Position numbers and translations under genes: made by a program
Shown here: positions 1 to 64,000 of the stretch, one piece after another
Numbering within the stretch: position 1 is the stretch's first letter
Layout of the letters: the number at the start of each line of letters is the position of its first letter
Notes under the pieces: model-generated
What the model saw: the letters and a program-made list of their open reading frames with translations, nothing else
Databases searched by the model: none
Told to the model about the DNA's origin: nothing
Assembly: GCA_026225415.1 (NCBI GenBank)
Contig: JAMFSS010000011.1
Coordinates: forward strand, 1-64,000
DNA: 64,000 nucleotides
Origin: Alphaproteobacteria bacterium
GTDB lineage: Bacteria > Pseudomonadota > Alphaproteobacteria > UBA9219
Direction: 5' to 3'

Positions 1-12
1 CCCCGCCCCCCC

Positions 13-52
13 CCCCTCTCCGCCCATAAGGACGGGCGGAGAGGGGTTTTTT
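13..52 (+). terminator. Strong intrinsic terminator (13-bp GC stem plus T-run)
   Basis: cccctctccgccc / gggcggagagggg stem followed by tttttt. Confidence 0.8.
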
Positions 53-153
53 CGCTTTTTCTTGCCTCAAGATTTTAAAAGTTAAGGGCTAGACCCCAAG
101 GGCACATTTACCTAAACTGGCCATCCGCAAGCCACCAACCGGAATAGACGCTC

Positions 154-933
154 ATGGTCGAACTCGCCCTCCCCAAAAATTCGCAAGTCACCGCAGGCGA
201 AAATTTTCCCGCGCCCAAAGCGTGCAAACGACCCAAGACATTCAAAGTCTATCGCTGGTCGCCCGAAGACGACCGCAATCCACGCGTCGATACCTATACC
301 ATCGACCTGGATGATTGCGGCCCGATGGTTTTGGACGCCATCATCTATATCAAAAACAAAATCGACAGCACGTTGACCTTCCGCCGTTCGTGCCGCGAAG
401 GCATTTGCGGTTCGTGCGCCATGAATATCGACGGCACCAATACGCTGGCCTGCACCAAACCCATCGACGATATTTCCGGCCCCGTCAAAATCTATCCGCT
501 GCCCCACATGGAAGTGGTCAAGGATCTGGTGCCGAACCTCAATCCGGTTTACGCGCAATATGCCTCTATCGAACCGTGGTTGAAAACCGAAACACCGCCG
601 CCGCACCGCGAACGTCTGCAAACGCCGGAAGAACGCGCCAAGCTCGACGGTCTGTATGAATGTATTTTGTGTTTCTGTTGCTCGACCGCTTGCCCCAGCT
701 ATTGGTGGAACAGCGACCGCTATCTGGGTCCCGCCGTCTTGCTGCAATCCTATCGCTGGCTGGCCGACAGCCGCGATGAAGCGACCGGCGAACGGTTGGA
801 CAATTTGCAAGACCCCTTCCGTTTGTACCGGTGCCATACGATCATGAATTGCACCAACACCTGCCCCAAAGGCTTGAACCCCGCCAAGGCGATTGCGGAA
901 ACCAAGAAAATGATGGCCGAACGGGTTGGTTAA
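154..933 (+). CDS. sdhB: Succinate dehydrogenase iron-sulfur subunit
   Basis: Fe-S motifs [55 protein letters not shown]. Confidence 0.97.
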
Positions 934-947
934 GAACCGTCCTGATC

Positions 948-980
948 ACGTCATCCCCAAAGGCGGGGATCCAGTTTTTT
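948..980 (+). repeat. Short palindromic repeat (cgtcatcccc..ggggatccag type) that may also terminate sdhB
   Basis: atcccc-aaaggc-ggggat hairpin followed by ccagtttttt. Confidence 0.55.
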
Positions 981-1062
981 AATACGCGCGCAAAATCAAT
1001 AATTACTTTCAGAATTTTATGCTATAGCCACGCCATAGCGATAATGGATTACAGTTACTCAA

Positions 1063-1830
1063 ATGATTGCCGAACAAACAAGAATACCGCCAGATTATAC
1101 CGATGATGTGCCGGTTCTGACAAAAGAACTGCTGACCTCGTTCCGCCATGACAGGCGATATGCCCAATCATCAGATTTCCGCGCGGCGGTCGACCGCATC
1201 CATTTATCGGAAACGCCCGATATTTTCTCTCACCTGACGGATATGAAACACAGCGTCGCCGTGTGGCGCCGCCCGCAGCCGCCGGTCATCGCCCAATTCA
1301 TCGCCTGCGCGATGGAGGTTCTCGACCACCCGCTCTATGAAGATTTACCATCCTATCTCTGCCTCAACGATAAAGGCCTATTGGCGTATCCGATGGGGCG
1401 TGAAATTGACCTTGATGATATCGCATCCCCTTTTACCGATGCGGAGATACCCCAAGAATTCTGCACGACATTCGCCACTTATTTTATGGACTCCCTGATC
1501 GGCGTCCTGAAAAATCTGCCTGCGGGAACAGCTCTCCAAAACTTTACATCCGAGGAAAATGCTTTTTATAAAGTCGGCAGATCCTTCCCGCACATGGATG
1601 GGGATCATGCCATCATCCTGCATGGCTCAGACCCCGGAACGCCTTATATGCTTTTCAACGACAAGCATGATCACGCGAAGCCCATCGAAGCGGATTACAG
1701 AACGCAAATTGGTGACGTAACATTTCATGGCGATGCGGTTGCGCACGCCTTGGCCACATCATGCCCCACCGCCCCTAACAAACGCAAAGCGCGTTTCTGC
1801 GCGATTTATGTTGTGAAGCTCAATCCCTAG
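1063..1830 (+). CDS. DUF1826-like hypothetical protein
   Basis: VAVWRRP near N-terminal half and HMDGDHAIILHGSDPGTPYML, resembling the HxD...GPGTxxL pattern of DUF1826. Confidence 0.45.
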   Translation: MIAEQTRIPPDYTDDVPVLTKELLTSFRHDRRYAQSSDFRAAVDRIHLSETPDIFSHLTDMKHSVAVWRRPQPPVIAQFIACAMEVLDHPLYEDLPSYLCLNDKGLLAYPMGREIDLDDIASPFTDAEIPQEFCTTFATYFMDSLIGVLKNLPAGTALQNFTSEENAFYKVGRSFPHMDGDHAIILHGSDPGTPYMLFNDKHDHAKPIEADYRTQIGDVTFHGDAVAHALATSCPTAPNKRKARFCAIYVVKLNP

Positions 1831-1836
1831 CGCGAT

Positions 1837-2832
1837 CTATACTAACTTCTCCGCCGGCACGCCAAAAGCATAACCCCGGTTACCCCGCGCGATATCGACC
1901 AGATCGGCGACAATCGCGCTGGCGGTCGGGTCGCCCGCGCCGCGCCCCTGGATCAAAGTTTCACCCGAAAAATCACCCGAAATTTCGAGCGCGTTGAACA
2001 CGCCGCCGACATTGGCCACCGCTTCCGTCAGCGGCACGAACACAGGCTGCACGCGCTGCGTCACCTCGCCCGCCTCATTACGCGTGGCGATGCCCAATAA
2101 TTTGATGCGCCCGCCCTTGGCCGATGCCGCCCGCAAATCCTGCAAGGTAATCGCGCGGATGCCTTCCACAAAAATCGCCCCCAAATCCGGCGCGCGGCCA
2201 AACACCACCGCCGCCAAAATCGCCAGCTTGTTCGCGGTATCGATGCCGTCGATATCATCCGAAGGATCGGCTTCGGCATAACCCAATTTTTGTGCATCGG
2301 CCAATATGGTCGCAAAATCCGCACCTTCGCTTTCCATACGCGTCAGAATGTAATTACAGGTGCCGTTCAAAATCCCGCGTATCGATGAAATGCGATTGGC
2401 TGCCAAGCCTTCGCGCAACATTTTCAAAACCGGCACCGCGCCGCACACCGATGCTTCAAACGATAATTGTACCTTATGCGTTTCCGCCATTTGCGCCAAT
2501 TCAACGCCATGCGCCGCGATCAACGCCTTGTTGGCGGTGACGAAATGCTTGCCGTTTTTCAATGCCGCACGCGCCAGTTCCAACGCGATGCCCGACGCGC
2601 CGCCCACGACTTCGACCACGATATCCACATCATCGCGCTTGGCTAAATCCAGAACATCATCAACCCAATCGATGCCCGACACATCGCAATCACGTTTTTT
2701 GCCCTTGTCGCGCGCGCTTACGGCCACCACTTTCATCATCTGACCCCGTTCGGCCAGCAATTCGGCGTTCGCCTGTAACAACCGCAATGTCGCGGCACCC
2801 ACATGTCCCAATCCGGCCAAAGCTATACGCAT
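1837..2832 (-). CDS. hom: Homoserine dehydrogenase
   Basis: GLGHVGAATLRLL NAD-binding motif, NKALIAAHG, GILNGTCNYILTRME, EADPSDDIDGIDTANKLAILA. Confidence 0.93.
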   Translation of the reverse strand: MRIALAGLGHVGAATLRLLQANAELLAERGQMMKVVAVSARDKGKKRDCDVSGIDWVDDVLDLAKRDDVDIVVEVVGGASGIALELARAALKNGKHFVTANKALIAAHGVELAQMAETHKVQLSFEASVCGAVPVLKMLREGLAANRISSIRGILNGTCNYILTRMESEGADFATILADAQKLGYAEADPSDDIDGIDTANKLAILAAVVFGRAPDLGAIFVEGIRAITLQDLRAASAKGGRIKLLGIATRNEAGEVTQRVQPVFVPLTEAVANVGGVFNALEISGDFSGETLIQGRGAGDPTASAIVADLVDIARGNRGYAFGVPAEKLV

Positions 2833-2835
2833 GAT

Positions 2836-3228
2836 TTATTCTTTCGGTAATTGCGGGGGCACCAACGCGCTGTGTGGCGCGTCCGGCGTTAATGTGGAAT
2901 CTGAATTCACGACAGCATCCTCATCGGCGGCTTGCTGTTTTGCGGCGCCGGCTTCGTCGCGCTCAAATTCCATTTCGTTCATGTAATGATTATACGCGGC
3001 GGGTGGCGAGAAATCCTTGGGCATAAAGGGAACATCGCCCACGCGTGGCCAACCGCTTGGGTCGGCCATTGTGGGGTCTGGGGTTTGGATCAATCGTGGC
3101 TGCGCTTTAACATCATCCGGCACTGTGCCATGCGTCGCAAGGCTGGGGATGCCGAGCATATCGCAACCGCCCAACGCAAAAAGACACAGCAGACACAGGA
3201 TTGATGATGCAGCGCGACAGAATTTCAT
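2836..3228 (-). CDS. Hypothetical lipoprotein
   Basis: Signal peptide with lipobox LFALGGCDM. Confidence 0.65.
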   Translation of the reverse strand: MKFCRAASSILCLLCLFALGGCDMLGIPSLATHGTVPDDVKAQPRLIQTPDPTMADPSGWPRVGDVPFMPKDFSPPAAYNHYMNEMEFERDEAGAAKQQAADEDAVVNSDSTLTPDAPHSALVPPQLPKE

Positions 3229-3261
3229 GTATTTTACTTCCGCGATTCAGATGTGGTGGTA

Positions 3262-5283
3262 ATGAGCATAGCAGACGACACGCCAGATTCCCAACAGGGC
3301 AAGAAAGCCGATAAATCGCTGGAAGCGATTACGGCTTTGCGGCGTGCCATGGAACAAAGGCTGCAGGAATCCAAAGCGGTTCAGGTCGAAACACCAAAGC
3401 CGGAAACGCCCGAGCCAGAAGCCCCAAAACCCGAACCACCACAGCCCCAAGCAGAAACACCGGAACCAAAACCGGCATCTGCCCCGCCGCCCGAACAAGA
3501 AATCCCCATCAATTTCGACCCCATCGAATGGGGGCGCATTTTGTATCATGTCGCGGAATGCAGCCAAGGGCTGATCCGCGATTATATGGAACGGATGCGC
3601 CACCGCCCGATCGAAATGCCGTCTTTCAGCCCGATGCCGATGCTGGATTCCCTGACGCAATTCTCGTCGCGGCTTTTGGAAGACCCCGAAGCCTATACCG
3701 ACGCGCAAATCGCGCTGTGGCAACATTATCTGGATTTGACCCGCACAAATTTGCAGCGTTTGCAGGGCATGGAAACGCCATCGGTTGACGCGGCGCCCGC
3801 GGACAAAAGATTCAAAGCCAAAGACTGGGAAACAAACTGGTTTTTCGATTTCCTGAAACAAGCCTATCTTTCCACGGCGGAAGAAGCGCGTCGCTTGGTC
3901 AATCAGGAAGCCACGCATATCAAAGGCAACCGCGCGCGCAAGATCGAATTTTATACCCGCCTGTTTATCGATGCGACATCGCCCAGCAATTTCTGGCTGA
4001 CCAACCCCGAAGTGCTGCGCGCGACCTGGGACAGCAAAGGCGAAAACCTGATCAAAGGTTTGCAAAATTTGTTGGGCGACATGGAACGCGGCAACGGCAT
4101 GCTGCAAATCAGCATGAGCGATTATCACGCCTTCCAAATCGGCAAAAATATCGCGACGACCCCGGGCAAGGTAATTTACCAAAACGATTTGATGCAGCTG
4201 ATCCAATATGCGCCCAACACCGATACGGTGAAAAGCATACCGCTACTTATTCTGCCGCCATGGATCAATAAATATTACATCCTCGATCTGCGCGAAAAAA
4301 ACTCCCTCATCGGTTATCTGGTCGCGCAAGGCTTCACCGTTTTTTGCGTGTCATGGGTTAACCCTGTTAAACGCCACGCGCTTACCCAGTTCGAAGATTA
4401 TATGGACAAAGGCGCCTTGGACGCGTTGCGCGAAATCAAACGTGCGACCGGTGCCGATGCGGTGAATGTAACCGGCTATTGCATCGGCGGCACTTTGCTG
4501 GCCTGCACACAGGCTTATCTGGCGGCGCTGCCCGACTATCCCGTCGATTTGCCGAAAATAAACACCGGTTCCTATCTGGTGACGATGATCGACTTTGAAA
4601 ATCCGGGCGATCTGGGCGTTTTCATCGACGAAGAACAAATCCGCATGTTAGAAGACCGCATGGCGCGCCAGGGTTTCATGGATGCCGCCAGCATGATGCT
4701 CAGTTTTAACCTGCTACGCGCCAATGATTTGATCTGGCCGTTCGTTATCAATAATTACATGCTGGGGCGCGAACCTTTCCCGTTCGATATTTTGTATTGG
4801 AACGCCGACGCCACCAATCTGCCCGCCGCGATGCACAGCTATTACCTTCGCAAAATGTATCTGAACAACAAGCTGGTCGAACCGGGCGCGCTTAAAATGC
4901 GCGAGGTGCCGATCGATATCACACAAATTGAAACGCCCAGCTTTATCCTCGCGACCCGCGAAGACCATATCGCACAGTGGCAATCGGCCTATGCCGCCAC
5001 CCAATATTACGCGGGCGATATGAAATTTGTGCTGGCCGGTTCCGGCCATGTCGCGGGCATCGTCAACCCGCCATCGGCGCAAAAATACAATTACTGGACC
5101 AACACCATTTGCCCCGCCAACCCCGATGAATGGTTTGCGCAGGCCGAAAGCCACAAAGGATCATGGTGGGTGGAATGGGCAGAGTGGCTGGAAACACATG
5201 CGGGCGAAAACGTAACACCGCGCGAGATCACAGACTTCATCGAAAACGCGCCGGGCAGCTATGTCAAGGTTCGTGCGGTCTAA
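3262..5283 (+). CDS. phaC: Class I poly(R)-hydroxyalkanoate synthase with Pro/Glu-rich N-terminal extension
   Basis: PhaC N-terminal region, GYCIGGTLLA lipase-like box, PPWINKYYILDLREKNSLI, SGHVAGIVNPP; ORF opens at 3253, MSIADD start preferred. Confidence 0.93.
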   Translation: MSIADDTPDSQQGKKADKSLEAITALRRAMEQRLQESKAVQVETPKPETPEPEAPKPEPPQPQAETPEPKPASAPPPEQEIPINFDPIEWGRILYHVAECSQGLIRDYMERMRHRPIEMPSFSPMPMLDSLTQFSSRLLEDPEAYTDAQIALWQHYLDLTRTNLQRLQGMETPSVDAAPADKRFKAKDWETNWFFDFLKQAYLSTAEEARRLVNQEATHIKGNRARKIEFYTRLFIDATSPSNFWLTNPEVLRATWDSKGENLIKGLQNLLGDMERGNGMLQISMSDYHAFQIGKNIATTPGKVIYQNDLMQLIQYAPNTDTVKSIPLLILPPWINKYYILDLREKNSLIGYLVAQGFTVFCVSWVNPVKRHALTQFEDYMDKGALDALREIKRATGADAVNVTGYCIGGTLLACTQAYLAALPDYPVDLPKINTGSYLVTMIDFENPGDLGVFIDEEQIRMLEDRMARQGFMDAASMMLSFNLLRANDLIWPFVINNYMLGREPFPFDILYWNADATNLPAAMHSYYLRKMYLNNKLVEPGALKMREVPIDITQIETPSFILATREDHIAQWQSAYAATQYYAGDMKFVLAGSGHVAGIVNPPSAQKYNYWTNTICPANPDEWFAQAESHKGSWWVEWAEWLETHAGENVTPREITDFIENAPGSYVKVRAV

Positions 5284-6500
5284 ACTTTGGCGACACTCAA
5301 CCACTCCAACCGCGCCGCATTCTTCTGCAAATAACTTTCCAATGCAGCCGTCACGCGCGGATCAAAAGCCCCGCCCGCGTCTTTCGATAATTTCTGGCTG
5401 GCCGAAATAAAATCCGCCCCGTCGCGATAGGCGCGCGGGCTGACCAGTGCTACAAAGGCATTGGCGACAGCGACAATCCGCGCCGAAACCAAAATCGCTT
5501 CACCCGCCAGATTATTCGGCACGCCCGTACCGTCAAACCGTTCCAACACCTGCCGCAAAGTCGGCACCACCGGCATGCCAAATTCGATGCGCGACAAAAT
5601 TTCCGCCGATGTCATGATACTGTCGCGGATGCGTTGCAATTCATCGGGCGTCAAAGCTTCGGTCTTGGTCAAGATCGCGCGCGACACCAACACTTTGCCG
5701 AAATTCATCAAGGAACCGGCAATTTCCGCGGTGTCCCGCTCGCCGTCGCTCAACCGCATTTCCTCGGCCAAGGCCCGCGATAATTGCCCCACGCGGAGCG
5801 AATGACCGGAAGCATAAGGATCGCGGCGATCCACAACCGCAACCAAAGTCGATATCACCTGCCGCAATGTGCCTTCGCGTTTTTCGCGTTCAACCACAAA
5901 GCTGGTGATGTTTTCGCCATGCGCCATAACGCCGCCGTGAAATTCGCCAAAGGCATCCAAACGGTGATAACGCGTGCGCGTATGCTGCAAAATGCCGCCC
6001 GCATCGACAAACTGATCCAGAACTTCAAACGCCTGATGCACAGTACCGACGCGTTCCAGATTGCGCAAAATTTTGCGGCCCCGCTCCGCGCCCAAAATCT
6101 CGACCGGCTTTTTACCCAGAATATCGTTTTCCGAAACGCCCAGATCTTTGGCCGCGCTGGCATTCACAAACCAGTATGATCCTTCTTTATCATAAATCGC
6201 CAAAGTCGATGGCGTATTGTTATTCAATGTCTGAAAAAAATCATCCTGAACATTCAACCGTTTTTGCAATTCATCAATACGGTGCTGAAATCCGGTCGAT
6301 GACGAAAGCTGGCTTTCGCCGACGAACCCCCAAACCAGAAGAAGAACCAAAACGCCCAAAGGAACCGCGACAGAAAAAACCCATTCGCCGCCCTGCACCA
6401 AACCATGCACCGCAGACGCGGCCAATAACGCCCCGACACTAACCGCCAGAAGTTTTTTCAGCGCAGAAGAACGGGCGAGAGAAGCCATAAGGGAACCCAC
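5280..6500 (-). CDS. Membrane-anchored PAS protein with degenerate HD-GYP-like domain
   Basis: N-terminal TM segments, PAS region (FFQTLNNNTPSTLAIYDKEGSYWFVN), then DPYASGHSLRVGQLSRALAEEM ... LMNFGK ... LERFDGTGVP ... RAYRDG in HD-GYP order. Confidence 0.7.
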   Translation of the reverse strand: MGSLMASLARSSALKKLLAVSVGALLAASAVHGLVQGGEWVFSVAVPLGVLVLLLVWGFVGESQLSSSTGFQHRIDELQKRLNVQDDFFQTLNNNTPSTLAIYDKEGSYWFVNASAAKDLGVSENDILGKKPVEILGAERGRKILRNLERVGTVHQAFEVLDQFVDAGGILQHTRTRYHRLDAFGEFHGGVMAHGENITSFVVEREKREGTLRQVISTLVAVVDRRDPYASGHSLRVGQLSRALAEEMRLSDGERDTAEIAGSLMNFGKVLVSRAILTKTEALTPDELQRIRDSIMTSAEILSRIEFGMPVVPTLRQVLERFDGTGVPNNLAGEAILVSARIVAVANAFVALVSPRAYRDGADFISASQKLSKDAGGAFDPRVTAALESYLQKNAARLEWLSVAKV

Positions 6501-6587
6501 AAGAATGACGAAGCTAAAATCCTATGCCCAACAGGTGAAATTTGGGTTAAAGAGATACGCCGTAGCCCCAAACAACGCCAAAACCTC

Positions 6588-7322
6588 ATGCCAAACAGCC
6601 AAAAAGCCATAGAAACAAAGAATTTACGCAAAACGTTCGATGAAACTGTCGCGGTCGATGACCTGACGCTGTCCATCACGGCGGGCAGCATAACCGGCCT
6701 TCTGGGTGGCAATGGCGCGGGCAAAAGCACGACCATGGGCATGATGCTTGGCCTGCTGCAACCAACATCGGGCATTATCACTTTGTTGGGTCACAATCTG
6801 CAAACGCACCGCGAAGACATTACACCCTTTGTCAATTTTTCGTCGCCCTATGTCGATCTGCCCAATCGCCTGACCATCCGCCAGAACCTTGTCACCTATG
6901 GTCATCTGTATGGCATCGTTGATTTAAAAAACCGCATAGCAGAACTGGCCGGCCATCTGCAAATCACCGCCCTGCTGGACCGCCGCCACGGCACGCTTTC
7001 CGCCGGACAACGCACGCGGGCGTCGCTCGCCAAATCTTTGCTCAACCGCCCGCAGCTTTTACTGCTTGATGAACCAACCGCATCGCTCGACCCCGACACG
7101 GCGGATTGGGTGCGCACACTCTTATTGGATTACCGCCGCGATACCGGCGCGACCATTTTCATGTCTTCCCATAATATGGTCGAAGTCGAACGCATGTGCG
7201 ACGATGTGATTGTGATGAAGCAAGGCAAAATCGTCGCCACCGGCACGCCCATCGAACTCCTTACCCGTTTTGACCGCAAAAATCTTGAAGAGGTGTTCCT
7301 TGACATCGTCCGCAACCCGTAA
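6588..7322 (+). CDS. ABC transporter ATP-binding protein
   Basis: Walker A GGNGAGKST, signature LSAGQRTRASLAKSLL, Walker B LLLLDEPTASLD. Confidence 0.93.
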   Translation: MPNSQKAIETKNLRKTFDETVAVDDLTLSITAGSITGLLGGNGAGKSTTMGMMLGLLQPTSGIITLLGHNLQTHREDITPFVNFSSPYVDLPNRLTIRQNLVTYGHLYGIVDLKNRIAELAGHLQITALLDRRHGTLSAGQRTRASLAKSLLNRPQLLLLDEPTASLDPDTADWVRTLLLDYRRDTGATIFMSSHNMVEVERMCDDVIVMKQGKIVATGTPIELLTRFDRKNLEEVFLDIVRNP

Positions 7323-8124
7323 GTCGCCGCTTCCATCCCTGCGGCGTATCCACGGCCTGACCCTGCGCCACCTTTATCTTTATAAGGAATCATGGCCGCG
7401 TCTGGTCGAAATGATGTATTGGCCCATCCTTAACATCATCCTGTTCGGCTTCATCAGCATGGCCATCATGCGCCGCACAGGCCATGCCGATGTGACAACA
7501 GACGCATATCTGGGCGGGTTGATGCTGGCCGAAATTCTGGTGCGCAGCTCGATGGCCATGTTGATTATGTATATGGAGGAAGTCTGGTCGCGCAATCTGG
7601 GCCATCTGTTCGCAAGCCCTCTGCGCCTGCGCGATTACATTGCGGCGCTAATGACGCTCAGCACTGCGCGCTGCCTCATCGCCGTCATCCCCGCTTTTGC
7701 CATCGTCTATTTCCTGTTCGATTTCTCGATCCTGCGCATGGGGTGGGCGCTACCCCTTTATACTGCGTTGCTGTGCTTCAACGGCTGGTGGTACGGCATG
7801 CTGGTTATCTCTTTGCTCATGCGTTTCGGCCTTGCGGCGGAATGGCTGGGCTGGATGTGTTCATGGCTGTTGATGCCCTTTATGGCGCCCTATTACCCCG
7901 TATCCATCCTGCCCAAAGCCTTCCAATATATTTCATGGTCGCTGCCCAGCACTTATGTGTTCGAAAGCATGAAACAACAAATGGCAACCGGCGCTATCCG
8001 TTTCGACTATCTTGGCATCGCCTTGGCGCTCAACATCCTTTATCTCGGCCTGGCAGCCCTTGTTGTCCGCCGCGCCTTCGCCCATGCCCGCAACAGCGGC
8101 GGCCTCCTGCAAATGGGCGAATAA
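7300..8124 (+). CDS. ABC transporter permease (ABC-2 type)
   Basis: Multiple TM segments, overlaps the ATPase stop; TTG start at 7300 likely (ORF opens at TTG 7270). Confidence 0.8.
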   Translation: MTSSATRKSPLPSLRRIHGLTLRHLYLYKESWPRLVEMMYWPILNIILFGFISMAIMRRTGHADVTTDAYLGGLMLAEILVRSSMAMLIMYMEEVWSRNLGHLFASPLRLRDYIAALMTLSTARCLIAVIPAFAIVYFLFDFSILRMGWALPLYTALLCFNGWWYGMLVISLLMRFGLAAEWLGWMCSWLLMPFMAPYYPVSILPKAFQYISWSLPSTYVFESMKQQMATGAIRFDYLGIALALNILYLGLAALVVRRAFAHARNSGGLLQMGE

Positions 8125-8212
8125 TCGCGCCCCACCACAGAATCGCCATCTTTTTTCTCCAAATATCATCTGTGCCGTTGCCGCGCCGTAACATCCTGTC
8201 TATAAAGCCTTT

Positions 8213-9013
8213 ATGACCGACCAAGCCGATAAACCCGCTGTAACAGTCAAGCCCCCAACGCCCGAAAACATGTGGGCGGAAATTTCGGTTGCCGTTAATT
8301 ATCTGACGCGGTTCAGCCTTCCCTTCAAAAACGAATTGCGCTCCAGCCTCATCAGCCGCTCCATGGTCTGGTTCCCGATTATCGGTGCCGCCATAGGTCT
8401 TGCCGGCGCCAGCATCGACTGGATCGCGACCTTGATGCGCATGCCGGGCGTTATCACCGCAACGGCGGCGGTGGTCGGCATGTTGTTCATCACCCGCGCG
8501 TTACATGAAGAAGAATTCGCCAACCTGATCGATGCCTATGGCAAAAGCGTGGACAGCGAAGCCAACCATGTCGGCTGGCTGAAAGAAGAACGCTCGGTGC
8601 GTTACGGTACGCTCGGCATCATCCTGATCATCATCCTGAAAATCGGCGCAATCGCCAGCCTCGCCGACAACACGCTCGTTTTCCAAACCCTCATCGTCGC
8701 CTCCAGCTGGTCACGCGCTTTAATGGTCGTGGCGGCGGCGTGGTTGCGCCCCATTGACGGTGACCCGGTCGCAGAACATTTCCAACAACCACCGGCACTA
8801 CGCGTTGCGGTCGCGGTTGGCGTCGCCATGATCATCGCCTATATGGCTTTGGATGAAGACACCGCAACCGTTCTTATCGCCGGAAGCATTTCGGGATTAA
8901 TAGTTGCCCTTATCGGCGCCAACCATCTGCGCGGCTACACCGGTGCCCTGCTCGGCACGCTGCAACAAGTGGTCGAAGTCACCATCTTCGGAATTATTCT
9001 GGCCATTCAGTAA
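8213..9013 (+). CDS. Divergent CobS-like (adenosylcobinamide-GDP ribazoletransferase family) membrane protein
   Basis: NYLTRFSLP, FPIIGAAIGL, HEEEFANLIDAY, KEERSVRYGTLGIILIIILK, RGYTGALLGTLQQVVEV line up with CobS landmarks. Confidence 0.65.
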   Translation: MTDQADKPAVTVKPPTPENMWAEISVAVNYLTRFSLPFKNELRSSLISRSMVWFPIIGAAIGLAGASIDWIATLMRMPGVITATAAVVGMLFITRALHEEEFANLIDAYGKSVDSEANHVGWLKEERSVRYGTLGIILIIILKIGAIASLADNTLVFQTLIVASSWSRALMVVAAAWLRPIDGDPVAEHFQQPPALRVAVAVGVAMIIAYMALDEDTATVLIAGSISGLIVALIGANHLRGYTGALLGTLQQVVEVTIFGIILAIQ

Positions 9014-9034
9014 CGGCCGGTGTAAAAAACCGTT

Positions 9035-10078
9035 ATGCCCCCATCACCAAAAAACCAATCCGAAAACGCGCCACACATCATCCCGCTCAGTGACGCTCGC
9101 GCTTCCTATATCGCAATGCTCGTTCAACGCGCATCGGGCATGATCGATTTCCGCACCGGATCAGGTCGCCTGATGCGCGATCTGTTATTGCATTGGCCTG
9201 TGATTGATGATGGCGAAGATGACGCGTTGGAATTGTGCCGCCATATTGCGGATGCCGTTTATCCGTTGACGGCGGCTTTACATGCCCAAGGGGTCGAGCT
9301 GGAAATCACTTTGTCTTCCAAACCGGTCGAAGTCACGGGGCCGATTGATGTTATGTCGACCCTTTTATTATTGGATGCGAAAACCAAACAGGAAATCCAT
9401 CACTTCATCTCGCCCGAAAAACCTTTGCCGAAAAACGAAACGCTGCGCATCGCCAAGGGTGTCGCCCTTTTGTGCAAGCCGTTGAACTATAATTACCACA
9501 CGTTGCAAGACGACCGCGAAAGAACCGATCATCCCTCGCAAGGCATTTTCGAACTGGCGCAATCCATGATCAATGCGATGTATGACAGCCCGGCCTTCAT
9601 CGAACAGGATCGCAGCATTCTGGCGATCGTCAAAAGGCATTTGCAATTTTTGCCGGAAAATCTTATCCGCGCCGCCGCCTATTTGGGTGCGCCGAAAACG
9701 GCACCGCACAGCGCCGATGGTATGACAGGATTACCACTTAACATGCGCGCGATGGAACGTAGCCTGATGGCCTATGCCATGGATAAAAACCTGTCGGCCA
9801 ATTTGCGCGGCGGATTGCGGCAGGTCGCGCAGGTTTTGCGCGGCCATTCGCCGCAGGCAACCTTCGCGGAATCCGCGCATCTGGAAACCGCCAAGCACGC
9901 GGTCAAAACCGGCGACGTGGCAAAAGTCACCCGCTCGCCGGATTATCATTTGCTGCCCAAATCGGCACCCATCAACAGCATCGGCCGGTTGGACAAGATT
10001 GCGGGCATCGCCGCAACCAACGCCGCACCCCTCCGCCATATGGCGGCCTCCCCCGCACCGATACTGGGAATTATATAA
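9035..10078 (+). CDS. Hypothetical protein, no recognised domain
   Basis: Long ORF (347 aa) 22 bp after the CobS-like gene. Confidence 0.6.
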   Translation: MPPSPKNQSENAPHIIPLSDARASYIAMLVQRASGMIDFRTGSGRLMRDLLLHWPVIDDGEDDALELCRHIADAVYPLTAALHAQGVELEITLSSKPVEVTGPIDVMSTLLLLDAKTKQEIHHFISPEKPLPKNETLRIAKGVALLCKPLNYNYHTLQDDRERTDHPSQGIFELAQSMINAMYDSPAFIEQDRSILAIVKRHLQFLPENLIRAAAYLGAPKTAPHSADGMTGLPLNMRAMERSLMAYAMDKNLSANLRGGLRQVAQVLRGHSPQATFAESAHLETAKHAVKTGDVAKVTRSPDYHLLPKSAPINSIGRLDKIAGIAATNAAPLRHMAASPAPILGII

Positions 10079-10099
10079 GACGAATGACAGGGCAAAGAT

Positions 10100-10185
10100 T
10101 TCCTCCCCCCTCGTGGGGGAGGAAGCAAAAACTTAGGCTTACGCTCTTGAGGCGTAAGTCTTAGTTTTTACCGGTGGGGGTGTCG
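10100..10185 (+). repeat. Solo copy of the palindromic element half also found at 12.69-12.93 kb
   Basis: cctcccccctcgtgggggaggaagcaaaaacttaggcttacgctcttgaggcgtaagtcttagtttttaccggtgggggt; shares gaggaagcaaaaactt.ggctta.gctctt...taagtc.ttagttttt with 12842-12910. Confidence 0.8.
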
Positions 10186-10213
10186 TCTTTAGTAAATATT
10201 ATTTCAATAAATC

Positions 10214-12166
10214 TTACGGCGAACAAATCTCAAAATACCCCAGCGCATTATAATGCACCGAACCGTAATTGGCGGAAGTGCAACTTTCACCGCCATTGCC
10301 GATCTTGGCTGTGCCCGCGACTTCCAGCTTGACGGCGGGGGCTGTGGTGCCAATCCCCACGCTGCCCGTGACGATCATGCCGTTTGTGGGGGCGGCGGTT
10401 GTCGTTCCGATCGAAACACCCGTGTAATTAGAATTATAAATCTGAACGGCTGTAGATTTTAACTGAAGAGGAATTGTCCCCCCCGAAGTGCTGTATGCGC
10501 CAAGCGTTACCGACGAGCTCCCCGTCGAATAGCCAAACAAATAGGCATCCCCTGCCGTATTGCCGAGATGGAAGGCATCGCTGCCGCCCGCATTGCGAAC
10601 ATCAAGCGTCGTTGCCGGTACCGCCGTGCCGATACCAACCGCGCCCTGCCCCTGTGTGCCGATATTGGTGCCGTAAATCAGATTGGCGATGTTGAGGAAG
10701 TTGGAGGTGTTCGATGCGGGCGTGTCGATAGCGCCGGATGTACCGAGGAGAATGTTGCCATTGCCGGTCGTTAAGGTCGAGCTGCCGACATTATAGCCGA
10801 GGAGAAGATTGCTCCCCCCGCCCGCAAGTTTGCGCCCCGTACTAGATCCCAATGTCGTGTTCTGGGAACCAGTTTGGGCCGAATACGATCCTGCACCGGC
10901 GGCCGCGCCTATGAAAATATTATTCGAGCCGCCGGTCAGATATTGGGCGGCTAGATAACCGATGGCAACGTTGGAGTTTGAATATGTGGCTCCACTATTT
11001 GACATCGCATAATAGCCCAGCATCACATTATTAGCACCATACACTATCGTACTCCCGGCCCCTTCACCGACCGCCGTATTATAACTTGCGGTATCTATGG
11101 TGCTTAAAGAACTAATGCCAACGCCTGTGTTATGGCTACCACTGCGCGTGCCGCCGGAACCGGACAAAGCACTTGAACCGATGGCGGTGTTGCTGCCCGA
11201 TGTCAAATTCGAGGCCGCATTATTACCGACCACCGTACTGTAACTTCCGCCGCTGCCGGCCAAAGCCTGCGCGCCGACGGCCACGTTATCGATGCCCGTT
11301 GTGATGACATTCATCGCTTGAAAACCAACAGCCGTATTGTTGTTGCCCGTTGTATTGCCGAGGTCAGCCTGATAACCAACGGCGGTGTTACGGATGCCTG
11401 CCGCCGTTAACCCCGCGCTGCTGATCGCCTGATAACCGATGGCGACATTGCCCTGCACCGCCGTTGTTCCCAAAGGTTGCGAAACCAACGCGCTGGAGCC
11501 AATCGAGATCGATGCACCGGCCTTATAATCCTTGGCAAAGCTGACACCATTCACGCCCGCGATGTTCAAACCGCCGGTGGTGATGTTGACGCCATTGGTC
11601 GACCATTCTTCAACCTGTGTGCCCGATGCCGACACATCGACCAGATACGGCCCCGCCGTATATAAACCGGTTGTCGGGTCGCCGGATACTTGCGGGTTGG
11701 TTGCGGCGGTCGATGTGCCGAGGGTGACGCCGGAACCGAGACCCGCGCTGGACAGCAACGAAGCCCATACGCCATTCACATAGGCTTCGAGGCCGGGCGT
11801 GGTGGAATTATACCGCACCATGCCGTTCGCGCCCGACGGGCGTTGCCCGGTGGTGCCGACGGGAAAAGCAATCGCATCACTTTCCTTCGACAAATCCAGC
11901 GACACGGCGGGCAAACTCGTGCCGATACCGATCAGACCGTTATAAAGCGTTGGTGAATTTGTATCGCAAACAAGGTCTGTGCCATTGGTATAACAAAGCT
12001 GGCCGTTGGTCAGCGTTCCCGCAACTGTGCCAACGCGCCGCCATTGAACGGCGGCGTTGGCAGGGTGGAAGATTATCAGTGCGAGCAGTGCAACAAAAAT
12101 AGCTGATAAAAATTTGTTTGTGTAGGCCCTCACCCTAACCCTCTCCCAAAGGGAGAGGGAACGCAT
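10214..12166 (-). CDS. Secreted protein with phage-tail/trimeric-adhesin-like NTAVGxxA repeats
   Basis: Signal peptide FLSAIFVALLALIIFHPANAA; iterated GNNTAVGFQAM/NTAIGSSALSGSG/NNVMLGYYAM motifs; GANGMVRYNSTTPGLEAYVNGVW. Start uncertain (ATG 12166 or GTG 12133); the ORF-track start 12568 looks too long. Confidence 0.7.
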   Translation of the reverse strand: MRSLSLWERVRVRAYTNKFLSAIFVALLALIIFHPANAAVQWRRVGTVAGTLTNGQLCYTNGTDLVCDTNSPTLYNGLIGIGTSLPAVSLDLSKESDAIAFPVGTTGQRPSGANGMVRYNSTTPGLEAYVNGVWASLLSSAGLGSGVTLGTSTAATNPQVSGDPTTGLYTAGPYLVDVSASGTQVEEWSTNGVNITTGGLNIAGVNGVSFAKDYKAGASISIGSSALVSQPLGTTAVQGNVAIGYQAISSAGLTAAGIRNTAVGYQADLGNTTGNNNTAVGFQAMNVITTGIDNVAVGAQALAGSGGSYSTVVGNNAASNLTSGSNTAIGSSALSGSGGTRSGSHNTGVGISSLSTIDTASYNTAVGEGAGSTIVYGANNVMLGYYAMSNSGATYSNSNVAIGYLAAQYLTGGSNNIFIGAAAGAGSYSAQTGSQNTTLGSSTGRKLAGGGSNLLLGYNVGSSTLTTGNGNILLGTSGAIDTPASNTSNFLNIANLIYGTNIGTQGQGAVGIGTAVPATTLDVRNAGGSDAFHLGNTAGDAYLFGYSTGSSSVTLGAYSTSGGTIPLQLKSTAVQIYNSNYTGVSIGTTTAAPTNGMIVTGSVGIGTTAPAVKLEVAGTAKIGNGGESCTSANYGSVHYNALGYFEICSP

Positions 12167-12270
12167 GCTTCTCTTTTTTTTCTTGATATCTGCCAAACAG
12201 ACAGCGGGGAAAAAGAAAGAAGGACGAATTCCCTCTCCCTTTGGGAGAGGGTTAGGGTGAGGGTCTACAC
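12120..12270. repeat. 151-bp REPIN/MITE-like element with about 40-bp terminal inverted repeats
   Basis: gtgtaggccctcaccctaaccctctcccaaagggagaggg ... ccctctccctttgggagagggttagggtgagggtctacac. Confidence 0.9.
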
Positions 12271-12433
12271 TAGATTTCAGGAGAAAATATCTGATCGACA
12301 AAACGAATCCCCCAGCGGTGCAGGCAAAGCACCACCAAGATCGCCTTGGTGGGCTGGGAGTTCGAAAATCGCAAAGAAACGATTGCAATGGCCTTTTAGC
12401 CGTCCGGCGAACCGGAAGACCTGGACATGCGCC

Positions 12434-12472
12434 ACTGCCTCCCAGCCCCGAGGGGATGGAGGCAGCGTTTTT
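12434..12472 (+). terminator. Intrinsic-terminator-like hairpin in intergenic DNA
   Basis: ctgcctcc-cagccccgaggggat-ggaggcag followed by cgttttt. Confidence 0.6.
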
Positions 12473-12688
12473 AACGGCAACGCTCTGCATCTGTTGCTTG
12501 CGCAACATCACAGGCCAGATTACTTGAGCGAAAACGGAATTCTGTTTTCGGACAGGCCATTCTGGCAAACCGTTCTTTGTGAGGTTTCGACACCCCGGAA
12601 GCTATGTATTTGCTTCCATTCACAGAATGAACGAATGGCGGTAAAGGTCAAGAGCAATTTGCTTATGGGGTTTTCAAATTGTGGGGGT

Positions 12689-12926
12689 CGTTACCCCTCA
12701 CCTGCAAAACCTAAGACTTGCCAAGTGGGGCAAGCCTAAGATTTTGCTTCCTCTCCCTATGGGAGAGGGATTCTTTCTTACTTCGCTTTTCTTCTTCACT
12801 GTCTAGACATTGAATAAAGAAAGAAGGCCAAAGAGAGAATTTCCTCTCCCTTTGGGAGAGGAAGCAAAAACTTGGGCTTATGCTCTTGGGGCATAAGTCC
12901 TTAGTTTTTGCAGGTGAGGGGTAACG
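12689..12926. repeat. 238-bp REPIN/MITE-like element with about 80-bp imperfect terminal inverted repeats
   Basis: cgttacccctcacctgcaaaa.cctaagac...gcttcctctccc ... gggagaggaagcaaaaacttgggctta...gtccttagtttttgcaggtgaggggtaacg. Confidence 0.9.
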
Positions 12927-13178
12927 CAGAATGAGCTCGAAATTAATTTGGCTGTGGCAAAGATTCACCCGCTTTTTTACCCCTTGAAACCATAAATTCG
13001 TCCCTTTTTTACCCCCTGAGACCAAAGAAACGTCAGAACGACCCCCATCACCCTTGTGGTCGTAAAAAACAGGCTGTGTGTATAACGACAGCCACAGCGC
13101 CGCGGCAGCAAAGAAACGCCTTTTATTTGCCATCTTCCCAAGGCATTATGGCGGCATTGTAAACACAGGGAATCACGC

Positions 13179-13862
13179 ATGCGCCCGATCAAAGCCCGTC
13201 TTCTTCTCGTCATGGTCGCCTTTTTGGGCTTGGCCAGCTGCCGCAGCTCGGGCGATTTTGGCACAGAACCTGAACAGCTGGCCGACCGCGCGCGCATCAC
13301 CTTTCAAGGCATGATGGGCGACAACCAATTCCCCGGCCTTGTCGATCTGGCGACACGCGCCAAAGCTATCATTATCGTCCCCAGCCTTTACCGCGCCGCT
13401 TTCTTCTGGGGCGGGCGCGGCGGCAATGCCGTTATGGTTGTGCGTGGCGCCGATGGTAAATGGAGCGACCCCGCCTTTTATACGATTGGCGGCATGAGTT
13501 TCGGCCTGCAAATCGGTGGGCAATCATCCGAAATGGTCATTACGGTCATGACAGAAAAAGGGTTGAATTCGATTATGTCGCGCGAAGTCACGTTGGGCGG
13601 CAATGCCGGTCTGGCTGTCGGCGAATTGGGCAAGGGCGTCGCGGCGGAGACCGGCCTCGGCCTGAAATCCGATATGTATGCCTTCGCCCGTTCCGAAGGG
13701 TTGTTTGTCGGCGTTTCGCTTGATGGTTCGGTTATCGCGCCCCGCGAAACATGGGACCAACAGCTGTACGGACAGGATGCCAGCCCGCAAAGCATTTTGG
13801 TTGACCGCACCGCGAATACGACCTCGCCAGCAGTTAATGGCCTGGTGGCAGCGCTCCCTTAA
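13179..13862 (+). CDS. SYLF (Ysc84)-domain lipid-binding lipoprotein
   Basis: Lipobox LGLASC; AKAIIIVPSLYRAAFFWGGRGGNAVMVVR, WSDPAFYTIGGMSFGLQIGGQSSEMV, SDMYAFARSEGLFVGVSLDGSVI. Confidence 0.88.
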   Translation: MRPIKARLLLVMVAFLGLASCRSSGDFGTEPEQLADRARITFQGMMGDNQFPGLVDLATRAKAIIIVPSLYRAAFFWGGRGGNAVMVVRGADGKWSDPAFYTIGGMSFGLQIGGQSSEMVITVMTEKGLNSIMSREVTLGGNAGLAVGELGKGVAAETGLGLKSDMYAFARSEGLFVGVSLDGSVIAPRETWDQQLYGQDASPQSILVDRTANTTSPAVNGLVAALP

Positions 13863-13916
13863 ATAATTCCGGCAGGTTTACCGGACATTTACCTTACTGC
13901 TGTAAGACTCGTTCTT

Positions 13917-14339
13917 ATGAATGAATCGATCCTTTCAGGCCGTTTGGCATGGTTGGGCGAGGCTTTGGCTTCGCAACGGAACAATATTACCCATCTTTTA
14001 TGCCGCCTGAAGGGCATCGCCCAGACGGGCGCCATATCCCTGCCCCACAAAGTCATGCGTTTATTGGATCAAATCGCAGGCGATCAGGAAAAAGAACGCG
14101 ACCTGATCCATGAAATCGAATGCGTCGAGAAAAAGCATGACGAATTACGCCGCCGCAAAATGCTGCGCCAGGCGGATGCGTCGCTGGCCGAAGATGCGCC
14201 CGAAAAAACCGACGCCGCCATCCTTTTACCCCCCGAGCCCGAGCCGGAACGCGCCAGTCTTTTGACCCTGTTCGGGCTGCTTTACCTGTTCTCGTCCAAG
14301 CCCATTAAGCATAAAAACCAAGACGTTACAGTGCGTTAA
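13917..14339 (+). CDS. Hypothetical protein
   Basis: ORF 140 aa between sdjacent same-strand genes, charged coil-like middle region. Confidence 0.5.
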   Translation: MNESILSGRLAWLGEALASQRNNITHLLCRLKGIAQTGAISLPHKVMRLLDQIAGDQEKERDLIHEIECVEKKHDELRRRKMLRQADASLAEDAPEKTDAAILLPPEPEPERASLLTLFGLLYLFSSKPIKHKNQDVTVR

Positions 14340-14417
14340 ACCTATATTCACATCTTATGGTTTATAAAGGGGTCATCGACCGACGTCCCCCGCTGAACCA
14401 ACTCAAAGGCTTTCGCC

Positions 14418-15638
14418 ATGATGCTCTATCATTTCCACGACTGGCAACGCGCCGCAATGGCACCGTTCCGCATGGCGGCAGAGGCAACGCAAATCGCCTT
14501 CCAAAATCCCTTTATGCAAGGGAACCCCACGCGCTTTGGCCGCACGATTGCCGCCAGCGCCGAACTGTTTGAACGGTCGACCCGCAATTTCGCCAAGCCC
14601 AGCTTTGGCCTGAAACACACCAAAATCGGCGGCGAAAATGTTGCCGTGACCGAAGAAATCGTCCTCAGCAAAGCTTTTTGCAATTTGCGCCATTTCAAAC
14701 GCGCGACCGAAAATAACGACCCCAAGGTTCTGATTGTCGCGCCCATTTCCGGCCATCACGCCACGCTTTTGCGCGGTACGGTCGAGGCGATGCTGCCCGA
14801 ACATGATGTCTATATTACCGACTGGATCGACGCCAAGCTGGTGCCTGCATCCAAAGGCAAATTCGATCTGGAAGATAATATCGAATATATCATGGATTTC
14901 TCGCGCTTCCTTGGCCCCGATGTGCATCTGGTCGCCGTGTGTCAGCCCGCAGTCCCCGTTCTGGCCGCCATGTCTGTATTGGCGCAATTGAATGACCCCG
15001 CGCAACCGCGTTCGATGACCTTGATGGGCGGCCCGATCGACCCGCGCAAAGCGCCGACCGTTGTGACGCGTCTGGCGTCCGAGCGCCCGATTGAATGGTT
15101 TAAGAACACTGTCATCCATTCCCTGCCCTTCTACTATCCGGGCGCGCATCGTTTGGTCTATCCGGGTTTTATTCAGTTGCAGGGCTTTATGTCGATGAAT
15201 GTCGAACGGCATGTCGGCGAACATGTGAAGCTGTTCCAAAATCTGGTCAAAGGCGATGACGACTCGGCAACCTCGCACCGTAAATTCTATGATGAATATC
15301 TGTCGGTGATGGATAGCCCCGCCGAATTTTATCTGCAAACCGTCGAACGTGTTTTCCAGAAATACGATCTGCCAAACGGCACATTCACATGGCACGATAT
15401 GACGGTGCAACCTTCCGCCATTACGCAAACAGCGTTGTTGACGGTTGAGGGCGAGCTGGATGATATCTCGGCCCCCGGCCAGACATTACCGGCTCATGAT
15501 TTGTGCAGCGGTTTGGCGGATGAGAAGAAAAAAGCCCATTTGCAAATCGGCGTCGGCCATTACGGTATCTTTAACGGCCGCAAATGGCGCGAGCAGATCT
15601 TGCCGGTTGTCCGCGATTTTATTCGCGCCAACGCTTAA
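14418..15638 (+). CDS. phaZ: Intracellular polyhydroxyalkanoate depolymerase
   Basis: MLYHFHDWQRAAMAPFRMAAE, VAPISGHHATLLRGTV, VYITDWIDAKLVP, VHLVAVCQPAVPVLAA, GVGHYGIFNGRKWREQI. Confidence 0.93.
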   Translation: MMLYHFHDWQRAAMAPFRMAAEATQIAFQNPFMQGNPTRFGRTIAASAELFERSTRNFAKPSFGLKHTKIGGENVAVTEEIVLSKAFCNLRHFKRATENNDPKVLIVAPISGHHATLLRGTVEAMLPEHDVYITDWIDAKLVPASKGKFDLEDNIEYIMDFSRFLGPDVHLVAVCQPAVPVLAAMSVLAQLNDPAQPRSMTLMGGPIDPRKAPTVVTRLASERPIEWFKNTVIHSLPFYYPGAHRLVYPGFIQLQGFMSMNVERHVGEHVKLFQNLVKGDDDSATSHRKFYDEYLSVMDSPAEFYLQTVERVFQKYDLPNGTFTWHDMTVQPSAITQTALLTVEGELDDISAPGQTLPAHDLCSGLADEKKKAHLQIGVGHYGIFNGRKWREQILPVVRDFIRANA

Positions 15639-15659
15639 ATTTAAAATTGGTTTGTCATT

Positions 15660-15693
15660 TTAAAGCCCGTCCAAAATTTTGGACGGGCTTTAA
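15660..15693. terminator. Bidirectional terminator, 34-bp perfect palindrome
   Basis: ttaaagcccgtccaaaattttggacgggctttaa between convergent genes. Confidence 0.8.
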
Positions 15694-16992
15694 TTATTTT
15701 CCGCTGCCGGGAAGGACGATGCCTTTGTCATCCGCAGGCAAACTTGGCGGTGCGCTTGGCACTGTCGGCACAGACACGACAGGCGCAGCCGCGAATGGAG
15801 GCGGCACAGCGGCGGGCGGAGCCGCAATCGGCGCAGGTTTTGGTGCCGGAGGAACTGGCGTTGGAACAGGAGCCGGTGTCGCCGCCAAAGGAAGCGGCGC
15901 ATCTGTCGCAACAGGTGTCGAAGGCGTAATATCAGCAGCAGGCATCAATGGCGGTGCCGTTACCGTCGCGGCTTTCTTTGCGGCAACCTTCTTGTGTTTC
16001 TTTACCGCGCGATGCCGTGAAATATCGCGATTGGTAACGCGCGTCGCATAGGACGCATCGCCTTCGCGGTGGCCTTCAAAGCTTGTGCAACCGCTGATGC
16101 CCTGGAAATAGGCGCTGAAACTATCGGCAATTGGATCGAAGCCGCCGACAATCACCGTATTATAGAAATTGGCCGGATGCTGAATCCATTTACCGGGATT
16201 GATCAAAATGCGGCGCGAGTCATTATCATATTGCCCATAAATCGTATAAGACCCCGCAGGCACCGTCGGGTTTTTGATGGTGGGATAGAATTTGAAAACA
16301 CCGTCAAAATTCTGGCCGCGCAGATGGCTGATTTCCAGCGTGCCGCCGGTGTAGCCTTGCGCACAGGTGTAACCGCCGACCCATTTGCCGACAGGCGAGA
16401 ACCCACCGATTTCCTTGGCCGAGCGCTTGCCCATGGCGGAAACGCCCGCAGGCACAACATCCATCACGGGGAAAGTCTGCACCGAAGGCGACAATTTATT
16501 TGCCGCCGGACGGTTAAGCGAAGGAATAGGTGCCGATGTTTCGCACAAATTCAGAACCAGACCCAATTCGCCCGCCGACCATAAAAAGATGAAATGCTTG
16601 TTGTCGTGATCGGCGGTGAACAAGGTAATGTCTTTCGACACCGAAGACAAATCCTGGGGCGTGATCGTGTAGCCCATCAAACGCATACGATCGACGGTGT
16701 TATTAAAAATTTGGTTGACGCGGCCTTGTTCGGTCTGGCTCATGCGCCAGCCATAGGCTTCCATTTTACCACAGCTGCGCCCCATCTCGCTGCCCGCCGT
16801 TAACATGGCCATTTGAAAATTCCGTTGCACCGGCAACAACAAAGGACGGTCATCGAACGCAACGCCCGTCAAAGGCGAAGCGGCGGCCAGAGGCAGATCG
16901 GCCGCCCGCGTTTGCGACGCAAAAGCGGCAAGGAAAAGGACGAAGGCCGTAAGCAGAACAGATTTCAAGGAACAGGTGGTGAGGTTCTTCAT
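15694..16992 (-). CDS. Secreted hypothetical protein with Pro/Ala-rich C-terminal tail
   Basis: Signal peptide VLLTAFVLFLAAFASQTRA; tail APVPTPVPPAPKPAPIAAPPAAVPPPF. Confidence 0.7.
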   Translation of the reverse strand: MKNLTTCSLKSVLLTAFVLFLAAFASQTRAADLPLAAASPLTGVAFDDRPLLLPVQRNFQMAMLTAGSEMGRSCGKMEAYGWRMSQTEQGRVNQIFNNTVDRMRLMGYTITPQDLSSVSKDITLFTADHDNKHFIFLWSAGELGLVLNLCETSAPIPSLNRPAANKLSPSVQTFPVMDVVPAGVSAMGKRSAKEIGGFSPVGKWVGGYTCAQGYTGGTLEISHLRGQNFDGVFKFYPTIKNPTVPAGSYTIYGQYDNDSRRILINPGKWIQHPANFYNTVIVGGFDPIADSFSAYFQGISGCTSFEGHREGDASYATRVTNRDISRHRAVKKHKKVAAKKAATVTAPPLMPAADITPSTPVATDAPLPLAATPAPVPTPVPPAPKPAPIAAPPAAVPPPFAAAPVVSVPTVPSAPPSLPADDKGIVLPGSGK

Positions 16993-17121
16993 TGCCGAAA
17001 AGCTCCGTTCAAGCGCGACCTTGCGCGAATCGCGTATAAAATTGTAGGGTTAATATGCCGTTCTAAGCCATCCTGTGCAAGCATGTCTCTTGCCTATGCA
17101 CCCAAAATCAAAGGACACCCC

Positions 17122-17553
17122 ATGATGATCGACCCCTGGCACATTTTTACCGCTGATTATGGCACCGTTGCCAAGCCTTTTACGGGTTTTGTGACCTTGC
17201 TGGATATGCTGATTTACATGATCTTCATGGTCAATGTCAGCCGCGCCCGCACCGAATATAATGTGAAGGCGCCGCATACCGAAGGGCCAGAGCCGTTTTT
17301 GCGGGTGTTGCGGGTTCAGCAAAATACGGTCGAACAGTTGATTTTCCATCTGCCGATTTTGTGGATCGCGGCCTTTGCGATGGATGATGTGTTCGCGGCA
17401 TCTTTAGGCGCAATCTGGTGTTTTTCGCGCGGGGTTTACGCACGGGGCTATTACCAAAAAGCGAAACGCCGCGCCAAGGGCTTTATCATCGGCATGCTGG
17501 TGAATGTTGTGTTACTTGTGGGCGCGATGCTGGGGGTTTTGGCCTCGTTTTAA
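17122..17553 (+). CDS. MAPEG family membrane protein
   Basis: Four TM segments, RVQQNTVEQLIFHLPILW, FSRGVYARGYYQKAKRRAKGF; in-frame ATG at 17122 preferred over 16813. Confidence 0.75.
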   Translation: MMIDPWHIFTADYGTVAKPFTGFVTLLDMLIYMIFMVNVSRARTEYNVKAPHTEGPEPFLRVLRVQQNTVEQLIFHLPILWIAAFAMDDVFAASLGAIWCFSRGVYARGYYQKAKRRAKGFIIGMLVNVVLLVGAMLGVLASF

Positions 17554-17668
17554 AAAAGGCCGAAATGCGGCATGGTTAATCCGGCAGCGAAAGTAATTTT
17601 GGCCTTGTTTTGATGGCCGCGTTTTTTGTACAAAGCGACTACCGAAAACTATGCCAAGGATTTAGAAC

Positions 17669-17881
17669 ATGACCAGCGCCCCTTTTCTTTCTGCCAAACC
17701 TCTTGTGATTGGCATTGCCGCAGGCGCAGCCTTGGCAGCGAGCGTTCTTTTTTCGCACCGTCCACAGTCGAACATGGCTTGCGTTTCATGGAACGAAAAC
17801 GGCATGGCATTAATTCCAGTCGACTCCAATTATCCTTTGGACAAGGTTGCGCAATTGCGCTCTACCGGCCCCTGCCCTTAA
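17669..17881 (+). CDS. Small membrane/secreted hypothetical protein
   Basis: 70-aa ORF with N-terminal hydrophobic segment. Confidence 0.4.
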   Translation: MTSAPFLSAKPLVIGIAAGAALAASVLFSHRPQSNMACVSWNENGMALIPVDSNYPLDKVAQLRSTGPCP

Positions 17882-17884
17882 TAA

Positions 17885-19072
17885 TTATGCCGCTTTGCCT
17901 GTCAGTTGTTTGGTCACATACCGCTTGAACGGCGGCAGGTGATTAGCGATGCGCAGACCAATCGCGCGTAGCGCGAGCGCCACAGGCCGGTTATCGGTAT
18001 AGACATTCACCAACGCATTGGTGCCGTAATACAAAAATGCGCTGGCGCGGCGATGGGTACGCGAATAGGCATCCAGCACCGTCGCATCACCAATATCCAA
18101 ACCAAGCGACAAAGCCTTGCGGATTTCATTCGCCAACACATGCGCACCAGCCAACCCCAGATTATAGCCATGTGCCGTGACGGGATGCATGCCGACGGCG
18201 GCATCGCCCATCAACGCAAAACGTTTCGATGTAAAATGCGAAGCATAGACGGCAACCAGCGGGTAGCTGTGCCGTTCGCCGATCAATTTCATTTTGCCGA
18301 GCCTGTCGCCCAGATTTTGCATGATACGATTGTTGAAAGCGGCGGGCGCCATCGCCATAACCGCTTCGGCTTCTTCTGCGGGCAGCGTTAGCACCAGCGA
18401 GGATTTATCACCCTGTAACGGCAACACGGCCATTGTCCAGCTGTCGAAAAAACATTCATAGGTGATTTGATCGTGCGGTTTGGTGTGCGCCATGCGGCAC
18501 ACAATCGCCACGCGGCCAAAATCTTTGGTGGTGACGGGGATGCCCATTTGCGCGCGCGCGCCCGAAAAACGGCTGTCAGCTGCGACGATCAGTGACGCCG
18601 TAAGAATTTCGCCATTTGATAGATGCACAGTGCCGCGCGCATCATCCGTGGTGGTTTTTTTGACGGTGATGTTGTCTTTTATCGTCACATTCTTAAACGG
18701 TTTCACGGCGCGATAGGATGCGCGGCGGATTTCATTGTTAGGCACGAAAAAACCCAACGCGTTTTTGTTCATTTGTTTGGTGTCGAAACCGAGGAAGTAG
18801 GACGAGCCGCCGCTGAACACTCGCGCTTCGCGTATCGGCGAGATTTCGTTTTTCGGCAGATGGTCGAACATGCCTGTTTGTTTCATCAAGGAAATCGAGT
18901 CGTGTGTGAGCGCGATATCGCGGCCATCCAACGGTGGGTTTGCCAAGGTGGCGATGGTTTGCTTTTCAATCAGGCAGATTTTCAAACCCGTATCGGCCAG
19001 CGCGCGCGCAAAGCTGAGCCCCGCAGGGCCCGCGCCGATGATGATGACATCGTGTGAGTTTTTTTTAGGCAC
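17885..19072 (-). CDS. UbiH/COQ6-type FAD-dependent monooxygenase
   Basis: DVIIIGAGPAGLSFARALADTGLKICLIEK, FALMGDAAVGMHPVTAHGYNLGL. Confidence 0.9.
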   Translation of the reverse strand: MPKKNSHDVIIIGAGPAGLSFARALADTGLKICLIEKQTIATLANPPLDGRDIALTHDSISLMKQTGMFDHLPKNEISPIREARVFSGGSSYFLGFDTKQMNKNALGFFVPNNEIRRASYRAVKPFKNVTIKDNITVKKTTTDDARGTVHLSNGEILTASLIVAADSRFSGARAQMGIPVTTKDFGRVAIVCRMAHTKPHDQITYECFFDSWTMAVLPLQGDKSSLVLTLPAEEAEAVMAMAPAAFNNRIMQNLGDRLGKMKLIGERHSYPLVAVYASHFTSKRFALMGDAAVGMHPVTAHGYNLGLAGAHVLANEIRKALSLGLDIGDATVLDAYSRTHRRASAFLYYGTNALVNVYTDNRPVALALRAIGLRIANHLPPFKRYVTKQLTGKAA

Positions 19073-19083
19073 AGAAAAATCCT

Positions 19084-20043
19084 TTAATATCCACGCTGGC
19101 CACCTACTTTTTTGAATAATGTTTGGTCACAGCTAATCAAAAAATCGACGGCCAAGTCAGTTACTGTAATATAGAATATTTCAACATATAACTTTAATTT
19201 TGGAACCTCCATTCTAATTTGAAAACGTCTAATAAGGTTTAAAGACTCAAGAATATCCTCACTTTTGCTATTTTCATTTGAAAGATAAAATACTTGCGCT
19301 TCCACCTTATCTCCAAGGGCGAGACTCCAGAAATCTCCGTCTTCTTTCATATCATAAATTATTACATCATCAACAGCCACGCCTGAACACGCAAAAGACC
19401 CATCAATATATTCAAAAATATTTCGAATAAATTTTTTTCTGTCTCCATTTTTTTCTAAATTGTTCATTCCTCTCATAAGGATTTCTTTCATGTCCCGTTG
19501 CAAGTATACTAGCGGAGCATCAAAAACACGCTGCTGGATTGAATGAAGATACAAGTCTTCCAATTGCGGAGTCGGGACATCATCAATTCTATGAAGTATC
19601 AAGGCTCTTAATAAAGAGGCATCTGTTGCAGTCATTTCAGACAAAATCTGCACATACTTTGGATGTGCTTTGTTAGGGTCAATAGTTGAGGACACTAATA
19701 AATCAGCCCATCGATCCATGAGAATACTATCACCATCTTCTAAAGAAGCTTTTTCCATAAAAGGAATTAGAAATTTATTTGGCAAAGCATGTATAGAAAG
19801 ATTTTCAATAGCAATTCGTTCCGCCGCTTTTTTTGCTATTTCTAAGAGAACATCTTCTCTTTGTAATCGAATCTGATCTGCTTTTAGGCCACGGCTTTCT
19901 GAATACGGCCTAAAAATATCCGTGACTGCATCGATTAACCGCCCAGATGATTTGGCAGGAATTTCCGTTGATACGGTGAAGTCAAAACTAGCTTTGGCTC
20001 CCAGATCAACATTTACACTAGATTTTTTTGATGCATCTGACAT
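19084..20043 (-). CDS. DUF4393 (Abi-alpha-like) protein
   Basis: EIAKKAAERI...LPNKFLIPFMEKASLEDGDSILMDRWADLLVSSTIDPNKAHPKYVQILSEMTATDASLL; AT-rich; likely start MSDASKK at 20043. Confidence 0.65.
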   Translation of the reverse strand: MSDASKKSSVNVDLGAKASFDFTVSTEIPAKSSGRLIDAVTDIFRPYSESRGLKADQIRLQREDVLLEIAKKAAERIAIENLSIHALPNKFLIPFMEKASLEDGDSILMDRWADLLVSSTIDPNKAHPKYVQILSEMTATDASLLRALILHRIDDVPTPQLEDLYLHSIQQRVFDAPLVYLQRDMKEILMRGMNNLEKNGDRKKFIRNIFEYIDGSFACSGVAVDDVIIYDMKEDGDFWSLALGDKVEAQVFYLSNENSKSEDILESLNLIRRFQIRMEVPKLKLYVEIFYITVTDLAVDFLISCDQTLFKKVGGQRGY

Positions 20044-20087
20044 GAATTTTATCGCCAACTTTTGATCTAGTTAAACACCTAAGTTAA

Positions 20088-21518
20088 TTACCCGCGACCA
20101 CCCACCGTCATACCGTCTAGCCGCATCGTTGGTTGGCCAACACCGCAAGGGATTGATTGCCCATTCTTGCCACAAGTACCAATCCCGCCATCCAGCATCG
20201 TATCATTACCAATCATGCTGATGCGTTTCAGCGCCTCGAAACCCGAGCCAACCAGTGACGCGCCTTTGATAGGTCGCCCGATTTTGCCATTTTCAATTTC
20301 ATAGGCTTCGCTGGCCGAGAAAACGAATTTGCCCGATGTGATATCCACCTGCCCGCCGCCGAAATCGGGCGCATAAATCCCCTTTTTCACCGACGCGATA
20401 ATTTCATTCGGATCCATGTTGCCGGGACGCATAATTGTGTTGGTCATGCGCGGGTAAGGTTGATGTTCAAAGCTTTCGCGACGCCCGTTGCCGGTCGCGC
20501 GAACGCCCATCAGACGCGCGTTCAACCTGTCCTGCATATAGCCCACCAGTTTTCCATCTTCGATCAGCGTGTTGCATTGGGTAGGGGTGCCTTCATCATC
20601 GATGCTGAGGGAACCGCGTCGCGCATCGATTGTGCCGTCATCGACGATCGTTACGCCTTTGGCCGCAATTTGTTGCCCCATCAGTTCGGAAAACACCGAT
20701 GTTTTCTTGCGGTTGAAATCGCCTTCCAACCCGTGGCCAATCGCTTCATGCAGCAACACCGCCGGCCAGCCGGGGCCAAGCACCACAGTCATTTCACCAG
20801 CGGGCGCTTCGACCGCCTGAAGATTCACCAACGCCTTGCGGATGGCTTCGTCGGCCAGTTTCTGCCATTCGGCGGGATTGAACCAGCGCGCATATTCATC
20901 ACGCCCGCCGCCGCCCATGCTGCCCGCTTCCATCCGGTCGCCGTCACGCGCCACGACCGATACATTGAGTCGCACAAGCGGGCGGATATCGGCGGTGCGC
21001 CAGCCATCGGGGCGGATAATCTGTACCGCCTGCCAGTTGGCGGCCAGCGATACGCTGACTTGCGCCACGCGGCTGTCTTTGGCGCGGACATAGGCATCGA
21101 TTTGTTGGAGCAGTTGGATTTTTTCTTCGAAAGTTTTTCCCAGCAACGGATTGCTGTCCTGATATAAATGGCGGTTTGTGCCGACGGGTGGTTCGCTGTA
21201 TATACCTGCACTACCCGATTGCACGGCGCGGACGGTTGATGCGGCGCGTTTGATCGCCTTCTCATTCATTTCAACCGCATGGGCATAGCCGACGGTTTCA
21301 CCCGCGACCGAACGCAGGCCAAAACCTTGCGTGGTGTCGAAACCGGCATTTTTTAATTTGCCGTCATCCCAGACCAGGCTTTCCGACTGGCGATATTCCA
21401 GAAACAATTCGCCATCATCGCCGCCTTTCAGCGCGTCATTGACGGCGGTTTCGACTCCCGCGCGGTTCATGCCGGTTTGGGTGAAAAACAGATCATCGGT
21501 GAGGGAGAGAGCGGACAT
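20088..21518 (-). CDS. tldD: Metalloprotease TldD
   Basis: VLLHEAIGHGLEGDFNRKKTSVFSELMGQQIA (HExxxH), TPTQCNTLIEDGKLVGYMQDRLNAR. Confidence 0.95.
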   Translation of the reverse strand: MSALSLTDDLFFTQTGMNRAGVETAVNDALKGGDDGELFLEYRQSESLVWDDGKLKNAGFDTTQGFGLRSVAGETVGYAHAVEMNEKAIKRAASTVRAVQSGSAGIYSEPPVGTNRHLYQDSNPLLGKTFEEKIQLLQQIDAYVRAKDSRVAQVSVSLAANWQAVQIIRPDGWRTADIRPLVRLNVSVVARDGDRMEAGSMGGGGRDEYARWFNPAEWQKLADEAIRKALVNLQAVEAPAGEMTVVLGPGWPAVLLHEAIGHGLEGDFNRKKTSVFSELMGQQIAAKGVTIVDDGTIDARRGSLSIDDEGTPTQCNTLIEDGKLVGYMQDRLNARLMGVRATGNGRRESFEHQPYPRMTNTIMRPGNMDPNEIIASVKKGIYAPDFGGGQVDITSGKFVFSASEAYEIENGKIGRPIKGASLVGSGFEALKRISMIGNDTMLDGGIGTCGKNGQSIPCGVGQPTMRLDGMTVGGRG

Positions 21519-21578
21519 ACAAACCTGCGAAAATGTGAGGTTTCAGGTTACGCCTCTAACGCCAGTTTTTCAAGCAGG

Positions 21579-24131
21579 CTAAACGCCTTCCATCACGTCT
21601 TTTACCTTACCCGCGAGTTGTTTCAATGTGAAAGGTTTCGGCAGGAAATAGATGGTTTCGCCCGAAGTGAATTGCTCGCGCAACCGGTCTTCGGTATAGC
21701 CGGAAACGAAAATCACCTTAATCTTCGGCCATTGCTGACGCACATGTTTATACATGGTCGGACCATCCATTTGCGGCATCACGACATCGGACACAATCAA
21801 ATCGACCTTGTCGCCTTCTTTGCCCAGAACTTCTATCGCCTCTTCGCCGCTGCGCGCTTCCAAAACATTGTACCCTTTGTTGCGCAAGGCGCGGCATGAG
21901 AACACGCGAACGGCATCTTCGTCTTCGACCAACAAGATGGTGCCAGCACCGGTAAGGTCGGGACCCGGCCTGTCTTCGCCGCGCGATGACTCTTCAGCCT
22001 TGGCCAATTCGGCGGGACCGTCGGCTTCGTCATAGACCGGCAGATAGATATTAAGCGTCGTGCCTTTGCCCACCACGCTGTCGACAGCGATAAAGCCGCC
22101 CGTCTGCCGCACGATACCATAGACGGTGGAAAGGCCGAGGCCGGTGCCGGAACCGATTTCCTTGGTCGAGAAAAACGGTTCGAAAATACGCTGGATATTT
22201 TCGGGCGGGATGCCGATGCCGGTATCCGATACTTCGATAATCACATAATGGCCGGGCGGCATGTCGTCTTGCCCGCGCATCACATGGGTTTCCTGTTTGT
22301 GGTTGCGCGTACGCACTGTTACCGTACCACCGCTCGGCATAGCATCGCGGGCATTGACGACCAGATTGATGATCACCTGCTCCAACTGCCCCTGATCGAC
22401 CTTGATCAAACCGACATCACGCCCTTGCACCATTTCAAGGCGCACCTGCGCGCCGATCAAACGGCGCATCAGATTGCTGAGTTCCGATAATACATCGGCG
22501 AGGCTGAGGACTTTAGGTTGCAAGGTTTGTTGGCGCGAGAAGGCCAGCAATTGGCGCACAAGATTGGCGGCTCGGTTGCCGTTTTGCTTGATCTGCATAA
22601 TGTCGTTGAAACTTTGGTCGCCCGGTTTATGGCGTTGCAGCAGCAAATCGCAGAAACCGATCATGGCGGTCAGCAGATTATTGAAATCATGCGCGATGCC
22701 GCCGGCCAATTGGCCAATCGCCTGCATCTTTTGCGATTGCGCGAATTGCGCCTGTAATTGTTTTTGGTCGGTCGCATCGATGAAATACAACATCAATCCG
22801 TTTTCGTCGCCGGTCGCACCTTCCTTGACCGCCAAACCAAAACGTTTGACGAAAACTTGGGCAATTACTTCGCGGTCGCTGACCATCTTGACTTCGATCG
22901 GTTTAGTCTGATCCTTGCCACCCAAAACATCGGCCAGTTTCGCCATCATCTGCTTGCGGTCGGGCGGCGCGATAAGATCGGCCATGCCGGTGCCAACGAT
23001 GCCGCCGCGCGGACGGCGAATGATGCCGTGGAAGGCGTGGTTACATTCCATCACCGTATATTTGCTGTCGACCAGCAAAATGCCGATCGGCGCTTCGGCA
23101 AATAGACGTTGGAAACGATGTTCGGAAACCGACAAGGCCTGTTGCCATTCGCGTTCGGGCGATTGGTCGCGCACGATGGAACGCGTGCGCAATGTTTTAC
23201 CGTCTTCGCCCATCACGACGGTTTGCGTTATCGCAACAGGAAACAACGTGCCGTTGCGGCGGCGCATCACGGTTTCGCCGCGGCTGTCGCCCTGTGCGCC
23301 CGCCACAATCGCATGCGCCGCAACGCCTTTGGGCGCTTCGCGGAACACATCATGCAAACGCACATCGCCCTTGACCAGATCTTCGGGCGTAACTTGCAAC
23401 CATTCGGCCAAAGTCTTGTTCACGAAACGGAACAGGCCATGTTGATCGACAGAATAAATCCCCACCGGCGCATGCGCCATAAAGTCGATCAGTTTCGATT
23501 GTTCGTCATGCATCGCCTTTTCCATGCGGCGGCGTTCGCTGATATCCTCGAACCGCCAATGGAAATAAGTGGAGAAACCTTCGATGGGGCGCGACACAAT
23601 CCGCCGCCATTCGATAATTTTACCGCCGCGCACCACCGGCAATTCGGCAATGCCCGCATGGCCTTTTTGCAAAGATGCGCGCACCTGATTAAATTCCGCC
23701 GTGACCGCAGGCGTTGCGGAAAAGCGCGACGACAAGGCGGCCTCGGCAGTTTTGCTGCCCAAATCTATCCAGCCGCGAAAGGCGCGGTTGGCCAGAACCA
23801 GATTGCCTTTTTCGTCGGTGATCAGCTGCGGCGTTAGAACGCTGTGGAACGCTTCGCGCAGAAGAATTTCCTGTTTGCTCTCGGTACGGGTTTTTTTAAA
23901 CAGATGCCATGTTACGCCCGCCGCGCCGAACAACATCAAGGCGACCACGGAACTGGCACCCACCGCGATGCTTTCGGAAACCAGATGCGGCACCAGAATG
24001 GCGACCGTTCCCAAGCCGGTCATGGATGCCACGCCCCACAGCGCCGACGAAACCTTTTTTTCCGACGCGTTGTCGGAAGGCATCACGGCCTTATTTTTCA
24101 ATTTGGATTCGGGCAAAGACGGAGGGGTCAT
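21579..24131 (-). CDS. cckA: Hybrid sensor histidine kinase CckA-like (TM, PAS repeats, HK, receiver)
   Basis: QSQKMQAIGQLAGGIAHDFNNLLTAMIGFCDLLL, GTGLGLSTVYGIVRQTGGFI, receiver ILLVEDEDAVRVFSCRAL..DLIVSDVVMPQMDG..VSGYTEDRL. Confidence 0.9.
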   Translation of the reverse strand: MTPPSLPESKLKNKAVMPSDNASEKKVSSALWGVASMTGLGTVAILVPHLVSESIAVGASSVVALMLFGAAGVTWHLFKKTRTESKQEILLREAFHSVLTPQLITDEKGNLVLANRAFRGWIDLGSKTAEAALSSRFSATPAVTAEFNQVRASLQKGHAGIAELPVVRGGKIIEWRRIVSRPIEGFSTYFHWRFEDISERRRMEKAMHDEQSKLIDFMAHAPVGIYSVDQHGLFRFVNKTLAEWLQVTPEDLVKGDVRLHDVFREAPKGVAAHAIVAGAQGDSRGETVMRRRNGTLFPVAITQTVVMGEDGKTLRTRSIVRDQSPEREWQQALSVSEHRFQRLFAEAPIGILLVDSKYTVMECNHAFHGIIRRPRGGIVGTGMADLIAPPDRKQMMAKLADVLGGKDQTKPIEVKMVSDREVIAQVFVKRFGLAVKEGATGDENGLMLYFIDATDQKQLQAQFAQSQKMQAIGQLAGGIAHDFNNLLTAMIGFCDLLLQRHKPGDQSFNDIMQIKQNGNRAANLVRQLLAFSRQQTLQPKVLSLADVLSELSNLMRRLIGAQVRLEMVQGRDVGLIKVDQGQLEQVIINLVVNARDAMPSGGTVTVRTRNHKQETHVMRGQDDMPPGHYVIIEVSDTGIGIPPENIQRIFEPFFSTKEIGSGTGLGLSTVYGIVRQTGGFIAVDSVVGKGTTLNIYLPVYDEADGPAELAKAEESSRGEDRPGPDLTGAGTILLVEDEDAVRVFSCRALRNKGYNVLEARSGEEAIEVLGKEGDKVDLIVSDVVMPQMDGPTMYKHVRQQWPKIKVIFVSGYTEDRLREQFTSGETIYFLPKPFTLKQLAGKVKDVMEGV

Positions 24132-24289
24132 GGAGTATAATGCGTTCTATAATGTGTCAAAATTTCAGCAAGGCGCAAAACGAATCTGCACGATTCGCCT
24201 TACCGCCGAACAATACGAACGTGGCGTTAACAGCGGATTAACGATAAGGGATTCGCGATCCCCAACCGCACCAAAAACCTATAAAGGCA

Positions 24290-25693
24290 TCAAACCATAT
24301 CGAATGCGAGGGCTTTAGCGCCGCTGCGCATCGGGATCACATTCCCGTCATTGCGGACAGGGGTGATTTCCACCTGATGATCGGCGAAGAATCCGTTGAA
24401 ATCGGTACACATCACGGCCCCATAGGCGCCCATATTGTGGATAACGATGTAATCGCCCTTTTTGATGTTATCGGGCAAGTAATAAGGGCCGACAATCTTG
24501 TCATCGGAATCGCAAGTCGGGCCATAGAGGCTGAAGGGAATAAGATTTTCGCTCGGCGGCTGCTGGGGATCGAGATTGAGCATTTCCATCGGCCAGATAA
24601 CGCCGTGGATAGAGCCGTCATGCAACTGGCCGTAACGCCCGTCATTGATATAGAGCCAGTTAGCTCCCTTGCGGGTTTTTCTTTTGACGACTTCCACAAC
24701 CAGGCTTTCCGACGGCGTGGCAAGGGCGCGCCCCGGTTCGCACCATATTTCGCACTCTTTCGGTAAATTAAGCGCGGTGATGGAGGTGGCAATGGCGCGG
24801 AAAAAATCCTGCATCGGCGGGGGAGACATATCGGGGTATTGCGCGGGGAACCCACCGCCAACATCCAGTACATCCAAGGTGACACCGGATTCCTTGACGA
24901 CCTCGCCCGCGACCGCAATGGCGCGTGCAAAAGACTGGGGCTCCATTGTTTGCGAACCGACATGGAAACACACGCCCGTCTTGGCGGCATATCCATCCAC
25001 AACTTTCAGGAAGGCAGCAGCATCCTCGATTTCAATACCAAATTTTCCCGAAAGATCATGCTTGGCAGAGTCGTTAGGGATAGCAATACGCACATGCAGA
25101 TTGAGGTCGGGTGCATAGGTTGCGCCGGTTTTTGTGTGTTCAAGAATCGTTTCCAGCTCTTCGTGATCATCAAGCGCAAAGTCGCGCACACCATAATCAA
25201 AATAAGCGTGGCGAATATCGTCTTCATCCTTGACCGGGTTCATATAGGCCATGTGAACATCATGGTAGCCAAGGCTATGAACGCGTTTTATTTCATCCAG
25301 AGAGGCGACATCGTAATAGCGGGTACCCGCTTCGTATAAAGTATGGAGAAGCCAAAGGTTTGGATTGGCTTTCACCGCATACAAAACGTTGCCATTAAAA
25401 CCCTTATGAAACATTTTTGCGTTGGCGATTGTTGGCTCGCTGTGCAGACAACGTACGGGATCGCTGGGATATGATAGCTCGCGCACCATGTCTTCGTGGC
25501 TTGGGAAAGAGCGTATGTCGGATTTGGACACGTTTTGTATGGCCAGCGTTGTCGCCATGCCCAGAATGGATAAATTTTTGTCTGCCACTACACTCACTCC
25601 CATACCTGTGGGCATATGCCCGCCTAAACACAACGGCTGGGATTGAACAGGCGACAAGAATGCCGTTGCCACCTTTGAGCCGAACCGCATCAC
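24290..25693 (-). CDS. Fold-III PLP decarboxylase (ornithine/lysine decarboxylase)
   Basis: NVLYAVKANPNLWLLHTLYEAG, GVCFHVGSQTMEP, VLDVGGGFPAQY, YGPTCDSDDKI; actual start probably MATTLAIQ, downstream of 25693. Confidence 0.88.
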   Translation of the reverse strand: MMRFGSKVATAFLSPVQSQPLCLGGHMPTGMGVSVVADKNLSILGMATTLAIQNVSKSDIRSFPSHEDMVRELSYPSDPVRCLHSEPTIANAKMFHKGFNGNVLYAVKANPNLWLLHTLYEAGTRYYDVASLDEIKRVHSLGYHDVHMAYMNPVKDEDDIRHAYFDYGVRDFALDDHEELETILEHTKTGATYAPDLNLHVRIAIPNDSAKHDLSGKFGIEIEDAAAFLKVVDGYAAKTGVCFHVGSQTMEPQSFARAIAVAGEVVKESGVTLDVLDVGGGFPAQYPDMSPPPMQDFFRAIATSITALNLPKECEIWCEPGRALATPSESLVVEVVKRKTRKGANWLYINDGRYGQLHDGSIHGVIWPMEMLNLDPQQPPSENLIPFSLYGPTCDSDDKIVGPYYLPDNIKKGDYIVIHNMGAYGAVMCTDFNGFFADHQVEITPVRNDGNVIPMRSGAKALAFDMV

Positions 25694-25744
25694 GGTTCGG
25701 CACGCCCATTCAAGGGCGGGTAAACAAACTTCATTCTTTTAAGG

Positions 25745-26030
25745 ATGGGATCACGAAGCCTGACCCGTTTGGGTCAACCCGCGCCTTCCGGCCCCTTCTG
25801 ACTTTGCCCTACAACCTGTTTGGTTTCCCCCGTTAAGAGGTCGCCATAGATACCAGCCGTATACCACGAACCACGCCATAGCCCCGAAGGGCGACGGCGG
25901 GCGGCAAAGCGTCGTTACATAAACCAGTGGGGAACGAAAGAGGGTGGTATGCCCCAAACCCTTTCGAGTTTTTTCGTCCTTGGGCCAGTGGTACGTGCGC
26001 TTCGATAAAACCCTGTGTAACGACAATTGA
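25745..26030 (-). ncRNA. Candidate speF-type cis-regulatory leader RNA
   Basis: Long non-coding-looking leader directly upstream of the decarboxylase; structured text GGUAUCUAUGGCGACCUCUUAACGGGGGAAACCAAACAGGUUGUAGGGCAAAGUCAGAAGGGGCCGGAAGGCGCGGGUUGACCCAAACGGGUCAGGC on the minus strand. Confidence 0.5.
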
Positions 26031-26079
26031 CGGGGGGTCAATAAAAAAATGGGGCGCGGGGGATTTTTGGGGGATGGCC

Positions 26080-26145
26080 TCGCCACCCGAAGCTTGCGCA
26101 TCCTCCTACGCTAAAGCTTCGGAGGACAAGGCAAGCGTAGGGTGG
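26080..26145. repeat. Palindromic repeat element (tcctcctacgctaaagcttcggaggac core)
   Basis: Inverted copy at 26246-26273 across the tRNA-Thr. Confidence 0.7.
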
Positions 26146-26217
26146 TGCCGGTTGAGGGGATTGAACCTCCGACCTTCGGTTTACAAAACCGCTGCTCTAC
26201 CGCTGAGCTAAACCGGC
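26146..26217 (-). tRNA. tRNA-Thr (anticodon UGU)
   Basis: Reverse complement GCCGGTTTAGCTCAGCGGTAGAGCAGCGGTTTTGTAAACCGAAGGTCGGAGGTTCAATCCCCTCAACCGGCA folds as cloverleaf. Confidence 0.95.
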
Positions 26218-26370
26218 ATACCTAATCTTGATTCACCTACCGCTCGTCCTCCGAAGCCACTTGCGTAGGAGGAAGCTAAACCGGCATTTCTCATTCAGGG
26301 GCAACTTCCTAACACACTCTCCCTGCAACTAACAACTGGTAGCATAAGATTTTTGCTGCTACAAAAACTT

Positions 26371-27195
26371 ATGACGAATCCGCAACAAATGCTGGCCGAT
26401 CTGCAATGGCAGATCGATATGGGCGCCGATGAAGTGATCGGTGAAGAAGCACTTTTGTCTGTGTGGAAAGAGTTAACGCCCAAAGCTCATGTAAAAACTG
26501 AGGAACACACCCAAGCCGAAGCCACCCCTTCCGCGCCCCTGCCTTTTGCGCGACAAGCCCCCCTGCCTGCGGCTCCCCCCATAACCGCCGCGCCCCCCCG
26601 TGTTGCCGCCCAGACTTTGGAAGCGCTACGCGAAGAAGTGGGTAAATTCGAAGGTTGCGCCCTGCGCACCACCGCCATGAATCTGGTCTTCGCCGATGGC
26701 AACCCGCAATCGCCCATCATGTTTATTGGCGAAGCGCCGGGCGAGGAAGAAGACCGGCAGGGCAAACCCTTTGTGGGCGCCAGCGGCAAATTGCTGGATC
26801 AAATGCTGGCGGCTGCTGGCATGCTGCGTTCCGACATCTATATCACCAATATCCTGTTCTGGCGGCCGCCCGGCAACCGCACGCCAACCGATGCCGAAAT
26901 TGCCTCATGTATTCCCTTTGTTGAACGCCATATCGCCCTGATAAAGCCGAAAATTTTGGTTTTCCTTGGCGGCGTTTCAACCAAATCCATGCTCAATACC
27001 AAGGAAGGCATCACCCGACTGCGCGGTAAATGGGCCAGCTATACGCCCGAGGGACAAACCCCCATTCCCTGTCTGCCTATCTTCCATCCGTCCTACTTGC
27101 TGCGTCAGCCGAGTGCAAAACGTCAAGCCTGGAATGATCTTTTGACCCTTAAAAACCACCTGAAAGACAACAACATATTGATAAACAAAGAATAA
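26371..27195 (+). CDS. Uracil-DNA glycosylase, family 4-like
   Basis: [74 protein letters not shown] opens at 26353. Confidence 0.88.
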
Positions 27196-27264
27196 TTCTT
27201 AATTACCCTTTCTGGGTAGCTTATTTTCCTTGCTCTTGCGGCTTTTCCCCCCTAAAGCCGAAGC

Positions 27265-28983
27265 ATGGAAAACGTTTCGGTACAGAGACATTCAGCCATC
27301 CGCCCGCTTAAAACAGCGTTGACGGCGCTTATCTGTTTGCTGGCCAGCACCAACCTGCATCTGGATGCCGCACAACCTGTTGTGTCGCCCAAGCCCGTTT
27401 CCACCATTGCCGCGTCCACAGACCCCACCCATGTTTTGTCGGACAAGGATGCTGATTTATACCGCGCCGCTTTCGCCGCGCAGGAAACACAGGATTGGCA
27501 AAAGGCCGATGCCGCCATCGCCCAAATCAAAGACAAGAGATTAGTCGGGCATATTCTGGCCGACCGTTATGAACACCGCGCCCCCACTATTGCCGAAGCG
27601 CGCCAATGGTTGACCGCCTATGCCGATATGCCCGAAGCGCAATCGGTTTATGATTCCGTCCGCGCCCCCAAGGGCACCTATGCTTTGCCCCATCCTGTGA
27701 TTGCCCCCAAATGGGCAAATGCTACCGGCGGTAATCTGAAGCTGGTCGGTTTCCGCACAATGGTTGCCGATGCCGGCGAAGAAGGCAAAGACAGCCGCCG
27801 CGCCGCAGCTTTGTTCTATCGGGGCGATACCGACGCTGCCCGTCCTCTGGCGCACAAAGCCGCCAGCACCGGCGTGCCGCTGGGTTTATGGATCGACGGG
27901 CTTGCCGCATGGAAAGCGCATGACTTCATAAACGCCACCCGTTCTTTTGCCAGCCTTGCCCAAGCCCCCGGCCTTTCGGCATGGGACAAATCGGCAGCGT
28001 CTTATTGGGCGTTCCGCGCCGCCAAGAAAACCGGCGATACCGCCCAAGCCCAGCATTGGCTGGCCGAAGCCGCCAAAAACCCCACCAGTTTTTACGGCTA
28101 TATGGCCGCCAGCATGAATGGGCATGCCTCTGGCCGCTCATGGAAAATGCCAGAACTGTCCGACAAGAATATCGCCACCCTGTCGCAAAACAAGGCCGGT
28201 TGGCAGGCATTGGGATTGGTGCAGATTGGCCGCAACGATATGGCCGAAGATGAATTGCGCCGTATGGATCCCGATAATCACCCGTTGCAGACCGCCGCGC
28301 TGGCCTTGGCGGAAAAAGCCCGCATGCCGTTACTGAGCATGCAATTGGGCGGCATGGCCACCAATGAAAATGGCCAGACTTATCAAGCGGCGCTTTATCC
28401 CCTGCCCGCATGGCAACCGACCAGCGGGTTTAAGGTTGATCGCGCTTTGATGTTTGCCCTTATCCGCCATGAATCGCAATTCGACCCCGATGCCGTCAGC
28501 GGCAGCGGCGCCTGTGGTTTGATGCAGATCATGCCTTCGACCGCGCGTGGGATGGATGGCGTTACGGCCAAACATGCCGGCAACCATTGCCCCGATCCGT
28601 TGTTCGACCCCGCCACCAATATGGAAATGGGTCAACGCTATGTGCGCACTTTGGCCGACCAACCGATGATCGGCGATAATCTGTTGTTGTTGCTTGCAGC
28701 CTATAATGGCGGGCCCGGCAATGTGGCGCATTGGCTGGATGACAGCGACCGCAAAGACCCGTTGCTGTTCCTCGAAAGCCTGCCGTTGCGCGAAACCCAT
28801 GATTATGTGCAACAGGTGATGTTGCAATATTGGATGTATCGCACGCGTCTGGCCGAACCGGAAAATTCTGCAGCCCAACTGGCGAATGGCCAATGGCCGC
28901 GTTACGCCCTGCGCGATACCGGCACGCGCCACGCCGAAACGGCCACATCCAAGAATGTCAAAGTCGCCAGCATTTATCCGTAA
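27265..28983 (+). CDS. Soluble lytic murein transglycosylase (Slt-like)
   Basis: Signal-like N-terminus; FALIRHESQFDPDAVSGSGACGLMQIMPSTARGM, AAYNGGPGNVAHWL. Confidence 0.93.
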   Translation: MENVSVQRHSAIRPLKTALTALICLLASTNLHLDAAQPVVSPKPVSTIAASTDPTHVLSDKDADLYRAAFAAQETQDWQKADAAIAQIKDKRLVGHILADRYEHRAPTIAEARQWLTAYADMPEAQSVYDSVRAPKGTYALPHPVIAPKWANATGGNLKLVGFRTMVADAGEEGKDSRRAAALFYRGDTDAARPLAHKAASTGVPLGLWIDGLAAWKAHDFINATRSFASLAQAPGLSAWDKSAASYWAFRAAKKTGDTAQAQHWLAEAAKNPTSFYGYMAASMNGHASGRSWKMPELSDKNIATLSQNKAGWQALGLVQIGRNDMAEDELRRMDPDNHPLQTAALALAEKARMPLLSMQLGGMATNENGQTYQAALYPLPAWQPTSGFKVDRALMFALIRHESQFDPDAVSGSGACGLMQIMPSTARGMDGVTAKHAGNHCPDPLFDPATNMEMGQRYVRTLADQPMIGDNLLLLLAAYNGGPGNVAHWLDDSDRKDPLLFLESLPLRETHDYVQQVMLQYWMYRTRLAEPENSAAQLANGQWPRYALRDTGTRHAETATSKNVKVASIYP

Positions 28984-28986
28984 GAT

Positions 28987-30054
28987 TTAGGCGGGATGCG
29001 CGGCAAGCGCGGGGGCGGATTTTCTGTGAGCCCTGCGAACCGGTACGGGCTTTTTGCCAAGCCCCAGTCTTTCGCAAATACCGTCCGTTAAACCGGGCAA
29101 CTCATCCCTAAACGCAATGCCGCCCGAATAACGCGGGTACAAAGCAAGTTCGCCCGCTTTGACAGCTTTGGCTAATGTGGGTTGCAAGGGATGATTTTTT
29201 AAAGCATCGCCAAAATTATAAAGGCTACAAGGCTTTTCCGTTACCATCGCTTCGGAAATAAACGACATGGACTCCGCTGTTATAATGAATCTTTCTCCAA
29301 CAGCCAGCGCGTCCTGATAAGAAATTGACGAATGATCGACCAGCACATTTCCATCTTCGCCAAGCATGTTAAGAATTGCTTTTCCCTCTTCACTTGTGCG
29401 GCGCGATGTCAAAACCAAAACATGCCCGTTTGATTGGCGGGCAAGTTCACCGATATCCTTTGCCAACTCTTCATAATGTTCGCGGCCAAGCGTTACATAT
29501 TCATCGGTGCCACCGACAAACACAATGGTCGGGTTTTGCACTTCAATATCCCGCGTAACCTGCAAGGCATTACGTCGCCATGCGCCCATAATAGCAGGGG
29601 TTATTCCATGTATCGCCATTTGGCTGGCGATGACATTCGGCGCCTTATCGCCCGCAAATTTTTCCTGTGGTTGCCGCACGATCATATCGAAATCGGCAAG
29701 GTCTAAATTATAATTTCCGATTATACCATTCGGATTCTGAATGTGAATAATTTTGGTTTTATGGCCGCTGGCCTGTTTAACCGCCAAAGCCAAAGCCGCT
29801 ACTTCGGGACGACAGGAAACAACAACATCCGGCCAAAGCAATTTGAATCCCATATCGCGCAATTCATCGACCGAAGGCGGGATTTGCCATGTGATGCCGG
29901 TGTTATTTTGTATGCCTTCCACCCCCGCAGGAGGTTCGGGAAAGAACGAGGTGATTTTGCCGCCGGTTTTTTTCTGCAACGCTTTGGCCACGGCGACGAC
30001 TTGCCGTTTCGAGGCCTGATTACCCGCCAATGAGAGTGTCCAAATGCGCATCAA
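28987..30054 (-). CDS. ELM1/GtrOC1-like putative glycosyltransferase
   Basis: WTLSLAGNQASKRQVVAVAKAL, VVSCRPEVAALALAVK, FITAESMSFISEAMVTEKPCSLYNF. Confidence 0.8.
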   Translation of the reverse strand: MMRIWTLSLAGNQASKRQVVAVAKALQKKTGGKITSFFPEPPAGVEGIQNNTGITWQIPPSVDELRDMGFKLLWPDVVVSCRPEVAALALAVKQASGHKTKIIHIQNPNGIIGNYNLDLADFDMIVRQPQEKFAGDKAPNVIASQMAIHGITPAIMGAWRRNALQVTRDIEVQNPTIVFVGGTDEYVTLGREHYEELAKDIGELARQSNGHVLVLTSRRTSEEGKAILNMLGEDGNVLVDHSSISYQDALAVGERFIITAESMSFISEAMVTEKPCSLYNFGDALKNHPLQPTLAKAVKAGELALYPRYSGGIAFRDELPGLTDGICERLGLGKKPVPVRRAHRKSAPALAAHPA

Positions 30055-30192
30055 AAAATTTCTTTAAAAAGGGGCAGAGGCAAAAACCCTAGCACAGAAA
30101 AATTAAAAACCTGAAACGGGAACAAATCGGCAACAAACGATTCGCCCCAGCAATTTGATTTCACACAATTTTTATCGTTTTTTGGACAACAT

Positions 30193-30237
30193 TCCCTTGA
30201 CTGCCCATGTAATCCCATGGTATCCCATAATTGCCCA
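30193..30237 (-). promoter_or_regulatory. MraZ operator: phased TGGGN boxes
   Basis: Minus strand TGGGC-aatta-TGGGA-tacca-TGGGA-ttaca-TGGGC (30203-30237) at exact 10-bp period, about 100 bp before mraZ; weak fifth box at 30193-30197. Confidence 0.85.
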
Positions 30238-30334
30238 AAAAGAGACAGGAAAAAGCCACATTTGGCCGCCCCCTGTTTGCTTTGGTCACACCGCGCTGCC
30301 ACTCCTGCTAACCCTTTGAATTCCTGAGGCATCT

Positions 30335-30817
30335 ATGCCCATTTTCCTGTCCAGTTTTGTCAATAAAATTGACAAGAAGGGGCGTGTCTCGGTTCCGGCA
30401 TCTTTCCGGACGGCTTTGGGCAGCGATAATTCCGGTATCGTCGTTTTCAAATCCCTGCAACAGGATGCGTTGGACGGATGCTCGGTCGCCCATCTGGAAT
30501 TGCTGAGCCAAAGCCTGGAACAGCAAGACCTACCCCCCGATATTTTTGAGCTGATCGAAACCACGATTTTTGGCGGGTCGATTCAGTTGCCGTTTGACGG
30601 CGAAGGTCGCATTACCCTGCCCCATGGTTTTTTAAACGCGGTTGGCATTGGCGAGGAAGTGGCGTTTGTCGGCCGCCGCAAAACGTTCCAGCTGTGGGAT
30701 CCAAAGAAACTGGCGGCGCACGAAGCCGATGCGCGCAGTCTGGCGAAGGCGAAAGATATTTCGCTGAGCAAGATTATCGCGTCCGTCACGGCGCAATCTT
30801 TGGCAAAGGGCGCGTAA
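30335..30817 (+). CDS. mraZ: Transcriptional regulator MraZ
   Basis: [14 protein letters not shown]; first gene of dcw cluster. Confidence 0.95.
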
Positions 30818-31779
30818 TGCAAGCACATACGGCCCATATTCCTGTTCTGATGCGCGAAGCGGTTGAGGCCCTCGCCCCGCATGATGGCGGCATCTATGTC
30901 GATGGCACGTTCGGCCGCGGCGGTTACAGCCGCGCGATTTTAAACGCAGCCAACACGCGCGTGATCGCGATTGACCGTGATCCCGAAGCGATTGAAGCCG
31001 GACAAAAACTGGTGGCCGAATTCGCACCCCGTCTGACGTTATTGCAAGGGCCGTTTGGCGCGATGGATGTTTTGTTGACCGGGCAATCGACCAACCAAGT
31101 TGACGGCATTGCGCTCGATCTGGGCGTGTCGTCACCGCAATTGGATAATGCGGAACGCGGTTTTTCTTTTTCACATGACGGGCCTTTGGATATGCGCATG
31201 AGCCGCAGCGGCCCCAGCGCCGCCGATGTGGTAAATGAAATGAGCGAAAACGAATTGGCCGATATTCTCTACACGTTAGGCGAAGAACGTTTGTCGCGAC
31301 GCGTTGCCCGCAACATCGTCGAAGCCCGCATCGAAACCCGCATCACCCGCACAGCGCAATTGGCTGACATTATCCGCCGCGCGGTGCCGCGTTCGGGCGA
31401 TGGCATCGACCCCGCGACGCGCAGTTTTCAGGCGCTGCGTATTCATGTGAATGATGAAATGGGCGAATTGAAACGCGCGTTGATAGCTTCCGAAATTTTA
31501 TTGAAACCAAATGGCCGTTTGGTCGTTGTGTCGTTTCATTCATTGGAAGACCGCGTGGTGAAAGAGTTTATGCGCAAACGTTCCGGCAACGCGCCCGCCG
31601 TGTCGCGCCATTTGCCCGCCAATGATCAGAACGCGCCCGCGCCAAGTTTCAATATCCTGACCAAAAAACCGCAAACGGCGGACGCGGACGAAACCGCCGC
31701 CAACCCCCGCGCCCGTTCCGCCAAATTGCGTGTGGCCGAACGCACAGCAGCGCCTGCGCAAAAAGGAGTGGCGGCATGA
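30817..31779 (+). CDS. rsmH: 16S rRNA (cytosine(1402)-N(4))-methyltransferase RsmH/MraW
   Basis: [55 protein letters not shown] overlap with mraZ. Confidence 0.96.
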
Positions 31780-32291
31780 CACGTTCCTATTCCACATTCA
31801 TCGTCTGGCTGGGCGCCGTTATTCTTTCCAGCACGATGATGTTCCACACCAATGATCATGTGCGCGGACAGGAACAAAAACTGCGCAGTCTGAATATGCA
31901 AATTATGGCGGAGCAGGAAAGCCTGCATGTGTTGAACGCCGAATGGGTTTATCTGGCCAACCCTGGGCGCATAGCAGCCGCCGCCCAACATCATCTGGGG
32001 TTGCAGGCGACCGATACCAGGCGCGTGACTTCTATGCATGATATCGCTTTGTTGTTGCCGGTGCATAACGGCATCGAACCTGTGCAACAGCCTTTGGTGC
32101 AAACCGCGTCGACAATGCCGGTCATCACCGAAGTGCCGGACGCGCATGTGGCAACACCCAAACATGATCGCGTCGCAAGCGCCAATAATAGCGGCCATAT
32201 CAACGACCACATGATTATGCAGCATGCGGCAGCCGCGGCATCGACCGACAAGATTGGCGCCTTGATCGGCACGTTGGGCCTGACGCAATGA
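31776..32291 (+). CDS. ftsL: Cell division protein FtsL-like
   Basis: Position between rsmH and ftsI; single N-terminal TM followed by coil. Confidence 0.75.
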
Positions 32292-34096
32292 AGAAATGGC
32301 GGCTGTCGCGGAAAAAGAAAAACGCTGCGCAGCCGATATTACCGGGTCTCGTCCCCCCCCCTAAAAAACATCGTCTTGCGACGCCACATGAACAGGCTTT
32401 GCGTTTGGCGCAAGGACGGTTGGGCGTTATCATTATTTTGTTCGCCGTCGCATGGATTACCATTAGCGGACGCTTGGCCTATTTGACATTAAGCGGCGAA
32501 CCGGATTCCCAAAGCGCGCATGCCATCATCAATGAAGGCCCGACGCAACGCGCCGATATAACAGACCGGAACGGCAATGTTGTGGCCACATCCCTGCCCA
32601 CCGTATCGCTGTGCGCCAATTCCAAAGACATCACCAATCCGGACGAAGCGGCCAAACAATTGTTGGGCGCGTTGCCGGATCTTAATCCCAAAAAACTATC
32701 CGATGATTTGCAAAGCGGCAAACATTGCGTCAGCCTTCGCCGCCATTTGACACCGCGCCAATATTACGAGGTCAACAAGCTGGGCATCGCGGGGTTGGAA
32801 TTCCATCCCGACGAACGGCGCATTTATCCGACCGGCAATTTATTGGCGCATGTGGTGGGGTACAGCGATATTGATGATAACGGTATTGCTGGCGTCGAAA
32901 AATCGATGGACGATAGGCTAAACGACAATCCCAACCCCCTGCCCTTGTCGATTGATTTGCGCGTGCAAAGCATTTTGCATCAGGAGCTGGCCGAGGCGAT
33001 GGGCGATTATCATGCCGAAGCCGCCACGGGTTTGGTGATGGATATCACCACCGGCGAAATTCTGGGCATGGTGTCGTTGCCCGATTTTGACCCCGGCCAT
33101 CCCGGCAATGCAACGAATGACCAACTGTTCAATCGCGCCACTTTGGGCGTTTATGAAATGGGTTCGACATTCAAAATTTTTAACACCGCCTTGGCGCTCG
33201 ATTCCGGCCTTGTGCATATCAATGATGTTTTCGACACCACGCATATTTTGGAAATCGGCGGCCATAAAATCCATGATTTCGAAAACGAAAGCCACAATCT
33301 GAATGTCGCGGAAATTTTTACCCATTCTTCCAATATCGGTTCGGCCCATATGGCGCAACGTTTTGGCGGCACACGCCAACGCGCATTTTTCACGCGTCTT
33401 GGCTTGACGGAAAAAACGCCGTTTGAACTGCCCGAAGTGGGCGCGCCGTTAATCCCGCCTGCCCGCGATTGGTCGGAAGCGACCACATTAACCGCCGCCT
33501 TTGGCCAGGGCGTTGCGGTAAATTCTTTGCAATTGGCAAGCGCGGTTGCGACCATTGTCAATGACGGGCACCCCGTTCATCCCACATTATTGAAACGCGA
33601 CAGCCCGCCTGCGGTGGATGAAGATGTTGTGGTGTCGCCGCGCACCTCCGCCCTTGTGCGCGGGTTGATGCGCTTGGTGGTGACGCGCGGCACCGCGAAA
33701 AAAGCCGATGTCGAAGGGTATGAGGTCGGCGGCAAAACAGGCACCGCGCAAATTTCGGGCGCGCATGGCCATTATATCGAAGGCGAACGCCGGGCATCGT
33801 TCATCGGCCTGTTCCCCGTGAACGCGCCGCATTATCTGGTTTTTGGGTTGTTGGATGATCCGAAAGGAAATGCTAAAACAGGCGGGTTTGCAACGGCGGG
33901 GTGGGTGATTGCGCCCGCCATCAATCACATCATCGCGCAAATCGGGCCTTTGCTGGGTATGGCGCCTTTGTCCAAAGATATGCGGGATGCTGCAGAACAC
34001 CAGATTTTAAAACCGCTGGGCACGGAAACTGTGGACGGGTTGCCCGTCGAAGAAGGATCAAATTATGCGTCTTTTGACTCTGATAGCGTCCAGTGA
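32288..34096 (+). CDS. ftsI: Peptidoglycan transpeptidase FtsI/PBP3
   Basis: YEMGSTFKIFNTALAL (SxxK), SSN motif THSSNIG, GGKTGTAQ (KTG). Confidence 0.95.
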   Translation: MKKWRLSRKKKNAAQPILPGLVPPPKKHRLATPHEQALRLAQGRLGVIIILFAVAWITISGRLAYLTLSGEPDSQSAHAIINEGPTQRADITDRNGNVVATSLPTVSLCANSKDITNPDEAAKQLLGALPDLNPKKLSDDLQSGKHCVSLRRHLTPRQYYEVNKLGIAGLEFHPDERRIYPTGNLLAHVVGYSDIDDNGIAGVEKSMDDRLNDNPNPLPLSIDLRVQSILHQELAEAMGDYHAEAATGLVMDITTGEILGMVSLPDFDPGHPGNATNDQLFNRATLGVYEMGSTFKIFNTALALDSGLVHINDVFDTTHILEIGGHKIHDFENESHNLNVAEIFTHSSNIGSAHMAQRFGGTRQRAFFTRLGLTEKTPFELPEVGAPLIPPARDWSEATTLTAAFGQGVAVNSLQLASAVATIVNDGHPVHPTLLKRDSPPAVDEDVVVSPRTSALVRGLMRLVVTRGTAKKADVEGYEVGGKTGTAQISGAHGHYIEGERRASFIGLFPVNAPHYLVFGLLDDPKGNAKTGGFATAGWVIAPAINHIIAQIGPLLGMAPLSKDMRDAAEHQILKPLGTETVDGLPVEEGSNYASFDSDSVQ

Positions 34097-35525
34097 GGAT
34101 ATCACCTTGCATGGCGGTGATGCGGATATCACCGGGTTAACGCTCGACTCACGTTTGGTCAAACCAGGCTTTTTGTTTATCGCCACGCCCGGTGTGAAGC
34201 AAGATGGACGCGTTTTTATCGATGACGCGATTGCCAAGGGCGCGGCGGCTGTGTTGATGCCGGCAGGTTCCGCCCCCGTTTCTGTTCCCAGCCTGACCAC
34301 CCCAAATATACGCAAAGCAACTGCTGCGCTGGCATCCGCATTCTATCCACGCCAACCGGAAACAATCGTGGCCGTTACAGGCACCAGCGGCAAAACATCG
34401 ACCGCGCAATTCACGCGCGAGATATGGAAAATTAACAACCATCCTTCGGCCAGCATCGGCACATTGGGCTTGGTGACCGCGGCGGGCACCTTCTATGGCT
34501 CATTAACAACGCCCGATGCCATAACGCTGCATCACTTGTTGGATGAATGCGCAGGGCAAGGCATTACGCATGCGGTGATTGAGGCTTCGAGCCACGGCAT
34601 TGAATTCAACCGTCTGGAATATGTGAAATTGAAAGCGGGCGGTTTCACCAACCTGTCGCGTGATCATCTGGATTACCACCAAACGATGGAAGCTTATTTT
34701 AACGCCAAGGCGCGTTTGTTTAATGCGTTGCTACCCACAGGCGCGGCGGCGGTTTTAAATGCCGACATCCCCGAATTTTCTGCGCTGTCAGACGCCGCCA
34801 AGAAACGCGAATTGAAAATCATCTCTTATGGTAAACAGGGAAATGATCTGCGTTTGATCGCTGCCCGTCCCGACGCCAAGGGGCAGATTCTGACTTTGGA
34901 TGTTTTCGGGCGACGCAGCGAAATCCTGTTCCCCGTGATTGGCGATTTTCAGGCATGGAACGCATTATGCGCCGCAGGCCTTGCGATTGGCAGCGGTGCG
35001 GATGCCAACAGGGTTATCACTGCATTGGAAAAAGTCACCGATGTACCGGGGCGGTTGCAATTAATCGGCCATTCGGCCAAAGGCGGCACCGTTTTCGTTG
35101 ATTACGCCCACAAACCGGATGCGTTGGAAAATGTGTTGCGCGCCATGCGCCCCCATGTTGCCGCCCATGCGGGCGCAAAACTGGGCGTTGTGTTTGGGTG
35201 TGGCGGCAACCGCGATGCGGGCAAAAGGCCGATCATGGGGCGAATCGCGGCAACGCAGGCCGATTGGATTATTGTCACCGACGATAATCCAAGGCATGAA
35301 GAAGCAGCCGCTATTCGGTCGCAGATTCTGGCCGGATGCGCGGATAAAAAGAATGTGGTGGAAATGGGCGACCGTGCGCATGCGATTGCCGAAGCCATTG
35401 GCCGGTTGGGCGCGCATGATGTGTTGGTGATTGCCGGCAAAGGGCACGAGCCGGGACAGATTGTGGGCGATGTGACATTGCCGTTTGACGATGCAATTGA
35501 GGCGAGGAAGGTTTTGGGATTATGA
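34065..35525 (+). CDS. murE: UDP-MurNAc-tripeptide synthetase MurE
   Basis: VAVTGTSGKTSTAQFTREIW, VIEASSHGIEFNRL, TDDNPRHE; overlaps ftsI by 32 bp. Confidence 0.95.
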   Translation: MRLLTLIASSEDITLHGGDADITGLTLDSRLVKPGFLFIATPGVKQDGRVFIDDAIAKGAAAVLMPAGSAPVSVPSLTTPNIRKATAALASAFYPRQPETIVAVTGTSGKTSTAQFTREIWKINNHPSASIGTLGLVTAAGTFYGSLTTPDAITLHHLLDECAGQGITHAVIEASSHGIEFNRLEYVKLKAGGFTNLSRDHLDYHQTMEAYFNAKARLFNALLPTGAAAVLNADIPEFSALSDAAKKRELKIISYGKQGNDLRLIAARPDAKGQILTLDVFGRRSEILFPVIGDFQAWNALCAAGLAIGSGADANRVITALEKVTDVPGRLQLIGHSAKGGTVFVDYAHKPDALENVLRAMRPHVAAHAGAKLGVVFGCGGNRDAGKRPIMGRIAATQADWIIVTDDNPRHEEAAAIRSQILAGCADKKNVVEMGDRAHAIAEAIGRLGAHDVLVIAGKGHEPGQIVGDVTLPFDDAIEARKVLGL

Positions 35526-36949
35526 AGCAGGCATTATGGCAAGCTGAGGATGTTCTGCGGTCGGTGCGCGGAAGTTGCTTGCATGAGCAGGCATGGAAAG
35601 CCAACGGCGTTTCCATCGACAGCCGTACGGTGCAAAAAGGCGATTTGTTTATCGCGCTGCAAGGGCCGCTGCATGACGGGCATGATCATGTGGCCGCCGC
35701 ATTTGAAGCAGGTGCCGTGGCGGCGCTCGTGTCGCGCCAACCTTCCAATGCGATGCCCGATGCGCCTTTATTGTTTGTCGATGATACGTTTTTGGCTTTG
35801 CATGAATTGGGTCGCGCGGGGCGTGCCCGCGCCACGGGTAAAATTATCGCCGTCACCGGTTCGGTCGGCAAAACAAGCACCAAAGAAATGCTGCGCGTCG
35901 CCTTGTCCGCCGTCGGCCACACCTATGCCAACCCGGGCAGTTTCAATAATCACTGGGGGGTTCCTTTGTCGCTGGCCTGTCTGCCGCCCGATGCCGATTT
36001 CGGCGTTTTTGAAATGGGCATGAACCATGCGGGCGAATTGGCTGATTTATCGCTTCTCGTTCGCCCCGATATCGCGATCATCACGACGATCGAAGCAGTG
36101 CATCTGGAATTTTTTGCCTCGACCGAGGCGATTGCCGATGCCAAGGCGGAAATTTTTCAGGGTATGAAGGAAAACGGCACCGTTATTTTAAACCGCGATA
36201 ACGCGCATTTTGCGCGGTTGCAATCGGCCGCCAAAGCGCGTGGCATTAAAAACATCTTGTCTTTTTCGCAGAAAAAAGGTGATGCAGTTTTAGTGGATTG
36301 CGCCCTGACAGCGGAAGGCAGCGCGGTTAACGCAACAATTGACGGTTACAACATCCATTATTCCATCGGCGCGCCAGGCATGCATTTGGTACAAAATTCT
36401 TTGGCGGCTTTGCTGGCCGCTTCTATCGCCAGCGGCAAGGCGGATGAATGCGCTATGGCTTTGTCGCATTACAAACCGCCCAAGGGACGAGGTGTTTCGC
36501 AAAAAATTTCTCTGGGCGAACGCGGCACTTTCACATTGATCGACGAGAGCTATAACGCCAGCCCCGCTTCGGTTCGGGCAGCGCTTCGTGTGTTGGGGAA
36601 TATCATCCCTGCCCGTGCCGGCAAACGCTTGCTGGTGTTAGGCGATATGCGTGAATTGGGGGAAACATCACCCTCCCTCCATGCCGAACTGACACCCGCG
36701 ATTATGGATGCCAAAATCGACAGCGTGTTTTGTTGCGGCGAAATGATGCAATATTTGTATAACGCCCTGCCCCAAAATTTGCGCGGCGGTTATGCCGATG
36801 ACAGCGCAGCGCTGGCACCGTTGGTCACAGCATCCATCCAGCCCGATGATGTTATTTCGGTCAAAGGCTCCAACAGCATCAGGCTCAGCCTTGTGATCGA
36901 CGCGCTGAAAGCGCTCGACACCTCCACCCACCAGAAAATCGCCAGCTAG
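35522..36949 (+). CDS. murF: UDP-MurNAc-tripeptide--D-Ala-D-Ala ligase MurF
   Basis: [52 protein letters not shown]. Confidence 0.95.
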
Positions 36950-36957
36950 GAGTCCTT

Positions 36958-38043
36958 ATGCTTTATTATTTCCTGACTCCTTACGCGCATGATTTTATCC
37001 TGTTCAACCTGTTCCGTTACATCACGTTCCGCACCGGCTGTGCCATCGCAACATCGCTTATGATCTGTTTCGTTTTTGGCCCCGCCATTATCCGCTGGTT
37101 GAAATCCAAGCAAGGCGAAGGCCAACCGATCCGCAGCGACGGCCCCGAAACGCATCTGAAGAAAAAAGGCACCCCCACCATGGGCGGTTTGATGATTTTG
37201 GTTTCCGTTATCGCCAGCACATTACTATGGGCGGATTTATCCAACATCTATACATGGGTCGTTTTGTTCGTCACTATCAGTTTCGGCCTGATTGGTTTTC
37301 TGGATGATTTCCGTAAGCTGACCAAACGGTCGCATCACGGCGTGCCGGGCAAGGTGCGGTTGGCGTTCCAGATTATCGTCGGCGCGGCGGCAACTTATAT
37401 CATCACCCAAAATGCCGCGCCCGCCACGGCAACCGATCTGGCCATTCCGTTTATCAAGGAATATATGTTGCCACTCGGCATCCTGTTCACACCCTTTGCC
37501 ATTTTGGTGATTGTGGGCGCCAGCAATGCGGTGAATTTAACCGATGGGTTGGATGGGTTGGCAACGGTGCCGGTTATCATCGCGGCTTTGTGCTTTATCA
37601 TCATCACCTATCTGGTCGGCAATCTGGTTTTCGCCAATTATCTGCAATTGCACCATGTGCAGGGCGCGGGTGAATTGGCCGTGTTCTGCGGCTCGTTGGT
37701 CGGCGCATGCCTCGGCTTTTTATGGTTCAATGCGCCGCCTGCCCAAGTATTTATGGGGGATACGGGTTCGCTGTCGCTCGGCAGTTCGCTCGGCACCATT
37801 GCGGTTATCGTCAAGCATGAATTGGTTCTGGCGATTATCGGCGGCCTGTTCGTGATGGAAACATTGTCGGTCATCATTCAGGTCGTGTCGTTTAAAATGA
37901 CCGGCAAACGTGTTTTCCGCATGGCGCCCATTCATCATCATTTTGAAAAACTGGGCTGGTCGGAACCGACCGTCGTTATCCGTTTCTGGATTATCGCCTG
38001 TGTCCTCGGCCTTATCGGGCTTTCGACATTGAAGCTGCGCTGA
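36958..38043 (+). CDS. mraY: Phospho-MurNAc-pentapeptide transferase MraY
   Basis: [65 protein letters not shown]. Confidence 0.97.
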
Positions 38044-39344
38044 TGCAAAATTACGCGGCATTCTTCAAAGGCAAAACCGTTACCCTGATGGGGTTGGGGT
38101 TGTTGGGGCGCGGCGCGGGTGATGCCGCGTTTTTGGCGCGGCACTGCAAAAAAGTCTATGTCACCGACATGAAAAGCGCGGATGAGTTGCGCATATCCGT
38201 TGATGCCTTGCGCGCATTTCCCAATATCGAATTTTACCTTGGTGGCCATGATGAAAGAATATTCGAGAATGTCGATTTCGTTATCAAGGGTGCGGGCATA
38301 AGGATCGACAATAAATATATCGCGCATGCGCGGGCACAGAATATCCCTGTGTATATGAGTACCGCTTTGTTCGCGCATCTGTCGCCGCTGAAAACTATCG
38401 GTGTTACCGGCACACGCGGCAAGACAACGACAACCTGCATGATCGCCGATATTTTGCAACGCGCGGGCAAGAAAATTTTGCTGGGCGGCAATATCCGCGG
38501 CGTATCGACGCTCGCGTTGCTCGACAGCACCGAACAGTATGACGTCGCGGTATTGGAGTTGGACTCGTGGCAGCTGCAAGGTTTTGAAGATTTGCATATC
38601 AGCCCGAATATCAGTGTGTTTACGAACTTCTTCCCCGACCATATGAATTATTACGACGATGATATGGCGCGATATTTGTTCGACAAGGCGGGCATTTTCC
38701 GCAACCAGAAAACGGGTGATACCCTTATCACCACTGCGGAAGTCGCCGCATTGGCAAAACCACTTCACGCGGTCATCGCACCCGCTCTGCCCGTCGGGCT
38801 CACCTTAAAAATTCCAGGCCAACATAACCTGGCCAATGCCGCGCTCGCCCGCGCCGCCGCACTGGCTTACGGCATCGATGAAGCCATAGTCGATAATGCC
38901 CTGCATGATTTCCAAAGCGTCGAAGGACGTTTGCAATTTGTTGGCACAAAAAATGGCATGAATTTTTACAACGACTCCAACGCCACAACACAGGAAGCAA
39001 CCCTTGCCGCCCTAACCGCCTTTCCGCCAGAATCCATCATGTTGATTTTTGGTGGTGCGGATAAAGGATTGCCGATTGACGCCATGACCGGCTTTATCGC
39101 CCAGCACAAAATTCGCGGCATCCTTATCAAAGGCACCGGCAGCGACCGCGTGTTGAAAAAACTGCCCCATTTGCCCGTTATCGACAGTATGCCAAAGGCG
39201 GTGCGAGCGGCAGTGGCAATGGCCAAAACGGGCGACAATATTATCCTTAGCCCCGCCTTCGCCTCGTTTGGCGTTTTTCAAAATGAATATGACCGCAGCG
39301 ACCAGTTTTTGGCCGAAGTCCTCGCTCTGACAGGAAACAAATAA
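38043..39344 (+). CDS. murD: UDP-MurNAc-L-Ala--D-Glu ligase MurD
   Basis: GVTGTRGKTTTTCMIADIL, LELDSWQLQGF, NDSNATTQEATLAAL, LIFGGADKG. Confidence 0.93.
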   Translation: MQNYAAFFKGKTVTLMGLGLLGRGAGDAAFLARHCKKVYVTDMKSADELRISVDALRAFPNIEFYLGGHDERIFENVDFVIKGAGIRIDNKYIAHARAQNIPVYMSTALFAHLSPLKTIGVTGTRGKTTTTCMIADILQRAGKKILLGGNIRGVSTLALLDSTEQYDVAVLELDSWQLQGFEDLHISPNISVFTNFFPDHMNYYDDDMARYLFDKAGIFRNQKTGDTLITTAEVAALAKPLHAVIAPALPVGLTLKIPGQHNLANAALARAAALAYGIDEAIVDNALHDFQSVEGRLQFVGTKNGMNFYNDSNATTQEATLAALTAFPPESIMLIFGGADKGLPIDAMTGFIAQHKIRGILIKGTGSDRVLKKLPHLPVIDSMPKAVRAAVAMAKTGDNIILSPAFASFGVFQNEYDRSDQFLAEVLALTGNK

Positions 39345-40465
39345 TGGCAGTGCTAACCCGCTCCGACCGTTCCGTGATAGGCCGCTGGTGGTGGACGGTT
39401 GACCGTTGGGCGCTGGCCGCCCTTGTCATCATTATGGGTTTCGGCATTCTGCTTATTCAGGCATCTACGCCCGCCGTCGCCGCCAAACATGGGTGGAGCA
39501 ATCTGTATTTCGTCGAACGCCATCTGGCGATGTTGATACCCGCAATGGCGATCAGCTTTTCCATATCGCTGTTACCGCCCAAAAAAATCCGAATCCTTGC
39601 AGCCGCGCTGCTGGTTTGCTTTTTGCCTCTGCTGATTATCACGCCCTTTGTGGGTGTTGAAATTAAAGGCGCGGTGCGATGGATACCCATGTTGGGCATG
39701 TCGATTCAACCTTCGGAATTCGTCAAACCTTTGTTCGCGGTGACCGCCGCATGGCTGTTCGCCCGGCAGTGCGAAAGGCGTGGCTTTCCGGGCGTTAGCG
39801 TCAACATCGCCCTTTATATCCTGATTGTCTTTTTCCTGTTGATGCAACCGGATATCGGTATGACTTTTCTGGTTTCCACCATCTGGTTCGCTCAGTTCTT
39901 CCTGGCCGGTTTGCCGGTGGCCTTTGTCGGCATTTGCAGCATGGGCGGCGTCGCCAGCCTGTTTATCGCCTATCATGTTTTTCCACATTTCACCGCGCGT
40001 ATGGATAAGTTCCTCAGCCATACCGGCGATACCTATCAAGTCGACCGCGCACTGGACGCGTTCGCCAATGGCGGACTGTTGGGCACCGGCCCCGGCGCGG
40101 GCACCGTGAAAATGTCCATTCCCGACGCGCATGCCGATTTTATTTTCGCTGTCGCGGGCGAAGAACTCGGCCTGTTGTGGTGTTTACTTATCATCGGGTT
40201 GTTTGCCTTTATCGTTATCCGCGGGTTGATGCGGTTGCGCGAAGAAAACAGCCTGTTTGTGGTGCTGGCTGTCAGCGGTTTGCTGATCGAATTTGGTCTT
40301 CAGGCGGTTATCAATCTGGCATCCACCATGCGGTTGATGCCTGCCAAGGGCATGACGCTTCCGTTTATTTCGTATGGTGGTTCTTCTTTGCTGGCTTTGG
40401 CGATTGGTATGGGCATGTTTTTAGGACTGACGCGGAAACGGTTTGGCACCAGCGATACGCCATAG
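39344..40465 (+). CDS. ftsW: Lipid II polymerase FtsW
   Basis: FVERHLAMLIPAMAISF, MLGMSIQPSEFVK, LLMQPDIGMTFL, PDAHADFIFAVAGEELGL, LPFISYGGSSLLA. Confidence 0.95.
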   Translation: MAVLTRSDRSVIGRWWWTVDRWALAALVIIMGFGILLIQASTPAVAAKHGWSNLYFVERHLAMLIPAMAISFSISLLPPKKIRILAAALLVCFLPLLIITPFVGVEIKGAVRWIPMLGMSIQPSEFVKPLFAVTAAWLFARQCERRGFPGVSVNIALYILIVFFLLMQPDIGMTFLVSTIWFAQFFLAGLPVAFVGICSMGGVASLFIAYHVFPHFTARMDKFLSHTGDTYQVDRALDAFANGGLLGTGPGAGTVKMSIPDAHADFIFAVAGEELGLLWCLLIIGLFAFIVIRGLMRLREENSLFVVLAVSGLLIEFGLQAVINLASTMRLMPAKGMTLPFISYGGSSLLALAIGMGMFLGLTRKRFGTSDTP

Positions 40466-40473
40466 ACCGCGAT

Positions 40474-40511
40474 CCAATCATAAGGAAGCATGAGCGCTTC
40501 CCTATGATTGG
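40474..40511. terminator. Strong hairpin after ftsW (no T-run on + strand)
   Basis: ccaatcataaggaagc-atgagc-gcttccctatgattgg; outer repeat accagcgat/atcgctggt. Confidence 0.55.
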
Positions 40512-40623
40512 TGAATCGCTGGTCTTATTAAAAGCTTGGTAAATTTTATTTTTACCATTTTATGCCCTAATTATGCCCCAACGGTATGGGATAGTTTTGC
40601 TTCCCTGTAATGCGAGGCGCGGG

Positions 40624-42069
40624 ATGAACAAACGAAAACGTTTTATCTTATCGCTAGGCGTTCTTTTGTGCTGCCTGCCCGCACAGGCGCAACAGGTCAT
40701 GCCGACCGATGCGCAAATTCTACATCTGCTTAACCGCGCCAGTTTCGGCCCCACGGTCGGCGATATCGACACTGTGCGTCGCATCGGTATCGATGTCTGG
40801 ATCAATCAACAACTGCATCCGCAAAATCTTACATCACCCGAACTTGATGGGCGGTTGGATGCCCTACCTTCACTTAAAATGTCCTTGCCGCAACTCGCCG
40901 ATACTTACGAGCTGCCCAAAAACATCAAAGATCTTTCGGAAGACGAACAGAAAGATTTGCGCAAACATCAAAATGAAATTGTCGAAGAAGCGGCGCAGGC
41001 CAAAATCCTTCGCGCCACCTTGTCGCCCGCGCAATTGCAGGAAGTGATGGTCGATTTCTGGTTCAACCATTTCAATATCTTTGCCGAAAAGGGCATGGAT
41101 AAATGGATGATCGGCGCCTATGAACGCGATGCCATCCGCCCCTATGCGTTGGGCAAATTTGGTGATTTGTTAAACGCGACAGCGCACCACCCCGCCATGT
41201 TGTTCTATCTGGATAATTGGTTGAACACCGACCCCAACAGCGTGGTGGCAAAGAACCGCAAAATCGGCATCAATGAAAATTATGCGCGCGAGATTATGGA
41301 GCTGCACACGCTTGGGGTAAATGGCGGCTATTCACAAACCGATGTTACCACATTGGCGCATATCCTGACCGGCTGGGGCATCAGCGAGGGCAAGGAAGCC
41401 GACCAGCGCACCCATTTTATGTTCGACCAACGCCGCCATGATTACAGCAATTACAACTGGCTGGGTTACCGTATTAATGGCGGCAATGAATCGGAAGTCG
41501 AAACCGTATTTTATATTCTGGCGCATCACCCCTCCACCGCGCATCACATCGCATACCAACTGGCGCAATATTTTGTCGCCGACGAACCGCCGCAAAGTCT
41601 GGTCGATAAAATGGCGGCATCCTACCGCGACCATGACGGCTCTATCGCCGAAGTGTTGGACACCATGTTCCATGCGCCCGAATTTTGGGATACGCGTTAC
41701 GCGCAAAAAAAATTCAAACCGCCGTTTCGATATGTGGTTTCTGTTTTGCGCGCCAGCCATGTGGAGCCGGCAGGCGACACTAAAATTCTGCAAGGCGCCA
41801 TCAACCAGATGGGCGAACCGCTTTATCGCTGCCTTACCCCCAACGGTTATGCCAACACCAATGACCAATGGCTGAATTCAGACGCTTTGTTGAAACGCAT
41901 CGATTTCGCAGAGCGATATGCGAACATCGTTACCACCGATCCCTCGCCCGCCCTTATCCAATCCATGGGCGATAATTGGAGCGTGGACACCGCCAAAGCT
42001 ATCAACAATGCCGCGCCCAAATTGCGCCCAGCCTTATTACTAAGCAGCCCCGAATTTGTTTATTATTGA
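40624..42069 (+). CDS. DUF1800 family secreted protein
   Basis: LLNRASFGPTVGDIDTVRRIGIDVWINQQL, MVDFWFNHFNIF, NENYAREIMELHTLGVNGGYSQTDV. Confidence 0.92.
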   Translation: MNKRKRFILSLGVLLCCLPAQAQQVMPTDAQILHLLNRASFGPTVGDIDTVRRIGIDVWINQQLHPQNLTSPELDGRLDALPSLKMSLPQLADTYELPKNIKDLSEDEQKDLRKHQNEIVEEAAQAKILRATLSPAQLQEVMVDFWFNHFNIFAEKGMDKWMIGAYERDAIRPYALGKFGDLLNATAHHPAMLFYLDNWLNTDPNSVVAKNRKIGINENYAREIMELHTLGVNGGYSQTDVTTLAHILTGWGISEGKEADQRTHFMFDQRRHDYSNYNWLGYRINGGNESEVETVFYILAHHPSTAHHIAYQLAQYFVADEPPQSLVDKMAASYRDHDGSIAEVLDTMFHAPEFWDTRYAQKKFKPPFRYVVSVLRASHVEPAGDTKILQGAINQMGEPLYRCLTPNGYANTNDQWLNSDALLKRIDFAERYANIVTTDPSPALIQSMGDNWSVDTAKAINNAAPKLRPALLLSSPEFVYY

Positions 42070-42081
42070 GGGAGAACGCCG

Positions 42082-43317
42082 ATGATCTCACGCCGCGCTT
42101 TGCTTCGCCAACTGATCATGGCAGGCGGTTATTGCCTGCTGCCCCTGGGGCGCAGCGGTTGGGCTTTGGCATCGCCACAACCTTCCAACGGGCATTTGAT
42201 CGTTGTCCTGATGCGCGGCGCTGTCGATGGGCTGAGTATAGTTACGCCTTATCGCGAAGAAAATTATTATGCCTCGCGCGCCACCATCGCCATCGCGCCG
42301 CCCGGACAAACGGATGGCCTGCTCGACCTCGATGGATTTTTTGGCCTTAACCCCAATCTCGCCAGCCTGATGCCTTTATGGCAAAACCGCACGCTGGCTT
42401 TCGTTCAGGCCAGCGGTTCACCGTCCGAAACCCGTTCGCATTTCGAAGCGCAGGATATCATGGAAACCGCCATGTTAAATTCCGCGCAGGCGTCACAAGG
42501 ATGGATGAACGGCCTTGCGCAAATTCTGCCCGACACTCATTCATCGACACGCGCCTTGAATTTTGGCAATACGCTGCCAAAGATTTTTCAAGGACGTTAC
42601 AATGTCGCCTCTGTTCCCAACGGGTTGCATGGCGGCAATGGCAAATCATCCGTTAATCCACAAATGGACAGCGCCTTCAGCGCTATGTATGGCGGCAATG
42701 AAGAACTCGGCAGCTTGTATAAACAGGCAGTCTCTGCCCGCGATACCGAAATGCAGGATTTGCAGGATGAAATGCAGAACGCAGGCAAAGGCGCGCCGGG
42801 CGCCGATGCCTTTGTGCAGCAAAGCGAAAAAGTCGGCATGATGATCCGCCGTGACCCCAGCATTGAAATGGTTTTCATGGATGTCGGAGGATGGGACACG
42901 CATGTGGGGCAAGGCAATGCCAAAGGACAATTGGCAAACCGTTTAGGAAAATTGGGCGATGGGCTGATGGCCTTGGCGCAAAATCTGGGTGACGAATATC
43001 AGAACACGACCATTCTGGTGATGTCGGAATTTGGCCGCACCGTCGCGCAAAATGGCAATAACGGCACCGATCACGGGCATGGCAATGTGGCGTGGGTCAT
43101 GGGCGGGCGCGTGCGCGGCGGCAAGGTCTACGGTCAATGGCCGGGATTGCGCCCCAACCAATTATGGCAAGGGCGCGATCTGGCGGTCACCACCGATTTC
43201 CGTTCTGTTATCGGCAGCGTGGTCGGCGGCCAGTTCGGGCTAAGCGACGCGGCGTTGCGGCAAATCATCCCCGATTACGCGCCGAGTGGCGGGTTGTATG
43301 GGTTAGTTTCGGCGTAA
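42082..43317 (+). CDS. DUF1501 family protein with Tat-like leader
   Basis: MISRRALLRQLIMAGGYCLLPLG leader; VVLMRGAVDGLSIVTPY, MSEFGRTVAQNGNNGTDHGHGNVAWVMG. Confidence 0.92.
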   Translation: MISRRALLRQLIMAGGYCLLPLGRSGWALASPQPSNGHLIVVLMRGAVDGLSIVTPYREENYYASRATIAIAPPGQTDGLLDLDGFFGLNPNLASLMPLWQNRTLAFVQASGSPSETRSHFEAQDIMETAMLNSAQASQGWMNGLAQILPDTHSSTRALNFGNTLPKIFQGRYNVASVPNGLHGGNGKSSVNPQMDSAFSAMYGGNEELGSLYKQAVSARDTEMQDLQDEMQNAGKGAPGADAFVQQSEKVGMMIRRDPSIEMVFMDVGGWDTHVGQGNAKGQLANRLGKLGDGLMALAQNLGDEYQNTTILVMSEFGRTVAQNGNNGTDHGHGNVAWVMGGRVRGGKVYGQWPGLRPNQLWQGRDLAVTTDFRSVIGSVVGGQFGLSDAALRQIIPDYAPSGGLYGLVSA

Positions 43318-43413
43318 AAAGCCGCATAAATCCGGCTTGTCACACGCCACACCAACCGCCATAATTTAGCCCCTAAGCCGCGATACAGTGAATCGCTGTC
43401 AACCTTTACGGAG

Positions 43414-43959
43414 ATGACCATGAAAAATTTGCGCCTCGCCCTCCTCGGCAATGTGCTGCTGCTCGCGGCCTGCGCCAGCACGCCAGGAGGCCCCACGGTT
43501 CAGGCCTTGCCGCCACAGGGGAAATCTTTCGACCAATTCGCGGGCGAACAGGATTATTGTAAATCCTATGCGGATTCCCAAGTGCGCAGCCAGGCGGAAG
43601 ACGCCAATACAACCGGTCTTTTGGAAGGCGTGGGTGGAACGGTTTTGGGCGCGGGTCTAGGCGCAGCGCTGGGCGGTGGACATGGCGCGGCGATTGGCGC
43701 GGCGGGCGGTGCCGTTGCCGGTACTGCTGTCGGTGCAAACACATCGGGCAGCAAGCAAGGAGGCATCCAGCAACAATACAACAACGCCTATACCGCCTGT
43801 ATGGTGAGCAAGGGCAACCAAATCGCCCGCCCTGTCGCGCCACGCACCACAGTGATTTATCAGGCACCGCCACCCACAGTGGTTTACCAACAAGCCCCGC
43901 CAACAGTGGTTTATGAGCGGGCGCCGCCGCCAACAGTCGTTTACGAACGACCTTACTAA
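43414..43959 (+). CDS. Glycine-zipper lipoprotein with C-terminal PPPTVVYE tandem repeats
   Basis: Lipobox LLLAACAS; GAGLGAALGGGHGAAIGAAGGAVAGTAVGA; APPPTVVYQQAPPTVVYERAPPPTVVYERPY. Confidence 0.82.
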   Translation: MTMKNLRLALLGNVLLLAACASTPGGPTVQALPPQGKSFDQFAGEQDYCKSYADSQVRSQAEDANTTGLLEGVGGTVLGAGLGAALGGGHGAAIGAAGGAVAGTAVGANTSGSKQGGIQQQYNNAYTACMVSKGNQIARPVAPRTTVIYQAPPPTVVYQQAPPTVVYERAPPPTVVYERPY

Positions 43960-43980
43960 GCGGTTTATTTAAGACAATAA

Positions 43981-44014
43981 AAAACAGGCCCGGTAGCGAT
44001 ACCGGGCCTGTTTT
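43981..44014 (+). terminator. Intrinsic terminator, 15-bp stem with GCGA loop
   Basis: aaaacaggcccggta-gcga-taccgggcctgtttt. Confidence 0.88.
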
Positions 44015-44032
44015 AGTTTGAGCGTAATAAAG

Positions 44033-44614
44033 TTAGGGCGTAAATTTATGCAGCTTGCTTGAATCGGGATTGCATGTTTGGGCACGCGCCTGACGATTTA
44101 CCAACCCCCAATATGCCACACCGCTGTAATTATTTATAACTTGGCAAGTATGCGCACCAAATCCATCGGCTTGCCCTCTGTAATAAGAAGCTTCTTCCGC
44201 TTGTTTAAGCCGCGCACCAAAATTTTGCTGCATTTGCGTCATGCTTGCAGTGGCGCTTGCGGTGCCTTGCGACATACCTTCTTGTCGTGCTGTAGAAATT
44301 TTGTTGGCGATATCGGCCTTCTGATCAGCCAAAGCCAACGTTACGGCTTGCGTGGTGGCCGATTGATTTTGTTCGCGCAAAACAGTGACACCGACAGCAA
44401 CACCGGCCAAAGCCGTAGCGGCAACAGCCGCCTTAACCCATGGAAATTTTCTCTTGTTCGGCGCGGCATCTTGCGGCGCTTCCATTTCCGATTCTATATG
44501 TAAAACAGGAGAACGAAGCCCCAATTGGTCGGCAAGAAGGGTTGCCTTCTGGGGGTTGTTGCCAGACCTATCAAGATGGAATTGGCCATCGCGTGTTGGT
44601 GCATTCATGTTCAA
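44033..44614 (-). CDS. Membrane-anchored hypothetical protein
   Basis: Single TM KAAVAATALAGVAVGVTVL followed by coil-like region. Confidence 0.55.
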   Translation of the reverse strand: MNMNAPTRDGQFHLDRSGNNPQKATLLADQLGLRSPVLHIESEMEAPQDAAPNKRKFPWVKAAVAATALAGVAVGVTVLREQNQSATTQAVTLALADQKADIANKISTARQEGMSQGTASATASMTQMQQNFGARLKQAEEASYYRGQADGFGAHTCQVINNYSGVAYWGLVNRQARAQTCNPDSSKLHKFTP

Positions 44615-44742
44615 ATTCCTTGTTTAAAATAACCGCTTAAAATAAGACTTCGCAACTATAAATCATGCTGCCTATCGGCCAAACATCAAAATATAGTTTC
44701 GCAGTTATTTCAACAAGATAGCTTTATTCCTTCAGGCCGTTT

Positions 44743-45756
44743 TTAAATGGAAATATCCAATGAACCCGTCCGCCACATACGCTTGGGTTGCGGCCGCAGC
44801 GTCGCGATATCATCGGCCTGTTCCGCCAATCCGATCTTGTTGCGCCGCCAACATTTGCCGGGCGGGAAACGATAAATCAGGCTGGTGTTAATCGCATCGG
44901 GCGTTGGCTTGGTTTGCCCGACCAGATAGGAATTATATTCTTCCTGACCCGCCACGCAATTTTCCGGTTTGTATAATAAGGTGCTTAGGCCTTCCGCGCT
45001 GCGGATAATCGTCGTGGCGACAGTGTGCGATGTTTGCACGATGCGCATCACTATAGGGTCTTTTTTCTCAACAAGACTCGCGATAAAAACAATCGGGTGT
45101 GTGACGTAATCATGGTCTTCGCCCGCCTTGTGAATAAAATGAATTTGTTTATCCAATCCCGCATAGGCGGGGTTTGTCGCGGCCAGATGCAGCACAAGCT
45201 GACGCCCCAACTTACAAGCCTGTTCATCGCTATCGATACAAGTTACCTGCAAGCCTGTACGCCGGTGGAACATGATGGCGCTGATAGGTAACGCGCCCGC
45301 GCCCACAAATGCGACGCTTTCACGATCCGGTTTTAACGGCACCGCTTTGACATGCCATTTCATGGCATGCAGTTCGGCGGCGACCAGGGCTTCGTAATTA
45401 TCGCGATAGATAAAATTATCGTAAGATGAAAAACGGCTTTCGGCGCCGGGCTCCTTGCCCACCATAGCGCGCGCGCAATAACATTCCATTTCATATTCGC
45501 TGATGCTGAGCAACCGGCGCAGATCCGGCGCGATTTGTTTGATAACCGGCGCGCCGAGGATCGCGTGTGTTTCTTCGTGGCTGCGATGCCGCATCGTATT
45601 GCGCACAAAGCTGTGCAGCGTGGCGTTCAATTTGGCATTGTGTGGCGTGAAATCAGTCTGTTTCGTCAAAAAATTGTGGGTGTGCAACACATGGTCGATA
45701 TAGGCCCCCGCCCCTATTTGTTCGTGCAATTCGATGGCGCCGCTGATCGTGTTCAT
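44743..45756 (-). CDS. Nicotianamine-synthase-like / opine metallophore aminobutanoyltransferase-like protein
   Basis: EYEMECYCARAMVG...YDNFIYRDNYEALVAAEL; VAFVGAGALPISAIMFHRRTGLQVTCIDSDEQACKLGRQLV; ORF opens at TTG 45819 but ATG 45756 with AAAGGGA upstream preferred. Confidence 0.72.
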   Translation of the reverse strand: MNTISGAIELHEQIGAGAYIDHVLHTHNFLTKQTDFTPHNAKLNATLHSFVRNTMRHRSHEETHAILGAPVIKQIAPDLRRLLSISEYEMECYCARAMVGKEPGAESRFSSYDNFIYRDNYEALVAAELHAMKWHVKAVPLKPDRESVAFVGAGALPISAIMFHRRTGLQVTCIDSDEQACKLGRQLVLHLAATNPAYAGLDKQIHFIHKAGEDHDYVTHPIVFIASLVEKKDPIVMRIVQTSHTVATTIIRSAEGLSTLLYKPENCVAGQEEYNSYLVGQTKPTPDAINTSLIYRFPPGKCWRRNKIGLAEQADDIATLRPQPKRMWRTGSLDISI

Positions 45757-45810
45757 AAAGAAATCCCTTTGTTTGAAAGCCTGGGAATCTTCTTTAATCC
45801 ATTCTTTTTT

Positions 45811-45839
45811 TAATTGCAAATGATTCTTAATTGCAATTA
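45811..45839. promoter_or_regulatory. Fur/metalloregulator-like palindrome upstream of NAS-like gene
   Basis: taattgcaa-atgattcttaa-ttgcaatta (9-bp perfect arms). Confidence 0.5.
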
Positions 45840-45938
45840 TATGACATTATATCTCAATGGGATAATGGGATATTTTTGTAAATTGGCATAAATTTCCATG
45901 CACCAATTGGCGCGAATATATGCTTTATATAATGTGAT

Positions 45939-46505
45939 TTAGGGCGTTGGTTCCGCCAGCAAAGATTCAATCTTATCGACCAAATCCACATCATCGGGTT
46001 TAGTGACGGAATGGAAATAATCGACCAGCTCGCCCTGACGGTTGATCAGATATTTATGGAAATTCCATTTCGGCGAACCGATCCAACCAACCTGCCCCCG
46101 CGCCCATTTATAAAACGGATGCGCGTTATCGCCGATCACATCTTCTTTCGATGCCATCGGAAAGCTGACGCCATAATTCAATTTGCAAAATCCGGCGATT
46201 TGTTCGCCCGAGCCCGGTTCCTGATTACCGAAATCATTGCTGGGCACGCCGACAATCACCAAACCTTGCGGCGCGTATTTTGTATAAAGTTTTTCCAACC
46301 CGTCATATTGGCCGGTAAAGCCACATTGTGACGCCGTGTTGACCACCAATATTACCTTGCCCTTAAACTGCGCCAGGGGAAGCTCGCCCCCGCCTTGCAA
46401 AGCATGAAAGGTAAAGTCATAAGCGGTTTGCGTTGTCTCGGCACGTGCGTTGAAACCCCAAATCATCAGAACCCCCACAAGGATAAGAACCAGAATTTTT
46501 GGCAT
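45939..46505 (-). CDS. Glutathione peroxidase family protein
   Basis: VNTASQCGFTGQYDGLEKLY, GVPSNDFGNQEPGS, PKWNFHKYLINRQGE; signal peptide. Confidence 0.93.
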   Translation of the reverse strand: MPKILVLILVGVLMIWGFNARAETTQTAYDFTFHALQGGGELPLAQFKGKVILVVNTASQCGFTGQYDGLEKLYTKYAPQGLVIVGVPSNDFGNQEPGSGEQIAGFCKLNYGVSFPMASKEDVIGDNAHPFYKWARGQVGWIGSPKWNFHKYLINRQGELVDYFHSVTKPDDVDLVDKIESLLAEPTP

Positions 46506-46684
46506 TGATTATTTCCCCATTTGCATTTGTGATACAAACGCCAAACGCCCATTATTACAACTGTAATAATGTCAGCGGGATATGATTGTTAGGGAATGTA
46601 TAAGTTGGCCACATAGATGGGCAGACAGCCCGCCTTCGCAAGAGCTATGGCGAGGCATTTATTAAACGCACAGCGTTTGATAAA

Positions 46685-46759
46685 TGGTGCGCACGACAGG
46701 GATTGAACCTGTGACCCCTACCATGTCAAGGTAATGCTCTACCGCTGAGCTACGCGCGC
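46685..46759 (-). tRNA. tRNA-Val (anticodon GAC), CCA encoded
   Basis: Reverse complement GCGCGCGTAGCTCAGCGGTAGAGCATTACCTTGACATGGTAGGGGTCACAGGTTCAATCCCTGTCGTGCGCACCA. Confidence 0.94.
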
Positions 46760-46878
46760 ACTCTTTCGGGTTGCAGCGTTTTAGGGTTTTGTGAGGGTTT
46801 GAGCAAGGGAAAAGTGGGACACGCTTTTTTATGGCGAATCTGCTATTCATCTCCAAACTCTGACCACCGGCCTTTTCC

Positions 46879-47493
46879 ATGCAACACGCCCTTAAACTGT
46901 CCGACACCACTGCCGAAGCCCCCACCTTCGCCGATTACGCCTACCCCACCGCCGCATGGAACAATATAGTGTTGGTGGGCGAAGCGCCGGGCGCGGAAGA
47001 AGCCCGGCTGGGCCGTCCCTTTGTGGGGCGCAGCGGGCAATTGCTGGATAAAATATTGGCACAGGCCGGCATCAAACGCGAAGAAACCCTTATCGCCAAT
47101 GTGTTTCGCCACCGCCCGCCCGCCAACAAGGTCGATCATTTCTTTACCTCGCGCCGCGCTGCAATGGCCGAAGGCATCGGCATTGCCGAACAATATGGCA
47201 AGTTTGGCAGCGCGTTTTGCCGCGCCGATTTCGCGCCCGAAATTGCCCATCTGGGCGATGTTTTGCGCCAAAAAAATCCGAAAATTGTCATGGCGTTGGG
47301 GCGCACCCCCTTGTGGGCTTTGACAGGTGAAAACGGGTTGCTGGGCAAAGTCGGCCAAATTCTGCCCTGTCGTTTAGAGGAATCACTTCAGATTATCCCC
47401 ACCTACCACCCCAGCTTTATCCTACGCGGCAACTGGGGGTTGCAAGAAGAATGGCTTTCCCATTTTGTCAAAGCGGTAAAATTATCCAAATAA
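46879..47493 (+). CDS. Truncated/divergent uracil-DNA glycosylase-like protein
   Basis: IVLVGEAPGAEEARLGRPFVGRSGQLLDKILAQAGI, IANVFRHRPPANKVDHFF, YHPSFILRGNWG; lacks N-terminal Cys-containing region. Confidence 0.82.
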   Translation: MQHALKLSDTTAEAPTFADYAYPTAAWNNIVLVGEAPGAEEARLGRPFVGRSGQLLDKILAQAGIKREETLIANVFRHRPPANKVDHFFTSRRAAMAEGIGIAEQYGKFGSAFCRADFAPEIAHLGDVLRQKNPKIVMALGRTPLWALTGENGLLGKVGQILPCRLEESLQIIPTYHPSFILRGNWGLQEEWLSHFVKAVKLSK

Positions 47494-47667
47494 ATCAACG
47501 CAATGGCATTAATATCACGTTGGCTTTCGATGAAAGTGAAAAAGTAAACAAATCCTTGCTTTACCCGTTAACAAAAAGCTAATTTCTGTTGACGCGATAG
47601 TGCGCGGCAAAACCTTAATTGAGGTCGCCCAGCGCCTTATTTTTAAAAAGTTCAGGAGTATTAAAAA

Positions 47668-49737
47668 GTGACCGCACCCAAAAGCCCCCTATCTTCCCAT
47701 CACGGGTCGAACCACGAACCTTACCGTGAAAACATCATTCAATCCTGCGAAGTTGAAGCATCGGATGTGCATGCGGCACCGGGCAAGCCTGTAACGCCCC
47801 TGCTCGATCTCATTAAAATTCCCGAAGATTTGCGCAAGATGAAGCCGGAACAACTACCGCAGATTGCCGATGAATTGCGTCTTGAAACCATCGATGCCGT
47901 TTCTGTCACCGGCGGCCATTTGGGCGCGGGTCTTGGGGTTGTCGAACTGACAACGGCCCTTCATTACGTTTTCAACACACCCGAAGACATTATCATCTGG
48001 GATGTCGGCCACCAAACCTATCCCCACAAAATTCTGACCGGTCGCCGCGACCGTATCCGCACTTTGCGTCAGGGCGGCGGTTTGTCCGGCTTTACCAAAC
48101 GCAGCGAAAGCGAATATGACGCCTTCGGCGCGGCACACAGCTCGACCTCAATCTCGGCCGCTTTCGGTTACGCCGTTGCCCGCGATTTCAAACGCAAAAA
48201 GAATAACGTCATCGCCATCATCGGCGACGGCTCCATCAGCGCCGGCATGGCCTATGAAGCACTGAACAATGCAGGCGCATCGGATTCGCGTTTAATCGTT
48301 ATTTTAAACGACAATGATATGTCGATCGCGCCGCCAACCGGTGCCATGAGCGCCTATCTATCGCGCATTGTTTCATCAAAAGAATATCGCAGCCTGCGTC
48401 ATATCGCGAAGGAATTTGCCAACTTGTTCCCGCGCCGTTTAAAAGAAGTCGCACGCAAGGCTGAACATTACGCGCGCGGCATGGTCACGGGCGGAACTTT
48501 GTTCGAAGAAATGGGCTTCTATTATGTCGGCCCGATCGACGGCCATAATCTGGAACATCTGGTTCCCGTGTTGGAAAATGTGCGCGACGACCCACAAGGC
48601 GGCCCTGTTTTGATCCATGTCGTGACGCAAAAAGGCCACGGCTACGAAGCGGCAGAACAAGCGGCCGATAAACTTCACGCCGTTCAACCGAAATTCAATA
48701 TTGTTAAAACCGAAGCGGAAAAGGCGGCAGAGAAAGCGGCCGCCAAACCAAAACCGCCAACCTATACCCGCGCCTTTGCCGACGCCCTTATCGTCGAAGC
48801 GGAACATGACAACCGCATTCTGGCTATCAGCGCCGCGATGCCTTCGGGCACCGGTTTGGATGTGTTTGGCAAGAAATACCCCGAACGCACCTTTGACGTT
48901 GGTATTGCCGAACAACATGCAGTGACTTTCGCCGCCGGTCTGGCCTGCGAAGGCTTCAAACCTTATGTCGCCATCTATTCAACCTTCCTGCAACGTGCGT
49001 ATGACCAGCTGGTTCATGACGTTGTTCTGCAAAAACTGCCTGTGCGTTTCATTATGGATCGCGCCGGTCTGGTTGGTGCCGATGGCGCGACCCATGCGGG
49101 CGCTTTCGATCTCGCCTATCTCATGTGCTTGCCTAACATTGTTATCATGGCGCCAAGCGATGAGACTGAGCTGACACACATGATCGCCACCTCCGCCGTT
49201 ATTGATGACGCGCCATCCGCCATCCGCATTCCACGCGGTGAAGGCAACGGCATTGCACGCCCTGCCCGTGGCCAAGTCTTGCCAATCGGCAAAGCCAACA
49301 TCGTCAAGGAAGGCACCAAGGTTGCTATTCTCTGCCTCGGCACGCGTATGGAAGAAACCAAAAAGGCGGCAGCCGAACTTGATGCCCGCGGCATCAGCAC
49401 AACAATTGTCGATATGCGTTTTGCCAAACCGATGGATATGGAATTGATCCGCCGCATGGCCAACACCCATGAGGCTCTCATCACGATCGAAGAAGGCGCG
49501 CAAGGCGGTTTCGGCAGCCATGTGTTGAGCCATCTGGCCAATGAAGGTTTTATGGATCGCGGTTTGAAAATCCGTTCCATGACCCTGCCCGATATTTTCC
49601 AGGATCATAACGCGCCTTTCAAACAATATGACGAAGCCGGTTTAAACGCCCGTCACATTGTTGAAAAAGCGTTGGAAGCCTTGGGTCTTCAAACATCCGG
49701 TGTTGAACAAACCCCCGTAGCCGCAGCGACAGCCTAA
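47668..49737 (+). CDS. dxs: 1-deoxy-D-xylulose-5-phosphate synthase
   Basis: [95 protein letters not shown]. Confidence 0.97.
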
Positions 49738-49743
49738 GGTTGG

Positions 49744-50349
49744 ATGATGAAAACGGTACAGTATTTTCTCGCTATAGGATTGTTGTGTGTGTCGGTTGCG
49801 GCACAGGCGGCGGATACGCCTGCGGAAAATACGGTGCGCGGTTTTTACAGCCAGCTGGTCGAGGCGATGAAGCAAGGCGACAAGTTGGGTTATAGTGGCC
49901 GTTATAAAAAGCTCGACCCCGCCATTCGCGCCGCTTTCAATTTGCCTTTGATGACGAAAATGGCGGTTGGGTCGAGCTGGGCAGAAGCGACAGCACAGGA
50001 ACAAAATGATCTGGTCAATGCGTTCTCCGATTTCAGCGTCGCGAGTTACGCCAGCCAGTTTACCGCCTATGACGGCGAACAATTTTCCGTGGTCGATCAG
50101 AAACAAACGGCGGATGGCGTGATTGTCGAAACCACGTTAAAGCCCAAAGACAAAGACGCCGTGTCGCTGAACTACCTGATGAAGGCCGACGACAAAGGCA
50201 AATTCCGCATCGTCGATGTGTTCATCAACGGCACCATTTCGGAATTGGCGACACGCCGCGCCGAATTCTCGTCCATCGCCCGCCGCGACGGAATCTCTGC
50301 CCTCGTCACCTCGCTCGGTGAAAAGTCTAAACAGATGGCGCCGTTGTAA
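49744..50349 (+). CDS. MlaC/Ttg2D/HpnM-like periplasmic protein
   Basis: Signal peptide; YSGRYKKLDPAIRAAFNLPLMTKMAVGSSWAEATAQEQNDLVNAFSDFSVASYASQF. Confidence 0.85.
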   Translation: MMKTVQYFLAIGLLCVSVAAQAADTPAENTVRGFYSQLVEAMKQGDKLGYSGRYKKLDPAIRAAFNLPLMTKMAVGSSWAEATAQEQNDLVNAFSDFSVASYASQFTAYDGEQFSVVDQKQTADGVIVETTLKPKDKDAVSLNYLMKADDKGKFRIVDVFINGTISELATRRAEFSSIARRDGISALVTSLGEKSKQMAPL

Positions 50350-50388
50350 AAAGCGGCAGCTTCTTCATAACCAGCCAGAAAGTAGCAA

Positions 50389-50613
50389 ATGTCTTATTCG
50401 CGCTTTTTAATTCCCACAATTATTTCTGTATCACTGTTAGTCGGCTGCACAACGGCCGTGCATTTACGAAATGATATGGAGGATTCTAAAGTGGCCTATA
50501 AAAACTGCCTCATGGATCACCCAAACAACTTAGATTCTTGCGAAGCTCAACGAAGAATTTTTGAAGCTGACAAAGAAGCATATTCAAGCGTCAGCCATCC
50601 CACTGCCCAATAG
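50389..50613 (+). CDS. Small lipoprotein
   Basis: Lipobox SLLVGCTT. Confidence 0.55.
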   Translation: MSYSRFLIPTIISVSLLVGCTTAVHLRNDMEDSKVAYKNCLMDHPNNLDSCEAQRRIFEADKEAYSSVSHPTAQ

Positions 50614-50722
50614 AACTCAAAATATATCTTTGTTTAAACCATTTCAGCTTTTCTGGAGTTCTCACTCCGCATAACCCCATGAATTAAATGATAAAATAAT
50701 CGCCTTATTTGTGTCATAATGA

Positions 50723-50739
50723 AACGGTACTGTACCGTT
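50723..50739. promoter_or_regulatory. Perfect 8-1-8 palindrome, candidate TetR operator
   Basis: aacggtac-t-gtaccgtt, upstream of 50818 and the TetR gene. Confidence 0.55.
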
Positions 50740-50817
50740 GAGTTAAATAGATAAGTTTAATTCAACGATTCGCCCACCGGAAAGACATCCACCGCGAACA
50801 CAACAAGGGAGGCCACG

Positions 50818-51216
50818 ATGAAGACCACAACCAAATATGCCGCCACTGCTTTGATGGCTCTGGCGATTACCGCAACATCATTCAGCCCTGCGCAGGCACG
50901 CGGGTGGGATCATCATGGCGGCTGGGGTCGCGGTCATGGCGGCGGCGGTTTCGCTTATGGTTTGGTGGCCGGTGTTGCCGGTGCCGCCGTAGCGCTTGCC
51001 ACGCTCCCTTTCGTCGCTGTAGGCGATGTGGTCGGTGCTGCGGCACCTGCCCCAGCTGAAACTTATTATCAGCCAGCACCCGCGCCCGTCTATCAGCAAG
51101 CCTCCGTGTATCAAGCCGCGCCTGCGCCGGTATATTATGCCCAGCCGCAACGGGTTGTTTACGCCACGCCCGCCTATTATCCTGCCTATGGATATCGGTA
51201 TGGATATTACAGGTAA
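50818..51216 (+). CDS. Small secreted Gly/Tyr/Pro-rich protein
   Basis: Signal peptide then GWDHHGGWGRGHGGGGF and Tyr-rich tail. Confidence 0.65.
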   Translation: MKTTTKYAATALMALAITATSFSPAQARGWDHHGGWGRGHGGGGFAYGLVAGVAGAAVALATLPFVAVGDVVGAAAPAPAETYYQPAPAPVYQQASVYQAAPAPVYYAQPQRVVYATPAYYPAYGYRYGYYR

Positions 51217-51218
51217 TC

Positions 51219-51866
51219 ATGACTAAAGCACCAGTAAAAGCCCCGCGACGAGGTGGCCGCCCGTCGCGGGAACAGGCGGCGATGTTGGAGGACACAATCC
51301 TCGATACCGCGACCGCTTTGTTTTTCGACCAAGGTTATGGCGCGGTCAGTATCGAACAAATCGCCAAACAGGCGCGCATTTCCAAGCGCACTTTCTATGC
51401 GCGTTACGACAATAAAGAAGCATTGTTCACCGCCGTGGTGCATAGGGTTATCCACGGGTTGCGTCCCCCCGCTTCCGCTATCGATACCCTGTTTGCGGGT
51501 GCCAACATCAAAGAAGTTCTGCTGCGCATCGCGCCAATTATATTGCATGCGTCAATGAAACCACAGGCGGTGGCTTTGCAACGGCTGATGCTGGCCGAAG
51601 CCCGGCGCTTTCCCGAGATGGTCACCATCATGCATAACGAAAGCGCGCGTTCCGAAGCCATTACCCGCATTGCCGCCGTTTTGAAAATGCAGAAATCCGG
51701 TATAGCGCCCGAGTTTGCCGCCGAACAGTTTTTGCACATGCTGACCTCTGCGCCGCAACGCCGCGCCATGGGGTTGGACACAGATATGACCAAGCCAGAA
51801 CTGGATCAATGGGCGGCACAGACCGTCGATTTATTCCTGAACGGTTTTGCGGCACCGGTTAAATAA
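51219..51866 (+). CDS. TetR family transcriptional regulator
   Basis: ILDTATALFFDQGYGAVSIEQIAKQARISKRTFYARYDNKEALFTAVV. Confidence 0.93.
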   Translation: MTKAPVKAPRRGGRPSREQAAMLEDTILDTATALFFDQGYGAVSIEQIAKQARISKRTFYARYDNKEALFTAVVHRVIHGLRPPASAIDTLFAGANIKEVLLRIAPIILHASMKPQAVALQRLMLAEARRFPEMVTIMHNESARSEAITRIAAVLKMQKSGIAPEFAAEQFLHMLTSAPQRRAMGLDTDMTKPELDQWAAQTVDLFLNGFAAPVK

Positions 51867-51934
51867 TCCTAGGCAAATATGCCCCGTTTCGGGGTATAGT
51901 CACGGCTGTTCTAACCTAGCCCCACCTTGCCTTT

Positions 51935-54487
51935 ATGATCAAACGCGCCGCCTCTATCAGCCTTATCGTTCTGCTGGTCAATTTCGCCCTGTGGGCCTTG
52001 GTCAACCAAAGCGTTTCCGAACGCGCCTGGGGCGGCACCATCAACAGCCTGTCCTACAGCGGCTATCAGGCGGGCAACGCAGACAATCATTTATCCGATG
52101 CCGATATCGACCGCGATCTGGCGGCATTGGAAGGCCATACGGTTTCCATCCGCACTTATGGCGTGGCCGATGGGTTGGACCGCATTGTGGCTATCGCGGC
52201 CAAGCATAATCTGGATGTTAATCTGGGCGCGTGGATGTCGCCCGATGACGCGACCAACAAAGAAGAGCTGGCGCGCGCCATCGGTGTCGCCCGCGCCAAT
52301 CCTAATGTGAAGCGCCTGATCGTGGGCAATGAATCTTTGCTGCGCGCCGATGTGACGATTGACCAGCTGATCGGCTATATCGAAAGCGCCAAACGGCAAA
52401 TTTCCATCCCCGTCACGACAGCCGAACCGTGGCATATCTGGTTGAAATATCCGCAATTGGCCGACAGCGTCGATTTCATCACGGTGCATATCCTGCCCTA
52501 TTGGGAAGGCGTGCCGGAAGACGGCGCGATTGGCTATATCATGTATCGCTACCGCCAATTGGCCACCGCGTTTCCGCACAAACATATCTTTATCGGGGAA
52601 GTCGGTTGGCCCAGCGAAGGCCAATGGGTCAAAGGTTCCGAGCCATCACTGATCAATGAAGCCAAATTCACCCGCGATTTCCTGAATATCGCCAGCGCGG
52701 AACGGCTGGATTACTCCATCGTCGAATCTTTTGACCAACCATGGAAGCGCGGCATCGAAGGCACCGTCGGCGCGCATTGGGGGTTGTGGAGCATCGACCG
52801 CAAGCCGAAATTTTCCATGAGCGGTTCGGTTGCGGAATCCGCGCGGTGGCTGCAGGGTTGTTTGCTCGCGTCAGCAATTGCGTTTTTGCCTATCCAATGG
52901 TTTGTGCGGCGCAAGCAATATCTGCGTTTCCGTGGGCAGCTTTTCTACGCCGGACTCATTCAGGCGGTCGCCAGCGTTTTTGTCTGGGCAATCATGGCCG
53001 CCATTGCCGAACGTATTTTAAATGGCGATGTGGTGGCATGGACGGCTTTGCTGGGCGCGCAGATCGTCTTGTTGGCGTTGTTGTTGGTCGATGGTTTCGA
53101 GCTGGCCGAAGTTTTATGGACGCGCGAACGCCGCCGTTTCTTTGAACCGCGCAAGGATTGGACACCGCCAGCCGATGCGCCCAAAGTTTCTATCCATGTG
53201 CCGTGTTATAACGAACCGCCGCACATGGTGATGGAAACGCTGGATGCTTTGGCGAAACTTGATTACCCGAATTTTGAAGTTTTGATCATCGACAACAACA
53301 CCAAAGACGAAGCGGTATGGAAACCGGTTGAGGGATATTGCGCCAAGTTAGGAGAACGTTTCCGCTTCTTCCATCTGCCTTCCTGGCCGGGATATAAAGC
53401 GGGCGCGTTGAATTTCGCATTGACACAAACCGCGCCCGATGCCGCCTTTGTCGGCGTGATCGACAGCGATTATGCAGTTGTTCCCGACTGGTTGCGGTCG
53501 ACCATTCCCTATTTTACCAAACCCGAAGTCGCGTTTGTGCAAGCGCCACAGGATTACCGCGACGAAAACGAAAGCGCGTTCAAACGCATGTGTTATTGGG
53601 AATATGCGGGTTTTTTCCATATCGGCATGGTTCAACGCAACGAACGCAACGCGATTATCCAGCATGGCACGATGACATTAATCCGCAAAACCGCATTAAC
53701 CGGCACAGGCGGTTGGGCGGAATGGTGTATTTGCGAAGACGCCGAATTGGGTTTGCGTCTATTTGAAAATGGGTATGAAGCGGTTTACATGGCCAATTCG
53801 ATGGGGCGCGGTTTGATGCCCGATAATTTCAGCGCGTATAAAACCCAGCGTTTCCGTTGGGCTTACGGGGCGGCGCAAATCCTGAAACGCCATTGGCGCG
53901 ATCTGGCCGAAGGCAACCGCCTGACACGCGGGCAAAAATACCATTTCATTTCCGGCTGGCTGCCGTGGTTTGCCGATGCCGCGCATATTGTTTTTGCGGG
54001 TGCCGCGATTGTATGGTCGGTTTTGCTGTTGTTCAAATGGGTCGAATTTCCGCCCGCCGTTTTTCTGGTGCCGACGCTCAGCGTTTTTGTTTTCAAGATC
54101 GCGGCGGCGTTTTTGTTGTATCGGGCGCGCATCCAATGCGGGTGGCGCGACCGGTTGGGGGCGGCTATCGCTGGCATGGCGTTGTCCCATGCCGTTGCGC
54201 GCGCGATGTGGCAAGGCATGTTCACATCGGGAAAACCGTTTTTCCGCACGCCGAAATGCGCCGACAAACCGGCGGCGTTGCAGGCGATATTGATGGCGCG
54301 GGAAGAATTGGCGTTACTCATATCCCTTCTCACTTGCGCCTTGCTGGTGTTGTGGAAATTTGAAATACAGAACCAAAATGCCGATTTATGGGCGGGCATG
54401 TTGCTGGTGCAAACCTTGCCTTACTGGGCGGCCGTGATCTTGGCCAGCGTCAATGCGTGGCCGAAGAAGAAGGTACAGAATGGTTGA
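51935..54487 (+). CDS. GH17-GT2 fusion, beta-1,3-glucan synthase-like (NdvB/NdvC-type)
   Basis: GH17-like VGNESLL and FIGEVGWPSEGQ; GT2 VSIHVPCYNEPPHMVMETLDAL, DSDYAVVP, QAPQDYRD, CEDAELGLRL, QRFRWAYGA. Confidence 0.9.
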   Translation: MIKRAASISLIVLLVNFALWALVNQSVSERAWGGTINSLSYSGYQAGNADNHLSDADIDRDLAALEGHTVSIRTYGVADGLDRIVAIAAKHNLDVNLGAWMSPDDATNKEELARAIGVARANPNVKRLIVGNESLLRADVTIDQLIGYIESAKRQISIPVTTAEPWHIWLKYPQLADSVDFITVHILPYWEGVPEDGAIGYIMYRYRQLATAFPHKHIFIGEVGWPSEGQWVKGSEPSLINEAKFTRDFLNIASAERLDYSIVESFDQPWKRGIEGTVGAHWGLWSIDRKPKFSMSGSVAESARWLQGCLLASAIAFLPIQWFVRRKQYLRFRGQLFYAGLIQAVASVFVWAIMAAIAERILNGDVVAWTALLGAQIVLLALLLVDGFELAEVLWTRERRRFFEPRKDWTPPADAPKVSIHVPCYNEPPHMVMETLDALAKLDYPNFEVLIIDNNTKDEAVWKPVEGYCAKLGERFRFFHLPSWPGYKAGALNFALTQTAPDAAFVGVIDSDYAVVPDWLRSTIPYFTKPEVAFVQAPQDYRDENESAFKRMCYWEYAGFFHIGMVQRNERNAIIQHGTMTLIRKTALTGTGGWAEWCICEDAELGLRLFENGYEAVYMANSMGRGLMPDNFSAYKTQRFRWAYGAAQILKRHWRDLAEGNRLTRGQKYHFISGWLPWFADAAHIVFAGAAIVWSVLLLFKWVEFPPAVFLVPTLSVFVFKIAAAFLLYRARIQCGWRDRLGAAIAGMALSHAVARAMWQGMFTSGKPFFRTPKCADKPAALQAILMAREELALLISLLTCALLVLWKFEIQNQNADLWAGMLLVQTLPYWAAVILASVNAWPKKKVQNG

Positions 54488-54887
54488 AATCAATATCGTC
54501 TATCAGGGCACACTTCGTTGCTCTGCCACCCACAAACCTTCCGGCACCACTTTATTGACCGATGCTCCGGTCGATAATCACGGCAAGGGCGAAAGCTTTT
54601 CGCCCACCGATTTGATGGCAACAGCTTTGGGCGCGTGTATCCTGACAACCATGGGTATCGTCGCCGATATGATTGCGGTCGATTTGACCAACAGTCGAGT
54701 CACGGTTCATAAAGAAATGACCGCGACACCCAGCCGCCGCATTGCGGCGTTGCCCGTGATAATCACGGTGCCCGTGGCGTTGGATGATATGCAGAAACGC
54801 AAATTGATAAAAGCCGCAGAGGGTTGCCCCGTGAAGCACAGCCTTCATCCCGACATTCAAATTCCAATGGAATTTATTTGGGGCTAG
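54480..54887 (+). CDS. OsmC family protein
   Basis: GESFSPTDLMATALGACILTTMGIVADM; ATG overlaps upstream stop. Confidence 0.9.
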   Translation: MVEINIVYQGTLRCSATHKPSGTTLLTDAPVDNHGKGESFSPTDLMATALGACILTTMGIVADMIAVDLTNSRVTVHKEMTATPSRRIAALPVIITVPVALDDMQKRKLIKAAEGCPVKHSLHPDIQIPMEFIWG

Positions 54888-54890
54888 CGC

Positions 54891-55745
54891 TTACAACCGT
54901 TCGACATTCATGCCTTCAACGCGATAGGTCGCGCCCACGGCGCGGTTCGCATCGGGTTCGGGGAAAGTGATAATCAACGAACCGCCATCGACATGCGCTT
55001 GATTGGTGCGCGTGCAATTATCGACATCCGACATTTTCGACCCGTCATTATTCAACATCAACACATGCGTATGATACAGGCAATTGGGTTCGGCCTGGCT
55101 GTAGCTGGTGAAAATCATCACGTCTTCGTTGCCCAGATCATAGGTCGGCGAAATACCGATAACCGAAGGCTGCCCATCGACCGCCAAAACCGTTTGGCCG
55201 TTCACGGTGACATTATAGGATTTATTGCCGGCTGTGCCGCTTTCATTCACATCGACGCTGGCATATCGGCTGTTCATTTTGCGCGTGCCGCCCTTCATCG
55301 ATGTCGCGTAATCGGAACCCACATCATCGGAAGGCAATATGCCGTTGGCGAATTCTTGCGTCTTAAAGCTGTGCGTGCCGATCACAGGCGCATCGGCATC
55401 AGCCAGGGCGCGCATCGTTTTCGGCCCCAAAACACCGTCGGCTTTTAACCCGTGGTCACGCTGGAAATTCTTGATGGCTTTGCGGGTTTGCGGACCCATT
55501 TTGCCGTCGGCTTTGCCTTTGTAATAACCCAGATTGATCAAATGCTGTTGCGCAGTGCGCGTGTTGGAAACGGGCGCAGCGATTACGCGGTGATGGCCCG
55601 CATGGCGAACGACATGATGATGGTGATGCGTAACAGTATGCGTGCAATGGCAATGGGTGGCGGCATCGACGGGCGATGTGCCAAGCACAAGCGCGAAACA
55701 GGCCGAAAGGGACGACAAAGCCAAAGCGCGGGCAAAACGGGTCAT
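54891..55745 (-). CDS. Secreted peptidoglycan-binding (PG_binding_1) protein with His-rich N-terminus
   Basis: TAQQHLINLGYYKGKADGKMGPQTRKAIKNFQRDHGLKADGVLGPKTMRAL; ATHCHCTHTVTHHHHHVVRHAGHHR. Confidence 0.85.
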   Translation of the reverse strand: MTRFARALALSSLSACFALVLGTSPVDAATHCHCTHTVTHHHHHVVRHAGHHRVIAAPVSNTRTAQQHLINLGYYKGKADGKMGPQTRKAIKNFQRDHGLKADGVLGPKTMRALADADAPVIGTHSFKTQEFANGILPSDDVGSDYATSMKGGTRKMNSRYASVDVNESGTAGNKSYNVTVNGQTVLAVDGQPSVIGISPTYDLGNEDVMIFTSYSQAEPNCLYHTHVLMLNNDGSKMSDVDNCTRTNQAHVDGGSLIITFPEPDANRAVGATYRVEGMNVERL

Positions 55746-55831
55746 TTTAAAATCCTTGTTGATTCTGATGCCTTGAATCAAAGCCAAAAACCTGTTTGGC
55801 GCAAGGGGTTAATTATGGTTATAAGACAATC

Positions 55832-56680
55832 ATGAACTATCGCCACATCTTTCACGCCGGAAATATCTGTGACGTCGTTAAACACGCGGTTTTAACGCTT
55901 GTGCTGCGGCATTTGCGCGTCAAAGACAAAGGCTTTGCCGTCCTTGATACCCATGCGGGCATCGGGCTTTATGACCTTGCCGACCCCCGCGCATTAAAAA
56001 CCGGCGAGGCCGACGCCGGTATTAACCGCCTTCTGGCATCCGCTCCCCTGCCCGCTTTGAAAGATTATTACACCATATTGCGGAAATTAAATCCTCTGTG
56101 GAACGGCATAGGCACAGAAAATTTCCGTACCTATCCGGGTTCGCCGCTGATCGGTTTTCATCTGCTGCGCGACCAAGACCGGTTGATGGCCTGCGAACTT
56201 CATCCCGAAGATTTTGAGGCGTTGCGCGTTTTGTCTCCCCACGACAAGCGCATGCAAATCCACCACCGCGACGGGTTTGAAGCGATGGGCGCGTTTTTAC
56301 CACCACCGGAAAAACGCGGCCTTGTTCTCATCGACCCCCCTTATGAAGAGCCGGATGAATTCGACCGTCTGGTAAAACGCGTGCAGGCGGCGCACAAAGT
56401 CTGGCCGACTGGCATCTATATGTTGTGGTATCCCATCAAAAACAGACCAGCGATCTGGCAATTTCACGAAGCGCTGGCGGCGACGGGCATCGGCAAAATT
56501 CTCTGCGCCGAGTTTATTTACGAACAAGAAGGCCGTGCGGATAAATTGGTGGGCAGTGGATTAATATTAATCAACCCACCGTGGAAACTGGACGAAGAAC
56601 TGACCGCGCTGTTTCCGGCACTACACAACGCTATGCACACAAATTATGCGGGCAGCATTGTGAAGTGGCTGGTAGAATAA
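55832..56680 (+). CDS. rlmJ: 23S rRNA (adenine(2030)-N(6))-methyltransferase RlmJ
   Basis: MNYRHIFHAGNICDVVKHAVLTLVLRHL, DTHAGIGLYDL, LVLIDPPYEEPDEF. Confidence 0.95.
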   Translation: MNYRHIFHAGNICDVVKHAVLTLVLRHLRVKDKGFAVLDTHAGIGLYDLADPRALKTGEADAGINRLLASAPLPALKDYYTILRKLNPLWNGIGTENFRTYPGSPLIGFHLLRDQDRLMACELHPEDFEALRVLSPHDKRMQIHHRDGFEAMGAFLPPPEKRGLVLIDPPYEEPDEFDRLVKRVQAAHKVWPTGIYMLWYPIKNRPAIWQFHEALAATGIGKILCAEFIYEQEGRADKLVGSGLILINPPWKLDEELTALFPALHNAMHTNYAGSIVKWLVE

Positions 56681-56681
56681 A

Positions 56682-58625
56682 CTACTTCCGCAAATCCGGC
56701 GGCAAAACTTCCGCCGCCAAACTCACCGCCGCATCCGCCAAACTCATCATCTCCTGCGCCTCGCCACCCAAACGGCGCAAAGCGACCGTCTTATTCTCGG
56801 CTTCCTTGCGCCCCACAACCAAAATCAATGGCACTTTCTGTAACGAATGATCACGGATTTTCGCATTGATCTTTTCGGCACGCGTATCAATTTGCGTGCG
56901 TATACCCGCCGCATCCAATGCTTCATAAACTTCACGCGCATAATCATCCGCATCATTGGTGATGGTGCAAACAACGGCCTGCACCGGCGACAACCACAAC
57001 GGAAATTTGCCCGAACAATCTTCGATCATAATGCCAAGGAAACGATGCAACGTGCCCAAAATCGCGCGATGCAACATAACAGGACGATGTTTCTGCCCGT
57101 CTTCGCCGATATAAACCGCATCCAGACGTTCCGGCATGTTGGGATCGACTTGCAACGTGCCGCATTGCCATTCGCGGCCAATCGCATCGCGCAAATAGAA
57201 TTCCAGTTTCGGCCCGTAAAACGCGCCATCGCCCGGATTGATGTCATAGGGCAAGCCCGCTTCTTCCAATGCGCGTTTCAATGCGCCTTCGGCCTTGTCC
57301 CACGCCTCCTCGGTGCCGATACGCACAGCGGGACGGTCGGCCAGACGCACACGTGCGACCTCAAACCCAAGGTCGGCATAGACAGAACGCAACAATTCAC
57401 AGAATGCCAGGCTCTCGCTTTGAATCTGGTCTTCGGTACAGAAAATATGCGCGTCGTCTTGCACAAATTGGCGCACGCGCATCAGGCCATGCATCGATCC
57501 GTGCGATTCATTACGGTGACAATTACCGAATTCGGCCATACGCAACGGCAAATCGCGATAGCTGGTGATGCCTTGTTTAAACAGCTGCACATGGCCGGGG
57601 CAATTCATCGGCTTCAACCCCAACATATGCGGTTCGTCCGGTTTCGCCTCATTCTTCAACGCGACCTTGAACATATTGTCGCCATACATATCCCAATGGC
57701 CGGATGCCTTGAACAGGCTGCTGTCATACAGCTGCGGTGTATGCACTTCGACATAACCCGCCTTGGTAATACGGCGGCGGATATAATTTTCCAACGTTCT
57801 GTATAATGTCCAACCCTTGGGGTGCCAGAACACGCTGCCCGCCGCTTCGTCTTGCATATGGAACAGGCCGAGTTCCTTGCCGATTTTGCGATGATCGCGT
57901 TTTTCGGCTTCGTCAATTTGCGTCAGATAGGCTTGCAATTCTTTTTCATCACGCCAAGCGGTGCCATAAATACGTTGCAACATCGCGTTCTTACTGTCGC
58001 CGCGCCAATAGGCACCGGCCAGTTTCAACAGCTTGAACGCGGTTCCCGTCTTGCCTGTGGTCGGCATATGCGGGCCGCGGCATAAATCTTTCCATTCACC
58101 TTGCGAATAAGTTGTGATGGTTTGGTTGGCGGGCAAATCGCGGATTAATTCCGCTTTATACTTCTCGCCTTTCGATTCAAAAAACTTCACCGCCTCGTCG
58201 CGTTGCCATTCTTCGCGCACCAAGGGTGCATCACGCGCGACAATCTCGCGCATTTTTTCTTCAATCTTGGGGAAATCGTCAGTGCTAAAAGGCACATCGC
58301 GGGCGAAGTCGTAGTAAAAACCATTTTCGATATTGGGGCCGATCGTCACCTGCGTATCGGGGAAAAGTTCCTGAACCGCTTCGGCCAGAATATGCGCGGT
58401 GTCGTGGCGGATGAGATCCAAAGCTTCGGGCGACTTACGCGTAACAATTTCAACCTTTGCATCACGGTCGATGAGGCGCATCAAATCGCGCAACTCACCG
58501 TCCAGCTTGATAGCCAGCGCGGCCTTGGCAAGACCGGCGCCAATAGAGGCGGCCAAATCCAAACCCGTTACGGGTGCGGAAAAACTTTTGACGTTACCGT
58601 CGGGCAAAGTGAGATTAACAGTCAT
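56682..58625 (-). CDS. thrS: Threonyl-tRNA synthetase
   Basis: TGS domain; [76 protein letters not shown]. Confidence 0.97.
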
Positions 58626-58800
58626 GGTTCAATTTCTAAGTTATTGTTTCTGACTCTTTTCTACCCAATGTGAGTCTTTCATGCAACGCAAAGTCGAAAT
58701 AGTTTTTTGTTCGCTTCACGCCATTGACCGCATGAATCCGCACCCCCTACAGTAGGGGCAAGTGATTCGTTCTGAATCCGCCAGAAAAAGTGAAAAATTT

Positions 58801-59292
58801 ATGAATCCCAACACCACAACCGTCCTTTTTCTGTCCACGGGCGATGCCGCGCGCGGCATTATGGCCGAAGCCCTGTTGCGCCACAAAGGTGGCGACCGCT
58901 TTACCGCCCTTTCCGCCGGTTATGCCATGTTGCCCGGCGTGCATGATTGTACTGCAGAGTTATTGAAATCCGAAGGTATTTCGCTGGATGGATTGCATGC
59001 CAAAGGGTGGAACGAATTTTTTAATTCGTCGCGTTCAATATTGGTCGATGTGATTATTACTTTGTCCGAAGAAGCCCGCGCCAATTGTCCGCAATGGCCC
59101 GGCGACCCGGTGCGCGTTCATTGGCCGGTCGATGATCCTTTGGCATCCAGCAGCGACGATATGCGCGAATGGAAATTCCGCAAATGTTTCACCACGATGC
59201 AAAACCGCGTCGATGCGTTGATCAAACAACGCAAACCGCACAGCCCGGCGGAATTGATGATTCAGATGCGCAGTATTGCGGCAGTTGTTTAA
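58801..59292 (+). CDS. Low-MW PTP/ArsC-like protein lacking the catalytic cysteine
   Basis: VLFLSTGDAARGIMAEALL aligns with VLFLCTGNSARS; VHWPVDDPLASS resembles the family DP motif region. Confidence 0.8.
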   Translation: MNPNTTTVLFLSTGDAARGIMAEALLRHKGGDRFTALSAGYAMLPGVHDCTAELLKSEGISLDGLHAKGWNEFFNSSRSILVDVIITLSEEARANCPQWPGDPVRVHWPVDDPLASSSDDMREWKFRKCFTTMQNRVDALIKQRKPHSPAELMIQMRSIAAVV

Positions 59293-60515
59293 GCCGCAAC
59301 CGTGGTCGCAACCGTCCGCGCCGCCGGATACATCAACCCTTCATACATTTCCATCATGCCGTTGAACCAATTTGCCTGCGGGAAATTATCTTCGATGAAA
59401 TAGCGCGTATTGTCGGCCAGATTAACGCGTTGATCTGTGTTCAGACGGGTGGCTTCGCGCAACGCCTTGGTTAATTCCTGCACATTATCGGGCGGCAAAA
59501 CCCAGGCGGTTTCGCCCTTCATGACCATTTCTTCGTTCGCGCCAACCGATGTGACAATCACAGGGCGACCCAAAGCCTGCGCCGCCAGCAATTCCATATT
59601 CTGGCCGCGTGGCGCGCTGTTGGCTGCGATCACCATATTCGCCAGCCAAAACGCAGCCGGCCAGTCGGTACAGGTTTCGGGCATAATCACTTTGCCGCTT
59701 AAGCCCAACCGTTCGATGCTTTGTTCCAATTCGGTGCGCAGCAATTGTGAATGACGCCCGCCACCGACCATAACAGTGTAAAGATTTTCCTGTTTCAACT
59801 GCACCAAAGCCTGCAGAATTTCTGCATGCCCCATGTTGGGTTCAATCGGCATAGGTGCCAAGGCCACAATCGCCTGTTCCGGCAAACGCCATAAACGGCT
59901 TAGATTATGCAACCGTTCGGCGCTGATGCCCGATGCGTTATAGCTTTGCAGATCGATGCCGGGTGCCACGCGCGTGATAATCGCCGGATTAATCTGAAAA
60001 GTCGACGTCAGATGCTTGGCCATCATCCGTGTCGGCACACGCACCGCGCAGGATGTTTGCGTCATGAGCGCGATCAACCGATGGGTCAAAGGCGTATCGG
60101 CCAAAGGTTGCGTGATATCGATCACCAACGGCAACCGGTGCAACAAACTTAATTTACACGCCTGCGCCACGGTCGCGATGCCATGCGCATGAATGAGAAC
60201 CGGACGTTCGCGTTGCACCAAAGATTCCAGTTGCACGCGATTACGCCAGCTGGACAAAACACCGTGATGGTCGAGCGGCATGCGCACATGTTTGACCGCA
60301 GCCCGTTCCGCCTCAGTCACCAACGCGCCACCGCTGCTGGCGATCATCGCGCGCCAGCCCAAACGTTGGGTCAGGACCGCCAAAGTCACCGTTTCCCGCG
60401 CCGGATCGCCGTAATCCAGATCGGCACACAAATGCAAAACGCCGGCCTTTGTGCTGCGCCGCGTTCCACCTTTAAGCGGCTGGGGATTTCTGTTAAAGCT
60501 GTTTGGCTGTGTCAT
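59289..60515 (-). CDS. Glycosyltransferase family 4-like
   Basis: VLIHAHGIATVAQACKL, GGGRHSQLLRTELEQSIERLGLSGKVIMPE, NMELLAAQALGRPVIVTSVGANEEMV. Confidence 0.85.
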   Translation of the reverse strand: MTQPNSFNRNPQPLKGGTRRSTKAGVLHLCADLDYGDPARETVTLAVLTQRLGWRAMIASSGGALVTEAERAAVKHVRMPLDHHGVLSSWRNRVQLESLVQRERPVLIHAHGIATVAQACKLSLLHRLPLVIDITQPLADTPLTHRLIALMTQTSCAVRVPTRMMAKHLTSTFQINPAIITRVAPGIDLQSYNASGISAERLHNLSRLWRLPEQAIVALAPMPIEPNMGHAEILQALVQLKQENLYTVMVGGGRHSQLLRTELEQSIERLGLSGKVIMPETCTDWPAAFWLANMVIAANSAPRGQNMELLAAQALGRPVIVTSVGANEEMVMKGETAWVLPPDNVQELTKALREATRLNTDQRVNLADNTRYFIEDNFPQANWFNGMMEMYEGLMYPAARTVATTVAA

Positions 60516-60535
60516 TACTTTATGGGGCTACATAT

Positions 60536-61294
60536 ATGTCTGTTGAATTCCTTAGTCTAGCGGAAGGCACCCTTGCATATCAACGACAGATTGGCGATAT
60601 AGGGCAGGCAGGCGGGGGCAAACCCGGCGTGGTTTTTCTGGGCGGTTATGCGTCGGATATGGAAGGCACAAAAGCCCAGTATTTGGCACAAAAATGCGCC
60701 GAATCCGGCCTGTCTTTCGTGCGTTTCGATTACCGCGGCTGTGGGCAATCACCCGGAAAATTTACAGATGGCACTATCGGCTTGTGGCGCGAAGATACGC
60801 TGGCCGTCCTCGACCAGCTGACACAGGGGCCGCAAATAATCGTCGGGTCATCCATGGGTGGGTGGTTGGGTTTACTTCTGGCATCATCGCGTCCCGAACG
60901 TATCAAGGCTTTTATCGGTATAGCGGTCGCGCCAGATTTTTCGGAAGAGTTGGTATGGAAAAACCTGACCGATAAACAGCGCGAGACATTATTGCGCGAC
61001 GGCGAAATTTATGACGAAGACGCGCCACCAGATTTCAGAATACCAATGACATTAAAATTGATCGAAGATGCGCGGGCGCATCTGGTATTTAGCTCGCCCT
61101 GCCCCATCGCCTGCCCCGTTCGTTTACTACAAGGCATGCGCGACAAGGAAGTTCCCTACACATACGCCGAACGCATCGCCAAACATATCGCATCGGACGA
61201 TGTGCAAATAACGCTCATAAAAAACGGTGACCACCGCCTTAGCACACCCGAAAATCTGGATATGTTGTGGCAAATGGTCGCCGGTTTTATCTAA
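60536..61294 (+). CDS. Alpha/beta hydrolase
   Basis: FVRFDYRGCGQSPG, IIVGSSMGGWLGLLLA (GxSxG), NGDHRLSTPENLD; ORF opens at 60503. Confidence 0.9.
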   Translation: MSVEFLSLAEGTLAYQRQIGDIGQAGGGKPGVVFLGGYASDMEGTKAQYLAQKCAESGLSFVRFDYRGCGQSPGKFTDGTIGLWREDTLAVLDQLTQGPQIIVGSSMGGWLGLLLASSRPERIKAFIGIAVAPDFSEELVWKNLTDKQRETLLRDGEIYDEDAPPDFRIPMTLKLIEDARAHLVFSSPCPIACPVRLLQGMRDKEVPYTYAERIAKHIASDDVQITLIKNGDHRLSTPENLDMLWQMVAGFI

Positions 61295-61297
61295 AGC

Positions 61298-61921
61298 TTA
61301 AGCCGCGGCCTTATATTCAACTTGTTCTTCCGACAAAACTTGCTGATAGGCCGGACGGCTGCTGATTTCCTTTAACAACCGCTTGGTGTTTTCACCAAAA
61401 ATAACCGGCTTGGGCATATTGCCCGACCAGTTGGCGATGACGGTCAGCAAAATATCGGCTATCGTCACCTTGGCACCGCAAACATAAGGTTGCTTGGCCA
61501 GACGTTGATCGACTTCTTCCCATAAACTATTAATGGCGGCAATCGTGGCATCCACCAACGGGCCTTCGGTCACGCCGTTGCGTTTCAGGAAAAACCCGCG
61601 GCCATAGGCGGGGTGCATCGTGGCATTGGCGAACATCAGCCATTCCAACGCCGCGTCGCGTTCCATACCGCTTTTGGGCAACAAGGGGCTGTCATGTTTT
61701 TCCAACAGATGGATAAGAATGGCGGCACCTTCGCGCAGCACTTGATCTCCATCGACCAAAACAGGGATTTGTCCACGCGGATTCAATTTCAGAAATTCCG
61801 GCGTGCGGTTTTGCCCCGCCATCATATCAATCTTTTCCAAAGTCACGGGCTGGCCACATTCATGCAAAGCGATATGAATAGCCATCGAACAGGCACCAGG
61901 TGAATAATAGAGTTTGTACAT
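61298..61921 (-). CDS. Glutathione S-transferase family protein
   Basis: MYKLYYSPGACSMAIHIALHECG, LKLNPRGQIPVLVDGDQVLREGAAILIHL. Confidence 0.94.
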   Translation of the reverse strand: MYKLYYSPGACSMAIHIALHECGQPVTLEKIDMMAGQNRTPEFLKLNPRGQIPVLVDGDQVLREGAAILIHLLEKHDSPLLPKSGMERDAALEWLMFANATMHPAYGRGFFLKRNGVTEGPLVDATIAAINSLWEEVDQRLAKQPYVCGAKVTIADILLTVIANWSGNMPKPVIFGENTKRLLKEISSRPAYQQVLSEEQVEYKAAA

Positions 61922-62095
61922 GGGAAAAGCTCCTTATGGTTACAGGACGAACGAAAGATTGACTCTGATTTATGTCTTTTTTGTGAAAAGCACGATAAAT
62001 GAATTTATTGATTTTTTATGTCCCTATCATCAAAATAAATATACCTGTTCATTGATATGTGAAGTATCAGGCTTTTATCAAAAGGATGTGACGCC

Positions 62096-62266
62096 ATGAA
62101 AAAAATTTCCCTTCTCGCTTTATTGCTTGCGCTTACCAGCCTTTCCGGCTGCATGGATATGCAACAACGCGAATGCCTGATGAGCCCCGGCGCGCCTGCG
62201 GCAACATTGACCGACAACCCGCCGCCCACCGCAAGCTGCCTGACGCATGATTGTGACGGACAGTAA
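62096..62266 (+). CDS. Small (56 aa) lipoprotein not in the ORF track
   Basis: MKKISLLALLLALTSLSGCMDMQQREC, lipobox LSGC, ribosome-binding-like aaggatg upstream. Confidence 0.65.
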   Translation: MKKISLLALLLALTSLSGCMDMQQRECLMSPGAPAATLTDNPPPTASCLTHDCDGQ

Positions 62267-62268
62267 CG

Positions 62269-63180
62269 GTGTCCCCCTCGCCTTTGGTAAAGGCCTCCAC
62301 ACTTATTGAATTGAATGCGGTTATTGTGGCCATGGCCAACGGCAAGCCTTGCCTGCTGACCGCATCCGATCTTGCTTTGCCTTCGGGCCCTTTTGAAACC
62401 GGTCACCGCACCTTGGAACAAGGGTTGCGTTCATGGGCGCGGGTCAAGGCGCAACAAACGCTGGGCTATGTCGAACAGCTTTATACTTTTGCCGACCGCG
62501 ACCGTGACCGCACAGCGCGCGAGCAGCGTGCAGTTTCGATCGGTTATCTGGCGCTGGTTTATCAGGCGCCGCATAATATGGATGATCACTGGTCATCCTG
62601 GTATTTGCATTTCCCATGGGAAGACCACCGCGACGGCGTGCCGACACTCACCACCAAAATAATCATCCCCGCTTTGACGGCATGGAAAAATGCCGCGCCC
62701 GATGCGGCGGCCAAACGTGAAAGGCACGAACGTATCGCCATCGCCTTTCCCGCCAATCCGCGCCATTGGAACGAAGAACTTGTCCTGCAACGCTATGAAC
62801 TTTTGTGGGAAGCGGGATTGGTCAGCGAAGCAGGCAAAAAGAAAAACAATCTTGGCCTTGCGATGCCTTTCGATCATCGGCGCATTGTGGCAACCGCCAT
62901 GGCGCGGTTGCGCGCCAAAATTAAATACCGCCCTGTTGTGTTTGAATTGATGCCGCCCGCCTTTACCCTGCTGCAACTGCAAAACACGGTCGAAGCTTTG
63001 GCGGGATTGCGTTTGCATAAACAGAATTTCCGCCGCCTGGTCGAAGCGCAAGGCCTGGTCGAAGAAACGGGTGCAATCACCAGCGGCGCCTCAGGACGCC
63101 CCGCCAAATTGTTCGCCTTCCGCCGCAAAGTTTTGCAGGAACGCGCGGCGGTCGGCACCAAACTGCCGCGAACAAGCTGA
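62269..63180 (+). CDS. nadQ: NadQ-like Nudix-related transcriptional regulator of NAD synthesis
   Basis: C-terminal winged-helix-like FTLLQLQNTVEALAGLRLHKQNFRRLVEAQGLVEETG...GRPAKLFAFRRKV; immediately upstream of nadA. Confidence 0.75.
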   Translation: MSPSPLVKASTLIELNAVIVAMANGKPCLLTASDLALPSGPFETGHRTLEQGLRSWARVKAQQTLGYVEQLYTFADRDRDRTAREQRAVSIGYLALVYQAPHNMDDHWSSWYLHFPWEDHRDGVPTLTTKIIIPALTAWKNAAPDAAAKRERHERIAIAFPANPRHWNEELVLQRYELLWEAGLVSEAGKKKNNLGLAMPFDHRRIVATAMARLRAKIKYRPVVFELMPPAFTLLQLQNTVEALAGLRLHKQNFRRLVEAQGLVEETGAITSGASGRPAKLFAFRRKVLQERAAVGTKLPRTS

Positions 63181-63277
63181 TATAATTGGCTTATTTTTCG
63201 ATATGGCGTTAGAGCCCGTAAAAGCGTATAGTTTTGGCATGGTTACGGGGATTCAACCCGTTTTTTCGAAGCCTATT

Positions 63278-63296
63278 TATACTCATATTGAGTATA
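63278..63296. promoter_or_regulatory. Perfect palindrome, candidate NadQ operator of nadA
   Basis: tatactca-tat-tgagtata, 24 bp before nadA ATG. Confidence 0.75.
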
Positions 63297-63320
63297 TTAG
63301 TTCCTTTTAGGAGAAGCCAG

Positions 63321-64000
63321 ATGGGTATCGTTTCAAAACAGACGGCAGAAAGCCTGCAACGCACAGCGGCGATTTATGACCGCGTGAAAAATGTTATTCC
63401 GCCGATGGAATGGGCCGCCTTTGCCGATGATGTCGATGCCATTTTGCGCCTGAAGAAAACCCGCAACGCGGTCATCCTTGCGCATAATTATATGCGCCCC
63501 GAAATTTTCCACGGCGTTGCCGATATTTGCGGAGACTCTTTGGCTCTGGCGCGTGAAGCGGTTGATGTGAAAGCCGATGTGATTGTGATGGCCGGCGTGC
63601 ATTTTATGGCCGAGACCGCCAAACTTCTGAACCCAACGCGCACAGTGCTTATCCCTGACACACAGGCCGGTTGTTCGCTGGCGGAATCCGTCACGGCGAA
63701 TGATGTGCGATTGTTGCGCCAACAATATCCGGGCGTGCCAATTGTTACCTATGTCAACACATCGGCTGCGGTCAAAGCGGAATCCGACATTTGCTGCACA
63801 TCCGGCAATGCGGTCAAAATCGTGCAATCGCTGGGCGTTGATCGGGTCATTATGTTGCCCGATGAATATCTTGCACAGAATGTACAAAACGATCTTATCG
63901 CCCTGGGCAGCAAAATTCAGATCATCACCTATAAAGGCCATTGCGAAGTCCATGAACGTTTTTCGCCAAACGATATCACTTTGTTCCGCCAACAAAATCC
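63321..64000 (+). CDS. nadA: Quinolinate synthase NadA (truncated by window end)
   Basis: [81 protein letters not shown]; open frame to base 64000. Confidence 0.95.

Follow-up and report, generated by a model that had tools for sequence, protein, structure and literature searches.

A gene of the nicotianamine synthase (NAS) family, here called nas, lies on the minus strand of the window, by which is meant the whole 64-kb stretch of alphaproteobacterial DNA that was analysed (Table 1). It is a real gene, read in a 358-aa open frame at 45819-44743 (-), and translation probably begins from the ATG at 45754-45756 (-), which gives a protein of 337 aa. In a Pfam profile search, residues 39-317 of the 358-aa frame matched PF03059 with 65.7 bits against a curated cut-off of 27.1 bits, so the NAS-like gene described in an earlier note on this DNA stands by the HMM check that was suggested for it there. 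The S-adenosylmethionine (SAM)-binding segment that the note had read as VAFVGAGALPISAIMF...IDSDEQA was found in the protein, and its glutamate-rich, YxNY-like region is present as YRDNY upstream of that segment. An AlphaFold2 model built from 15 sequences (pLDDT 84, pTM 0.83) has the predicted two-domain fold of NAS, with the archaeal enzyme MtNAS as its best match in the PDB (3fpe, E 2e-13, TM 0.83 by target length); the fold matches run from 3fpe/3fpg/3fpj to CntL (TM 0.72) and then to ordinary methyltransferases. This is the only NAS in the source genome (G000; 2.02 Mb, 11 contigs), and its G+C is ordinary for the 64-kb window. The next gene upstream, at 45939-46505 (-), codes for a glutathione peroxidase and is read in the same direction, and the product of the gene downstream matched no Pfam family above the cut-off. 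On reading the window, nothing that would encode a dehydrogenase, an exporter or a receptor was seen near nas, in agreement with the earlier statement that no CntM-type opine dehydrogenase or transporter is adjacent.

Table 1. Features of nas and its upstream region, in window coordinates
Feature	Position	Strand	Evidence
nas, NAS-family aminobutanoyl (3-amino-3-carboxypropyl) transferase, 337 aa	44743..45756	-	PF03059 profile and AlphaFold2 model
SAM-binding glycine-rich segment VAFVGAGALPISAIM	45271..45315	-	alignments
codon Y121 (= AtNAS1 Y106, MtNAS Y107)	45394..45396	-	alignments
codons E87 (= AtNAS1 E73) to E91 (= AtNAS1 E77, MtNAS E81), motif EYEME	45484..45498	-	alignments
probable ribosome-binding site AAAGGG, 8 bases before nas ATG	45765..45770	-	sequence reading
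palindrome TAATTGCAA-N11-TTGCAATTA	45811..45839	.	exact; sole match in window
Fur-box-like 19-mer GCAATTAAGAATCATTTGC	45816..45834	-	top window site by matrix from seven relatives

Alignments show that the catalytic glutamate and tyrosine of MtNAS and AtNAS1 are both kept in the window NAS, as E91 (E81/E77) and Y121 (Y107/Y106). E87, which corresponds to E73 of AtNAS1, is invariant in 15 NAS of the class and present in Halocatena NAS; its position is occupied by glycine in MtNAS and by a residue other than glutamate in both CntL proteins compared, and the equivalent of Y121 is missing from the two CntL proteins in the alignments. For MtNAS and S. aureus CntL the residues come from PDB structure alignments, and the numbering of the AtNAS1 sequence used agrees with that of a published study of the plant enzyme, in which mutation of E77 or Y106 abolished activity and E73 was also needed (PMC10248798). 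The window NAS, like MtNAS, lacks the product-linked VGMD motif, which lies near the reaction chamber of the plant enzyme (AtNAS1 206-209) and is required for its activity. Among NAS of the class a VGMD-like insert is carried only by those of the genomes G229 and G399. Since this motif is missing, nicotianamine itself is not assured as the product.

The earlier note had placed the protein close to CntL, a kinship that did not survive comparison. The CntL equivalog model NF033601 gave 34.8 bits against a cut-off of 350, and in a tree that included S. aureus CntL, Paenibacillus CntL, MtNAS, AtNAS1, Halocatena NAS and the window protein, a 100/99 branch sets the two CntL apart from all other NAS, while Y121 and E87 are plant-like and unlike CntL. 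Judged by its sequence, the window NAS falls outside the staphylopine (CntL) type. In the tree it pairs with the NAS of G031 (96/87, 47% identity), and no precise position within the non-CntL group is claimed because most of the deeper forks are weak. Among the phages and plasmids searched there was no close relative, and a single-protein scan of genome contigs returned no relatives.

A palindrome about 55 bp before the likely ATG had also been reported, and it was found exactly, with its end 54 bp from the nas start; no other match with up to 3 mismatches occurs in the window (0.03 expected). By itself the palindrome proves little, because about 0.24 chance inverted repeats of 9 bp at N11 spacing are expected per 64 kb by the analyst's estimate. 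That it is more than chance is argued by a symmetric Fur-type matrix, built from one site in each of seven relatives with the source-genome site left out, which ranks the 19-mer of Table 1 first in the 64-kb window. The source-genome site scored 19.1 versus 13.7 for the best control, and none of the 164 control promoters, which are the regions that precede other genes of the same loci, reached its score (0/164). When each relative was left out in turn, all seven NAS promoters also scored above the 164 controls, although these scores are somewhat favourable because the matrix sites were picked visually and as the closest fits to the E. coli consensus; the source-genome site played no part in the matrix, and its score is therefore not tied to the choice of sites in the same way. 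For G147, the matrix contains a box some 270 bp ahead of the start used, and the leave-one-out score of 14.2 belongs to a different site within 200 bp. The source-genome site agrees with the E. coli Fur consensus at 12 of 19 positions, a level reached by 23 of the 164 controls, for which reason calling the site on that consensus alone was rejected. The operators of G000 and G249, genomes of different orders, have the 17-mer ATTAAGAATCATTTGCA in common. In a promoter scan, no sigma-70-type match was returned for nas.

Given the boxes in seven other NAS promoters and the matrix ranking, the candidate site is very probably a Fur box, as the earlier note had proposed. A full-length Fur is encoded in the source genome at C6:181558 (127.6 bits in a profile search), with further Fur-family members at C2:55691 and C6:6744, the latter beside a TonB receptor gene. 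The operator recurs at C2:46474, where it precedes two genes, and another box is found 40 bp from it; these two Fur-type boxes (C2:46432-46494; L012:9934-9995) are upstream of a minus-strand gene pair whose products, of 134 and 553 aa, have no Pfam match, the 553-aa protein being Cys-rich at its C-terminus. Other genome matches to a loose Fur pattern fall mostly inside open frames.

Within the class, NAS matches were found in 15 of 386 genomes, within the order in 4 of 33 and within the genus in 1 of 10, the source genome counted. Fur-type boxes precede the NAS unit in 7 of 11 relatives of the class (G031, G029, G147, G249, G076, G132 and G081), with two boxes in G031 (GATAATAAGAATCATTATTATC and a second) and also two in G249. 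The four relatives in which no box was seen are G229 and G399, which have the plant-like forms with the insert, together with G211 and G018, and the Fur search did not find canonical Fur in G018. In G029, G031, G147 and G249 an orthologous class I methyltransferase (40-54% identity) is encoded directly beside NAS, and in G029, G147 and G249 the unit also includes a second, diverged NAS. One such second NAS, in G029 (L013:11361-12485), has the glycine motif VSSGSVP and an aspartate in place of the catalytic glutamate, and is probably altered or non-catalytic. The methyltransferase was considered as an obligate partner of NAS and rejected, as the source genome lacks it (best match 20 bits) and in five other genomes of the class it is found with no NAS, in unrelated contexts.

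Several other genes were seen beside NAS in relatives. In three genomes NAS adjoins an M20 peptidase (DapE-like; L048:6946-9769, L043:8778-12974 and L046:2-2303), with a GNAT acetyltransferase also present at two of these three loci; an acetylated or deacylated NAS product is possible. A glutathione-synthetase-like ATP-grasp gene lies at most 10 bases 3' of NAS in G076 (L049:8811-10633), behind a Fur-type box, and in G031 a GshB gene is just upstream of the methyltransferase-NAS pair.

The bacterial NAS-like enzymes characterised so far feed opine metallophores, and the search by which such pathways were mapped started from CntM, so that CntM-less pathways would escape it, as its authors point out (PMC7438024). 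Knowledge of NAS in bacteria was still described as scant in 2025 (PMC12454661). The NAS enzyme family and Fur control are each already known; no instance of the combination of Fur control, CntM-free NAS units and plant-like residues turned up in the literature searched, which was mostly non-subscription papers.

Taking as its basis the family, the predicted fold, the catalytic residues, the operator-like site in eight genomes, the Fur gene and the lack of an adjacent partner, all of which were observed, the explanation that we favour with moderate confidence is that nas is an iron-starvation-induced, Fur-controlled, stand-alone NAS that makes a nicotianamine-like chelator, probably without a CntM opine step. 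From these features we infer the product, the binding of Fur, the direction of control and the cellular role. In this model, Fur-Fe(II) would cover the operator under iron sufficiency and keep nas off, and lack of iron would release Fur and allow transcription. The enzyme would then move 3-amino-3-carboxypropyl units from S-adenosylmethionine to an amino acceptor, yielding a nicotianamine-like chelator and methylthioadenosine. The chelator would probably be used as a free nicotianamine-like ligand without the CntM step and, inside the cell or in its envelope, may buffer or carry divalent metals, Fe(II) among them, and relatives may modify it further via the methyltransferase and the second NAS. 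Synthesis of nicotianamine itself or of a new derivative, as raised in the earlier note, is kept as a possibility. The patchy occurrence of NAS in the genus (1/10) was counted against this explanation.

A quite different account would have nas serve a CntL-like opine metallophore pathway, with the dehydrogenase and transporters encoded elsewhere in the genome and the product secreted and taken up through TonB receptors. The superfamily and fold are indeed common to CntL and the window NAS, and the source genome has two TonB receptors, one of which adjoins the Fur-family (probably Zur) gene C6:6744; this receptor gene, directly 3' of the regulator (C6:4286-7256; L053), is a candidate zinc receptor. 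The score far under the CntL cut-off, the 100/99 branch, and Y121 and E87 argue against such a pathway, as does the search with PF10100 (CntM), which gave no match in six NAS-bearing genomes including the source genome, nor in any control genome, though the model does recognise a Paenibacillus CntM; in the known cluster of Paenibacillus, CntM is directly next to the CntL gene and follows it. The earlier note had proposed a check for TonB receptors with the same palindrome, and none was seen at the promoters that could be examined: no receptor has a Fur-type box where its promoter lies within the contig, the promoter of the C10 receptor being cut by the contig end. On this balance an opine pathway is very unlikely. 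We consider it more plausible, yet still unlikely, that the aminobutanoyl unit is passed to another acceptor (for example glutamate, as MtNAS does, or histidine or some other amine) and that the product has a purpose not centred on iron, such as protection against stress or the handling of zinc, nickel or copper. Acceptors do vary among NAS-like enzymes (PMC10248798), VGMD is missing as in MtNAS, and nas is preceded, on its own strand, by a glutathione peroxidase gene; against this, the Fur-type operator in eight genomes points to iron, and E87 matches plant NAS and not MtNAS.

That nas is a residual or horizontally acquired gene with no important role in the source species would fit its presence in 1 of 10 genus and 4 of 33 order genomes and the missing partner genes nearby, but is hard to reconcile with an intact open frame that has all catalytic residues and window-typical G+C, and with a conserved operator and ribosome-binding site of its own, and it appears the least probable of the readings considered here. 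Under the favoured reading of a Fur-controlled, stand-alone NAS, a ligand inside the cell or envelope is preferred over a secreted zincophore because no CntM was found in the search, itself lacking a positive control genome, because no receptor shares the operator where this could be tested, and because G031, whose NAS unit has two boxes, gave no TonB receptor match, which fits an intracellular role; this placement is the weakest step. A broader proposal, that NAS across several orders of the class form an opine-independent system, regulated by Fur in response to iron starvation, for plant-like nicotianamine or an N-methylated or extended derivative, serving as an intracellular iron carrier and not as a secreted zincophore, is possible but rather doubtful. 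It does seem probable, from the sequences compared, that some bacteria make a plant-like metal chelator when iron is short. If so, bacteria would use nicotianamine-like chelators for iron by way of Fur-controlled, apparently CntM-free NAS with plant-like active-site residues, the list of candidate microbial donors for the NAS of plants and fungi would grow, and the small cassettes with a methyltransferase and a second NAS could be a source of new metallophore chemistry.

Compared with known systems, the window NAS shares with CntL of the staphylopine/pseudopaline type its superfamily, its fold and presumably aminobutanoyl transfer from SAM, and differs in its score far under the CntL cut-off, its separate branch, the Y121 and E87 that CntL lacks, and a locus with no CntM, exporter or importer alongside. 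MtNAS, the archaeal thermonicotianamine synthase (3fpe), is the nearest solved fold, with E81 and Y107 kept and no VGMD insert in either protein, whereas identity in the structural match is 17% and glycine stands where the window NAS has E87. The orphan NAS on a Halocatena marina plasmid (L122) likewise has no opine dehydrogenase nearby and has the E..E and NY motifs, but is archaeal, 28% identical and has a VGG-type insert near the VGMD position. With the plant and fungal enzymes the window NAS has in common the NAS domain, E91/Y121 (E77/Y106 of AtNAS1), E87 (E73) and the lack of a dehydrogenase partner; unlike AtNAS1 it has neither the VGMD motif nor a C-terminus that closely matches the regulatory tail of the plant enzyme, and it is a bacterial enzyme encoded behind a Fur-type operator.
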